NCBI GenBank assembly: GCA_002897115.2
Contig: BCIH01000002.1
Coordinates: 1,149,721 to 1,213,720, forward strand
From: Prototheca cutis
Taxonomy: Eukaryota; Chlorophyta; Trebouxiophyceae; Chlorellales; Chlorellaceae
DNA: 64,000 nt
Direction: 5' to 3'
The notes beneath the pieces were generated by a model that searched no databases, had not been told where the DNA came from, and worked only from the letters and a program-made list of their open reading frames with translations. Position numbers and translations under genes: made by a program. Each line of letters begins with the position of its first letter. Position 1 is the stretch's first letter. Shown piece after piece: positions 1-64,000 of this stretch.

Positions 1-3000
1 GTCCAAAGCACAGCAGTGCCGATGTGTCTTCCTCTAGTTCGGTGGCGCTGCGGTGGGGAGATCAGTGTGGTGTGGAGTGCCGTGTTACGTGGGGTAAACA
101 CAATTGTGTCTCTGAATGAACATACCACAACTCTGCAGGTGAGCTGCGTAACAATCTCGAGGCCACACCTGGACGTGGCCACGGGAGCACCCGGATGGCG
201 GCGGTGCGTCGAGGCAAACCTGTCTGCAGCCTGAAGGAGCGTCGCAAACGCCGCGGTCGCCGCCGCCGCGTCCTCACTGAGCAGTGCCTGGTGCAGGGCA
301 TGCTTCGACTCCGGCAACCCATTCTTCTGCAACTGTGGTGACCGCACCACCCTGTGGGATTTTGTGTGTGTGTGTGTGTGTTGTAACTGTGGGGATTCTG
401 CGGCGATCGTGTGTGGGGTGTGGGGTGGGTAGAAGAGGAAGGCAGATGTTGAACCTGCAGACCGAGAAGCCGCTCAGAAGCCGATGCCCCGAGCCGAATG
501 TGGACTCCCAAACTCCTCACCTGAGCCGGCGAGCGTGCTTGCAGATGGCCCGAACCAAAGGCAATGGAACGTCCATGCTAGGCTGGCCCAACTCAGCCGC
601 GATTGCACTGGCGTTCCGGTGAACTGTGTGGTGTCATGGGTGCGCTCACAATCGGTTGCATGAGAGTGCTGGAGTCTCGCATGGACCTAACAAAACTGCT
701 GTCACCAGGCACACCCAGCAAGGCACAACCATCGCCCCAGATTGACTCCAGCACAAATGGAAATTCTCATGATGCCTCGTGCACACCTGCGACTGCATCG
801 ATGTCGGCCTTAGTTCTGTAGATTCGTTGCAGTGCGAGAAACTGCTGTGAACCCGCATGCATGTCCGGAATAGTGCCCTGCATGCGTGCTTATGTGTGTG
901 TTTGAAGGAGCTGGTCGCATGCACCAGGGGAGGGTCCCCCTTCCATCGACGGAAAGAAAGGAGGCCCTGTGTCATGTCATGCACGGTGGTGCAACACAAG
1001 TGCACAAGGCAGGAGACTCCGGGAATGCATGCATGGAATCTTCTTCAGGGAGGACACACGGTCCCCAAAACCCACCTCAAGAGGGACACAGCCGCTGCTC
1101 TCTTGTTCCACAAACCGTCGCAGGGCGGCCACGCAAATCCAGAAAGGCTTTGACCCCGGATGCAGCTCCGTGCACTCGGGGTCTTCAAACAATCTCAGCA
1201 ACTCGGGCGCTGGATGGTGGGGCGGGGAGATGAGGGGGNTTTGGTTGGTCACAGGTGTGATTGGGCAGGGTGGTAACAGGAGGAGCTGGGGGGGACAAGC
1301 CACAGGATCAACACACTGCGTGGCAGGGCACTTTGGCTCTCCCTCCGCATGAACCAAGGCCCTCCGCTCAAGGCCTCACAGGGATTGCAGGATCCAGACC
1401 AGACGCGATGGGCATTGCTGATTGCTTCGGCAACGTTCTCCTCCTGCAGCGGGGATTATGTGATGTGTGACTCTGTTGATGGCAATTGCATCTGCGCACA
1501 ACTGTCTGGATCAACCAGCCGGGCCACCATTTCCCCCAAAAAAGACTGGCATGCGCTCCAATTCACACTTGCCTCGATGGGAACGCCGTCAACCTCGCGG
1601 TTCCAGGCCCGGAGGCGGTCCTTGAAGGCCTGTCTATCGGCGGCCGTGGCCGGCAGCGACCCCACATGCTCTCCACGCCAGTCAGCGGCCGCCCGGGTCA
1701 GAAGCAATGCGTACGGCACGTGGTCGCGCCAGCTGTCGTCGGCCATCAGACCGTCCACGGCCGCCGCAGCCTGTTCCAGTTCGGGCCATGGACTGGCCAG
1801 CCTGTGTTTTTTTGTTGAGTGTGTGGACATGAAAACACAGTCAGTATTGGCAACACATGGTGTTCTTGGGTTTGAAGAATCATCAAAAGAGGCTTTTCAG
1901 TTCAAGCATGCCATGCAGAATGCAATCCCTGCACCTGAGATCCTCGATGGCATTCTCCGGCTTGGCATCCACGACGCAGTGCTCTCGCACAGAGACCTGC
2001 GGCACCACAGTATTGATGGGTTTTCAGGTGCGATCCCATGGCCATGTATGATGAAGGTGACTCCTGCCCAGGACCCCCCAGCACTGTCAGCTGTTCAAGT
2101 TGCGCGAAAAGCCCGTTGAGGAGGCATATGCACCCTAACAAATCCCCCATCCGTCCACCCATCCATTTGTCGATAACACACACGCGCACACACACACACG
2201 TGCACACACACACCGTGATGCTGCCCAGGAGACCGTATGATCGAAGGAGGATCAGGGGAATGTCCCTTGACCTGCAAATCTCGCTCAGGGCCGCGGCGGT
2301 CTTGCAGTCCAACTGCAGTGCGTGATGGGATCATTGTCACCTGAGTCATGAGCATTCGCATGGGGTCTGTATCTCTACCGCAAATGCAACGGGGCACCGG
2401 GCATAGGAGTAAGCTGCACCTGCGACGCAGCATGGCATCTGGAGACCCCAACCCCCAAAACAAATTTCCCAACAGTCGGCATGCCTGGGCACTGATGACG
2501 AGATCAAACTCGTAAAAGAAAGTGGGATTGTTGGCAATGATGTTGGACGGCTGCTCCAGCACGAAATGCCCTCCCACAGTCTCGTTCAGCTCCTTCAGGC
2601 CCTCTGTGCAGTGGGAAGGCTGACATACTCTCATATCTCAAGGTCAGTATCGCAAACATAACATTCGGTCCTGCCAACCCCCCCCCCCCCACACACACAC
2701 ACACCTGTGACTGCCTCTGCCCTTGGCCTGCCAAGGGCTTCCCTGCTGATCATGAAGTTGTTGCCTAGATCCTCTGGCTGAACGGCGGCGCCATCCACGA
2801 CACAAAAGGATCTGATGCCGCCGAGCACAAGGTTCTTCAGGGCCTCTGCCCCAGTTGGGCCGGCATGCAGCAAGCAGATCGAGGCCTTTTCAAGGGCATC
2901 CTGGCCCTCCGCGCCCCAGATGCGGATACCCCGGTCGTAGCGCACTCGAGGCGCCTCCCCGGCAGAGCCCTGCATCTGGGTGCTGCTGGAAGAAGGCGAC

Positions 3001-3014
3001 CCGGCAGACCCCAT
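1..3014 (-). CDS. NAE1: NEDD8-activating enzyme E1 regulatory subunit (NAE1/AXR1/APPBP1), 3' end off the window
   Basis: Regulatory half of the heterodimeric E1 that activates NEDD8 for cullin neddylation. Exons read from right to left. Seen well are 2705-3014 (N-terminal adenylation fold, with RYDRGIRIWGAEGQDALEKA), 2485-2603 (FFYEFDLVISAQ), 2214-2312 (IPLILLRSYGLLGSIT), 1935-1996 (VREHCVVDAKPENAIEDLR) and ~1573-1801. Later blocks lie near 1443, 1210-1080 (PGSKPFWICVAALRRFVEQE), 880-790 (GTIPDMHAG and LALQRIYRTKA), 620-525 and 325-165 (LLQAADRFASTHRRHPG). These follow the order of the NAE1 family. The ATG at 3014 is the first in frame, but an upstream GTG-led extension is open. The last C-terminal exons are outside the window. 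The intron after 2485 uses a GC donor. It is divergent from the FAM114-like gene ~370 bp away. Confidence 0.88.
2178..2216. repeat. CA-dinucleotide microsatellite inside a NAE1 intron
   Basis: An imperfect CA/GCA repeat starts next to the donor site of the exon ending at 2214. On the gene strand it reads GTGTGTG. It produces spurious Cys/Val open frames. Confidence 0.8.
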
Positions 3015-3386
3015 TGATCGCCGGGAGACGCCCGAGTTCGGGCCTCCCAACACTTTACAGAATCAGATCATGGATTGTCAAGTCAGAATACATGGGCGCT
3101 GGAGCGGGGCATCGCAAAAAAATCGTGCTGGGATGGGCGCCATCCGGAATGTCATTCCTAGGGGGTCCTCGAGTGCAAACCATGACGCGATGCAGGAGCG
3201 GACCGATATCAGAATCACCGGTTCCCGCGGGAGACAGGCAAATGCATGGCGTCGCCAGAACACCCAAAAGGGTATGTTCTATCGGCCCAGGCGTTCAAGG
3301 GGACTCGCTTCGTGGCACCGGTGCCCTGGGTGCTTGGACGGATCACTTCCTTTTGAACCTCCCCCGGGGACGCCTAGGTGGCTGCT

Positions 3387-5757
3387 ATGGGTCCCAGGGC
3401 TAGTCCTGATGGGGACAAACCAGGATCTGTGCCTGGGTATGACGTTTTTGAAGAGGAGGGTGGTCTGGACAGCTGGGATGAGGTGCCTCGGCCGCCTAGC
3501 GTCCGGTCTTTAGCCCCTTCGGTGACGAGTCACTCTGCCGGCCCCGAATCCCGCGCGGAGTCCCAGGGATCCTCTCCTGTTCAAAAGCACATCAGGAAGG
3601 GTCTGGAGGACGTTCCCGGGGACTCGGCGGCCTTTGGACCGAGAGCGAGCTCGCCCGCCCTGCCGCCAGCCCTGCCACCCCCTTCCCAGCCACCAGCAAG
3701 TGCCGGCCAGGAGAAGCCTGGGCCCAAACCGATCGTGCGGCGCGGGGCGCGGCCTGGGAGGGGCAAGCTCGGCATCACACGAGTGCAGCCTGGCTCCGTT
3801 CCGACGACAGCAGGCGGCAGCCACCCAGAGCCGGACGTCCCGGCAGCGTGTCAGGCCCCAGCCGGGCCACAGGCAGCCGAGGGGGACGAGGTGGTGATGG
3901 ACACTGCAGCGCCCCAGCGTCGATTGGGTGGTGCTCCATCGGCATGCCACCGAGGCCAGAGGCTTGCTGTTGGATCGAGGACCTCTGGAGCCAATGCCGC
4001 CACACGTCTTTCCAAAGGAGAGTTGCCATCAACGTTGGCAGCTGCAGGCAGCACAGGGGAGTCTGAACGGAGGGCTTACAACAGCAGCAGTGTTGTGGGC
4101 CCATCAGCCGCTACCGATGAAACCGTGCCATCAGCCGACGCTGCTGGTGGTTGGAGGGGCTGGGGCACCCTGGCCCGCCTGAGGGAGACGGTGAGGAGCG
4201 CGGCGGCGACGGCGGTGACGGATGTCAGTCAGCTGACCACCAGCTTCCAGGAGGTGCTGAAAGAAATCGCGGCGGAGGACGGCGACATGGACGGAAAGAC
4301 GATGGGAGAGCCGGTTGGCGCACCATCGATGGCCCCGCAGCCATCGAGACATCATCCTGGGGTTTCAGAAGAAGAAGAAACCGCTTGCACCGTGCTGTCC
4401 CCTGGCCAAAGTGCCAAGCGTGAGGCGATCCTGGCTCGACTGCAGGGCCGAGAACCGGCGCTGGCTTCCCGCCTTCAGGCCGTGGACGAACGTGTGAGTC
4501 GCGTGACGCAGGAGGCCGGTGCAGCGCTTTCTTCGCTCTGGGCCTGGGGCGCCGGCGTAGTGGAAGACGTCGAAGAGGAGGAGGAGCAAGGCGGTGGTCA
4601 CGCCGGAAGCGAGGGAGATGAGGCCGAGCACCAAAGCGGTGCTCACACGGCGACTCCCCCTGCAGCCGCCGCCGAAACGACTGGTGGTCTGTTTGGCGCC
4701 CTCCGTGCGACTGCACGGCAGCTTCTGCAGGAGGCTGTGGGCGACGACGCCGACGATGCTGGGTCGCCAGGGTCAAAATACAGTGTCCCCTCAACACACG
4801 GTGGACGTCCGGGTACGGAACAACTCAACTTGGAGCAGTGCCTGTTCATCTACGGGGGAACGCAAGCCCGAGAGGAGCTAGAGTCCCTGGGCGCCGAGTG
4901 CTCTCGTCAGGGCGCCCGTGCACTGGAGCGCTTGACCCCAGAAACCCGTGCCAGCGTGGAGGCCACGCTTCGTGAGCTGGCAGCCGCGCTGGCCCCGGAG
5001 CGCCTGCTGGAGGGCGAGGGCGCGGAGCGGGCCGAGCAGCCGCGGAGTGCGGCTTTGGAAAGGGGGCATGCTCCCCTCCGTGACGCCGCCGAGGCTGCGA
5101 TTGACGCAATCGCCGAGGCCGCAAACGACCGGAAAGCCTGTCACATCGCAGGTCTGCAGGTTGGGGTCAGTGCATATTTTGTGTGTTGGGTGGTGGGGCA
5201 TGGAGTCGCAATCACAAACACTCACCAAACTCTTCCACTAACTGCAAAACAAATAATCTACAGGCACAAAAGCATTGGCAGAGGTTGCGAGCCTGGGCAT
5301 GGAACGGACGCTGAGCCTTGCCCGCAGCGTGCGCCAGAGCGCCCGCGCCCGTCGGCCCAGCGATGACGGCATTGCGTGGCCGGCGGCTCCGGCGGCTGCA
5401 GCCGCGCTGCTTCATCGGGAAGCGCGTTGTGCACTGCAGGAGCTGGACGGCGTGCGCACAGCGCTCGAAGCCACCATGGAAGGATTGGCGGGAGAAACAG
5501 CGGCGGCGCAGAGCGGTACCGCTGGCCCTGAGGAGGTCGGTGGTGACACGCAGCGTCAAGTGGCGACGGAGAAGCGCGACGATGCCAGTGGTCGAGTCAA
5601 ACCACAGGCCCCAGAAAGCAGCACCACTACCCAGAGAAACGACATGGCCACCTGTGCGGCACAGTGTCGAATGCAGGTGGCCGAGTGCCTCGCGCTGGCG
5701 GCGCCCGTAGTGTGGTGGGCCTGCGCAGTCTACCCAGCCGTCCTGGCGGCACGGTGA
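3387..5757 (+). CDS. FAM114-like (DUF719) protein
   Basis: Two exons, 3387-5151 and 5264-5757, give 752 residues; the intron 5152-5263 is in phase (G|GC codon). The N-terminal half is disordered and rich in Pro, Ala and Ser. The middle carries GGWRGWGTLARLRETVRSAA, which resembles the Gly-Trp block plus amphipathic helix of FAM114/NOXP20 proteins. The C-terminal half has FIYGGTQAREELESLG and, after the intron, GMERTLSLARSVRQSA, matching the usual order of the DUF719 region. FAM114 proteins are Golgi-associated Rab effectors in animals; that role here is inference. The ATG at 3387 is the first in frame, nine bases inside an open GTG-led extension. An acidic run of Glu lies near 4570. Confidence 0.6.
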
Positions 5758-7042
5758 TGCATCACCCCCTCTGGGGGTTGTTATCCCCCGGTCCAGGTCC
5801 TCTTAATATGTGCACGTGTGCATGCATGTGCGGGCCCCCCCCCCCCTTCCTCCCCCTTTCGTGCACACGCACGAAAACAAACACGTTCTCCACACGACTT
5901 TGTACTGTTTCCATCATCATCATTTAAGAAAACAACCTACCCGCTTTACGTCATATTAATAATGCCGATGCTTCCCTTGCAGGATGCATTCATGCACTCT
6001 CCCGGGACTGTCAAACTCCATCCCCAAGTGGTTGACCTGGGAACCTCAAAATAACACACCACTCTTCACGGGCAGGGGGATTACAGTTCACCAGAGGTGT
6101 GAAGGGTAAAAAACGTATCCTGTGTTCCGTTCAGGACGTCTGGTGAAACAGAGTGCGAAGCGCGTCCAGCACAAGGGCATTCCCATCGCTCCTGTGAGGG
6201 GCAGGGAACGATGTCGCAAGGGGGGGCCAAGCAACGCAGACAGGTCACATACAAGAGCCTCATGCGGCACAATTTGCAGGGGCACATCGCCCCGGTCAAG
6301 GGTGGAGGAGCGGATAGACGGACGGGAGTGGGGGGGGAGTCGAAGGGAAACAGTCGCTACTCTGCGATGAGGGGTACACGCACACGTAAATATCGGCTGA
6401 TATTTTCTTAGGAAAATTGTTCTGCTGCGGCGCCTTGCCACTGCTGGGGATGGTGGAGGGGGCCGGCCCCCGAAAGAGAGAGTGAGAGACAGAGAAGCTC
6501 TGGGTGGGTGGGAATAAATGCTCAAGCGCGCTTGGGCCCACGGACGTTCATTCCAGCGCTCGGCCGGTGCAGGACAAATATCTGATGCAGCTGTTGGGTC
6601 GATGACGACCACATTCATCTCAAAAGGTTTCCTGCGCAGCACCACAGTTCTTCCGGTGCAAGTGACCAGGTGCTGCGCTCTCGGCGAGTCACTCGAGCAG
6701 GGCGGGAGGGATGGGAACCGGGGTCCCTCCTCTGCCGGCGCCGAGGGCTGTGCGAGGCACCGGGCCGCGCTTTCTTACTTCACGGTTGACATCGATAGGC
6801 CTCGATGCTCGTTCCCTCGGATATCAGGACAAGCGGCGCCTGGCGCCGCCCTTTGTTCGCTCTCGCACTGCCACGAAATATCGCGGGACGTGCAGCCACC
6901 CCGCTGTTTCGCAGCACATGCAGTCCACAATCAATCCCTTGGTTCAAGGGTGCTTGGGGAAACGGCTGCCATTGGCACCGCCGGGCGCGAGAGAATCCAC
7001 GTGGCCTCGTTCTCACACAGACAGTGCTTCTCATCTTCCTCC
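5758..7042. other. Intergenic stretch without a recognised gene
   Basis: Lies between the stop codons of the convergent FAM114-like and subtilase genes. It holds a short poly-C run near 5838 and a minus-strand frame (6088-6645) without family motifs. Parts may be 3' untranslated sequence of either neighbour. I see no RNA gene or conserved protein here. Confidence 0.5.
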
Positions 7043-9392
7043 TCAGGGTCCACTCGCCGCCATGACTGATGAGCTGGCGTCGAGAACACGGGAGTAGAGG
7101 ACGATGTTTGGCGTGGACGATGCCAGAAGTGAGGGGTTGATGGTCCCTCGGTCCGCCGCGTTGAGGATGGCCGACATGACTTCGGAGGGCTTGGCCTGGG
7201 GGTAGACCTCGAGGTATGTCGCGGCTACGCCGGCCACATGGGGCACGGCCATGCTCGTCCCCGAGGCATAGGTGTACGACGAGTTGTTGACCACAGAACA
7301 GCGTGCGGCGCCGCCGCAGGCCGAGTAAATGTCCACCCCGGGGGCAAACAACTTGACGCAGGGCCCCGTGTTGGTCCACTGGTACAGCGTGTCGGGCTGC
7401 GAGGTGCTGCTGTCATTGTAGCGTGCAGCAACGTTGCTGGCGGCGACAGTCAGGGCGACCCCCACGTTCGCAGGGGCAACGTAGCATGCGTCGACGGCAG
7501 AGTTGCCTGCGGCGACGACGACGGTGATCCCATGGTCGTTGACTAGACTGGTCACAGCGTCCTCCAGCACCCGCGACCACGACCCGACTTGGATGCCCAG
7601 GGACAGGGTGACCACCGCGGGGGCCCGGTGATTTGTCGCGACCCAGTCCAGTGCCGCCACCGTGTTGCTGATGGTCCCCGACCCCTCGCAGTCCAGGATG
7701 CGCACCGACACAACGTTTGCGTCCTTGGCCACGCCGACGGAAAGACCGACGGCGGTGCCAGCGACGTGTGTGCCGTGGCCATCGCAGTCCATGCAGTCGC
7801 TGTCGCCGTCGATGAAATCCCAGCCGTACGATGCACGGCTGGCACCGCCGTCCCACGTGCCAAACTCCTGGTGGTCCTTGATGATGCCAGAGTCCACCAC
7901 GTAAACTGTCGTCCCATTGCCCGTGCCACGGGTAGACGTCGTGCCAAACTGGTACTCGCGGTTTAGTGGCAGGCCCCGCTGGTCGATGCGATCCAGGTTC
8001 CACAACTGGTCGATGTCCAAAGGCTGTGTCTTCGTGCCATCGCTGAACATCGAAACCGTTGGGGCCCCCGTGACCATGTCAAAGGCTACGGGAGGACCCT
8101 GCGCGCCCGACGTCTTTGTCGACTCTGCGTTTGTGTTCATGTGTTTTGGGGGAGTGTCGGTACAAGGAGCCTGCCCGCAGTTTCTTGCATTGGATCCTCG
8201 TGTTACTCATAATCTCGCAATCTCGGTGCTCCAACCCCATCAAAATGCTTGCCTTCAAAAGAGTGCATCTGCGGCACAGGGGTGGCGCCGTCCTCTGCGG
8301 TCACCGTCTGCTGCATCCGCCGAGAGCGACCGCGGCCGCCGCGCAATGCTGCCTGCTGCTGCTGCTGCTGCTGCTGCTTCTGCTTCTGCTGCCGTTCCAG
8401 ACCAGGGAACTCGACCGGGTGCCAAAAACCGTCGTCTTCCGCCTTGTGCACCACCTGGTTCTCCTCCTCGTAGTACACCTGTCGAAATGACCCAGTGGAG
8501 AAGGAGCACCTTGTTTGTAAGTAACATACGACACTCCAGGTGCCCTTCCCCGCATCAGCCCGACAGCCTCACCCCCGATTGCAACGCAAAGCGATGCTCA
8601 CCGCTCCAGGCAGGCACTTTTGGACGCGGGCCAGATCATCCTTGCTGACTGTGCCGCTGAAACCTGTGGAGATGGGTGGCAATGGCAATGTCTGTGCGTC
8701 AAGCAATCCAGTGGCTCAAGCCAAGGCTGCGTCAAGAGAAGCATCCCCTCGGCAGCTGGGGCCCTTGGAGGCGTGCTCCCCGCTGTTTCCAAGGCGTGTG
8801 GCCTCACACGACCAACGAGATATGGTCACACCATTCACACCCAGCAGCATACCGTGCACGGTCTTGGAAAAGATGTGGGTGCAGAGGTTAGGCATGTGGC
8901 ACTCGCTGCCCAGGCCAAAGGCCCGGCCCAAGGTGGCAAAAGTGAGTTTGCTCGGGTGGCACATGATGTTCAGCTTGGTCACGTAGGATCGGTTCTGCAT
9001 GATATTGAATCGTTTGAAGGAGTGAAAACGTTAGAAGGCAGAGGCATTGGCACGTGGAGGAGTCTGCAGACCACCAGAGACACCTTCAGGCTAGGGCTCC
9101 TTCCCGAACATCCTGGCTGGGCTGAAGCCGCGAAGCCGGGCAGGCGGCCTCCCAACATCCGGACAGCCGAGTGCACCCAAGCGCAGGTCTCTCGCGCCCT
9201 TCCCAGCTCCATACTCACATTAAAGACAACAATGAGGTCGATGGTGCCGTTCGTGCCGGTAATGGCATTCTGGGCCGAGCCTTCGTCACTGTCCTCGTGG
9301 ACAAACCAGCCGGGCCAGAACGGCCCAGCCCTGGCCAGGGTGGCGCATGCCAGTAGAATGACAGCGATGTCCAGAGTCCTGGAGCGCGGCAT
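7043..9392 (-). CDS. Secreted subtilisin-like serine protease (proteinase K type, S8A) with I9 propeptide
   Basis: Exons in gene order: 9219-9392 (signal peptide MPRSRTLDIAVILLACATLA, then DLIVVFN of the I9 inhibitor domain), 8853-8994, 8602-8663 (GFSGTVSKDDLARVQKCLPG), 8305-8478 (VYYEEENQVVH, ending the prodomain and followed by a Gln-rich run), and ~8113-7043 for the catalytic domain. The triad is visible: Asp in VYVVDSGI, His in HGTHVAGT, Ser in GTSMAVPHVAG, with oxyanion Asn in AAGNSAVDAC. The last acceptor could be at 8124 or 8113; 8113 keeps phase. No P-domain or membrane anchor follows. Likely a secreted or vacuolar/lysosomal protease made as a zymogen. Confidence 0.9.
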
Positions 9393-10067
9393 GGCGGCGA
9401 CCGAGCTCCTGGGCAGTGGGTACCGCTACCTTCGGGCCGACTCCAGAAGGTGCGCAAGCTGTCCCGTCCCTCAGCGGCTTTGAACTGGGGGCCGACGGGA
9501 TAATCCTTTCGGTATGAGCCCACCCAATACCTCTCAGAACACCATTATAACGCCAAGGGATGCCAAACGAGGGGCCGCGCAGCACCTGCCGTGTCAGAAC
9601 GGGTCTCGTGCACGCTGGTCCCGTCGACACGGGGGCGGGGAGGTGGCCAAAGCACTACCACCACAGCGCAGGGTTGTTTTCAGTCCGTGTTTTCAACCAA
9701 AATTACTATTGTGGTCGAAATACTCCTCGGTTCAGGCAAGTACGGGCACATGCACAACGCGCTGGTGAGGTGAACACATGGACACCTCGGGTATTGATCC
9801 CGGAGTTGACACTCCCCCGTGATCTCGTGGGAGGCACAGGGCCCTCGCAAACAATCGGAAACACGGGCAAGGTCGGCAACCTCCGTGTTTGGAACACTTC
9901 AATACACGCGTCCGCACCCATTTGTAACATGGTATGGGGGATGGCCTGCACTGTATTCAGTCCCCTGGGGACCCGGCTGCAGTCGGGGCGCTCCCATGGG
10001 GCCGAGGGGCGAAGCGCACCTGTTCCAAAACGTGACGCGGCTTCCGCTCAAAGCTCGTACGAGCGCC
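9393..10067. other. Intergenic stretch without a recognised gene
   Basis: Lies upstream of the subtilase start and downstream of the TMEM42-like stop. No frame on either strand shows a family motif. It should hold the subtilase promoter; I see no convincing TATA element. Confidence 0.5.
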
Positions 10068-10740
10068 TCAGGATTGCTTGTTCTTCGATCTCCTTGCCGC
10101 TCCGATTAACAACGCCTGCACGCCTGCACAAAGCGTGCGGTGAAACCGGGGGTGATCAACCAGACAGTTGTAGCATGTGGACCCCAGCGGGTGGTGAGCC
10201 CACATCTGTCCAAGGGGCCACCACCAACCACCTGCAGTCATGAGCGCGGTGCCAACCCACCACCGTGTGGACAGGCGCTCCTGGAACAGCAGCGAACCAA
10301 GGAACCCACTGATCGCAATGTTTGTAGTGTTGCATGCCGCGGTGGCGACGAGGGACGACGTGGTGGGGAGCGCCCTGTGGAAGAGCGCTAGCCCTAGCAC
10401 ATTGCACTGACACCATGGGAGGGGAAAGAGGAATGCATTATTTACTGTGGTTCTGGCCTTGCACAACTACGGCAGCAAGCACGCAGCCAGTGGACAGCCG
10501 TTTGCGCGGCCCATGGACCCCAGCATACGGTATGGGTACGGGTGTCCAAAATGCCACCCCGTCCACCCCGTTGGCGATGGCCACCGCCCAGAGCCCCCGC
10601 ACCCCGATCAGCAGCGCGTAGCACACGATCTTCAGCGGAAGGTTCCCATTGCTGGATCCTGCCAGCTTGCCGAACACGGGGCCCAGTGCGCCGAACACCC
10701 CACCCGCTCCCAGAGCAGCTGCCGTGCGAAGCCTGTCCAT
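10068..10740 (-). CDS. TMEM42: TMEM42-like small EamA-fold membrane protein
   Basis: Three exons, 10567-10740, 10232-10406 and 10068-10123, join in phase to 134 residues. Hydrophobic helices start at GAGGVFGALGPVFGKLAG and KIVCYALLIGVRGLWAVAIANG. The diagnostic stretch is ALPTTSSLVATAACNTTN, then ISGFLGSLLFQERL and WWVGTALMTAGGVQALLIG, which matches the single-EamA-repeat TMEM42 family along its length. The C-terminus is basic (AARRSKNKQS), as in the family. Substrate and compartment are unknown. The start ATG opens directly into the first helix. Confidence 0.75.
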
Positions 10741-11794
10741 GGACCTCAGTTGGCCATCTGGGCAGGCCCGACCGACCTTGGCGCTGGAGCGATCTCACTG
10801 GTTTCTACCAGCAATTCATGGTAGATTTGTCTATCCTTGTAACAACGGAATCGCCGGACATGGGTTTTGTGAGATCTCCCCTTTGGTGGATTATGGCTAC
10901 GGCAGCCTCGCCATGAATTCCCGTTCCAGCCGTTCCGGCCCTCCCGTGCCGCACCCCCTCGTCCCGCACCACAAAAATGCTTATTCGACACCCAGACAAC
11001 AGTGCATGATCAGAACCCCGCCAGAACGGAGCATACTTGCGGGCAATCACTCTTCGAAGTTCGCGTGGGGGGGCGCAGCCGTGGAGGTCGCGCCCACTAG
11101 ACGGCGCGTACAGGCCCTCACGGTGATTGTTAACTCCAGAAATAAATAGGATATACCTTCTTATATGATATAGTACACAACTTGGTGCTGTTTATGTGCA
11201 GTTATTTCGGTTCCCCGGCAGGCCGCCGCAAGGCCTTTGTCCGCGAGCCAGGCGGAGGTGCTCAACGGAAACCCGGGAGCCTAGATCAGTCCCAGTCTGG
11301 ACCCCCTGAACAAGCGCTTTCCGGGGTTTCCAAAAAACAGCCTCCCAACCATGCTTGCATGTACATGTTAAATGGTGCCCAGTCAAGGCAAGGGAAGCAA
11401 TGAACAATCAATGGCTTGTTGGCAGCTCAGTCTGGGAGCCAGCTTCAAGATCCACAGTGGGCAGTGCACGGGCCACCGTTTGTTTGGGCATCCATTGTCG
11501 CACTACATGACCCCATGCTCTAGGTGGATGAACGCTCAGCTGGTCTGACATGGTGCGGAGCTGTGATGTGGAAGTGGGTGAACCGCCCGGGTCTTGGAAA
11601 ACCTGGGACTGCCAACTCTGAATGACGGCAAAGATGTCATCCAAACTCAGGTGGTGCTAGGACGTGCGGTACCCCTGTAGGGGTCTGATAAAGTTCTCGA
11701 AATTCCCATTGACTGAGTTGGCGGGGCATTGCGAGTTTGGGCCCTGCAGCCTGAATTCATTGAAGGCAGGTAGACTCTCTTTCGATTACACTGG
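10741..11794. other. Intergenic stretch without a recognised gene
   Basis: Lies between the TMEM42-like start and the prohibitin stop, both on the minus strand. Several short frames exist on both strands but none carries a family motif. An AT-richer patch at ~11130-11180 stands out in an otherwise GC-rich region and may mark a promoter or 3' end. Confidence 0.45.
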
Positions 11795-13696
11795 TCACTG
11801 GGGAACATTGAGGAGCAGATTGGTGCCACCAGCGGCACCGCCGCTCGGCAGGTATGTGACGTTCCTGCTCCGGGCCAGGGTGCCGGCGATGTCCCTGGCA
11901 GCCTCGATCCGGCGCAGCTCAATCATACCGCTGCCGGCAGCTTTGGTGGCCTCCGAGATCAGCCTGGCGGCCTCGGACTCACCCTCCGCGCGGACCACGG
12001 CAGCGATACGCTCCTATGGTTTGTTTCAGTAAGGGGGGCCATGCATGGGTTATTATATTGCCATGCACGATATCTTTGATCCTGGAAGGAAGGCACTCCC
12101 TAAGCACCGAAACCTAAGTCCCGAAACCCCTAAGCACCGAAACACTGGCCGGTGCCAGGTCCGCAACCCCCGAGATCAGCTGCTCACCTGCTTGGCCTTC
12201 TCCACCACAAACCGGGCACGCTCCGCCTCCTGCTGCGCCACCTGCTTTGACTCCACGGCCTTGGTGAACTGCAGCACGAGTTTGGGAATTTTGGGAGTGA
12301 GGGCGTGAGCTTGGCAGATCGCTCAATGGGGTAGGGGTTCGGCAGGCATGGGCGGGGTGTCAGGCCGGGACCGAGCGCATTGCGTGGCAGGTGGATGCGG
12401 CCAGTCGATACCAGACCAACAGACAGATGTCCCCCCCGACTCGGTCAACTACATGCAACACTCATCCTACACCGAATCGACGCCGGCCTCGCACCTCGGA
12501 GCTGAAGGACAGGTGCGTGAGGGCGACGTCGTCGATCATGATGTTGAACTCGGCGGCACGACGGGCCAGCTCGGTCCGGATGGCGGCAGACACCTTTGGA
12601 GGAGAGTGCAGGGTTGGAGGGGAAGGGATGCTGAGTATCTGAACCACGATAACTGGGCCCATAGTGCCAACTACACACCGGTACCCAGTGCTGGCCCTCA
12701 GAGGACAGCCGATGAATGTGGTACCTTGTCACGGTGGGTGAGCAGCTGCTCAGCTTGGTACTGCGCCACGACGGCCTTGAGCACCTCGTTGCCGATGGAC
12801 GGCAGCACACGCTCGTCGTAGTCAGTGCCAAGGTTCTGAAAGGGGTGTGTGTGTGTGTGTGTGTGTGTTCGTGTGATCATGGCCAAAGAGTGGGGCAGGT
12901 GCAGGATTCAGGATGATGTGTGGAGAGGTCACGGTATCGAGGACACCGGGTCCTTGGCACACCACAGTAGCAACAGCGGCATACAGTCATTCAGCGCCGA
13001 ACCCCGGACAAGCACCTACCTTAAAGATCTCGGCCAGATGGCTCACGTCGGGCTTGGACAGCACGCGCAGCGTGATGTTCACGTTCTGGAGATCTGCAAG
13101 ACGATGTGTTGGCACAAAGGGGGGGGTCGTTTGGGTATGCGTGTGCGGGGTTTGCAGCATGGTCGGGCATCAGTTCGGCCAGTTACCAACGGTGACCTCA
13201 ACATCAATATGGACATGATCCACACTCCTGGCCCGCAACCACCCCCGCCAACTTAATCCATGGCTTACCCTTGGTACCGGACACCGAGGTGATCAGGCGG
13301 GGCCGAGTGCGGATGTCCATGATGTGGGGGGTCTGCAGCCAGGGCATCCTGAAGTGCGTGCCCTCACTGACGGGGTTCTCCACCACACCCGAGAAGCGGT
13401 CGAACATGATGCACCGCTCACCGCCGTCCACTGCAGCAGCGTCAAAGGAGGGTTTCCATTCAATCTGCGTGCTTTCGGAATGCATGCACCGGGCAGGGCA
13501 CGCCGAGCGGGGGTCCACCCCGATGGTTGGCCCACGTCGCCAGCCCACGACGCCATCTCCAGGTCCTCAACCCCGACCGCTCACCGGTGTACATGGACGC
13601 CTGGAGCGCGCTACCGCCGATGCCGAGGATCACGGAGTAACGAGCGACATTGCTGAGCACCTTGGCCAACGCCTTGGCGGCTTCCTGCTGCGCCAT
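11795..13696 (-). CDS. PHB1: Prohibitin, PHB1 class
   Basis: Seven exons (13585-13696, 13269-13430, 13020-13093, 12725-12835, 12495-12593, 12188-12268, 11795-12013) join in phase to 285 residues, the usual prohibitin length. It starts with [20 protein letters not shown] and a short hydrophobic anchor ([13 protein letters not shown]). The SPFH domain follows: [13 protein letters not shown], then [32 protein letters not shown] and [19 protein letters not shown]. The coiled-coil tail is [20 protein letters not shown]. It ends [16 protein letters not shown] plus LLLNVPQ. The family forms the ring complex of the mitochondrial inner membrane. The EGTHF and [10 protein letters not shown] signatures favour PHB1 over PHB2. 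Confidence 0.95.
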
Positions 13697-14091
13697 TGCT
13701 CCGGCCTCACGAGGATGCTTCTGGGTGATGGGCCCGGCAAGGGAGGCTGAGGCGGAGATGTGGCGCCTTTCAGCAATTAATATGACGACGGCAAACGCAA
13801 TGGCATACACATGCGTAGGTTGAACGGCCTGCAGAGGTTCGGTGATGACGCCTGCTGAGTCATGCAAAGTGCGGGACGCAGGGCCGAGCGATGCTCACAG
13901 CACCCTCCCTCGCCACGGCCCTGATCCTCGACGACAGGATAACGGAATGCACTACTCCCCACCACCCCAGCGCAGAGCCTCGCCGATCTCTCGTTGCATC
14001 GGATTCTGTACATACGCACAAGATCTGTGACTGAGTAAGAAGACGCAATGCTCCGGTAGCTGGACAGCCCCCGAAAGCCCCGAGTGTCGAC
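13697..14091. other. Divergent intergenic region between prohibitin and SnRK1 beta
   Basis: The two start codons are about 400 bp apart on opposite strands, so both promoters should lie here. No clear TATA box. A missing first exon of SnRK1 beta could also lie here. Confidence 0.45.
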
Positions 14092-15440
14092 ATGGTGCGG
14101 CAGGGTCCTGCAGCAAAAGGAACCCCTTGCGAGCATCAGGGAGCCTCTGCAGGTCGAATCAGCTCATGCCTTGGCCTTTTACATGTTCTGCAGGGTCAGA
14201 CACACGTCAAGGGGGCGAGACCGGTGGGCGAAGGGGAGCACTACCAGGTGGCGACCGGCACTCCTCCCGGGGCGTTCACCCCGGGGTCACCGCTGACCTA
14301 CAGCCCCCAAATGCCCATGGAGCCCCTCAGCGCCCGCACGGACTCCAGTCGGATAGGGCTGCCCCAGACGGAGTTTGCAGGCTGGGGCGCTCAGCCCAAG
14401 GTGGTCCCCACCGTCATAGCATGTGAGTGACGTTTGGGGGTTGGTCAGCAGGTGATGAACAGGGAAAGCGCTGCACTTGGCCATGCCCCTGATTGCGTGC
14501 ATGTGCGCGAATGTGCATGCAGGGAACCTCAGCCGAGGCGGGGTCTCCTGCTGAGATCCCTCTTTGGTGCCCGACTGAAATCGATAGGAAGAACCGCCCG
14601 CCAACGTTATACTCACTGCAGGGACGAACGGGGGTCATGAAGTGGGCCTTGAAGGCAGCTGGGATGGGTGGTCCACACGGCAGGCCATGCAGCACACTGG
14701 CAAGGACTTTACCCTGGTCAAACTCCTGTCCCCGGGCATCTACCAGGTCTGTTGTTGGGCGATTGGGTGGGGCTTGCCCCACGGTGCCTCGCGTGCTTTG
14801 CCCGACAACAAAACAAAACTCTCTCCCCCCCCCCCACGCACACACGCAACAACGGCACATGCAGTACAAGTTTATTGTGGATGGGCAGTGGCGGCATGAC
14901 CCTAACCTGGCGTGCATGTACGACGAGCTGGGCAACATCAACAATGTGCTGGAGGTGGCGGAGTTTGTGCCCGAGAACCTGGCGTCGCTGAGCGGGTTTG
15001 ACCCCCCTCCATCGCCCGCGGCATCCTACAACTGCCCGCTGCCTTCGCCCGACGAGGCGGCCAAGGAGCCACCCACCGCGCCGCCGCAGCTGGCGCTGAG
15101 CCTGCTCAACGTGCCGCCCGCGCTGGACGCGGTGGCGGCCTTGCCCCGGCCCCAGCACGTCGTGCTCAACCACCTCTACCTCCAGCGCGCCTCCAGCTCC
15201 ACCAATGCGCTTGTCCTGGGCGCCACGCGCCGCTATCGATCCAAGTACGTCACCGTCGTCGTGTACAAGCCGCGGCGGCGCCGGGGTGCGGCCGATGCGC
15301 GCGGCACTGACGTGCCAGGGGCTACGGCCTCCATGCCGATGGACGTCGGCGGGGGNGCCTCCGCCGCGACGAGATCCTCGGCGTCCTCGCGATACGCCTA
15401 CTCCCCACGCGACCAGGGGTACACAGTCCCTGGGTTTTGA
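14092..15440 (+). CDS. AMPK/SnRK1 beta subunit (AKIN-beta) with CBM48 and ASC domains
   Basis: Regulatory, scaffolding subunit of the SnRK1/AMPK energy-sensing kinase. Exons 14092-14422, 14622-14746 and 14865-15440 keep phase (343 residues). After a Pro/Ser-rich N-terminus comes the glycogen-binding CBM48: VVPTVIAW, TNGGHEVGLEGSWDGW, DFTLVKLLSPGIYQ and YKFIVDGQWRHDPN. The ASC domain follows: PPQLALSLLN, then LPRPQHVVLNHLYLQ and RYRSKYVTVVVYKPRRR. A Ser/Ala tail of about 50 residues extends past the usual end. The N-terminus is uncertain: no MGN myristoylation start is seen, so an earlier exon may be missing. One N falls in the tail. Confidence 0.88.
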
Positions 15441-15800
15441 TGGGGTTTAGAGGCTGTGGTGCTACGGGTGATGACGGCGGCGAAGAGCATGGAATCCCCC
15501 CGGGTGGCCGCCAACCCGGCGCTATTTTGGGTGTGCAGAGAACACCGAGTTTTTTTTCCGCGAATGGAGGTTTCATGCACTGCAAAGCACTCTTCGTATG
15601 GTGTGAGGAGGCGCCGGGGGACGTCGGCGGTGGCAGAGCTGTCTGCGCCGCCTCTGCATCGGGCCCCCACTGGCAATGCTGAAGGCCGATGCTCTCTGTA
15701 ACGTTGATAATCGATCACAAGTCAACAATACTGCTGATTCCATGCCACACGAAGGAGTATGTGGAATCAGGGTCCTGTGTGCCGCACATTGGGCCTTCTG
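15441..15800. other. Spacer between SnRK1 beta and the Fanzor transposon
   Basis: No recognised gene. Probably the 3' region of the SnRK1 beta gene up to the left end of the inserted element. Confidence 0.4.
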
Positions 15801-16108
15801 TACTATGCAGGGCAAAAATGAAAACCTTGTCGAGATTCATCGACTCCCACCTGCTCAGCAAGGGCATGTCTCCCAAACAAAATGCCTGTTGGACCACATC
15901 CCCTTGCTGCGTTGTCCAGAAAATGGGCTTAGTTCCTTCATGGGACAGGTCGTGCAAGGAAGTTTCAGAAGGTCCTGGACATTGACCCAGGCCAAGGGCC
16001 CTGAGTCTCCCGAGGAGGGTCGGCCAGTGGGAACTCGGTACAACATACGGGGCCTCCCCGCTGACCTATCTATTTCATGCACCCATTACAATGACGGGTG
16101 CAAAGCGA

Positions 16109-16218
16109 ATGGCCCGCAGCTTTTGGGGTAGCGGGCGGGAGGCGCCCAGGGGCGCCATGACGACCGCCAAGGCGTCAGTGCGTGCGACCTGGCAGCGCAG
16201 GTTCCACGGTCTTCTGGA
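16109..16218 (+). other. Short upstream ORF resembling Fanzor exon 1
   Basis: Begins ATGGCCCGCAGCTTTTGGGG, about 290 bp upstream of exon 1, and resembles its first ~100 bases (SFWGSGRE against DFWGRGRE). It stops after seven codons in its own frame, and the homologous stretch ends in a GACGAATAG stop. A counterpart with the same spacing and the same Leu-Asp-Glu-stop ending precedes the intact Fanzor gene at 38981. Confidence 0.5.
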
Positions 16219-16394
16219 CGAATAGGAGAGCCAGGTCGACATCAGCTCGTGAGTTCCCGTTCTGGAAGGCGGTGCTGTCCCGTGCGCGTTGGCATTCTAA
16301 CGGCCCCCCAACTGAAGATGCCGAAGGTGGGAGACCTCACGCCGGCCTGCCCAATCCATCGCCCATTATTACAGCAGGCAGGATTGCAAGGTCG

Positions 16395-18310
16395 ATGGAC
16401 CGCGACTTTTGGGGCCGCGGGCGGGAGGTGCTCAAGGGCGTCTTTACGGCCGCCAAGGCGTCGGTGCTGGCGACCTGGAGGCGCATGTTCCATGGTCCTC
16501 AGGAGCAGTATGTCCAAAAGATGCATCCCGTGAAGCAGCATGCCTCGTTCTTCGCCGCACTCGTGTTGCTGGAGGAGGACGAGGCGGGCAGTGCGGACTT
16601 TGCAACGCGGTTCATCTGTCCCAGGTTCTTTTCCGAGGCCTTCCTGTACATGGTCAGCTACCCTAGGGGGAGAACAACAAACCCCGAAACGACATACTTC
16701 CGTGCCCGATTCCAGAGGTCCTGGCCCACGTTCCAGCAGGCGACTGCGTACGAGCGGCGGCAGTTCTACCACGCACCGAACCAGGTGACTGATTGAGTTG
16801 TGGTTGCATGTGTTGCTTGCATCACGGGCTGAATGCAGGATTGTCTATGATGGGTTGGCACGCAATGGCCCAGACCACGTGGTGGACGAGCCGGGTGCTC
16901 CTTGACGTGCAGGATGCCAAGTACTGGGGAGAAGCCCAGTGCGCGGCGGTGGAGGCCAACGTTCGCAAGCACTTTGGCGAGCACGTGCGGGGCACCATGA
17001 ACCTGATCCTCAACGTCAAGGACCGCCGGAAGGAGGTGGACTGCGCGGATACACAGCAGCCGGCCGCACGACGCAGGGTCGTGAAGCGCCGAGGCCTCGA
17101 GGGCCTGCGCTACGTCGATGACCTCAGCCCCGNNNNNNNNNNNNNNNNNNNNNNNNNNNNNNNNNNNNNNNNNNNNNNNNNNNNNNNNNNNNNNNNNNNN
17201 NNNNNNNNNNNNNNNNNNNNNNNNNNNNNNNNNNNNNNNNNNNNNNNNNNNNNNNNNNNNNNNNNNNNNNNNNNNNNNNNNNNNNNNNNNNNNNNNNNNN
17301 NNNNNNNNNNNNNNNNNNNNNNNNNNNNNNNNNNNNNNNNNNNNNNNNNNNNNNNNNNNNNNNNNNNNNNNNNNNNNNNNNNNNNNNNNNNNNNNNNNNN
17401 NNNNNNNNNNNNNNNNNNNNNNNNNNNNNNNNNNNNNNNNNNNNNNNNNNNNNNNNNNNNNNNNNNNNNNNNNNNNNNNNNNNNNNNNNNNNNNNNNNNN
17501 NNNNNNNNNNNNNNNNNNNNNNNNNNNNNNNNNNNNNNNNNNNNNNNNNNNNNNNNNNNNNNNNNNNNNNNNNNNNNNNNNNNNNNNNNNNNNNNNNNNN
17601 NNNNNNNNNNNNNNNNNNNNNNNNNNNNNNNNNNNNNNNNNNNNNNNNNNNNNNNNNNNNNNNNNNNNNNNNNNNNNNNNNNNNNNNNNNNNNNNNNNNN
17701 NNNNNNNNNNNNNNNNNNNNNNNNNNNNNNNNNNNNNNNNNNNNNNNNNNNNNNNNNNNNNNNNNNNNNNNNNNNNNNNNNNNNNNNNNNNNNNNNNNNN
17801 NNNNNNNNNNNNNNNNNNNNNNNNNNNNNNNNNNNNNNNNNNNNNNNNNNNNNNNNNNNNNNNNNNNNNNNNNNNNNNNNNNNNNNNNNNNNNNNNNNNN
17901 NNNNNNNNNNNNNNNNNNNNNNNNNNNNNNNNNNNNNNNNNNNNNNNNNNNNNNNNNNNNNNNNNNNATGCCACACGTGGGGCTGCTGCGGGCGCTGGTC
18001 AAGGCGGGGTTCAAGGTCGTGCTCATCGACGAGTTCCGCACCTCCAAGCGCTGCCCGGCCTGCNAACACGAGGAGTGCACGGTGGAGACGTTCCTCCGCG
18101 TGCCCAACCCACGCCCCTACCGCAGGGAGCAGACGCCCGAGGTGGTGTGCCATCAGCTGGTGCTGCGCCAACGAGGAGTGCCGGCCCCCCGAACGGCGAG
18201 CATCGTCTCTGCAACAGAGACTTGATGGCGTGTCTGAACATGAGGCACATCGTGCAGAGCCTACGGAAGACCGGCCAGCGGCCTCTGCGCTTCCAGCGCC
18301 GCAGTGCTGA
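16395..18310 (+). pseudogene. Fanzor1 nuclease, internally deleted and frameshifted
   Basis: Exon 1 (16395-16784, MDRDFWGRGREVLKG) and exon 2 (from 16913, DAKYWGEAQCAAVEANVRKH, HFGEHVRGTMNLILNVKD) are spliced in phase 0, exactly as in the copy at 39243. At ~17080 the frame jumps to GLEGLRYVDDLSP. This corresponds to residues around 505 of the intact copy, so about 330 codons have been deleted. The RuvC-I region falls in the N gap. After the gap come MPHVGLLRALVKAGFKVVLIDEF, TSKRCPAC and RVPNPRPYRR. A short deletion near 18165 and a second frame change near 18195 separate this from CNRDLMACLNMRHIVQSLR, the RuvC-III region. Non-functional. Confidence 0.85.
17133..17967. other. Assembly gap (835 N)
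   Basis: Run of N inside exon 2 of the decayed Fanzor. By comparison with the intact copy only about 480 bases are needed to bridge the flanking coding parts, so the gap either is of nominal size or hides inserted sequence. Confidence 0.99.
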
Positions 18311-18610
18311 TGAACATCCATCCATCCATCCTGGGGGTTTACAGCCATTTCAACTGGGGGTGGGAACTCCCGGGGCTCCTTCTCTTCCCCGGAAAGGGAA
18401 AGCAGCCCCGGGGGTCGAAACCCTGGGGGCTCCCTTCCCGGGGCAACGAGCTCTCGGCTCCTTGGCCCGGGAAGGGAAAACAGTCCCGGAGGTGGTCCAT
18501 CATTGAGGTGGTCCACCTTCCTATTGCCCTGCAGAGTGAAAATTTTCATCAGTGATGCCCGACAACCCCCGGGGTGATGTGACGCTGTTGCTGGCTGAGC
18601 TGGTTGCATT
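18311..18610 (+). ncRNA. Candidate Fanzor guide RNA (fRNA/omega-RNA-like) scaffold
   Basis: GC-rich noncoding tail between the Fanzor stop and the right terminal repeat. It can fold: CCCGGGGCT at 18369-18377 pairs with AGCCCCGGG at 18404-18412, and further CCCGGG blocks follow. GGTGGTCCA occurs twice (18491 and 18507). The same tail is kept in both ~600-bp derivatives. In TnpB and Fanzor loci the guide scaffold is transcribed from the 3' end of the gene into the element end, with the guide taken from the flank. Assignment here is by position, conservation and foldability only. Confidence 0.45.
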
Positions 18611-18629
18611 ATTTTTGCCCTGCATGGTA

Positions 18630-18979
18630 CGACAAGGAGCTCCTGCGCTGCCCGGAAATTGGGACCCGACACATCAGCGAAATGTCGCGGTGCAGCCGTC
18701 ACTGACGGCTAGGGTGGGCAGTGCATCAGGGCCTGCAGCGCAAGCGCTCTTTGGCGCATTGTTCATGAACACTTGAGATATTCTCCTAGGAATTCAAACC
18801 GGAGGGTGGGTGCCGTAATCTGCTTGTCGGGCACTCGCCGGGTTGTTTATTGCCCGGTGGGGGGGGTCCGAGCCGCCCCGGGAGTAGCGCTTGGGCCGCG
18901 AAGGCACCCGGACTCTGTGGCGGCTTCTAGGGAGGTTGGAATTGTGGCATTGCATCCCTCCACAAGGAAGAGAGAGAAC
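18630..18979. other. Spacer upstream of the translocase gene
   Basis: No gene seen. It should contain the promoter and 5' UTR of the ATP/ADP translocase. Confidence 0.45.
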
Positions 18980-20753
18980 ATGGCGCCGGGCTCTGCACTG
19001 AGACCCGCCGCTGGCGCCGGGGTGACCCTGGGTGTCGGACCCTTGCCGGCCAGACAGGCGTCTCTCACAGGTAAGCCCCCCCCCGGCGTGCCCGCGTGAT
19101 CCAGAGCTTGCCCGCATGGAATTTGAATCGATTCTCCTGCCCGACATGGCCAATCCATGGGCAATGGCAGTGTCCACATGAGCCTTGCAATCCTGACCCC
19201 TCGGCAGGGTCTCGCCGCGGGAGCAGGCAGTGGCAAGGATTCACAGCCAGTTCGCGTGCCAAGTGCCCCCCACGCCCACTCCATCGGGCACAGCATCCTT
19301 CTGGCCTGGGCCTCGTCCTACGCTCAGCGCACCTCCGTCCCGGGGGACTGGTGCCAGTGGCAGCGGCCGCGGACAACGGAGATGCGGCGGCAGCGGCGGG
19401 TAGTGGCGATGCAGCACCTCAGGGTCCGCCACGCGCGCCCTTCATGCGGGGTCTGATCCAGCTTCCCCTGGTGATCAGCTCCATCTTTTCAAAGGAAGAT
19501 GCGCATTACCTCGAGAGGCGCGGCCGGCGGCGCTGGTGGCACCGTGGCACGTTCCCAAAGGTGTGTGGTGTGCGATGGGGAAGTTCTGCACTCTGCGTGG
19601 AGGGGTCGTTTTGTGAGGCTTTTTTTGCTGTTGTTTGTTGCCATGCGCATCTCGGCGATGATGCAGCCTGGGTATCATCGTACGCACTGGAGCCTGGCGA
19701 GGGTCGCCGCCTCCTTTCCATCCAAGTCGGCCGCCCTCCCCCACCCCACTCCTTCCTCGTTCGCGGCAGATCCCTGTGGACTCGCTGGCAGTGGCACATC
19801 AGCGTCCGCCGCCGCTGTCGCTGTGGCAGAAGGTGCTGCCCCTGGGCACCGTCTTTTTCTGTGCAAGCTTCAACCTCACCATCCTGGCCAATCTGAAAGA
19901 CGCCATCATGGTCACCGCGGCGGGCGCGGAGACGCTGCCGTGGTTGTCCTCCTGTGCCATCCTCCCTGCCAGCGTCGCATTTTTCATCTACTATGCCAAG
20001 GCCGCTGAGCGGCTGTCACGGCGGAGCGTGTTTTACGCTGCCGTCGCCCCGCTGCTGGCGCTGTATGCGGTGTTTGCGGTGGTTTTGTACCCGGCCCGAG
20101 GCTGGCTACAGCCCGTGGGGCTGGCGGCGGNGTTGACGCGGGCGGGGCTGCCCGCGGGACTGCAGGGACTGGCCAAGATGATTGAGCACTGGCCGTTGTC
20201 GCTGTTCTACTGCGGCGCTGAGCTCTGGGGCTCGGTGGCCATCAGTTTACTTTTCTGGTCCCTGGCCAACGAAATCTGCACCGTGTCGGAAGCTAAGACC
20301 GTCTACCCGCTCATGGGCATCGCCGCCAACGTGGCCCTGGTCCTCGCCGGCGGCTACGTCAAGTGGGTCTGCGCCCACGTTGCCCGGGGCGACGCTGGGG
20401 TCATGCTGCACGTGCTCGTCGGCTCGGTGCTCGCCATGGCAGCCGTCATGTGCACCGCCAAATATGCCATTGACCAGTGAGTGGACCCTGGATTGAGTTT
20501 TGTTTTGTTGGTTGACTGGGTTTTGTTGTGACACGCTTGCGTGGACATCCATCAACCGACTTCCACCCTTCATCGTCCGCTCCGCCCAGGTTTGTGGTGG
20601 GGCCGTATTGCAGCCTGGAAGAGGGCAGCAGTGCTCCGCAGGCCAAGAAGAAGAAGAAAAAGGGATCCTTCAGCGCCAGCATTGCAGGTGTGTTTGTGTC
20701 GGTGGAACGTGTCTGGAAAGAAAGAACCCCACCCATTCCAATTCATCCACTCA

Positions 20754-20806
<53 letters not shown>

Positions 20807-21623
20807 ACACACACAACCTATTGCAGTGCTGAAAGAGTCTTCCAAGGTCCGCAATCTGGCAGCACTGGTGGTGTGCTACGCGGTGTCGCACCGGCTGTTT
20901 GAGTTTGCCTGGAAGGCCGCGCTGCGTGTGGTGCACCCGACGCCCGCTGGCTACCAGGCGGCACTCGCAGACGTGGCCATCGCGACGGGCTACTCCACGA
21001 TCACACTCATGCTCCTGAGTCGCTTCGTCTTCCAGTATGCGGGCTGGGCCGCCGCGGCATCGGCCACGCCCATGGTCATGCTGGCCACGGGCGGCGCTTT
21101 CTTTGCGCTGTCGGCCGCCGGCGCCGCGGGCCTCACGGTGGGCTGCTGGGACCCATCGGCCCTGGCCGCCGCGGGCGTCGTGGCAGGCATGGCCACGCAG
21201 GTGTTTGCGCGGTCGTCCAAGTTTAGCCTGTTTGACCCGGCCAAGGAGATGGTCTACATCGAGATGGAGCCCGACGAAAAGGCACGGGGCAAGGCCGCCG
21301 TCGACCTGCTGGGCAGTCAAGCCGGCAAGTCGGGCAGCGCCTGGGCCACGCAGGGTCTGGTGCTCGTGTCTGGGTCCATCGCTGCCAGCCTGCCCCTCAT
21401 CTCCATCGCCTTTGTGGCTACGCTCGGCGTCTGGCTCGCAGCTGTCCGCGGCCTGGCACGCAACATTGCCGAATACGAGGCACACAAACAAGCCACGGCC
21501 GCTGCTGCAGAGGCGGCGGCTCCTCATCGGGAGGGCGATGCAGGCAAAGCCGATGATGGACAGTCTTCTGCTGCGGCCGTCGAACCACAGGAACCAGCCC
21601 CCGCGCCGAGCGCCGCCGCATGA
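18980..21623 (+). CDS. NTT: Plastid-type ATP/ADP translocase (NTT, TLC family)
   Basis: Imports ATP into the plastid in exchange for ADP. Exons 18980-19070, 19208-19560, 19770-20476, 20590-20687 and 20827-21623 join in phase to 681 residues. The first ~110 residues are basic and Ala/Ser/Gly-rich, fitting a transit peptide. The membrane domain begins with LSLWQKVLPLGTVFFCASFN and NLTILANLKDAIMVTAAGAE, hallmarks of the family. Later come NEICTVSEAKTVYPLMGIAA, VLKESSKVRNLAALVVCY and SRFVFQYAGW, then the loop SLFDPAKEMVYIEMEPDEKA with KGKAAVDLLGSQAGKSG-type sequence. The tail is Ala/Glu-rich. One codon contains an N near 20131. Confidence 0.95.
20758..20806 (+). repeat. Poly-C tract of about 49 bases in an NTT intron
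   Basis: Uninterrupted C run just 5' of the last acceptor, followed by an ACACACA stretch. Length may be unreliable in the assembly. Confidence 0.9.
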
Positions 21624-21939
21624 AGTAGAGAATTGTTCCTGCCGCTGTGACTCTGGACCCCGCACTGACCCCAGCTCATTCTGAACAACTGCAGTCACGC
21701 AATTGCTTCCGCTGCCCCTCCTGCGCCCTTGCTGGTCTGTTTGACGCAACTATGCTTTTCAGCAGTGAGCAACACATTGGCTGTCCTGAAATCGATCGTA
21801 GTGACTGCGGCTGGTGCAGCCTGCCGCCCAACACAAGAATGAAATGCTCCACGGGCTCACCCGGAACGAACAAGAGTGGGGCTTGTTGGCGTTCCAGCTC
21901 CGACAATACACCACCATTTCCACGACCATATCTACATGC

Positions 21940-24539
21940 TCAGTCGCAAAAGTAGCGGTCGCCAAATTCGCCCACGCCGGGGATGACTCGGTAGTTCTCC
22001 AAGCCCTCGTCAATCTCTGAGGTGATGAGCTTGAGTCTGGGAAAGGTGCGGCAGATGCGGTGCACAGCCTCCGGCGCCACGATCAGTGTCAGCATCAGAA
22101 TCTTGGACTCTTCCACACCCTTGGATAGCAGGATCTGGACAGCCCGGGTCGCCGTCTCGCCCGTGCCGACGATGGGGTCCATCAGCAGCACGTGCCGCTC
22201 GGCAATGTCTACAGGCAGCTTTTCAAACACCACCTCCTTTTGCAGCAGTTTGTCACCGGTCCTGCAGTAGTTGTTGGGAGTTGGAACAGGTGTTCATGGA
22301 GCGATCATCAAGGGAGGGCGAGGATGGCTTGGAGTGGGACAGCTGTCCTCGGCGTTCCCGCCCTGCCACGGGCACCACACCGGACTGCCCACCTGTGCAC
22401 GAGGATCTTGCCGATTTTGATGCCTTGACAGCAGGCGCGGAGGGCCGTCTCCATCGATTCCCCGGAACGAATGATGGACACGCCACAGAGACGCTTGGCA
22501 AACTCAACGCCAACGTAAGGGTGCCCCGTGGGCGTGATCACCGCCTTTTCTGCAAAAGGCAAGTGTCCCAGCCCCGCTTCCACCACCTGCGAATGCCGGC
22601 GTGAGGATGTTGCATGTCTTGAGGTTGCTGGGGAGTGGTAGCACTGGGGGTAGATGCAGGCATGCATGAGATTTACAGACGTCTGCATTGATGAGGGGCC
22701 AACGGCACGAAGCAACTGGGGCCCCCTCTCCATCTGTGAAATTTCCAACTGTCCCCCCCCCCTCAAACACCAACACCAACACCAACCAGACGGAGGAGAC
22801 GGTCGGCGTAAAATTCGAAATCAGTGCGGTCAGTATCCCTGTTCCGAATGATGGTGTGCATGCCCCGGATCTGCAGATGATTATGGGTTGAGCGTGCCCG
22901 GCGCTCTGGCACCAGCCTTTCGGAAGCAATTGCCATGCATCAAAACAGTTTTCTCCTGCACCGCAAAACCTGATCCGAAACCGGAGCCAAAACAATCACA
23001 TGCCTGGTACGTGCTAGGAATGAGTTCAAGATTGGTATACACTCGTCTCAAGTCGTGCTGCTGTAGCTTGCTTCGGATGTGCTCGGTGATGAGATGGATG
23101 GCCACACCGTTATTCTCCCTGCCACGCCAGTCGTGCACCGTGTGNGNGNGNGNGGGNGGGGGGGGGGGGGGGNNNGGATTCGTCCAATCTCTGCTTGACC
23201 AGCGCAAGCCCAAGGCTCGACAAAGCGAGCCAACGCTCTCCCCCCCTCCCACAGCTGCTAGCACAAAAAAGTCCATCATACCCGGCCCAGGGAATGATGA
23301 TGTCGGCGTGCTTGCGGCTGGGCTCCACAAACGACTGGAACGCCGGTTTGACGAACCGGGTGTACTGCTGCAGTACCCCCGCCACATCCCGGCCGCGATG
23401 CACAATGTCCCGTTGTATCCTATTGTGTAGGACAAGGGGTGTGGCAAGAGTGGCATGGGTAGCCCCTGGCCTGGCAACCACACTGCATGCAAAGAAAAAC
23501 CAGTCAAATCGCACTCTCCCCCTTTCCTCACCCCCACCTGCGTGCCAACCGGACGTCGTCATCCGTGTCCACGAAGATTTTCATGTTGAGCAGCTGCCGC
23601 ACACGCTCCAGATGCAGCACCAGGATGCCTTCCACGATGATGACGTCGGCGGGTTGCACGTGCCGTGGCGTGCCCGTTCGCTGGTGCGTGGAAAAATCGT
23701 AAACAGGCACATCCACGGGCTTCAAGGCCTGCACGTGCGCGGACGGGTGGGCGGGCGGGCAGCCGTGAGAGCAACGTGCTTGAGGACTGCTGGATTCCAC
23801 TCTTTCCGGACACACTGTCCGTGATCCCGGTTTGGGCTCGGTCCAATAAACCCCTGGGCACCCCGCCTCAACCCTCAAGACCCAAACCCGTGCCTTCAAG
23901 TCGGTGATACAATGGACAAGGGCATCCTCATCGATCGCATCCGGATGGTCAAAGTTGAATTCTGTGGGCAGTGTCGGGCACAGATGAGCTCCGAGCGGTG
24001 GGCGGCTGCGTGTCGGCAGCACGACAAGAACAGACTCATTCTCCCTGAAAAACGGTTGATCCAAGACCAACCTGTGGCATGTGCTTTTTCCTCCTCAGAG
24101 AGTCCTCTGTAGAAGGAGTCTTGTGCCAGCATGACCACGCATTGATCTGTGGGAGCGGTGCGGCTGGGGGTGGTGAGTCACCAGCGGGTGGGTGGTGTGT
24201 GGAGCTCCGGCGAGATCCTGGGCGTGGGTCGACAGACCATGCATGAGCTGGGACTGGGAAACCTGGACATACAGTGCCAAACACGCACCCTCCATTACCG
24301 TGGAGGTTTTGCATGATGAGGTCACACACCGTGGTCTTGCCACTGGCCGTGCCCCCTGCCACGCCAATGATGAATGGCTCCGCCCTCCGCATCCTGCTCC
24401 TCGTCCTTCGCAGGCCCGAGTGCTTGGATTCGGGGGTGAGCTCCCCTGCAGACAGCCCAGCAACTCCTGTGGAATCCATGCTGCACATGTCCACCGACGA
24501 CGTCGACTGGGACATGGCAGCGGCCACGAAGTCGGCCAT
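21940..24539 (-). CDS. UKL: Bifunctional uridine kinase / uracil phosphoribosyltransferase, copy 1
   Basis: Pyrimidine salvage enzyme. Nine exons (24299-24539, 24072-24146, 23894-23961, 23538-23728, 23282-23419, 23004-23118, 22787-22870, 22393-22586, 21940-22261) join in phase to 475 residues, the usual length. The kinase half has the P-loop GGTASGKTT, QDSFYRGL, NFDHPDA, VEGILVLH and FVDTDDDVRLARR. The UPRT half has HTIIRNRDTDRTDFEFYADR, GHPYVGVEFAKRLCGVSII, RSGESMETALRACC, the PRPP loop LLMDPIVGTGETA and EFGDRYFCD at the end. Introns ending exons 3 and 6 use GC donors. Several Ns near 23145 fall in an intron. It is in tandem with copy 2, same strand. Confidence 0.95.
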
Positions 24540-24820
24540 GGCGACCCTCCGGCCGGCGCTGGGTTGGGGGGTTGCCGGGCCGAAAAGTTACGCCAGCTCA
24601 CGCTGGCCCACGCATCTGTCGTTCCTGGTGCCAGACTGGTCGTGCTGGGAATTTCACACGTATCACCGAGCGTGCAGTGAGAAGCACGACACGTATCACG
24701 GTTGGTTGCTAAAGGACAGCGGAGCAACGAGCTTCCGGAACAAAATCAAAGCATTCAAGGGTTTCCCCAGGAACAAACATTTCTGGAGGGAGGCATTTAT
24801 AGCAAGATGGAGACCCTTGA

Positions 24821-26181
24821 TCAATCACAGAAGTACCGATCTCCAAACTCGCCCACTCCTGTGTGTGGCAGATCAATTGAAACGGAGACGGTTGAGATTG
24901 TGCATCATGGGAGGGACGGGCTTGTCCAGACGCGGGCGACCCTAGGATCACCATGTACCCGCTGGGCCCCCCCCCTCGTCCCCCCGCAGGCAACATTGGC
25001 AGGAGAAACGAACAAGCAAAAAATATGCGTCATTAAAATAAAAAGACAAAAAATCCTTTGAACCACAACTGCGGCATACAAACCCACAGAAAATGGTACC
25101 TGGCACGACGGAAAAGTTCTCCAGTCCTTCATCAATCTCCGAGGTGATGAGTTTGAGCCTGGGAAACGCGCGGCAGATGCGGTGGACGCCCTCGGGCGCC
25201 GCCACGAGGTTGAGGAACAGGATGCGTCCTTCGTCCACGCCCTTGTCGAGGAGCACCTGGATGGCTCGTTCGGCCGAATATCCAGAGGCCAGGATGGGAT
25301 CCATCAGCAGCACGTAGCGGTCGGCGATGTCGGTGGGCAGCTTTTCATACACAATCTCCTGTTCCACGGTTCGTGCTTCGCCCGACGACGACCGCCGCGA
25401 GTGCGTCCGGACGGGCAGGCCGCCCACTAGCGGCGGCGTCCCCGGGCGTGCATGGCCGGAGCCGGAGCCGGAGCCGCAACCACTCGTCGCTTCGTCGTGC
25501 CCTGCAGCATGGCCGCTGCGCACCGCCGCCAGCGCCGCCCCAAGGTCTGGCGTCGACCGCACCGAGCGCTGCACGTCCCCAGGCTTGTCGGCAGCGGGGC
25601 CGCGGGCGCCAGGGCAGCCGGGGGTGGAAGCGGTGCGGGGTGCGAGGATGCGTTCGCGGTGCACCAGAATCTTGCCGATCTTGATGCCCTTGCAGCATGC
25701 ACGCAACGCGGGCTCCATGGACTCCCCCGATCGAATGATGGACACGCCGCAGAGCCGCTTTGCGAAATCGACGCCAATGTACGGATGCCCCGTCGGTGTG
25801 ATCACGCACCGCTCCTGGAAGGGCAGGTGTCCCAGACCCGCCTCCACCACCTGTTTTTTTTTTGAGTGCAAGTGTGGTTGGGTTGATAACGCTGAGGCTG
25901 CTGCTGCTGCTGCTGATGTGGATGAGAGGAGAAAGTCTTGCACGGTAGCATGCACGAACAATGCTCGGGGCCTTGCATGCATGCCTCACCAGACGGAGCA
26001 GGCGGTCGGCGTAAAATACAAAGTCTGCCTTGGAAGTGGCGGCATCGCGGATGATGGTGTGCATGCCCCGGATCTGCAGGAGCGATATGGAGGCAGGCGG
26101 TGTTGTTGCTATGGTTTTGGAGAGACCAACAGCAGCAGGGTCTGATGTTCATGCCGGCCCGGCCACAAAATCCTCCCTCTT

Positions 26182-26213
<32 letters not shown>

Positions 26214-27525
26214 CACCAAGCAGATAGGCAAACATGCCTGGTAGTTGGAGGGGATGATCTCGAGGTTGGTGTAGATGCGCCTCAAGTCATGCTGCTGCAG
26301 TTTCATGCGGATGTGTTCGGTGATGAGGTCGATGGCCACGATGTTGTCTCCCCGGGCCCAGGGGATGATGACATCGGCGTGCTTGCGGCTGGGCGCCACA
26401 AATGCATCAAAAGCAGGCTTGACAAACTTGGTGTACTGCGAAATGACCCCGGCGACGTCACGCCCGCGCATGGCCACGTCGCGCTGAATCCGCCGCGCCA
26501 GTCGGACGTCGTCGTCGGTGTCCACGTAAATCTTCATGTTCAGCAGGTCACGCACCGCCGCAATGTGCAGCACCAGGATGCCCTCGATCAACACCACATC
26601 GGCGGGGGCCACGCGCCGCGTCTGCGCGCTGCGGCTGTGCGTCGTGAAGTCGTACTCGGGGACCTCACAGAACCGCCGCGCCTGTGATTTGGGGTTGTGT
26701 GGGGAGGGACTGTTGGTGGGAGGCATTGGAAGCACTGGCTTTGTCGTTGCTGCCGCCGTGGGATGAACACGCTCTTGCCTGAGCCAGTGCTGCTTTGCTT
26801 GTCCATGCACATACAAAACAAAATGCTCGCTGGGAATGAATGGGTGCGTTTGTGCGTGCAGACAACCATCTCCCCCAATCCCCCTGACGAAACTCGCTTG
26901 CCTTGAGTTCGTTCAGGCACTCCACGACCTTCTCCGTGTCAAACGCCTCCGGCGCATCAAAGTTGTACTCTGCGTGGGATGGCCATTCGATGGGACATGA
27001 GAGTGAGCGTCATGGAGGTGTGGTCAGGGCAGGCCCTCATGCCCTGCCGCCGCCGCCACTCAAGTCCAGACGCACCCGACACATTCTCCTGCTCCTCGGG
27101 CGTGAGCGCCCGATAGAACGAGTCCTGCGCAGCGCTTTGTGGCGTCGATCGTGTGCGCACAAGCATCCATGCGGAAGCACGGTTGCAGCAGCAAGGCAGC
27201 CGGACTCCCAGCAAAGGGCCGTCGGTTCCCAACTGCAGGCCGCACCTGGGAGAGGAGGACCACGCTCTGTTCTTGCAGCCGCTGGATGATCAGGTCACAG
27301 ACAGTTGTTTTACCACTCGCTGCGTGGAGGAGGGATGCAAGCAGCAGAGGGGGTGAGCGTGCGGACGAGCGGCCCCACTCTCTCTGGCAGTCCCTCCGGC
27401 AGCCCTTTTTGAACTCCCTTGCCTGTGCCGCCGGCAACGCCAATAATGAAGGGCTCCTGTCGCTGCGTCCATCGATTCCTATGGGGGCTCCCGAGAGCAC
27501 TCTCCGTCCTCAGCAGCGAGGACAT
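24821..27525 (-). CDS. UKL: Bifunctional uridine kinase / uracil phosphoribosyltransferase, copy 2
   Basis: Tandem paralogue of the gene at 21940. Eight exons (27423-27525, 27246-27319, 27076-27124, 26902-26969, 26238-26681, 25990-26073, 25100-25850, 24821-24858) join in phase to 536 residues. The P-loop is split by a GC-AG intron (GGT|ASGKTT). Kinase motifs are QDSFYRALTPEE, EYNFDAPEAFD, IEGILVLHIAAV and YVDTDDDVRLARR. UPRT motifs are GHPYIGVDFAKRLCGVSII and RSGESMEPALRACC. An in-frame stretch of roughly 90 Gly/Ser/Pro/Arg-rich residues follows KIGKILVHR, where copy 1 has an intron. The PRPP loop reads LLMDPILASGYSA, unlike the usual ATGGS form. The small last exon restores VGEFGDRYFCD. Confidence 0.93.
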
Positions 27526-28039
27526 CTGTGTGGAAACGGCGGCAGGACGAGCGGGATCTCCGAGGAGCCTGTCCCGAGCCCACTACGTCGCCGCCTGGGG
27601 TGCAAGGGGTCCTACGCGCAGCAGAACAGTTTGTCCAGCCAGATGGCCATGGATCTGGAGGATCTGTCGGCTTTACACTATACCGGCATCAGCGTTTGGC
27701 ATGAGCGTATTGAGTAGCGGCTCTTGTCTGCCTAGGTCTGGAGAAGGGCCCGAGCTCGGGCGTTCGGGCGGCGATTTCCTCCCCGCTACCCAACAAATTC
27801 GGTGGCTCCCGTAAAAATGCGGCGGTACCTCCAGAACCAGCCAGCCCCCCCCCCTCTCTCCGCGGAAGAAATTTCAATCATTCCATGGCAGGAGGTACAG
27901 CTTCCTTCGTTCTCTCACGCACTGCTCGATTGTCGAATGGTAAAGTGGAGCGTGAAACGAGACAAGTCACTCCCCACAAAACAAACGGGCCCTTTCACAC
28001 AGCCATCGGGCCGTGAACCCCGGGCTGTGCACCAGGGCC
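27526..28039. other. Intergenic stretch
   Basis: Between the start of UPRT-UK copy 2 and the stop of the PYROXD2-like gene, both minus strand. No recognised gene. Confidence 0.45.
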
Positions 28040-28658
28040 TCATATGTCCTTCCACCTGCCGCCACAGCCCAGGTCCTTGGCCACTTCACGAGCGGCTAGG
28101 TACCCAGCGCAGCCCAGTACGCTGCCTCCTGGGTGCGTCCCCGCGGAACACGAGTAGAGGCCCTGTGGGACGGACAGCCGTGTTTATCGGGTGGGGTGTA
28201 TGGGTGTATGGGTGTATGGGTGTATGGGTGTATGGGTGTATGGGTGTATGGGTGGGGAAGGCTTGAACATCGGAGATTCGAGGCGAAGCACAGAGTCCAC
28301 CACGGCGTGGAAAGTTTAAAGACATGCTCGTTCCGCTGCTGTGTCGACACGACAACCCCCTCCGGAAGATACCTCCAGTGGCAGCTTGTGGGGTACACGT
28401 TCATCCAGAGCAAAGGTGTTGTCGATGTGGTGGATGTGCTGTGTCAAGGGAGCAAAGGGGGTGGGGGGGGGGGGGGGGGGGGGGGGGGNNNNNNNNNNNN
28501 NNNNNNNNNNNNNNNNNNNNNNNNNNNNNNNNNNNNNNNNNNNNNNNNNNNNNNNNNNNNNNNNNNNNNNNNNNNNNNNNNNNNNNNNNNNNNNNNNNNN
28601 NNNNNNNNNNNNNNNNNNNNNNNNNNNNNNNNNNNNNNNNNNNNNNNNNNNNNNNNNN

Positions 28659-28701
<43 letters not shown>

Positions 28702-31299
28702 TTTTGATGTCACACAGGCCATCACAAGAACGACGGCAACCAACGGCAGTGCCCGGGACGGGACCTGGGGCGAAACGGTCGACAATGGAGAGCAGGTGTT
28801 TGACGTAGCCCTCCTCCTCAGCTTCCCAGCTGGACCCCTCAACCTCGTGGGGCACCCACTGCACAAACAGCGCAGAGGAGTGCAGGCCCGTGCCATGGGC
28901 AATGCTGGGGTCCACCGTGGTGTGGAAATACATTTCCACGGTCGGGAACTCTGGCAGCCGGCCAGCCTGCGCGTCCTCAAAACCCTGCAGTTATTAGCGT
29001 TCATATTTTTTTTGTGAGCGCGTGCGTGGCCGATGGGAGGCCGCTTTTACGAGCGGCCTGGGCCAGGCAGGAGACGAATCATCGTTGACAAACCCCTTGA
29101 TCTCAAGAACAGCAACAGATCGATGCCAGCTCGTCCACATGCAGCACAGTGCAACAAAATGCAGCGCAATGCAACGTGCCTTGCGGAGAGACTGGAGGAC
29201 ATCATCACCCTGGGGCAGGATGTGTGTGGTGGTGCAGTGCTGACCCACTTCCTCTGGCAGGCAGGTAAACTTGGGGAGACCCTTGAGCGCCAGGTTGACC
29301 TGGGGGGTGGGAGACGGTTTGGAATGTCCTCGGTCTGTGAATTTTCAATCATCTAAACAACGAGCCTCTTCCTCCTAAACTCCACTGTCACAACCCGCAC
29401 ATAAATAATCCCAAGTGGGGCCGGACCTTCATAGTGTTTCCCCGGCGCCGCAGGCCCTCCAGCTTGGCGTTGAACTCGGCCGGCAGAGCCCCCTTGCCGA
29501 CCAGCGTCTGCATGCGGAAGGGGTCGGCGTTGACCACCACAGCCCGTGCAGTGTGGCGGCTGCCGTCTCGGAGGGTCACGCCATCTGCCGCGTTCCCGGC
29601 GCCACCACGCTCGACGCCAGCCACAGTCACCCCGGTGTGGATACGGGCGCCCGCCTCCAGCGCTGCGCGCTCGAGCGCCTCGGACACAGTGCCCATGCCG
29701 CCCTTGATGACCATCCACGTGCCGTCCGATCCGGGGAGCCGGCACTGCGATGGGAAAGGCACCGGGAGAGCCAGTTGATGGAATTTGCACCGTTGCTGTT
29801 CTGACATGCACGCCTGGCACATGCGACACTGCCACAGGCACCGCCCTGTCGCGCGGGGGAGGCCGGCCCCGTCGCTCCTCGGCCGGGGCCCAGCCCTGCC
29901 AACCCTCACTGAGAACCAGGGCCAGGAGACAGCACCACGCCCAGCAAGCCGACAAGACGCCATGCCATGTTGTGCAGGAGGAAGTTGGCGCCCGTGCCTG
30001 GGGTGTCCAGGCCACCGGACAGCCCGCTGAACGCGTCGGTGGTGGCATACATGGCCTTGAGGAGGTCCGACTTGAAGGCGTGGCGGTCCAGGTAAGCGCC
30101 GATGGGCCGGCGCATCAGGTCCACGAACGTCTGGCGCAGCGCGGGCCGGACGAACCGTTCCGCCGTGGCTTCCAGCGGCTGCGGCTGTTGGAACCAGGCG
30201 GGGGCCAGGTCCTCCCGCAGGCACGCCAACTCCGCCTTTGGGCGTTCGGGTTTTCAGGGGTGGGAGTTGGCAGTGGGGTGGGCTCCACGACAAGGGTGCA
30301 GTGGTCCAAGCAGTGCGTCTGTCGAAAGCAGAGCGATCCACCACGTCTCTTCACCAGCACCAGCCCATTCCCACGCAGCCACCGCGCACACAAGCCAGAC
30401 CTGGATGCTCTTGTGCGCCTTCCAATCATCGACGGAGAAAAACTGCTTAAACTGCCGCTCGGTGGCCGCCTCGTCCGATCCAAACAGGAGGTACCTCCCG
30501 TCTGTGCGACGGGGATCGGCGGCACAGCCGACTGTGGGCGGCGCTGCGAGCGAGCTGTGCCAAGGTGGTACCGCGAGCTGTGCCGAGAGGGCACCCACCA
30601 CCAGCGAGCGAACCGACATCTCTGCCCCTTTCTTCTCCCAAAGCACACACCCCTGGGGCGTCCCTTTCACACCCAAACACAGGGCACACCGGTGGTCGGG
30701 AGGAAGTAGTGCGGGTCTCGCCGCAGCATGGGCAGGTCCACTCCCAGCAGGGCGACGAGCTCCGGCGGCATCACACCGAGCAGGTACGCCCCTGCGCGGG
30801 TGGTGAGCTCATTGCCAGCGTGAGCACGGTGACCGTGACAGCCATACTGGTGGCACCGGTCATGCGCCACGTACGCCGTCTCGTCACATGCATATCGACA
30901 AAGTTCGCTCGCCTGTGGACTGGCCGAGCTCGGGCGCGTTGACAAAAGGGAACTCTGTCTTGCAGGCACCACCAACAGCATCCTTGGCCTCAAAAACATC
31001 CACCTAATGCGCAGTTGTTGAAGGATGAGGGGATGTTGTCCTGCTGGAGCGTCCCGGCCGGAGACACTCCCAACATGCATTCTGTGCCCTCCCCCCCAAC
31101 CAAACGTCGTCAATGGGGGGCCCAGCCGTTCGCGGCCTGCGCATGATCGTACCTGAAGGCCCTGTCTCGCGAGCAGCGTGGCAGCAATCAGGCCATTGTG
31201 GCCAGCACCCACAATCACAACGTCCGATTTGCCCGGGGTGCCGGTGCTCAAAGCCCGGACACCGCGAGCCACTGCCGAAGTGCGTGGCAGCCTAAACAT
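28040..31299 (-). CDS. PYROXD2: PYROXD2-like FAD-dependent oxidoreductase (phytoene dehydrogenase-related)
   Basis: Starts at 31299 with a basic, Arg-rich leader (MFRLPRTSAVARGVRAL) resembling a mitochondrial presequence, then the FAD dinucleotide motif VVIVGAGHNGLIAATLLAR (exon 31153-31299). Other exons hold DAVGGACKTEFPFVNAPELG (~30960), GVMPPELVALLGVDLPMLRR (~30780), FGSDEAATERQFKQFFS (~30480), DAFSGLSGGLDTPGTGANFL (~30020), WMVIKGGMGTVSEALERAAL (~29720), LALKGLPKFTCLPEE (~29270), HTTVDPSIAHGTGLHSSALF (~28900) and IHHIDNTFALDERVPHKLPL (~28430). The last exon near 28155-28040 encodes GLYSCSAGTHPGGSVLGCAG, the conserved FAD-binding end. The N gap lies in an intron. Reaction unknown; the family is placed in mitochondria. 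Confidence 0.88.
28196..28255 (+). repeat. 8-bp minisatellite (GTGTATGG), about seven units
   Basis: Near-perfect tandem GGGTGTAT units within the last intron of the PYROXD2-like gene. Confidence 0.95.
28458..28699. other. Gap (28489-28658) flanked on both sides by poly-G
   Basis: About 30 G before and about 40 G after 170 Ns. It lies in an intron of the PYROXD2-like gene, where it is poly-C on the gene strand. The gap is probably caused by the homopolymer. Confidence 0.95.
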
Positions 31300-32007
31300 T
31301 CTGCCACCGGCGAGCAAGGGTTGGGGGGCCCCAAAACACACAGTCTGTCCCGACGGGGATTATGTATTCTTCTGTCCTGTGCAGAGTAGTGAAGAGTCCA
31401 CCGCACACGTTTGATCACTCGGAATGCATTTGCCGAATGGGCATGGTCGTTCGAGCCGCGGGCCGTGGCCTCCGACAGACTTCCGGAGCTCTGCGACCGA
31501 CCCCCACTGGACAGATTTTCGGGCGATGGCCCAAAGTCCGCGATGGCAACAGAAGGGCATTCACATTGTCACGGGCGTTTCGGCTGAACATCGTTCGTCA
31601 TGCGTGAATCGTGAGGTCCGGGAATGGAGTGCTCGCCTCGGCCGTCTCGTCCGGACCCACCGACTGGCGCAAGTGCCCGAGCCCTGCACCGCGCAGCTCC
31701 CCACCCTTTTTGAATGCCCGAATTTTGGCATTCCACATGATTGATGCCCAAACAAGCTCTTGTCACAACAAAACAATCGGTACCATTGAACAGGTGTCGC
31801 GGATTTGCAATAGAGACTTTCTCTCGAGCGAATCCGAAAGGAGGCTCACGAATCCGTCGTGGGATNTCCTGAGCTCGCACTGCAACCCCACCCGATCGAT
31901 CTAAGACACCCTGGTTGCCGACCTGCACACCCCTCCTGGGCGGCCGGTCGCCAGGACCCATCATGAGACGTGGTTCTACAACAAGGATCAACAGGGGACC
32001 GGAATCT
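31300..32007. other. Intergenic stretch
   Basis: Between the PYROXD2-like start and the QCR7 stop. Frames on both strands lack family motifs. One N at 31866. Confidence 0.45.
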
Positions 32008-33166
32008 TCAGGGAAGCTGGCGGTCGTACGGCCGGCCGGTGCCGAGCGCCTGGCGCTCTGCGTTCTCGGCCTTGACCTGGGCGAGGGTGTCCTGCACGGC
32101 GTTCCCCGAAGAACGGGCGACGGTGAGTTTGAACCCCAAGACTCGATCTCCCCCACGCACCCACCTAGCCCAAACAACGGACACAAACTCCGCCCACCCA
32201 AAAGGCGCCCGTGCGCGCACCTCCAGGTAGAACGCGAACGGCGTCTGCTTGGCCTGCAGGTCCTCGGGAAGCTCCGAGTGCTTCATGGAGATGTCAATGC
32301 CGCGCTTCAGCCGCTGGTTGCGTGCCTCGACCACCTCGGGCGGGAGCCGGCGCAGGGCCTCGGCAATGTCCTGCGTGGGAGGGAAGTGGGTGGGGCGAGG
32401 ACGACGCTGGGTGGGGCGAGGACGACGCTGGGTGGGGCGAGGACGACGCTGGGTGGGGCGAGGACGACGCCGTGGCGCTGCATCAGCAATGGATCAGACT
32501 GTGGCGAGAAGAACAGTTTCTTAAAGAGGGGGGTTGTCGTCAGGAGGGCGACCTGGCAGCCGGCTCCCCCCACCGGGGCACGCCCTGCCCTCTCGTGCAC
32601 ACACACACACCCGCGCCCGCACCAGCCTTCAAGACCACCACCACCTCTCCCGCACAACACGCTCCAACGGCAGCACCCACCAGGTCGTAGTCGGGATCGT
32701 ACAGGTCCTCGTAGCGCAGGCCGTACTTGCGGAGCTCCTTGCCCACAGCCGCCTGGTAGGCGGGGGCGGCACGCTTGATGAGGGGCTCGAAGAGCCTCGC
32801 GATGGCGCCCTGCGCGATCGGACGGGAGCACGGGGTCGGCGCTGGGCATCAAGGGGCCCAGGAGCCCCTGCTCACATCAGGACTGGTGCACTGGGCACCC
32901 CACCTCCTCCGACCTTCCCTCACCTGGCCTGCCATTGCGCGCGACGGGTCACCCAAACACGAACGCTTTCCAAACACCTGTGGGTTATTCGGTCGAGAAA
33001 CCAACCGTGAGCACGCTGCGCTCGGACGCTGCACGCAACGGCGAGGAGCGAGGGCGCTCGAGGCCCGGGGCGCCCGCCTGAGCACGGGACCACCAATCAT
33101 TCAATTGACCTGCAGTACACTCCTCCGCAAGGCATGTCTGCTCGGTCGGCCTGCCCACGGAGCCAT
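32008..33166 (-). CDS. QCR7: Cytochrome b-c1 complex subunit 7 (QCR7/UQCRB)
   Basis: Small nuclear-encoded subunit of mitochondrial complex III. Exons 33110-33166 (proposed, MAPWAGRPSRHALRRSVLQ), 32681-32809, 32221-32370 and 32008-32091 join in phase to 139 residues. The body is diagnostic: GKELRKYGLRYEDLYDPDYD, then DIAEALRRLPPEVVEARNQR, LKRGIDISMKHSELPEDLQA and KQTPFAFYLE, ending in a charged QVKAENAERQALG tail. Exons 2-4 are secure. The first exon is inferred only from splice signals and phase, and another short first exon would be possible. Confidence 0.85.
32393..32469 (+). repeat. About four tandem copies of a ~21-bp unit (GGGTGGGGCGAGGACGACGCT)
   Basis: Lies in the QCR7 intron between exons 2 and 3, starting next to the acceptor. 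Confidence 0.9.
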
Positions 33167-33585
33167 GGCCATCGGCGACAACCGGCCCAGACCAGGGGTG
33201 ACTCACCGGCAGGACGTAATCTGCGCTTGCCTCGGCAATGCACAGAAACCCTTGGAGCTCGTGCTTCACGCAGGTTTGCGAAATGGCGATTTTGCGGGGG
33301 CGAGTGGTCTTGAGGGCGTTCGGTTCCCAGCGCTGGGTACGGGGAGTGGGGATGTCACCCACCCGGCGAACACCCCCCGAGGGATCGGGAGGGGGGAGCC
33401 CCTTTGCCGCGCTTTCCCGCTCAAACAAAACGAGGAGTGCCGCCCCCCCGCCAGTCCCAAGTTTCCCGCACCCAAACTGCCCTCTCCTAGACCGTCAAGT
33501 CTCGCGTCAACAACAAAACGTGCAAAGTATTGATGTGAATCAAATGGTTTTGGAAACGTGTCACGGTCCTCTCGTCAGCCACGAT

Positions 33586-36202
33586 TCACCGGGTCGACCG
33601 TGCGCCGGCAGTGGCCGCCGCCAGGGCCGCCTCCCGCGCCGCGTGCCTTCCCTCGGCCAGCGCCGCGAGCCGCGTGAGCACGGCCCTGCCGTCGACCTTC
33701 CTGTCGATCCAGACCGCGGGCGTGCCGCAGGCGCCGTAGGGCTTGAGCTGGACGTAGTCGGGCGCATGGCGTGCCAGCAAGTCGAGCGAGGCCCAGGCCC
33801 GCTCGCGCGCGGCGCCAGCCGCCGCGCCAGGGCAATCCCGCGTGAACCTGTCCAGCACGGCGGCCAGGGGCATGGCTCGCGCGCCGCCGGACCCGAAAAT
33901 GCGCTGCAGGCGCGAAAACGCGCGGGGCAGGCTCGCCAGCGCGGCGGCCGCTTCCCGTGCGGCGACGGCGTCGGCGCTGCTCAGCCGCCGCGTGACTTCG
34001 TCGGCGGCGGACAGCCGCCGCAGCGCCGCCAGCGACACCACGCCCTCGCTGGATCGCCGCCGCAGCTCGCGGGGCATGGACGCCAGCAGGGCGGCGTCGT
34101 CAGCCGCCTCGAGCGCGGCGCCAAATTGGTCGGGGGCAAGGATGCCGCCGGCAAAGGGCTCGAATCCATCGTCGCCGTCCGCGGCCGTGTCCGGCACGGG
34201 CGGCTCGAATCCGTCGTCGCCGCCCGCGGCTTCCGCGCCGGGCTCGGCAACGGCAGAGGGCGTCGCGTCGCCGGGCGCGCGCTGGACCTGCGAGTGCAAG
34301 CGGTCCAACAGGGAATCGCGGCCCGCCGGCGTGCACGCGCCGGCGGCCAGTCCGAAGCTCAGTCGCCGTTGCCGCGCGCCGTGCTGTCGCAGCGCCGTGG
34401 AGGGATGCACCGGCGGCCGGCCTGTGGGAAGATGGACGCGGAGGTGTCGATGCGGAAGCCAACGGAGCGGTCGTCGGCCGGTCGTTCCCACGGACGCACA
34501 GGTCGTGCTCTCTCACCCAACATCCTCCACAAACAAAGAAACAAACAAACAGACAGACAGACCACCACGATAGCATCAGCTCACCAGACGTGGGCGGCGT
34601 GCGCTCTGGCGTCGGGCAGGCAGCCGCGGCGGCAGCAGGCCGGGGGCCGGGCGTGGGCGTGGCCGGCGCCGTGCCCGGCCGCGGCGGCAGTTCGGCCGAC
34701 GGCACGTCCGGCACGCCCTCCGGAAAGGGCGGCAGAAAGTCGTGGCACGGCGCGCGGACGTCGTCGGCCCGGGAACGCAGCGCGGACGCCTTGTGGGCGT
34801 CGCCGTCTCGCTCTGCTCCCTCTGCTTCGGTGCGAAGGTGCGCCGTGTAGCTGTCGAGCAGGTGCTGGGCCAGCGTGCCATGCACCGCCTCGCGGTCGTG
34901 CTCGGGCGGGCGGCGCGAGGGCGTGAGCTGCGCGGCGTCGCACGCCGCGGGGCCGCCGCGGGGGGAAGCCAGCGTGCAGCCGTCGGCCGTCCGGCGAAGA
35001 CCGACCACCAGGCGCGGCTCGGTGCGGGTCGAGTGGGGCGCCACGGGCAGGGACACCCACTCCGTGCTCAGCGTGCCGGGGAGAAGGTGCTGGAGCTGGG
35101 CCAGATGGTCCGACTGTGGGGGCAGGTTTGGTGAGTGGGTGGGTGGGTGAGTAGGGTTGGGGGGCAGGTTTGGTGAGTGGGTGGGTGGGTGGGTGACTAG
35201 GGTTGGGGGGGGCAAGTGGTGGGGTTGGGACGGCCGGTGGGCATGCCGTCGAAACAGGGGCAGGGCCATGACCAGCAGGGTGGGAAAGAGGGCCCCCCAG
35301 GCAATGCCAACATGCATCACACATGGAGCCCATCACCAGCACCATCAGATCCCGGTCGGGTCTGCCACATCACAACAATCCAGACGGCCCAGCGCGCCCA
35401 CAGGAAAACGCAGTTTCGGGCACACCGTGAACCTGCGCCCGCACGCCTCTTCGACCGCGGGTCGCAACGCCTGGAACGTGGTCTTGGTTCCGCGAGCCTT
35501 CATCATGCCATGCACTGTCTGCACAGCCACTGCACGGTGCGTTCGGTGGGAGCGGAGGAACGTCGTCACGGAAGCGCACCCAGCCGCGACGGGAGGGGCG
35601 GGCGGGGCCCGACGGGCGCCCACCCCACAACGCAAACACCCGGCTTCCATGCTGCCACGGCAGCCCCACCCGAAAGGCTCACCAAACATGTCCTTGAGCG
35701 TCGCAAGCTTCTTGGGCAATGGTTGCTGCAAGAAATCTGGGGACGCACCCCGCTTGCGGGGGGTGGGCGACGGGGCCTGCGTGGACCCTGGAGATGCCAG
35801 GCCTGGAGACGGGCTGCGCGGGGACTGTTTGGGCTCGAACTCCACGCCGGCCACGGAAAGGAGGGCCAATCCACGACGGGCACCTGCAACTGAACACATG
35901 GAATGTCTGTCAGGAAGGGAAGAGGGGCTTTGCGGCCCCCTGGGCGAGCGATGGAGCCCCCAACGGACGGGCGGTGGGCCCGCCCACGCCGACCGGTGCC
36001 CACCTCGGCGGAATGGGACGCCATTCTTCGCTGGTTTCGGGGGGTTGGTCGGGGCGGTCGTGTCGGGCTTGTGCTGCTTGGAAGCATGGACTTCCACGGT
36101 GGTGGCAGCATCGACGCTCGTGGGTCGAGCCTTCCGCTTTCGGTAGTAGCTCTCCACAGTGTTGGCTGACGCCTGCGCGGCCTGACGCCTTGTGGTCGTC
36201 AT
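33586..36202 (-). CDS. CDT1: DNA replication licensing factor CDT1
   Basis: Loads the MCM2-7 helicase at origins. Exons 36004-36202, 35683-35883, 35426-35529, 34585-35113 and 33586-34421 join in phase to 622 residues. The N-terminus has a PIP-box-like motif followed by basic residues (VESYYRKRK). The middle domain has LPKKLATLKDMF, MMKARGTKTTFQALRPAVEE, ACGRRFT and SDHLAQLQHLLPG, the order seen in the geminin/MCM-binding CDT1 fold. The C-terminal winged-helix region includes VVSLAALRRL and WASLDLLARHAPDYVQLKPY. A Pro/Ser-rich linker lies between. Intron 3 (35114-35425) contains GGGTGGGT repeats. The longest plus-strand frame here is its antisense shadow. Confidence 0.85.
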
Positions 36203-37367
36203 CGCTCCCCCGAAACCACCCAAGCACCTGTGGCCTGGGACGGAAAATTCAATTGCAACTGCAATGGTATCGCCGGGGGAGTGGACTGCTGAAGTGGTGT
36301 TTTCATTCGCGACGGATCTATCGATCGGATTTCGGAGTGGCCGGGCGGGGTCCGCTCGAAAAAACATTTTGAAATTCTGTGGGGCGCACGTGAATATTCG
36401 ACAATCCCTTTCCCTTCCCTTCCCTTCCCTTCCCTTCCATTCAATTCACGGGGGGTACATTTAACCGTCAACCATCCGTGCAGACCAAACGCAACATGCA
36501 CCATGCAGCACTCTCTTTTTCCGCAAAGAACGTGCGTGCGTGCGTGCAGACAGGGAGGTTCGCCTGTTCAAGCAGGCATCGAGAGAGGAAGCGAAAGCCT
36601 CCTTTTGGAGCAGCAGCAAGCAGGAGCTGGACGAGCTGGTGGTGGAGGAGGAACATTCAGGCAGAACTCGGGCATGAGGAGGGAAGGGGATGCTCGCGAA
36701 AGACTTCGGCCGGGTGTCGTCCAAGACCAGGCCCATCGCCCCGCAGCACACATTCCGCAGCGGTGGGGCAGCAGGCCCAACGCCGCGTTGCACGCCGCCG
36801 GGCACATCTGATCGGGACGGGCGCGACCGACATCCCGCGGAAAACGAGCGGAAAGCGCCGTTCACCCGCGTGTGTGCTTGCGTGCGTGCGCGCGCGCGTG
36901 TGTGTACTCGCTCCGCACCCACGCAAGCGCTGTCAGGCACCCGAACCACGCTCGGTGGATGGCCAGGCGAGTTGCGTCGCATCGCCGATGGCTTGACATG
37001 GACTCCGCGGGGGAGCCTGCCAGACTATGGCAAGCGTACAGTCCTGCCGGTCTTGAAGAGAGTGGCATCGGAGCCTGCCCGAGAGTCTGCGCCGCGTCGG
37101 CGGCTCGCCAGAAGCGGCAGTGTCAGCACCTGGTCGATGACGCACAGGTGTTGCCCCGATGTCAAGCCCAATGCCAGGGAAGCGCAGAAACGTTGGCGGT
37201 GCCATTTGCGCCACGCACCAGTCAAACCCCCCCAGACTCTCTGGCTACGTGTGTCATGCTTTGGGTGGTCAATGTACCAATTGCGTAATAATGCAGCGGG
37301 AAAATATTCCAGATGGGGGGTGAGCACAGGGCTCCACAGCAAAGGTATGATCGGGTCATGGTACCCG
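36203..37367. other. Intergenic region with microsatellites
   Basis: Holds a (TTCCC)n run at about 36407-36437 and GT/GC repeats at 36862-36905. No protein family recognised on either strand. It marks the change from housekeeping genes to the repeat-rich block. Confidence 0.5.
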
Positions 37368-38640
37368 CTATTTTGACGGGACGAGTTGCCCAGCATTGGC
37401 GGTTGGGGATGGCGGGGACGCCTACATATGCCGGTGATAAGTGAATCACTTCAACAACGAGCGCACTATCGTGACCTCGGTCAGCAAGGCTTACGGTTCG
37501 TACGGATTAGTGCCCGATGCTAAGGAGGGTCGCTTGATTGGATCGTGGCCCCTTGGCGAGGCGGTGGTGGGAAAAGTGGGCCCCGCCCGCCTGTCTGCCT
37601 GCCTGAGGCTGGCATTCATTCCGGATCAGAGCCGCTTAAGCTTGACCAGTCAGTGATGAACACTGCATGTAACTCAGAATGGCAGCAGGGTATCTGGGAC
37701 TTTGACTCGCCGAGAAGGGTTATTATGCTGACTGTGGCAGGGAGGACCAACACCGCGCCCTAAGGGTTCTCCTAGCACAGAAACGTGCCCATGTGGAAGT
37801 GCATGCGCACAATTTCTACTGCCTAGACAGTCCAGGCACGGCATGCAAGCGAACATGCCCGACGGAAGGGCGGGCCATGCAGCGCAAATACCATTCCGAC
37901 GCACTGTCGTTGCATTTGATGGGACGAGTGGGTCGTATGGCGGGTGTGCCTACATGTGCCGGGGAAAAGGGGACCACTTCAGCAACGAGCACAGTATCGT
38001 GACCTGGGTCAGCAAGGATTACAGTTCGTACGGGATCAGTACCCAATGCTAAGGGGCCACGCTTGACTGGGTCGTGGCGCGGCCCCTTGGTGAGGCGGTG
38101 GTGGGAAGTGGGCCCTGCTCGCCTCCCTGCCTGCCTGAGTCTGGGCATTCATCCCGGATGCAACGCCGCTTGAACTTGACCAGTCAGTGATGAGCACTAC
38201 ATGCAACCCGGCATGAGGGGAATGTATTTCTTGGGTTTCGACTCGGCAGGAAGGGTCATTGTGCTGACCATGGCAGGGGCCAACACAGCGCTCTTGCAAG
38301 GGGTGCTCCAAATACAGAAGCGTGCACATGTGGAAGTGCATGCGCAACTGGTGCTGTTTAGATACTCCAGGCCCGGCATTCAAGCGAACATGCCTGCCTG
38401 ACGGAAGGGCGGGCCATGCAGTGCAAACACCATTCCGACGCACTGTCATTGTTGCATTTGATGGGACGAGTTGCATTGGCGGTGTGGGGTCTGTCTATAT
38501 ATACCGGTGAAAAGGGCACCACTTCAGCAACGAGCGCAGTATCGTGACGTCTGTCAGCGAGGCTTACAGTTTGTACGGGATTTTGTAGGAATTAGCTGTG
38601 GTGTACCCAATGGTAAGGGCAGTCGCTTGATTGGGTCCCT
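37368..38640 (+). repeat. Tandem array of a ~535-bp unit, about 2.3 copies
   Basis: The landmark CAACGAGCGCA.TATCGTGAC recurs near 37456, 37982 and 38529, each preceded by ACATATGCCGGTG-like sequence and followed by GCTTGATTGGGTC. Units differ by point changes and small indels. Partial inverted copies lie at 43597-44050 and a partial direct copy at 46100-46224. No conserved ORF spans the units. Confidence 0.85.
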
Positions 38641-38812
38641 ACCCCGGGGGGGCGCGCTTCAAAACGTACCTGCGCCGCCCAGGCCAGGCGTAATCGTAGC
38701 CCCCACTCGGGCACGAGGTCCATGGCACGTCCGACGAAGACCGTTTGGGGTCCCAGTTTCGTTCCATGTGGCCTTGTCCGTCCTGGAAGCAACGCATGCA
38801 AACCCCATAGTC
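38493..38812 (+). repeat. Left arm of a ~320-bp inverted repeat flanking the intact Fanzor gene
   Basis: Pairs with 43597-43918 in reverse complement. Shared blocks include GCTTGATTGGGTC, TCGTAGCCCCCACT and GGGGTCCCAGTTTCGTTCCA. The outer part overlaps the tandem repeat unit; the inner part is unique to the two arms. Confidence 0.8.
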
Positions 38813-38980
38813 GGTCCTAGTCGGTGGGTCGGTCGATCAGTCGGGCATCACTCCGTCCGAGAGTACGGGCGTGTCGACGGAATGACACCGCTGCCGGTGT
38901 GGACAGAAGGACGACGCTGCGGACACACAAACGCGCTTGTTTTTCATGGATCCAAGCATTACAAGCGAGTTCAGAGTCCG

Positions 38981-39088
38981 ATGGATCGCGACTGTTGGGG
39001 TTTCGCTCACGAATCACCGCCGCGGGCGGCGCGCCCGACGTCCCTGAGCGGCGGGACGGGCGTCCAAGTCCTGCCGCTGGATGAGTAG
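38981..39088 (+). other. Short upstream ORF (35 codons) resembling Fanzor exon 1
   Basis: Begins MDRDCWGFAHESPPR and ends LPLDE before a stop, 262 bp upstream of the Fanzor start (MDRDFWALGREPPR). It is the counterpart of the fragment at 16109, with similar spacing and the same Leu-Asp-Glu-stop ending. It could be an alternative first exon, a regulatory uORF or an old duplication. Confidence 0.5.
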
Positions 39089-39242
39089 GACAGCCAACCC
39101 ATCGCTCGTGAGTTGCCGGTCTAGAGGACAGTGGGCCCCAGCAGTTTGGCGATTTGGGGATGGGACACCCTTCATATGCGCCAGCTGACCAAACCCCTCC
39201 ATGTGCCGCCCATGACCACATCACAGGGGCAACGACCCCAGG

Positions 39243-41943
39243 ATGGACCGCGACTTCTGGGCGCTCGGGCGGGAGCCGCCCCGGGACGGGATCACGACCG
39301 TCAAGGGTTCTGTGCTCGTGGCGTGGCAGCGCTGTCACCACGCGCCGCTGGAGAACTTTGTCCTCGTCGTGGACCACGTGAGCTTCCACGCCTGGCACTT
39401 TTCCCGGCTCGTGATCCTCGAGGAGTACGAGGCGGGCAGGGACGTGCCGAGGCTGATCCGCCGCGAGTTCTTTCAGGAGGTGTTCCTTTGGCTCACCGTC
39501 TGCGAACGGCGAAAGCCACAGACCGAACGAACGGTCGACTACCGTGTGACCCTGGCGAGGTACTGGCCCAAGTTCCTGGAGCTGTTTTGCTACCGCGCGC
39601 CAGTCTTCCAGTATGCGCCGACCAAGGTGATTGATTGACTGCGTTGGTGGCGTGGTTCGCATGCGTTACTGGCTTTACAGGGTGGCTTGGCGTGGTTGCC
39701 CTGGTGTGGTGGCCCTGCCTCTGTCTGTGCTGACTCGGCACACAACGGCCAAGAACGATCGATCAAATCCGGATGTGCGCCGCCGACGTGACATGCAGAT
39801 CGCCACGTACTGGGGCGACGCACGGTGCCGGCAGCTGCTGAGCAACGTGAAAGTGCACTTCGGCGAGCATGTGCGGGGCACCGTGAACCTGCTCCTCGAC
39901 ATGAAGGGCCGGCGGCACGAGGTGCTGGAGCAGGCGAGCGCGGAGCAGTGGGATCGCCAGAGGCGCATCGAGGCATTGAGGCGGCTCTACGACCCGGTGA
40001 CGCGCGTGAAGCAGGCGCTCGGGCGCCTGGAGCCGGCCGTGGAGGGGCTGGGCCCCGCCCATCAGGCGGTGTACGACGAGATGCTGCGGGTTTTGCGGCC
40101 TGCCTATTGGCCGGGACGTGAGTTCAAGAAAGGCACCCTTTACTACGACGTCAAGCTGCACGCAAGGGAGCACGTCGTCGCGATGATCGCGCTGTCCCGC
40201 TTTCGCGACGAGCAGGAGTTGCGTCTGTTCCAGGCGCTTCCTTTGCGCCGGTCGCATGTGCCCGCGGCGGTCGAGTTTGACAACCAGATCGTCGCGACGC
40301 ACATCCTGGGAGGCTACGTGCTCGGCCAGTGGTCGGACAACAAGACTGAAATCTGGGAACGGGCACTGCGGGGCTGGCGCCGCGAGATCCAGACCGTCGG
40401 TGGAAAGCTGTTTTCTGGACACGGGTCCACCAACGCCGTCTCTTGTAGCTACACCAAGAAGCCGCTGGGCCACGTCGGCCGGTGGGACGGCAAACGCGGT
40501 GGCGGTGATGGCGGTGGTGGTGGCGGCGGCGGCGGTGGTAGTGATGGCGGCGGCGGTGATGGCGGCGACGCAGGACACGGCGGCGCCGGCAACAGCGCCG
40601 GCAACAGCGCCAACGACAGCGTGTGGCCCGCGAAGCGGGTGCGCCTCTGCGGCGGAAAGAGCGGCGGTGACAACGAGGACGGCGGCGGCGACTGCAGCCA
40701 CGCCGGGCGAGTCGAGGGGGGGAAGCCCAGTGGCTCCCGTGCAGAATGTGACGGGCCGGCCAGCAGCGATGCTGGTCGGGCGGCAGAACCAGCCGCCAGC
40801 CCGCAATCAGCCGCGGGGACGAGCCGACTGGGATCCCAGACCCAAGATCGCACCGGTGCGGAGCAGGCCGCGGCCCGATGCGTCTCGCGTCGCTTCCACG
40901 CCGAGGGCCTGAAGTACGTCGACGGGCTCGGCCGCGAGGAGTTGCGCCAGCTCCCGAAGACCGTGGTCATCGACCCCGGCCGCCGGGTTCTGATGAGCTG
41001 CATGCGCGAGGACTCCAAGCCCGGGAAGGGGCAGCGCAAGACGATGGGGATCACGGCCAAGCAGTGGAGGCAGTGGACGCAAACGTACAAGGTCCTGGGG
41101 TGGATCAACCAGCGCAAGACCGCCAAGGTGCGCGAGTGCGAGCGGCGGCTGGGCGAGGAGGCGCCCAACGGGCACCAGTCCTGCACCGTGGCGGGCTACA
41201 CGCGCTACCTCCGCGCCCTGGCCCAGGTCCGGCCCACGCTCGCCGAGTTCTACAAGAAGCCCATCTTCCGGAAACTCCGCCTGTGGCAGTACATCCGCCG
41301 CCAGAAGGCCGACGCAAAGGTCGTCCAGCGCATGCGCAAGTTCGCGTGCGGGGCGACGCTGGTGATCGGCGACTGCTCTCCGCCCATGGCGCGCTACCAC
41401 GAGCCGATGCCCCACTTCGGCCTGGTGCGGACGCTGGTCAAGGCGGGGTTCAGCGCGCTGCTCGTCGACGAGTACTTCACCTCCCAGACCTGCCCCGGCT
41501 GCCGTAACCGCTCGCTGGAGAAGTTCAAGCGCGTGCCCAACCTGCGCAAGCGCGGCAAGCGCGCGTGCAAGAACGGGCGCGAGTGCAAGAGCGAGCGCGG
41601 GTGCAAGAACGGGCGCGAGTGCAAGAGCGAGCGCGGGTGCAAGAACGGGCGCAACGGCAAGAAAGACCGCAAGCGCATCAAGGAAAAGCGCAAGCGCGTC
41701 AAGGAGCGGCGCAAGCGTGACAATGCAAAGCTCCCCACCATGCTGTGCCACGGGCTGCTCCGCTGCACCAATTGCAAGCTCAAGGACGGCCGGCCACGCC
41801 TCTGGAACAGGGACGTCATGGCCTGCCTGAACATGATCATCATCGTCCAGAGCCTGCGCGAGACTGGCAAGCGCCCAGCGGAGTTCCAGCGCCCAGAGGG
41901 CCACCGACGTTCAAAGAAGCCCCTTGAATCCCCTGCATCATGA
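39243..41943 (+). CDS. Fanzor1 RNA-guided endonuclease (TnpB/OrfB homologue), apparently intact
   Basis: Exons 39243-39626 and 39799-41943 splice in phase 0 to 842 residues; the intron position is identical in the decayed copy at 16395. Residues 1-300 hold the N-terminal region (YWGDARCRQLLSNVKVHFGE, HVRGTVNLLLDMKGRR). Residues ~355-500 are a Gly/Asp/Ser-rich low-complexity insert. The RuvC core has Asp520 in TVVIDPGRR, Glu686 in LLVDEYFTSQTCPGC and Asp800 in LWNRDVMACLNM. The usual RuvC-II site reads VIGDCS, so Glu686 probably serves as the relocated glutamate typical of Fanzors. Zinc-ribbon cysteines are C693, C696, C784 and C787. A Lys/Arg-rich C-K-N-G-R repeat splits the ribbon and may double as a nuclear localisation signal. 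It lies inside ~320-bp inverted repeats. Activity is inferred from residues, not shown. Confidence 0.9.
41565..41720 (+). repeat. 36-bp coding minisatellite within the Fanzor zinc ribbon
   Basis: Encodes about two and a half copies of CKNGRECKSERG, followed by KKDRKRIKEKRKRVKERRKR. The decayed copies have only a short loop at this position, so this is an in-frame expansion specific to the intact gene. Confidence 0.9.
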
Positions 41944-41978
41944 ACCTGTGGGTTGTATTTTCTTCCTGCATGGACTGC

Positions 41979-42138
41979 NNNNNNNNNNNNNNNNNNNNNN
42001 NNNNNNNNNNNNNNNNNNNNNNNNNNNNNNNNNNNNNNNNNNNNNNNNNNNNNNNNNNNNNNNNNNNNNNNNNNNNNNNNNNNNNNNNNNNNNNNNNNNN
42101 NNNNNNNNNNNNNNNNNNNNNNNNNNNNNNNNNNNNNN
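41979..42138. other. Assembly gap (160 N)
   Basis: Begins 35 bases after the Fanzor stop codon, so the 3' noncoding tail, and any guide-RNA scaffold, of the intact gene is unread. Confidence 0.99.
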
Positions 42139-42217
42139 GACCATCCATGATCCGTTTCCTGCCTGCCATGTTTCCCCTTCCAGATCATTCCCATGCATGC
42201 ACCACTGTGCCCTTACC

Positions 42218-42330
42218 ATCCCCTGTACCATATAACCCACGCCCCCAGCAATATACGGGGGGATCTTTGTACAATACATGCTTTGCTTCCTGTGTAACAG
42301 CTGCTAGCATAGTGAGAGCACGACAGCAAG
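42218..42330 (+). repeat. Repeat family A, copy 1
   Basis: About 100 bp starting AACCCACGCCCCC, with TATACGGGGGGATCTTT and a palindrome-like end (here GCTGCTAGCATAGTGAG). Other copies: 44855-44970, 45195-45300 (inverted) and 45885-45996. Confidence 0.75.
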
Positions 42331-42352
42331 TCTCTTATCGGGTATTTCCCTT

Positions 42353-42954
42353 TACCATGCAGGGCAAAAATAATGCAACCAATTCGGCCGGCAGCAGTGC
42401 CAGGTATCCCCGGCGGTCTTGGGAAGCACTGGCACAAAATTTCACACTCTGCAGAGCAATAGGAAGGTGGACCACCTCAATGATGGACCACCCCCGGGGC
42501 TGCTTTCCCTTTCCGGGGGAGGGAAGGAGCCCCGGGGGTTTCGACCCCCATTGGAAGGCTATAACCTTCCAGGATGGATTTTACTGCGGCGCTGGGCGCT
42601 GGAAGCGCTCCGGCCGCTCGCTGGTCTCCCGCAGGCGCTGCACAATATGCCTCATGTTCAGACACGCCATCACGTCTCGGTTCCAGAGACGATGCTCGCC
42701 TTTCTGGGGCGGCACTTCTCGTTGGTGCAGCGCAGCAGCCCCTGGCACAGCACCATGGGCGTCTGCTCCCTGCAGTTCAGGCATGGGTTGGGCACGACCT
42801 GTCCTGCTGCCAAGAAGGAACCCAACCCATGCTCTGAGCGACGCGGCAAGGGAATATGGCCAAACAGGCATTTTGTTTGGGAGAGATGCCCTTGCTGTGC
42901 AGGTGAGAGTCAAGGAATCTCGAGAAGGTTTCATCATTTTCTGCCGTTACTGTA
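42353..42954 (-). mobile_element. Non-autonomous ~600-bp derivative of the Fanzor transposon (MITE-like)
   Basis: Ends carry TA: the left end reads TACCATGCAGGGCAAAAAT, identical to the right end of the 15801 element in inverted orientation. The right end is the degenerate partner (CATTTTCTGCCGTTACTGTA) next to the shared CTCGAGAAGG block. The interior keeps only the C-terminal zinc-ribbon/RuvC-III coding part and the GC-rich tail. The body of the gene is deleted. Confidence 0.75.
42581..42937 (-). pseudogene. Fanzor C-terminal fragment
   Basis: One frame gives MVLCQGLLRCTNEKCRP, the second zinc-ribbon half. After one frame change comes EHRLWNRDVMACLNMRHIVQ, the RuvC-III motif. It ends RPERFQRPAPQ, like the intact protein's EFQRPEG. 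The Asp of NRD is kept, but nothing upstream survives. Confidence 0.85.
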
Positions 42955-43596
42955 GAGGCGTCCTCTTTTGCGATGGAGTCCTGACAGCCACAAGACAGAC
43001 CAGTTCCCACGTGATCGCCACCCCCGCACCGAAACATGCTCGGGGGGTCCCGAGCACCGACACCTTCAAATAATCCACCGGCACATTTTCCCCCACATCG
43101 ACACTTTCAATCCCGTGCAAACGTATACGGATAACACTTTCTGGAGTCGTCCCTCCTGCTGTGAGGGAACGACTCCTCCAAGGCGGCCGTGGTCGTCCCT
43201 GGGTAGCTCCCGCTTGCTTGCATGAGGCCCGTGGCCACGACACAGGTGGATCTACAGGCGTCATGCAGGGCCATTCCAGCGAGCGCACTGACATTTGAGC
43301 GGGAGGATATCTGGAGACGGCTCTGCTTGGCCTCACTGTCGGAGTCGGTGCGCCAGAGCGTGGTGGGAAGCTCTCCCCCTGCTCGGCAGGCTCCCCATCC
43401 GTCTGCACACGCCCATTCACAAGGCAGTGCACCTGCGGCGCCTGCTCTCGCGCGACGCCCTGGCCAAAGGATGGGGCGATCGCTTGGCCGCCGCGCAGGC
43501 CCTGGTGCAAGGCCATGCTGACAGCTGTCCAGGCCTCCCTGGCGACCCAGTCCCAGGCCTGGGGCGCGTGCTCGGGACGGGCACCGGGCCGACCGA
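42955..43596. other. Unassigned sequence between the derivative and the right inverted repeat
   Basis: A plus-strand frame from ~43295 reaches into the right repeat arm (DALAKGWGDRLAAAQALVQG) but matches no family I know. No transposase motif seen. Confidence 0.4.
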
Positions 43597-43918
43597 CCGG
43601 CCGACCGGCCGGCCGACTTGCATGCGTTGCGTTGCTTCCAGGACGGGCAAGGCCACATGGAACGAAACTGGGACCCCAAATGGTCTTCGCCGGACGTGCC
43701 TCGTGCCCAAGTGGGGGCTACGATACCGCCTGGCCCATGGTGACGTTTTTAAGGGGGCCCCCCCCACCCGGGTGCAGTGACCCAATCAAGCGACCCCCCT
43801 CACCATTGGGTACTGATCCCTACACAATCCCGTGCTAGCTGCAAGCCTCGCTGACCGGGGGTGCAGTACTGCGCTCGTTGTCGAAGTGACTCCCTTGCTA
43901 CCGGCCTATATAGGCGTA
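43597..43918 (-). repeat. Right arm of the ~320-bp inverted repeat
   Basis: Reverse complement of 38493-38812 with moderate divergence. Matching blocks include TGGAACGAAACTGGGACCCC and AGTGGGGGCTACGAT. The arms enclose about 5.4 kb with the intact Fanzor gene and the ~600-bp derivative. Confidence 0.8.
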
Positions 43919-44050
43919 CCCGCCATCCCACACGGCCAGGGCTTGTAGTGACATAATCAGGCGATCCCCCGCACCATTGGACACTAATCCCTATACAATC
44001 CCTCACTAACTGTACTCCGCCACTGCAAGGTTACAGTACTACGCTCGTGA
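43919..44050 (-). repeat. Partial inverted copy of the 535-bp array unit
   Basis: Contains CACCATTGGACACTAATCCC and GTACTACGCTCGTGAT, the reverse complement of array landmarks. It mirrors the array outside the left arm. Confidence 0.7.
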
Positions 44051-44654
44051 TAGGATCATGTAAAGGAATATCCATTCCCCAAGTGGAGACAAGGATGGGA
44101 TAAAAATTGAACAGTTGGTCAACCTCGGGATTAGGAGGAAAGACTGTCAGGTTCAGTTTGGAGCGCTACAACTCCTCCCCTCTTCACGGCAAGGCCTTGT
44201 TCGTCTTGCGGAAAGTGGACTTTTGTGTACGATCAATCAGATAGATAGATAGATATTGTGGACTCCATCATCTTGGGTCGGGATCATCCACGAGTTTGGC
44301 CAAACAGTGCACGCCATTGCTGCGGGCGGGAGCTCTTCTTTCTTCACAAGGGTTTCGATCTTGAGATCAGGGGAGGTGTCACCGCCTTGGGAAGAGGAGT
44401 GCAGCCAATCCAAAGGGGTCGCCTTTGTGAGGTTTCAGTAGACTGGCTGGCACGAAACACGAGGTGGATCTTGAGGAAGGAACGACGACTGAAAGAAACG
44501 CAGTGGGATTGACCAAACCCTGTGACAGAAAATCTTGAGAGGTCCAATCCAATCTACTTGGGTAGGTAGGAGCTTCCTCGATCGGCGATGAAGGCGACAT
44601 GGGAAGGAAGGTTCTTTCTTTGCCTGCATCAGGAAGGAAGGAAGGAAGGAACGA

Positions 44655-44970
44655 CCCAACTGTCGCACCTTTGCAACCCGAGCCTCCCGGTTCCCCATCC
44701 TACCCAGCCCCTCTTTCCGGCCTATCCTGTCTGTATTGCCCCCCCCCCCCGCCTGGATCAGTTTAGCTACATTGGATTCCGGTTCCACAGGCAGCTAGCT
44801 TTTACCGAAATTGCTACTCTAGCTTTTACCGCGGTTCACACCTTGGCGACACCCCCGCACTGCATAACCCACACCCCCGGCAGTATACGGGGGGATCTTT
44901 ACACTGTACATGCTTTGCACCTTGTGTAACAACTACGAGCGTAGTGAGTGCACAACACCAACGCTCAACT
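44655..44970 (+). repeat. ~310-bp direct repeat unit, first copy (includes family A)
   Basis: Begins GTCGCACCTTTGCAACCCGA and ends in the family A module with ACTACGAGCGTAGT. The second copy is at 45703-45996. A (GGAA)n run precedes it. Confidence 0.75.
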
Positions 44971-45194
44971 CGTTAGTGGGTGGGTGGCACATGAGTGACG
45001 ACATCCACAAAGTCCACCTCTCCCCCTCTGAAGGCAAGTAAGTAAGTTTGGGGCCGGTTCCGCGGACGAAGTGGGTTTGTTTTTCTCAATCAAGGTACAG
45101 TCCATGCCCCGGTCGACGAAGGCCAACGTGCTCATGATGAGTGACGCGCATGAATGGATTCGCGAGGTTCCCGCTGTTTGTTTGTCTGTCCGTA

Positions 45195-45300
45195 TCTACC
45201 ATGTTGTGCACTCACTACTACGCTCGTGGTCAGTGCACAACACGGAATGTGTCATAGAATGGTCCTCCCTTCGTATGCTGTTGGGGGTATGGGTTATATG
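45195..45300 (-). repeat. Repeat family A, inverted copy
   Basis: Reverse complement of the family A module, with ACTACGCTCGTGGTCAGTGC at one end and GGGTATGGGTTATATGG at the other. Confidence 0.65.
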
Positions 45301-45437
45301 GTGGGATTTTGGTGGAAGCAAGGGTGAACAGGTTGGTGCACATATGTAATCAGGTGTGTAGGAAGCGTGAGAGGCCCAAGGGGGTCTTGGATGGCTTGGA
45401 AACCGGGTGGAAAGACCGGGTTGCAAAGGTGCAACAC

Positions 45438-45486
45438 CCCCCTAACCCTAACCCAAGACCTAAGACCTGAGACCTAACCCTAACCG
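45438..45486 (+). repeat. Interstitial telomere-like CCCTAA repeats
   Basis: CCCTAACCCTAACCC and CCTAACCCTAACC blocks separated by CCTAAGACCT/CCTGAGACCT variants. Too short to prove a telomere, but the unit fits the TTAGGG type. Confidence 0.55.
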
Positions 45487-45702
45487 TAAGACCGAACCCA
45501 GCCCTCTGCCTCGAGCGCCGATACCGCGCAATCGATCGACCTCGTCGGCCGCGCATCCGGCGCATCCCGCCCGCCGCGCTGAAAACACCAACAACATCCG
45601 ACGCCATCCCACAAACAAACCCTGTGCTCTACCCCCCATCCATGGCGGTCGCTTTCGTACGGGTAATTCTGCCCAAGACCCAGCTGCCTCGTGGGGCGCT
45701 GC

Positions 45703-45996
45703 TGGCCTGTCGCACCTTCGCAACCCGAGCCTCCCGATTTCCCCATCCTACCCAGTCCCAGTCCATCCAAAAAAGGCCCCCTTTCTGGCCTATTCTGTCT
45801 TACCCAATGGATCACCTTACTATGCACCTGGATTACCTTCCCATCCCAGAAGATCACACACTGGATCACCTCGTAGCGCTTCCCACACCACACTATATAA
45901 CCCACGCCCCCGGCAGCATACGAGGGGATCACTTCTACAATACATGCCTCGAACCTTGTGTGACAACTACGAGCGTAGTCAGTGCACAACACCTCG
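45703..45996 (+). repeat. ~310-bp direct repeat unit, second copy (includes family A)
   Basis: Matches 44655-44970: TCGCACCTTCGCAACCCGAG at the start, CGGCAGCATACGAGGGGATC and ACTACGAGCGTAGT at the end. Confidence 0.75.
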
Positions 45997-46099
45997 GGTG
46001 TACCGCCCCAAACTGATCTTGACAAACTTTCTTCCTATTGCCGAGGTTGACCGACTGTTGCAGGGTATCCCATCCTTGCCTCCACTTTCGTAGTGGGTA

Positions 46100-46224
46100 T
46101 CTTTATAGTATCCTAATACGAGCGCAGTACTGTCACCTTGGCAGTAAAGGTACACAGTTCGTACAGGACAGTGTAGGGATGAGCTGTCTCAAAATGATAC
46201 GGGGGACCGTCTGATTGGGTCGCG
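46100..46224 (+). repeat. Partial copy of the 535-bp array unit abutting the rRNA fragment
   Basis: ACGAGCGCAGTACTGTCACC through CTGATTGGGTCGCG, same order as in the array. It joins directly to LSU sequence, marking the break at which the rRNA copy is truncated. Confidence 0.65.
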
Positions 46225-46606
46225 CCATCGGGCGCCGGTGAAACATCGCTACTCCCAACGTTCTTTTACGTGTTCCATGAGTTGGAGACGGGACTGCGTC
46301 CCTTCTTCTTCTTTTGACCCGAGATTGAGCTTTCATCGGTCGATCCAGGTGGAAGACATAGTCAGTCAGGTGGGGAGTTTGGCTGGGGCGGCACATCTGT
46401 TGAAAGATAACGCAGGTGTGCTAAGATGAGCTCAACGGAAATCTCCTGTGGGACAAAAGCTCATTTGATTTTGATTTTCAGTACGAATACAAACTGTGAA
46501 AGCATGGCCTATCGATCCTTTAGCCTTTCGGGATTTGAAGCTAGAGGTGTCAGAAAAATTACCACAGGGATGTAACGCTCGTGGCAGAGCGACTGTTTGA
46601 TCCTCG

Positions 46607-47140
46607 ACCGAATCAAACACCATTCCAAAGATTGGCAGTGCTGTTGTGAAGACCCCCATGGAGTCGAACGTCGGGGTCGGATCAACAGCTCCGCATGTTG
46701 TATTGACATGGGGGGGATCAACAGACAGCAGGCCTCTTCCCCCGAGGGAGGGAGGGAGGGAGGGTGTGGCACCTGCTAGTCAAGCCGCTTCGCCTCCTGT
46801 TTCGGGCAGGCAGGACGGTCCCGAGTCTGGACCGGTGCGGCTGGCGAGACAACCTGGTACGGGGAAGGCTTTGCGTCGGCAGAGTTGATTCCGTGGCGAG
46901 TCCCGGGGGGTGACCCCCCGACGACCGTCGTCAAGCACGCCGAGGTGTCGGTGGCTGTTGGGCTGGAAGGCTGGTAGTCCTTGTCCCCAACGCTGCTTGA
47001 GGTACGTGCCACTCCCACGCAATCGATCTCGGCAATGTGTGCCGGGTGACGGAGCGTGCCCTGACGACGAGGCCCCAAGAGCCGAAGCGTGCAGGGGGAG
47101 CGCCCGAGGCCCAGGAGGAAACCGATGCTCGGTGCTAAAG
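46607..47140 (+). ncRNA. Group I intron in the LSU fragment (site near E. coli 2500-2505)
   Basis: Inserted before TCGGCTCTTCC and ending in G, as group I introns do. Core-like elements: GAGACAACCTGGTACGGGGA (P-like), ATTCCGTGGCGAGTCCCG (Q-like) and AAGGCTGGTAGTCC (S-like). No homing endonuclease frame. The 5' boundary is uncertain because the flanking exon is altered. Confidence 0.6.
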
Positions 47141-47212
47141 TCGGCTCTTCCTATCATTGTGAAGCACCAAGTGTTGGATTGTTCACCCACTAACAGGGAA
47201 CGTGAGCTGGGT

Positions 47213-47926
47213 TTTCCATTGTGGGCTTGGGAGGCTGGGTCGCCCAGTCCGGATGGATGTCCGAGGAGTCTAGACATGTCACGGACATTGCAGTCGCACT
47301 GTCTGTGAATGCCAGGGCCTTCATACGCCACCTTGTCGTTAACACTCCCTTCAACAAACATCCGACTGAAGGCAGTCGTTGGCACCACATTTCTAGTACG
47401 GTGAGCCCAACTGTCAGCCGCCCTGTCCTGGGGCGGGCTTTGCACGGGCCCGCCCACTCCCGGCGCGGAGGAACGCAGGGCAGTCCGCTGGCTCAACTTT
47501 GGTGTGTGAGAGTGCGTCATACTGTTCGGGGAACCCCTAAAGCTGACGGTACCAAGCCGGGCGACGAAAGCCCTCGGTGGTGCACATTGCTTGCAAGGTA
47601 GGAATCCGTCGGATTGTCCTCGGGTCCCGGCGCGTGCTGCTGCACGGCCTCGGCGGCTCGGGGCGAATGGGCAATCCGCAGCCAAGCCCGCCTGCGCTCG
47701 GTCCGCCTGCCTGGAGGCAGGCGCCGGGAAGGTCCAGAGACTCGAAGGCGCGCCGCGCAAGCGGAATGTAAAGTCCACTCCCCCGGGAAACTGGGACCGC
47801 GGCTTATGAACTGTCGACTGGCACACACCCTGTCGTTCGGAGGCGGTCGGCAGCTAGGGGCCGCGGCGGCCGAGCCGCCCTGGGTGCTCATGCATGCACG
47901 CCAGGGGCCCTCGGTCGGTACGCAGG
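47213..47926 (+). ncRNA. Group I intron in the LSU fragment (site near E. coli 2584)
   Basis: Interrupts GAGCTGGGT|TTAGACC, a known LSU insertion point, and ends in G. Core elements: AATCCGCAGCCAAGC at ~47672-47687, GAAGGTCCAGAGACTCGA at ~47727-47744 (P7, R element) and AAGTCCACTCC at ~47770 (S element). About 714 nt. No endonuclease ORF recognised. Confidence 0.8.
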
Positions 47927-48399
47927 TTAGACCGTCGTGAGACAGGTTAGTCTTACCCTTCCCACTGTTGTTNGATCCCACCACAGTAATCCGACTCAAG
48001 GAGCCGTGAGTTCGGATAATTGGTAATGCGCTCGCCTGAAAAGGCGGNGGCNCAAGGCTACCATCCGTAGGCTAACGACTGAACGCCTCNAAGTCGGAAG
48101 CCGTGCTAGGCGCGGGGTCTCATCTCCCAACGATCATCACCCGATTCAGAATAAGCGGCCCCGTGCCGTTGTAGAGCATGCCCTGTGGTCCTGCCCTGGG
48201 CCGGTGACCATGCCGGCCCCGGGCACCCACCGACCTCCATTTCAACTGCTCGTTGGGGTGAATTCCGGGCGTACCACCCGTCGTTCGACTCGGCGCTGTT
48301 CGTGGCAAAGTGACCTTGCTGTCACGATCAACTGAGGTTCATCCGCAGCTCGTCGCGGGTCTAGACCCAGCAACCGTAGTCCCCCCAGAGGACGTACCA

Positions 48400-49330
48400 T
48401 ACCAGGCTATTATGAAGCCGTCAGAGCACTGTGATAGTGCATCTGCGTGCTTCGCTGCCAACAACGGTCAAGCAGTTCGTCGTACGTGTACACAGGGGGT
48501 ATGTTCACCAGATCCGCCGTATTGGGATTCAGGCTTCTTCCAAGGAGCATGCATGCATGGCGTACTTGGTCTTGTCCGTCAGATCGTGTGCCTTGCACAT
48601 GAGATCACGGAATTTTGCCAAAAAAATGTACCCAATGTCAGGCGCCCTTGCGTGAGTTCCATGAGTGCAAGCAAGCCTAGTTTCAGCTTCCAAGTCGGGA
48701 GTTGCAAAGAATTTGCACAGTGCAATCCCAAACGCTTCTGCCAAGCACAGTTTCTGTCGCTCAGCATCTGGCAATGTGGTGACCCACGTCATTGCCGGTC
48801 CATCCAAATTGCAACGCAGGGTTTGGATCTTTTCAGCCGTGTCCATAGGACCGTCTGTCAATTCCATGCTCTCGAAGAATGTGTTCATGGCTGCCAGCCA
48901 TTGTCGTGCTGTAATTAATGGTACCCAACGTACCAGTAAAGCGAGCGGGCATCTGTACCCTCACTGAGTATAGACTNCTTTGGAGTCGCGTTTGATCCAC
49001 TCGGGCTTCTTCGACATCTTCCATTGAATGGAAAGGAAAACGTCATCTGGCGCTGGCTGTGGAGCCGGCGACGTGGAACCAGACTGTGCTCTCAGCATCT
49101 GTTCCATCATTGTCACGGCATGTTCGTTGCTAGTTCTCCTAGCGTGTGGCTGTCACTCGGACCGATCTCTGCACCACGCTGGGGTGACGTCTCCCTGCGA
49201 CGCCGGATTCGCCCTGCCTCTTCCGAAGGCATATTCGCTTGCGCCTGCTTACCACGTTAACGAGGAGCCATTACACACAAAGTGTGCAATGTTCAGGGCA
49301 ATGCAGCGAGCAGAGCCTCGTGGATGTCTG
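48400..49330 (-). pseudogene. Retrotransposon gag remnant
   Basis: Minus-strand frames joined by frameshifts near 48890 and 48535 give a Retrotrans_gag-like protein: MEQMLRAQSGSTSPAPQPAP, WKMSKKPEWIKRD, MNTFFESMELTDGPMDTAEK, IQTLRCNLDGPAMTWVTTLP and YDELLDRCWQRSTQM. These look like the Ty3/copia-group capsid fold. No protease, RT or integrase follows in the window. It lies directly after the rRNA fragment. Confidence 0.6.
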
Positions 49331-49865
49331 GAGATTCAGACAAACATGTTCGGTGAGATTCGGACCAAACCTTCACACGCTCTAGGCGGCGTTCAAAGCG
49401 GTCTCTTCCGCTTCCTTGTGGCGCTGACGCCACTCGGCAGTCTCTTTCTGTGCTGCGGCACAGTCGCGAAGNCTGTTTTCAAACGAGACTTCCCTTTCCA
49501 AAGGGGAAGCCGTCCGGTGTTCGAGTTGCCCCTAACCGCAAGGCAACCACCTTCATCAGCTTCCTGCGTAGCAGCCAGGAGCTGTCGAACGTTCCGTTCG
49601 AGGAATCGAAGCTTACCCGAAAGAAAGCTTCTTCCGAGACCCGCGAGGGTCAGAATCGCGCCGAGTGGGCGGAGCACCGAGCGTAGTCGCTGGCTTGTCA
49701 GACTTTTTCTCCTGGCTCCTGGGAGAGGGGCTAGGGATCCACGAAGGAGGATCTCGTCGACCACGAAGGTTGAACGTTGAGAACAACGCTCTCTAATGAT
49801 ATATAGAATATATCGAAACAAATCAACACACGCAGTAGATCGCAAGCAAAGCCCGGTCAACAACC
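49331..49865. other. Possible retrotransposon leader or LTR remnant
   Basis: Upstream of the gag remnant on its strand. AT-richer near 49790-49830 with ATATATAGAATATATCG. An open minus frame (49393-49863) has no known domain. LTR borders cannot be set without a second copy. Confidence 0.3.
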
Positions 49866-50460
49866 TACACTAACGGCGGCAAGTGGTGAAACCTTCTTCT
49901 CGAGATTCGTGAGAAGNCCCCCGCGTGAATAGCAAGGGCATCTCTCCCAAACAAAATGTCTGTTGGACGGCATTCCCTTGCCGCGTCGCTCAGAGAATGG
50001 GTTGGGTTCCTTCTTGGCAGCAAGGCAGGTCGGGCAGGCAGCAGACACCCGAGGTGGTGTGCCATCAGCTGGTGCTGCACCAACGAGGAGTGCCGGTCCC
50101 CGAAAAGCGAGCATCGCCTCTGGAACAGAGACTTGATGGCGTGTCTGAACATGAGGCACATCGTGCAGAGCCTGCGGGAGACCGGCCAGTGGCCTCTGCG
50201 TTTCCAGCGCCGCAGTGCTGATGAACATACATCCATGCATCCTGGGGGNTNANAGCCTTCCCAACTGGGGGAGGGAAAGCCTGGGGCTCCTTCCCTTTCC
50301 CGGGAAGGGAAAGGAGGTGGTCCATCATTGAGGCAGTCCACCTTCCTCTTGCCCTGTGGGGGGTGACAATTCACAGCCATCAGGGATGCCCAGCAACCCC
50401 CGGGGTGATGTGACGCNGTTGCNGNCTGAGCTGGTTGCATTATTTTGGCCCTGCATGGTA
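49866..50460 (+). mobile_element. Second ~600-bp non-autonomous derivative of the Fanzor transposon
   Basis: The left end, TACACTAACGGCGGCAAGTG, matches the degenerate end of the 42353 element. The right end is ATTTTGGCCCTGCATGGTA. TA flanks both. It contains the AGCAAGGGCATCTCTCCC block, a Fanzor C-terminal fragment and the GC-rich tail with GGTGGTCCATCATTGAGG. Several Ns fall inside. Confidence 0.75.
49990..50222 (+). pseudogene. Fanzor C-terminal fragment
   Basis: TPEVVCHQLVL in one frame, then CTNEECRSPKSEHRLWNRDL and MACLNMRHIVQSLRETGQ in the next. It shares with the 16395 pseudogene a short deletion between LVL and CTNEEC, so these two copies have a more recent common source than the 42581 copy. 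Confidence 0.85.
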
Positions 50461-51213
50461 GTTTTCCGGAACCCAAACTGTGGTGACCCAATCAGGCGGA
50501 GGGCCGCCACTTTTGACCATTCATGGGCGGCATTCACGGCGGTGGTGGGGGNTCACGTGGACCCCCCCTACTGGGCTGGCATCGTCCTTGCCTCCATCGC
50601 AAAAGAGGGCACCTCGAGAAGGCAACAGCACTGATTGCTGGGCTGTTCAGGAGCAATTTGTTTGTGTTCTGTGGTGGAGCCCCACGAGGCGATGGAGCGG
50701 GTCTGAGGACACCGGCCCCTAGCAACCGGCCGACTGTGGAGACAGAGTGCTGGTGCAGTTAGGCAGCGTTCCCGAGAGGAGGGCGTGGATGCCTTGCAAT
50801 GACTGAGCTCCAATGGCAGTGGCGGGGAGGTCCCTGGGGCCTGAAGACGAGGCATGCANTGCGCTGGTGGGATGCCATGAAACGAGAACACGAATGGAAA
50901 GCATGAAATCCGCCTGGGAACGGCAGATTAGAAACCGAGATCAGACACGTGCTGTTGGTTAGAGTACTCGTGAACCAGGCTGATTATTTTGCCGCAAATT
51001 TTTCTCTCGGTTTTGACCGACTCGTTTATTCGCCTTCCCTGTTCTCCCAGGGCACACACACGCGTCCGGGGCTTTCGTGGGTGCCCAACGTTCCTTGCAT
51101 GTCACCGTTGTCGTCCAATCCCGCCTGTTCTGCCCACGCCCCCTCTAACGACGAGCCTGCTCCCTGAGCGGTGTCATCAATTTGTGTGCTTCACTTAGGG
51201 TTACCGCCGTCGA
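50461..51213. other. Intergenic stretch
   Basis: Between the derivative and the TWD40-2 stop codon. No recognised gene. Includes single Ns at 50552 and 50860. Confidence 0.45.
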
Positions 51214-54200
51214 TCACAGCACAGGCGCGGCGACGGTGTACCTCGACCCACGGAAGGCGTCTTCGGCGTCCAGCTCGCGGCGCCAGGCAGCCACCAGCGG
51301 CGCGGCGGAGCCGGCCTGGCCCCACGTGTCCTGGAACACGGCGGCCAGCGGGGTCAGCCCCGCCTCCCGCAGCGTGCCCCGCACCGCGCGCGCGTTGCGG
51401 CCGCCCACGAGTGCGGCCAGCGGGGCGGCCACCGCCGGCGCGGCCAGGGCCGGGGGCGCGGCGCCGCCGCCGTGCGCGACCGCGCCGGCCAGCGTGCGCG
51501 CGCTCTCGGTCATCGAGCAGCGCCCCAGCCTCAGCACCAGCTCCGCCAGGAACTCCTCGGGCAGCAGGCCGGCCATGCGCACAAACACGCCCAGCACCAT
51601 CCGCGCCGCGTCTGGAACGTTGTTGTTGGGTTTGTGATGTTGCTTGTTAATGCACTGGAAGGGCTGGGAATGAATGGCGTACGGGCCTCTGCGACACCAC
51701 ATGACCCAAGCCAGAGCCAGACATACAAACAAGCTCCCTCCCCCAAACCAAGAACACCGCCGACCCGACGGCAATCAATCCCCCCTCACCCCAGCGATCA
51801 GCCTTCATGGCCGCGTCTGCCAGGTCCAGGCCCTGGCGCATGATCCCGTGCAGCTCGGCCCGGGTCCAGGCCGCGGCCCCCAGCGCAAACGCCGCGGCGT
51901 CCGGCGGCGGCAGGCTGCCCCCACCAAACACGTCTTCGGCGTCCGCAGCCTCGGCCTCGGGATCCCCCCGGAGCTCCGCGTCCCAGTCCACCTCGCTGGG
52001 CTTGACGACCTCGTCGTCGTCGCCGGCCGGGCCGGGCTCGTCGATCGACTCGTCCTCGTCGGTCGGTTCCGCCCCGCCAAACGCGGCGGCACCCGCGCCC
52101 AGCCGCGTGCGCTCCTCCTCCTCCTTCAGGATCAAGCCCACTGCGTCCCCGTCGTTCTCCGTCCCTGCGAGTTGCGTCGTGTTGCAAAGGGGTTCCTCCC
52201 GGTTTGCAGCGAGGGGGAGCGGAAATGAGGGTGCATTTGCTCTGCACTACCACATCACACAACGACCAAGCACTCACCAGCGGCCTTGAGGTCGTGGACG
52301 GCCACGGGCCGCTCGAGGAGCGAGCCGCCCGAGTCGCGGACGACCTGGAGCAGCGTCTTGTCCCGGATGCCCAGCACCAGGGTCTGGAAGGCGGCCGCGG
52401 CGCGGTCCCAGTCCGCCGCGCGCGCCGCCAGCGTCGTCTCCAGCTCGGGGGACAGGCCGCTGAGGCGCAGGGACTCCTCCACGCCCTCCTCGCCGCCCAT
52501 GGCCACGAGGTACCGAGCCACCTCGTCATGAAACACCGCACCCAGACCTGTCAATTATTTTTTTTTTTGGAGGGTTTGGAAGGAGGGAAGGGGGGGAGGG
52601 TTGTTTAGGTGGGTTTTCTTTGGACAAGGCCAGTGCAGTTGACGTGAACGAGACTCGTGACTGGCCTCCCACTGCCAAACAACAGGAATAAAAAACAAAA
52701 ACCTGGTCGACCCTCCATCCAGGCTACATCAAAACTATCACTCACCGCGCTCCGCGATGGTGCGTGCGGTGGAGAGCTCGGAGCGCGCGGCGAGGCACCG
52801 CAGGCGCAGGCCCGCGTGGCGCAGGCTGACCAGGTGCGGCCGGCCCAGCCCGTCGGTCAGCCAGAGGTAGGAGTGCCGGATGCCCAGCAGTGCCAGCGGG
52901 CCCGCGGGGCGAGGCNCGGCGTGCGGCAGCGGGCTCGACTCGGCCGACGGCGCCGCCTGCGCCGCTGGCATGCCCTCCAGGCTGCCCAGCACCACGTGCT
53001 GCATGGCCGGGATTTGTTGGGCGAGGATGCGAGTTGGGAGGGCATACATTTTGTTTGTTCGTTGTCAATGCGTGCGTTGTTATTGATGCGCTCAAACAAA
53101 CACGCAATGCAACTGGGGGCGCACTGTGCCTGCCTGCACGGATGCATGCCTGTCCATCAGCAGGCAGCAAAACAAAAAAAAAAAGATGACTCGGCTCCGC
53201 AAGCAAAAACATCTATACACACTACGCACCTGCACAAAGCCCTGTGCCGGGTCGTTGAACACGGCCAGGATGGTGCTGGGAGAGGCCAGGAACAGCTGAC
53301 GTGACTGCCAGATGCCCGATGTGGATTCCTCCACTGGCAACGAAGCGTACACTTCAAACCGTGGTGTCGTCCGGCAGAGCTCCACGCTCTCGCCATATCC
53401 CAGCGCCACCGCGGTGCACTCGGGCTCCCAGCTGTGGGTCGTTTGATTTTGGGGGTTTGGGGGTCATGTCATCTCGACCCAGGGATTTGCTGCATGACAC
53501 CCAAAATATGTGCACGACAACCCCCCCCCCCCCCCCCGCGCGCGCGCAAACTGACACACACACCTGATCCATTGAGGTGCGGGCAGGCGCGAGCCGACCG
53601 GCGCAAACACTGTCCAGCTGAAGAACTGCAGGCCGGCGGGTGGCGATGGGGCCGACTGTGGATCACGAGCCTCGGTCAGTTCGGCATCGGCGTCTGGCCG
53701 CGGCGCCGGCAGCGATCGGCCGTCCAGCACCACTCCCAGCAGCGCGCCGCCGTGCAGCGCCACGGGCAGACCGTCCAGGGCAAGGGCTTGTGTGACGACC
53801 CACTGTGCGGGTCGTGCCTCGTCGACGGTGTGCACCTGAACCATCGAGCCGGGGCGCGGGCCGAGGGCCTGGGATGCCGCGCTCGCGTCGGGCGTTGTGG
53901 CTGCGTCGGCTCCCTCCTTGGCCGCCTTGCGCCGGCCAAAGCCCGAGAACAGGCCCTTCTTCTGTTTGGGGGCCTCTGTGACCACGGGCGGCACGCGCAG
54001 CACCGCATACTGCGGCGCCACGCTGCTCCACACCAGCGCTGCAGCAGAACCTGCGCGAAAACGAGAAAAGCAATTGTGGCTGGTGTGTGTGTGTGTGTGT
54101 GTGNGGGGGGGGGGGGGGGGGGGGGGGGGGNNGNNGNGGNGNACCCCNAAAACCCNNGGNNCCNNCCCCTGAGTTGAAGCAACAAACGCGCGCGCGCGCG

Positions 54201-57200
54201 TGTGTGTGTGTGTCAGAACAGCACTGACAGCGATCTCTGCACTCCCCCATGGGCTGACAGCAACATGCACAGAAATCCACTGCGCACCACGGTCGATGAT
54301 TTCCCAGGCTCCGCTGGGGGCGAGGCTGTAGACGCAGTAGGTGCTGAGTGTCGGCCACAACACGCTGACGCTGCGGCCCGTGCAGCTGCAACCCAGGACG
54401 ACGGGACCGGCATGCTCCAGGGGAGCCACTGCCTCGCGAGCGCCGACGTCCATGCGGACGCCGCGCTCCGCGGCCGCGCCCTTGCCCGCCGTGCTCTCCA
54501 GGCGCAGGCTGGCCGTCCACAGGCTGCCGGCTGCCGCGGTGAGGCACGTGAACCCCTGCGCCCCCCGTACCGAGGTGGCCGCGGCCGGCGCGCGGCCGGC
54601 CTCGCCACCGCCGGCCTCCTGCCCGGCCAGCGTGGCCGCCATGGAGTCCAGGGACAGGACCTGATGAGGCAGGGCCAGCACGGGCGGCGCCGTGGCAGCG
54701 TCGAACGACAGCACGGCCAGGCCCGTGTTGGTAGCCACCGCCGCGAGGTACGGCCTGCATTGCGTCGAGGAGATGTGATGCGTGGTTGATTCGCTGGCCA
54801 GAATGTGTATGCCCAGGCAAAGGAGAATCCCTCCCCCAATTGCCTTGGCACACACCGCTCCTCACCTTGTAGGGTGAGCGGCGGCATGGTACAGCTTGAC
54901 CACTTTCTTCTGTCCGGGGTCCAGCCAGGGCCCCACATCCAAGCACGGCGCCNCCACCCCCGTCTCCGGGTGCACACCCATGAGCAGTGGCGTGTCACCT
55001 GCACGGAGAAACGAGCAACAGGGAGGCACATGATGGTGTTGGTTTCCAGCCGACACCGCAGATCAAATACCATCCTTCCTAGGTACCATGTGCAATCGCA
55101 GCAAGGACCCAACCCCGCCAATCAGACCTGAGACGACGAGCACAGAGGGGTGACCGCCCTGCACCGCGCCGCCCCAGGGGCAGTACAGCGCCGAGTGCCA
55201 GGTGGTCTTGCCCAGGGGCTGCACCGTCTTGCTCAGTGTCCACGACGCAGAGCTCCAGAAGCTGACCCTCCTGTCGTCCCCTGCAGCATGATTGCGCGAG
55301 TGGGGTGGCGGGAGCTGTTCCTTATCCCCCGAGTGAGCGGGGGCGTGCAGGCAGACCGATGGCGAAGGAGATACCACTCCCAGTACCAGTCGCACCTCGC
55401 GTCCCTCTAAACTCTTGACCCCATGGATTGACTCGCCCCACCCCCCCTTCAAAAAAAATAAAAAAAAGATACACATGCCTGTGCTGGCAACATACTGCGC
55501 TGGCATGTTTTCCGAGTCGTGGGCGATGTCCACGAGGGTCAGCGACCGCACCGGGCCGTCGTGGGCCTTGAAACTGTGCCGGGGAGAGACCTCGGCCCGC
55601 CCAGTCGCCCTTTGCGCCACGCCAGATGGCTGCCACACTGCGAGGGAGGTTGAAGGGTTCCGCCGAGGGTTGCTCAGGCTGCTGCATGTGAAGACCACCA
55701 TCCGCCGGGACCCAGCGATGACCCGCCCACACGTGTACCCAGGCCCACGAGCACGAGCCACCGCAGCGGTACCTGTAATGTGCCCGTCTGCACCGCCGCT
55801 GATCAGACCGTCGGCCCCGCCCGTCTTCTCGCTCGGCACCGTCAGCAGCGCCGTGACGCCATTCTTGTGCCCGCCACTCAGCACCGCTCGGACCTGCCGC
55901 AAGATGAGGTCGATGGGTGATGTAGATTGTCATCAAGCAGCCAGTCGGAGTGGGTGACGTCGACAGGCAGTGCACGCTGCCCGGCGGGGTCTCGGAGACA
56001 CGCACATGCATGGACAGACAGGTGAGTGCGCTCTAGGGCTCGGCGCCCTCAGACACCGTAAACCCCCCTTTCGCTGTCCAGCCCGCTCACCGAGGCTGAA
56101 AAGGGGTCCAGGATGTAGACGCTGCCGCCCGACGTCCCGATCGCCAGCAGGGGGCTGCACCGGACCTCGGGCGCCCTCCCCGCGAGCAGGTTCTCGGCGG
56201 CCAGACCCGGCAGGTGCATGAGCAGCAGCGAAGCGCATGTGATGGCCTTGCCATCAAACATGGATCGGGGAAACTCGAGCACCTCGCTGCCTGTGATGCC
56301 GTGCAGCACCAGCTTGCCCTCACACACGACCACCAGCCACCGCGTCGTGAGCGCCGGGTTCCTCGTCAGGATGCCTGGCACATAGGGCACAGGGTTTGTG
56401 GACTCGGGNGCGTACCCGTTGGGTTTCACCCGCATGCTTGCTGCCACGACCGCTCCCCGGTGCGTGCGTTTCAGGGACAACCCCCCGCGACCTGAACCAA
56501 AACACCCTTTCATCCTTTCCCTGTACTGTGTCACAGAAACCCACACTCTCTCTCAAGCGACGTTCCCGAGCACCCCCTCTCCCCTTCAACTTGCAAACAC
56601 AAAATCGTACCGAGCCCCGGCAGGGAGGTGGCCTCCAGCACGTCAGACTTGTGCAGGTGATGTCCGGCCAGTTGCCAGTAGCACACATCTGCGTCCAGGA
56701 AGGCCACCGCCTTGACGCTGCCGCTGCTCGTGCCCCTGCTGTACAGCATGGTCGAAGGGCTGGACTGCTCGGGGCCCAGCACCACTGCTGCCTCCTGCTG
56801 AAGCGCAGAGTCCAGGTCGGCCGCTTCGTCCCTGCTGCCGAGCATAGCACTGTAGACATCCTGCGGCGACAAGTGGGCGGGCGTGAAGGGAGTGTGGCAG
56901 GTCCCGGAGCGTCTACGCCACCCGGGCGGTGCTGCTGGCACCCCCTGTCGCACACACGCGCGCCCCCCCTCCCCGCTGTGAGGCTCCATTGCCCCTCCCA
57001 TTGCCCCTCCTCGCTCCAGCCCCAGGAGGCCCTGATCAAGCTCACCTGCTCGGACTTGTAGTCCCAGATCCCGACAAAGTTGTCGCGGCGGGAGTACGCT
57101 ATCCATGGCAGCGTGGGGTGGAAGGCCACGGTGTCCACCTTCTCGGTGGTCTTCTTGACCTGCTGGACATGCAGCTGCTCCTGCTGCATCGCGCTCTGTG

Positions 57201-57250
57201 CAGCCTGCGCCGTTGCAAGTCAGCGATAATGCCAAGCAAAGGACGTGATA
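51214..57250 (-). CDS. TPLATE/TSET complex WD40 subunit (TWD40-2/TTRAY-like)
   Basis: Large many-exon WD40 plus alpha-solenoid protein of the TSET/TPLATE endocytic coat. It matches plant TWD40-2 in order: KVDTVAFHPTLPWIAYS and GIWDYKSEQ (~57150-57050), GSVKAVAFLDADVCYWQLAG (~56700), RWLVVVCEGKLVLHGITG (~56320), GGHKNGVTALL (~55870), SFKAHDGPVRSLTLVDIA (~55550), PYLAAVATNTGLAVLSFD (~54740) and PVALHGGALLGVVLDGR (~53750). Then come FFSWTVFAPVGSRLPAPQWI (~53600), SGIWQSRQLFLASPSTI (~53300), SYLWLTDGLGRPHLVSLRHA (~52850) and LVAAWRRELDAEDAF before the stop at 51214. The start codon was not fixed; a short first exon probably lies upstream of 57190. Poly-G/N runs fall in introns. Confidence 0.85.
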
Positions 57251-57883
57251 AACACGGATTCAACGCATTGGGTGGCTGCGCTTCTCCGTCCCTCCCCACG
57301 CGCTCGTGAGGTGATCTCCGAAACCGGTGGGGAGCACTGCCAGGGATCTGGACTCGTGTGTCCAGGCAATGCACAGTTTCCAGCTTTTTTGCCAAGACCG
57401 TGCGAGGACCAGTGGGCATCAGAACAGCCCTTGTGGCGGCGAGGTCCAGNGAACCGGCCTTGGTCTCGCCAGACTGCTGCCAATGCGATCAACCACCCAC
57501 CCCTGGGGGGAGAGTCCGTTTGTGGAAATGTGCGTTTTCGCGCCTTCGACCTTCATATCCGGGAGGGATGCATGCCGTGCTTTCGTGGGCATCCAATGTG
57601 CCTATCACGACCCTGCGGCCTCCCATGTCAATACAATTGAAGTCTGGAAGGTGTGAGGATTGGGAATTCTGACGCTGCGGGTGGAGGCGCTGGATGGGCG
57701 CGATATACGGGACGAGGAGTCGGCAGCAACCGCGAGCATAACAGGGCATCGTGATTCGTGACGCAAGGTGCGCCCTCGGCGGCATTCTTACATTTAAACA
57801 TGAGAATTATAAGGGTAACATAAGTATGCATGCATGTCTAGTCACCGCCACCGCTGCTGTTGCTCCCCTGCGCAGGGGCCAGG
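57251..57883. other. Divergent intergenic region between TWD40-2 and RPA2
   Basis: Probably contains both promoters and the unseen first exon of TWD40-2. One N at 57450. No separate gene recognised. Confidence 0.45.
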
Positions 57884-60800
57884 ATGGGGGTGGGTCCTCC
57901 CGTGCCCCGGCAGCCGGCCAGCCCTCGGCGGCCCGTGCCCGCGGAGCTGCAGGCCCTGGCGCAGCCCCACATCGACTCGTTCGACTACTTTCTGGGTCCG
58001 GGTCTGGAGAACGTGATGGACAACCTGCCGAACCGTGACGTGGCGCACCCGCTGACCAAGCAGCGCTACACGTTTTGGCTGGAGAACGCGGTGATCGGGC
58101 GGCCCGTCAAGGAGGACGCCGGGTCGGGCGCGGATCAACGCCTGTTCCCGCGCGAGTGCCGCGAGATGGGGACCACCTACCGAGCGCCCTTCTCCGTGGA
58201 CCTCGTCTGGCAGGCGGAGGGCGTGCCCCATGCCCAGCGCGTGACGAAGAAGCTGGGCCAGGTGCCGATCATGGTCAAGTCGCGCGCGTGCCACCTGCGG
58301 CACATGCGCTCCGACGAGCTGGTGGCGGCCAAGGAGGAGGCGTACGAGTTTGGGGGCTACTTCATCTGCAACGGCATCGAGCGCATCATCCGCATGCTGG
58401 TCCAGAACCGGCGGCACTACGTCTTTGCGCTGCGCCGCGGCGCGTACCACAAACGCGGGCCTTCCTTTACGGAGATGGCGACGCTCGTGCGCTGCGTGCG
58501 TCCCGACGAGTCGTCGCTGACCAGCCGCTGCCACTATCTCGTGGACGGCACCGCCGTGTTTGCCATCACGCTCCGGCGCGCCGAGTACTTTGTCCCCGCG
58601 GGCATCCTGCTCAAGTGCTTCGTGGACCTCTCGGACAAGGAGATGTACGAGCTGCTGGTGCAGGGCGCCAGCGCAGAGGCGGGACACAACGCCTTTGTCG
58701 CCAGCCGTGCCGAGCTGGTGCTGCACCAGGCCGCGCGATTTGGCCTCCAGACGCGCGCGCAGTGCCTGGAGTACCTTGGCAGCCTCTTCCGCGTCGCGCT
58801 CAACGTGTCGGACCACCTCACCAACTACCAGGTCTGTAGGTTTTATTTACTCATTTATTTTGTTAACCTTTTTTGGGGGGCAGGGTGCAGGCGGGGCGCG
58901 GGGAGGGGTTAAGCCAGGGGAATGAGTCACAGGGGAATGAGTCACAGGGGAATGAGTCACAGGCGACCGCCTCGCGTGCCCGGCTGGGTACCCAATTGAA
59001 CGACGCACATGATGACACCAACACCACTTTCAACCCCGCGCCACAGGTGGGCGAGGTCCTTCTCCGGGAAAACCTGTTCATCCACCTGGACAACCCCGCG
59101 GACAAGCTGCAGCTGGCGCTGCAGATGCTCCTCAAGCTCTACGCCCTGGTTTGTGTGGTTGACAGCTTGTCGATGGACGGTTCTTTAGTGGTTCTGCGGG
59201 GAATCGCTCCCGGTACCTCCTTTCTTTTTGGGGGGCCTGCAGGGGGCATGGAAAAGGGCACCTGGCTCACAACAATCATTCAACCGTCGTCCTCCCTCAC
59301 CTGTTGCAGGCCAACCGCCAGTGCTGCGAGGACAACCCGGATGCGCTGAACCACCATGAGCTGCTGCTGCCGGGGCACCTGCTGCTTAAGTTTGTAAAGG
59401 AGCAGCTGGAGAACAACCTGGACATGGCGGTCGGCCAGGTATGTTGATGGGAAGTGGAGGAAACAAGTCCTCTGCCACCTTCATGCTGTTACTGGGGAGG
59501 AGGGCCAGAGACCCAGGGAACATCAGAGAGATGCTGCAGATCTGGGTATCCTCGTCAGGCTCGGTTTCGTGCGACGCATTACATGCCAATGTGCCCGTGC
59601 AGATGAAGCGGGAGCTCGAGAAGACGCCTGAACTGGTGGATCTGAACGACGACCAGTACGTCAGGAAGTGCGCCGACAAGATGGTCGACGTGGTGCGTTG
59701 CCGTGAGGAGTGGGCGGTGCGATGAACCGGGGGGTTATGCTGTCGTGCCACCAAGAACCTGCTCCACTGGCAGCTTTGGCTTGCGTGCACTCGGAACGAC
59801 ATGCTCGTTGCCAATGCCAAACTTCTTGCAGGGTCAGAAGATCGAGTACCTTCTCAACACTGGAAACCTGATTTCCAAGTCGGGTCTGGATCTGAGCCAG
59901 GCAACGGGTTTCACCATCGTGGCGGAGAGGCTGAACTTCCACAGGTGGGTGGGTGGTGGCCGGGGTTGCAGTGCATTCAAACGCCGGAGCTGTGATGATG
60001 ATCCGCACGTGCGGGAACAGAGAGATAGTGGCGGAGCCACGATGCTTCTTTCGAAATTCCAATTGATCCTACTGAGCTTCTTACGAGTGTTTCTGTTGCC
60101 TGGGCCAAACCCAGGGCTGCACGCAAGACCACCGTGCATGCAGATCGTGAGCGTGGCACCCAGTGACCCCCCTCACCCCAGGTACCTGTCCCACTTCCGA
60201 TCGGTGCACCGCGGCGCGTACTTTGCCGAGCTGCGGACTACCACCGTGCGCAAGCTGCTGCCGGAGTCCTGGGGCTTCTTCTGCCCGGTTCACACACCCG
60301 ATGGCTCACCCTGCGGTCTGCTGAACCATCTCACGGCCGATTGTCGGGTGGTGGCCTTTGAGCCAGAAAACCCGGAAGAGGTTGAGTCGGCCATCACCAA
60401 GGTGGGTGTGGGGCTTCCTTTGCAGGCGTGGATGGACGTGCGACCCCGTCGCCCACAGTTTGGATGCTACGAGCACGCCAGTGACCCCCGCGTCCTGTTC
60501 TGCTGCAGGTGCTGTGCGAGCTCGGCATGCTGGCCTCCGACTCCATCATCACGCGGTCGCCTTCCGAGAGCTTGACGGTGGAGCTGGACGGCAAGGTCAT
60601 CGGCACCATCAACAACAAGTACGCCGGCGCCGTCGTGGCACAGCTCCGCGCCGTCAAGGCCGCCAGGCTCTCGCAGGAAGAGCACCTCACCCCAGGTGCG
60701 GGGTTTGACTTTGTTGGGTCGCTGCCTGCGACTGTGGGTTGCGTGATCTGCTGGTGCAGCGCTGGCCTCACCAGGTTCTCGTCCGCTCCCCCGCAGCTGG

Positions 60801-63486
60801 CCGAGTGACGGAGCTCGTCGGCGATGAGTCCGCCATCCCCAGCGACACCGAGGTCGTGCACATCCCTTTCGAGAGGGGCGCGCCATACCCGGGCATCTTC
60901 ATCTTCACCCAGGTGATCGTTGTGTTGCGGCGGCGGACCTGCGTGACGGCGACCCGGGCACGAGAGCCCTGGCCGAAAGCTGGCCCACTTCCAACCGCTG
61001 TTGAGTTCCGAAACCAATGCAGGCGGCCCGCATGGTGCGGCCTGTGAAGCAGATTCTGAGCGGAGCGGCGGAGCTCATCGGCACCCTGGAGCAGAGCCAC
61101 ATGTCCATCCGCTGCCCTGATGGTGGTCCAGGAGGGAGCAAGCGCCTGAGGTTTACCCACACAGGCAAGTCGTCTGCATGCGCGACCGACAGTCGCAAGG
61201 CCTTTCTGGAATTTTGGCTTGTTCGTGGCCAGCCTTGGCACTCACGCGGCCACTGGAATTTCTTCCCACCTTGCAGAGTTTAGCCCTTACGCCATGCTCT
61301 CGGTGGTGGCCTCTCTGACGCCGTACTCCGACTTTAACCAGTCGCCAAGGAACATGTACCAGTGTCAGATGGCCAAGCAGACGATGGGTTTCCCGATGCA
61401 CGCATACGGTCATCGCCCCGAGAACAAGACATACCGCCTCCATACTCCACAGACACCACTGGCCCGGACGAAAAGGTGCACGGGAAGTGGTGCACAAGGG
61501 TGAACGAGTGCTGCTGCCTGACTGCCAGGCAAGTCGCTTCACATGTCGCTCACCATGCTCACACGCACCCGACCCATGCAGGTATGACAAGTACCACATG
61601 GACGAGTACCCCAACGGCACGAACGCTGTTGTCGCCGTCATCTCGTACACCGGTAAGCCGGCAGCCGCGTGCTGCGTTGGTGTGTGAGATGGGCCGAGTG
61701 GCACGGACGTCGGCAAGCTCCTTGACCAGCGCTCGTGCTGCTTCACCACAGGCTATGATATGGAGGATGCCATGATCCTGAACAAAGGCTCGGTGGACCG
61801 TGGCTTTGCTCATGCATCGATCTACAAATCAAGCGTCATTGATCTCCGAGAAGAGCGTGGAAAGTGAGTTTCGGAGCGCTTGCATCGGGGCCTACCAGTT
61901 TCCTGGGCAGGGCAGCGTCGAACAGCAGTGCACTAACCTGAAATGTTGCGCCACATCAATGCAGAGATTTGGTTTTTGGGGCAAACACCTCTGTGAAGCG
62001 GAAGCCGCTTGCAGCTCCTCCAAAGGGAGCATTCGGGGAAGAATTCCCGCAAGTGATTGCGAGCAAACCCAACTCCGAGGCAGTACAGAAACTGGGGTAA
62101 GGAGCATGCTCCAGAGAAGTGCTGCGCGGTCTTGATTCACGCTTCGCCGGCAGGGCTGGACTGCACCTCCCTTCATCGGCCCCTCTCCTCTTTTCTCCGC
62201 AGGGTGAAGCCAGCCGGTGATTTTGCAGATGGTCAGATTCTAGACAGCGAGGGACTGCCCCATGTGGGTTGTCCAGTCTGGCCTGGCCAGTCCTACTACG
62301 GCGTCAAGGAGCCGCTGACGGGAAGGTACAAGCCCGGCAAGATCAAGGGCGAGGAAACTGCCCTGATCGAGCAAGTCACTATCGTTGGCGGAAAGGAAAC
62401 TGCGATCAAGAGGGCAACCATCAGAATGCGCTTCAACAGGAACCCCGTCATCGGTGAGGTCCTGTGTTGATCGCAGCGTCGGCGGTGGTGCACGGCTGTG
62501 TGACCAGGATCATGGCGTCGAAGGGTGCTGCACCCCCTGTTTCTACTCTCCCCCCACTGCCATTCCAACCATGTTCCTGTTCACAGGTGACAAGTTCTCC
62601 TCGAGACACGGACAGAAGGGTGTGCTGTCCCGGAAACTGAACGAAGTCGACATGCCATTCTGCGAGAGGACGGGCATCAGGTATGGTGGCTCTGGACACT
62701 GCCTTGAACTGCCCTGCTGGGCTCCGCCCGAGAGGTCTCAGTCGTTCACTCCTCCACGCTCTCTGCAGGCCGGACCTCATCATCAACCCCCACGCCTTCC
62801 CCTCCCGGATGACCATCGGCATGCTTATCGAGTCGCTGACCAGCAAGGCAGCCGCAGTCACAGGCGAGTTTGTGGACGCCACGCCCTTCCAGGGGTGTCG
62901 GGAGGATGCGCCCGGCATGGACGTGCCCGCCGAGTTTGGCAAGAAGCTGGAAGCAGCCGGTTTTACGCACAACGGTGGAGAGACCATGATCAACGGCATC
63001 ACCGGCGAGGCATTCAACGTGGACATTTACATCGGCTTGGTGTACTACCAGAGGCTGAGGCACATGGTGTCTGACAAGTTCCAGGTCCGGTCCACTGGGC
63101 CCATCAACCCTCTCACCAAGCAACCCATCAAGGGCAGGAAGTTTGGCGGAGGCATTCGCTTTGGAGAGATGGAGAGGGATTCCTTGCTCGCCCATGGCGC
63201 TGCATACCTGTTGCACGACCGGTTGCACAGCTGCAGTGACTACTCTGTGTGCGACGTGTGCACCAACTGTGGCCTCACATTCTCCACAATGTCCTTGCCA
63301 TCGGCTGCCACTGACGTGGGGGCCTCCAGGCCTGGTGCCGATGCCCTGCGCAACACAGTTGTTTGCAGGGTGTGTGAAACCAGCAAGTACATTGAGCGTG
63401 TCGCTGTGCCCTACGTTTTCCGCTACCTGATGGCGGAGCTGTGTTCCATGAATATAAAGTGCTCTCTTGACGTTCAATGCCTGTAA
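57884..63486 (+). CDS. RPA2: RNA polymerase I second-largest subunit (RPA2/RPA135)
   Basis: Catalytic-core subunit that makes pre-rRNA. The first exon, 57884-58831, has [16 protein letters not shown], then [19 protein letters not shown] and [20 protein letters not shown]. Later exons begin near 59047 ([17 protein letters not shown]), 59310, 59602, 59830, 60180, 60508, 60797, 61019, 61277, 61582, 61751, 61963, 62204, 62586 and 62769. Hallmarks are [56 protein letters not shown] and [16 protein letters not shown]. The end has the zinc site CDVCTNCG...CRVC and [38 protein letters not shown] is typical of all second-largest subunits; RPA2 identity rests on the overall match and the short N-terminus. 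Confidence 0.93.
58917..58962 (+). repeat. Three copies of a 15-bp unit (GGGGAATGAGTCACA) in an RPA2 intron
   Basis: Perfect tandem units just after the first exon. Each contains TGAGTCA. Confidence 0.9.
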
Positions 63487-63629
63487 GTTTGCTGGTGCAG
63501 ACTACGAAATCGGTGGTTCCTGGAGCTCATCAGACGAGTGGTCATGGCAGCCATGAACGCGGGCAAAAGCATCAAATCGACATCCAAGTGCTCAAATGAA
63601 ATGCCAGCCTATGGATAGCTAGGGTGCGA

Positions 63630-64000
63630 TCAGCAGGCAGGTTCCGTGCCACATGGGACAGGTGTGAGCCAATTGTTCATAGCCAATCTAAACCGCGCAG
63701 CATACTGCTTTGGGGACAGGATGGTGGGGTCCTTCCCGCTGCCTCCCAAGATTCCTGATTTCTTCACGTACATCTCCAAAGCTTTGTCAAGCGTAAACTG
63801 CGGGTGAAAGGGAGGGGGCCGTATGGATTCCCGCAAGCCTTCTCATTCACAGCGCGCAGAGGCATTCAGGCAGGGATGCTGCCTCCCTCTGGGGAGAGAG
63901 AGGGGGGGCCTGATAAAATGCTCGAGCCACAGGCAGTCAGAGATGCACCTCACCTGCCGGATGAAATCAATGACTCCCAGGACAATCTCGCGCCGGGATT
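63630..64000 (-). CDS. FAB1: FAB1/PIKfyve phosphatidylinositol-3-phosphate 5-kinase, C-terminal end only
   Basis: Two exon parts, 63954-64000+ (REIVLGVIDFIRQ) and 63630-63797 (FTLDKALEMYVKKSGILGG, DPTILSPKQYAARFRLAM). This is the highly conserved end of the FAB1 lipid-kinase domain, which normally reads IIDFMRQYTWDKHLE and ILGG...SPKQYKKRF. The rest of the gene is beyond the right edge. It is convergent with RPA2, 143 bp between stop codons. Confidence 0.88.

Follow-up and report, generated by a model that had tools for sequence, protein, structure and literature searches.

Does the two-exon reading frame at 39243..41943 of the 64,000-nucleotide stretch of Prototheca cutis DNA analysed here (the window) encode an intact Fanzor, and how did it come to stand apart from its relatives? 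The RNA-guided nucleases of eukaryotes known as Fanzors are kin to TnpB and Cas12, and an earlier note, made from the letters alone, had proposed this gene as an apparently intact member of the group. Our analysis points with good confidence to a full-length Fanzor1 of the colourless alga P. cutis, a lone lineage stemming from a mobile element. The assignment to Fanzor1 is practically certain and a mobile-element origin very probable; present activity of this copy is doubtful. The earlier observation is correct and the protein is of a known kind; the more useful result is the family of elements around it.

Translation of 39243..41943 bears out the clean frame that had been claimed: 842 codons run from an ATG to the TGA at 41941-41943 with no internal stop (Table 1). 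The predicted splice sites are supported by comparison with paralogues. In the window gene AAG precedes the donor GTGATTGA and the acceptor reads GACATGCAG; in the younger family described below CAG precedes the donor GTGACTGA and the acceptor reads GACGTGCAG, at the same codon position. Boundaries of the form GTGA-TGA...TGCAG recur at that position across copies whose intron bodies differ, and two further copies, L010 and L011, have their intron at the same place (donors GTGAGT or GTGCGT, acceptor GCGCAG). The start MDRDFW recurs in those copies that align over exon 1 from its first residue, in the form MDKDCW in L011 and MDEDCW in L010.

Table 1 Coordinates of the Fanzor1 gene and of related features in the window.
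Feature	Position	Strand	Remarks
Fanzor1 exon 1, begins MDRDFWALGREPP	39243..39626	+	128 codons; start and body conserved in paralogues
Intron, 172 bp, GT...AG, AAG/GTGATT...ACATGCAG/ATC	39627..39798	+	paralogues share boundaries, body differs
Fanzor1 exon 2: RNA/DNA-binding parts, RuvC, zinc ribbon	39799..41943	+	714 codons and TGA
Gly/Asp-rich low-complexity linker ahead of RuvC-I	40496..40890 (approximate limits)	+	repeats; low model confidence
D520 codon, RuvC-I, VIDPGRR	40972..40974	+	aligned to SpuFz1 D383; identical in 11 of 11 sequences
E686 codon, alternative RuvC-II glutamate, LVDEYFTSQTCPGC	41470..41472	+	aligned to SpuFz1 E541; identical in 11 of 11 sequences
Basic Cys-containing insertion between zinc-ribbon cysteine pairs	41558..41717	+	36-nt (98% matching) and 21-nt in-frame repeats
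D800 codon, RuvC-III, RLWNRD	41812..41814	+	aligned to SpuFz1 D606
160 N behind stop codon, hiding expected guide-RNA end	41979..42138	.	sequence reading
Short (~600 bp; 602 bp) Fanzor-derived element, bordering TAs included	42353..42954	-	about 410 bp behind gene
3' RNA-like end of that short element	42353..42497	-	folding and covariance model
Second Fanzor element, younger family, 835-N gap	about 15800-18629	+	left end spans about 15800-15955; right end reaches 18629
Second short Fanzor-derived element	about 49866-50460	+	element ends and covariance model

Sequence comparison and a predicted structure establish homology to the Fanzors, together with the gene structure (by comparison), a DED triad at the Fanzor positions, a zinc ribbon and the fold. 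The published definition (PMC10711439) names DPG at RuvC-I and an alternative RuvC-II glutamate six residues ahead of the first CxxC. The window gene reads VIDPGRR around D520 and E686-YFTSQT-CPGC at the second site, with VIGDCS at the canonical RuvC-II site; the relocated glutamate that had been placed in VDEYFTSQTCPGC aligns with SpuFz1 E541, six residues before the CxxC. The zinc ribbon is complete, with two cysteine pairs (C693/C696 and C784/C787), and the RD motif is found in RLWNRD. D520, E686 and D800 all stand in the translation where the earlier note had put them. The D800 column holds D in eight of the nine sequences that reach it and N in P0001, a 647-residue protein from an ENA contig that in this respect resembles GtFz1, whereas the window gene has D. 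The note expects the three residues to meet in one active site; in the exon-2 structure model their secondary-structure positions are those known from Fanzor1, with the first closing strand 388-392, the second just past strand 552-556 and the third opening helix 671-689 (in exon-2 numbers, which are protein numbers minus 128), and this carries that expectation part of the way.

Both sequence and fold are closest to the solved Fanzor1 proteins. SpuFz1 (Spizellomyces punctatus, PDB 8gkh) is 27% identical to the window protein in structural alignment. PpFz1, the Fanzor1 of Parasitella parasitica (PDB 9cf0-9cf3), carries a long RuvC insertion that is lacking here and is presumably the FRI domain, which binds cyclophilin (PMC11423790), whereas the Gly-rich linker and the repeat insertion inside the zinc ribbon belong to the window gene. 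Against the zinc-ribbon family PF07282 the gene scored 17.6 bits, below the cut-off, and an NCBIfam search with exon 2 gave no match. If expressed, the protein would be expected to bind an omegaRNA, to recognise a short target-adjacent motif beside the guide match, and to cut both DNA strands with its one RuvC site; for a mobile element, such cleavage would favour keeping the insertion site occupied.

The genome searched (23 contigs, 19.9 Mb) contains at least 97 PF07282 matches (150 of 181 candidates scored), a count that excludes the sub-threshold window gene. Exon 2 returned at least 93 matches (62 of 244 candidates scored), a figure that counts exon 2 itself and, in many cases, one copy several times; the longest after itself, among those listed, were 46-55% identical. 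Three Fanzor lineages emerge: the window gene alone; L010 and L011, both on contig C4 and sharing 67% identity; and a younger family, whose fetched copies are about 89-94% identical in DNA. Open exon-2 frames with all motifs, some containing N, occur in L010, L011, L017/L022 and L014/L030, so intact-looking copies are not limited to the window gene. Two protein searches (an initial one and a wider one by alignment, 8000 candidates scored in each) returned the same four proteins; P0001 shares 76% identity with L017, a member of the younger family, and 50% with the window gene. A viral origin was rejected, the 30 matches to two family peptide patterns in viral contigs including 0 relatives. The window also encodes a plastid-type ATP/ADP carrier that is closest, among organism-named matches, to those of trebouxiophyte green algae, and a search of the genome for a chlorophyll a/b-binding protein found none.

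The earlier description of an undescribed system was too strong: Fanzor1s are well known, and in Auxenochlorella, a close relative of Prototheca, passages of PMC12633428 report that the most abundant repeat encodes an uncharacterised Fanzor. We liken that repeat to the Prototheca elements by description and not by sequence, element structure lying outside those passages. For Prototheca itself, we found no paper on a Fanzor in the literature searched, which consisted mostly of papers outside subscription. Passages of PMC3627910 describe TA-bordered Fanzor1 elements of Tc1/mariner type with inverted ends, some of them Fanzor-only, as well as 5'-truncated Fanzor families. The younger family shares TA borders and inverted ends with the elements described there; unlike them, its ends are imperfect, its left end differs from its right, and a search of the genome for the DDE_3 (Tc1/mariner) transposase gave no match while controls were detected. 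The DDE_1 profile search was uninformative, since its own controls were silent.

TA follows the right end in 27 of 33 younger-family elements with a TAC left border, placing TA at both borders as in a Tc1/mariner-type element. Left ends paired with a right end (n=35) delimit elements of about 360-383 bp (4), 543-625 bp (19), 698-797 bp (3) and 1.4-3.2 kb (9); 22 more left ends have no right end within the fetched sequence. The short element behind the window gene consists of a left end, the last ~70 codons, a structured 3' region and a right end. At three or fewer mismatches the left-end pattern occurs at 141 places in the genome and the right-end pattern at 323 (reversed-pattern controls, 0), more than twice as many at the same limit, a ratio that is rough because the patterns differ in length and conservation. 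When the flanks of the 33 elements were joined, no clean empty site was found in the fetched part of the genome to which the search was confined.

Beside the left TA, 31 of 44 flanks have T at -2, against a background T frequency of 0.19, and 40 of 44 have C or G at -1. Right flanks, read in mirror image, show T in 11 of 33 cases and C or G in 15 of 33. Excluded from these counts were the 7 of 51 left ends that lack the border TAC, the 9 of 42 right ends that lack TA, and right-end pattern hits that proved to be reversed left ends. We read T(C/G)TA as the insertion motif of the younger family. In TnpB and Fanzor systems the insertion motif and the target-adjacent motif commonly coincide, and by this analogy we infer that the nuclease of the family would recognise 5'-T(C/G)TA, a ready prediction. 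The CATA motif of SpuFz1 also ends in TA; the ATN of PpFz1 falls outside such a rule.

The same flank could instead reflect nothing but the preference of the transposase and be silent on the nuclease. Five inverted pairs of right ends were fetched (L086-L090), mini-elements of about 100-120 bp end to end without a left end; four have TA on both sides, and they suggest that a right end can be mobilised by itself. By eye, T(C/G) stands beside TA on one side in four of the five, a hint that a preference in insertion could by itself account for the motif. Against this, left-right elements carry the motif on the left side only, and the two kinds of motif usually agree in such systems. We find an insertion preference alone plausible, if not quite probable, and keep T(C/G)TA as the predicted target-adjacent motif.

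The 3' region of the younger family is likely structured, with weak covariation. The 273-base 3' stretch of the short window element has a folding energy of -124.6 kcal/mol, where 200 shuffles give -103.7 +- 5.3 and 0 of them fold as well, and a consensus fold over 35 copies has 33 pairs, three of them with a compensatory change (35 of 41 right-end stretches entered the consensus, 31 of 41 the later alignment). A covariance model built from 31 sequences of the final 150 bases detects three family ends within the window; it gave nothing credible behind the window gene, where the N run lies, or behind L010 and L011. We infer that the putative guide RNA of the younger family is this structured 3' end before the right border. 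Independent deletions were considered as proof of selection on the RNA end and rejected, since one junction is common to all 11 aligned ~600-bp elements, which may have a single founder; the right-end pairs lack most of the 3' region. An Rfam search of 38500-43500 (E up to 1) returned four matches, to families of microRNAs and IRES elements, that stayed below threshold.

Is the window gene a decaying relic, its element ends and guide RNA lost and its frame open because too little time has elapsed? Neither element ends nor an RNA end were found for it, the place where the RNA end would be expected being covered by 160 N. It departs in 17 of 110 columns where five other sequences agree, the same test on each of those five giving 5 to 13 differences in 98 to 106 columns; one departure is V525, where the other five, PpFz1 and SpuFz1 keep a D after DPGRR. 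Repeats have grown inside its zinc ribbon, an insertion that the five other members of alignment A1 lack (the Gly-rich stretch is also present in P0001). Its dN/dS lies near 0.8 (0.72-0.83 against seven other copies, compared with 0.35-0.58 within the younger family and 0.93 for L010 against L011), high figures that are rough because of codon bias (GC3 of the window gene 0.87). All this would fit decay. Yet at about 50% identity in amino acids and 58-68% in DNA to the seven copies compared, the gene has acquired no stop or frameshift, and it has kept every catalytic and zinc residue. Its frame is open more than chance would allow: shuffling the bases of exon 2 left an open frame in 0 of 1000 trials, and in simulated copies of the coding sequence 5% random substitutions leave the frame open in 7 of 500 and 14 of 500 under two mutation spectra, 10% in 0 of 500 under both. 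We regard decay as a tangible possibility but less than probable.

A Fanzor that the host has kept for its own use, as a single copy freed from its transposon, would likewise account for the missing ends and for a frame intact at such divergence. A close DNA copy of the gene is absent from the genome: exon 1 matches other copies at 66-72%, or at up to 79% where the match spans no more than 90 bases, and at the DNA level the copies fetched are about 66-67% identical to the gene. Singletons can, however, also arise through loss of sister copies, and the flanks of the gene are repeats; domestication is unlikely. Least credible, and very improbable, is a Fanzor kept by the host, free of its transposon, that draws its guide RNAs in trans from the many short elements retaining the structured 3' end; if true, this would let one nuclease with dispersed guides (right ends at 323 places) watch many genomic sites.

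A lone Fanzor1 lineage of mobile-element origin remains our preferred reading, and the single divergent copy offers a candidate test case for the idea that a Fanzor can outlive its transposon. The small genome, for its part, offers a natural test of whether a guide RNA helps an element persist: in its younger family some shortened elements have retained the putative guide-RNA end and others have lost it, and a T(C/G)TA flank stands on one side.

Several repeats lie around these genes. A ~535-bp repeat is present in about three tandem copies at 37392-38800, with inverted copies across the gene at 43628-43943. The inverted repeats 38487-38796 and 43628-43921 and their neighbours were set aside as transposon ends of the window gene because they are part of this local tandem repeat, of which only short pieces occur elsewhere. 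A right-end-like stretch behind the stop codon (41948-41975, 17 of 28 positions) was no better than unrelated nearby matches (up to 18 of 28). Another dispersed repeat (43044-43559 and 50541-50754; L085 731-1518) lies 80-90 bp beside both short window elements. Members of the younger family carry the opening ~37 codons of exon 1 in two copies, the earlier one about 280 bp upstream (MARNFWGSGREAPRGAMTTVKAS...); this doubled start, seen in L018 (700-810 and 980-1369), L012, L028, L035 and L037, is either a duplication or an alternative first exon.
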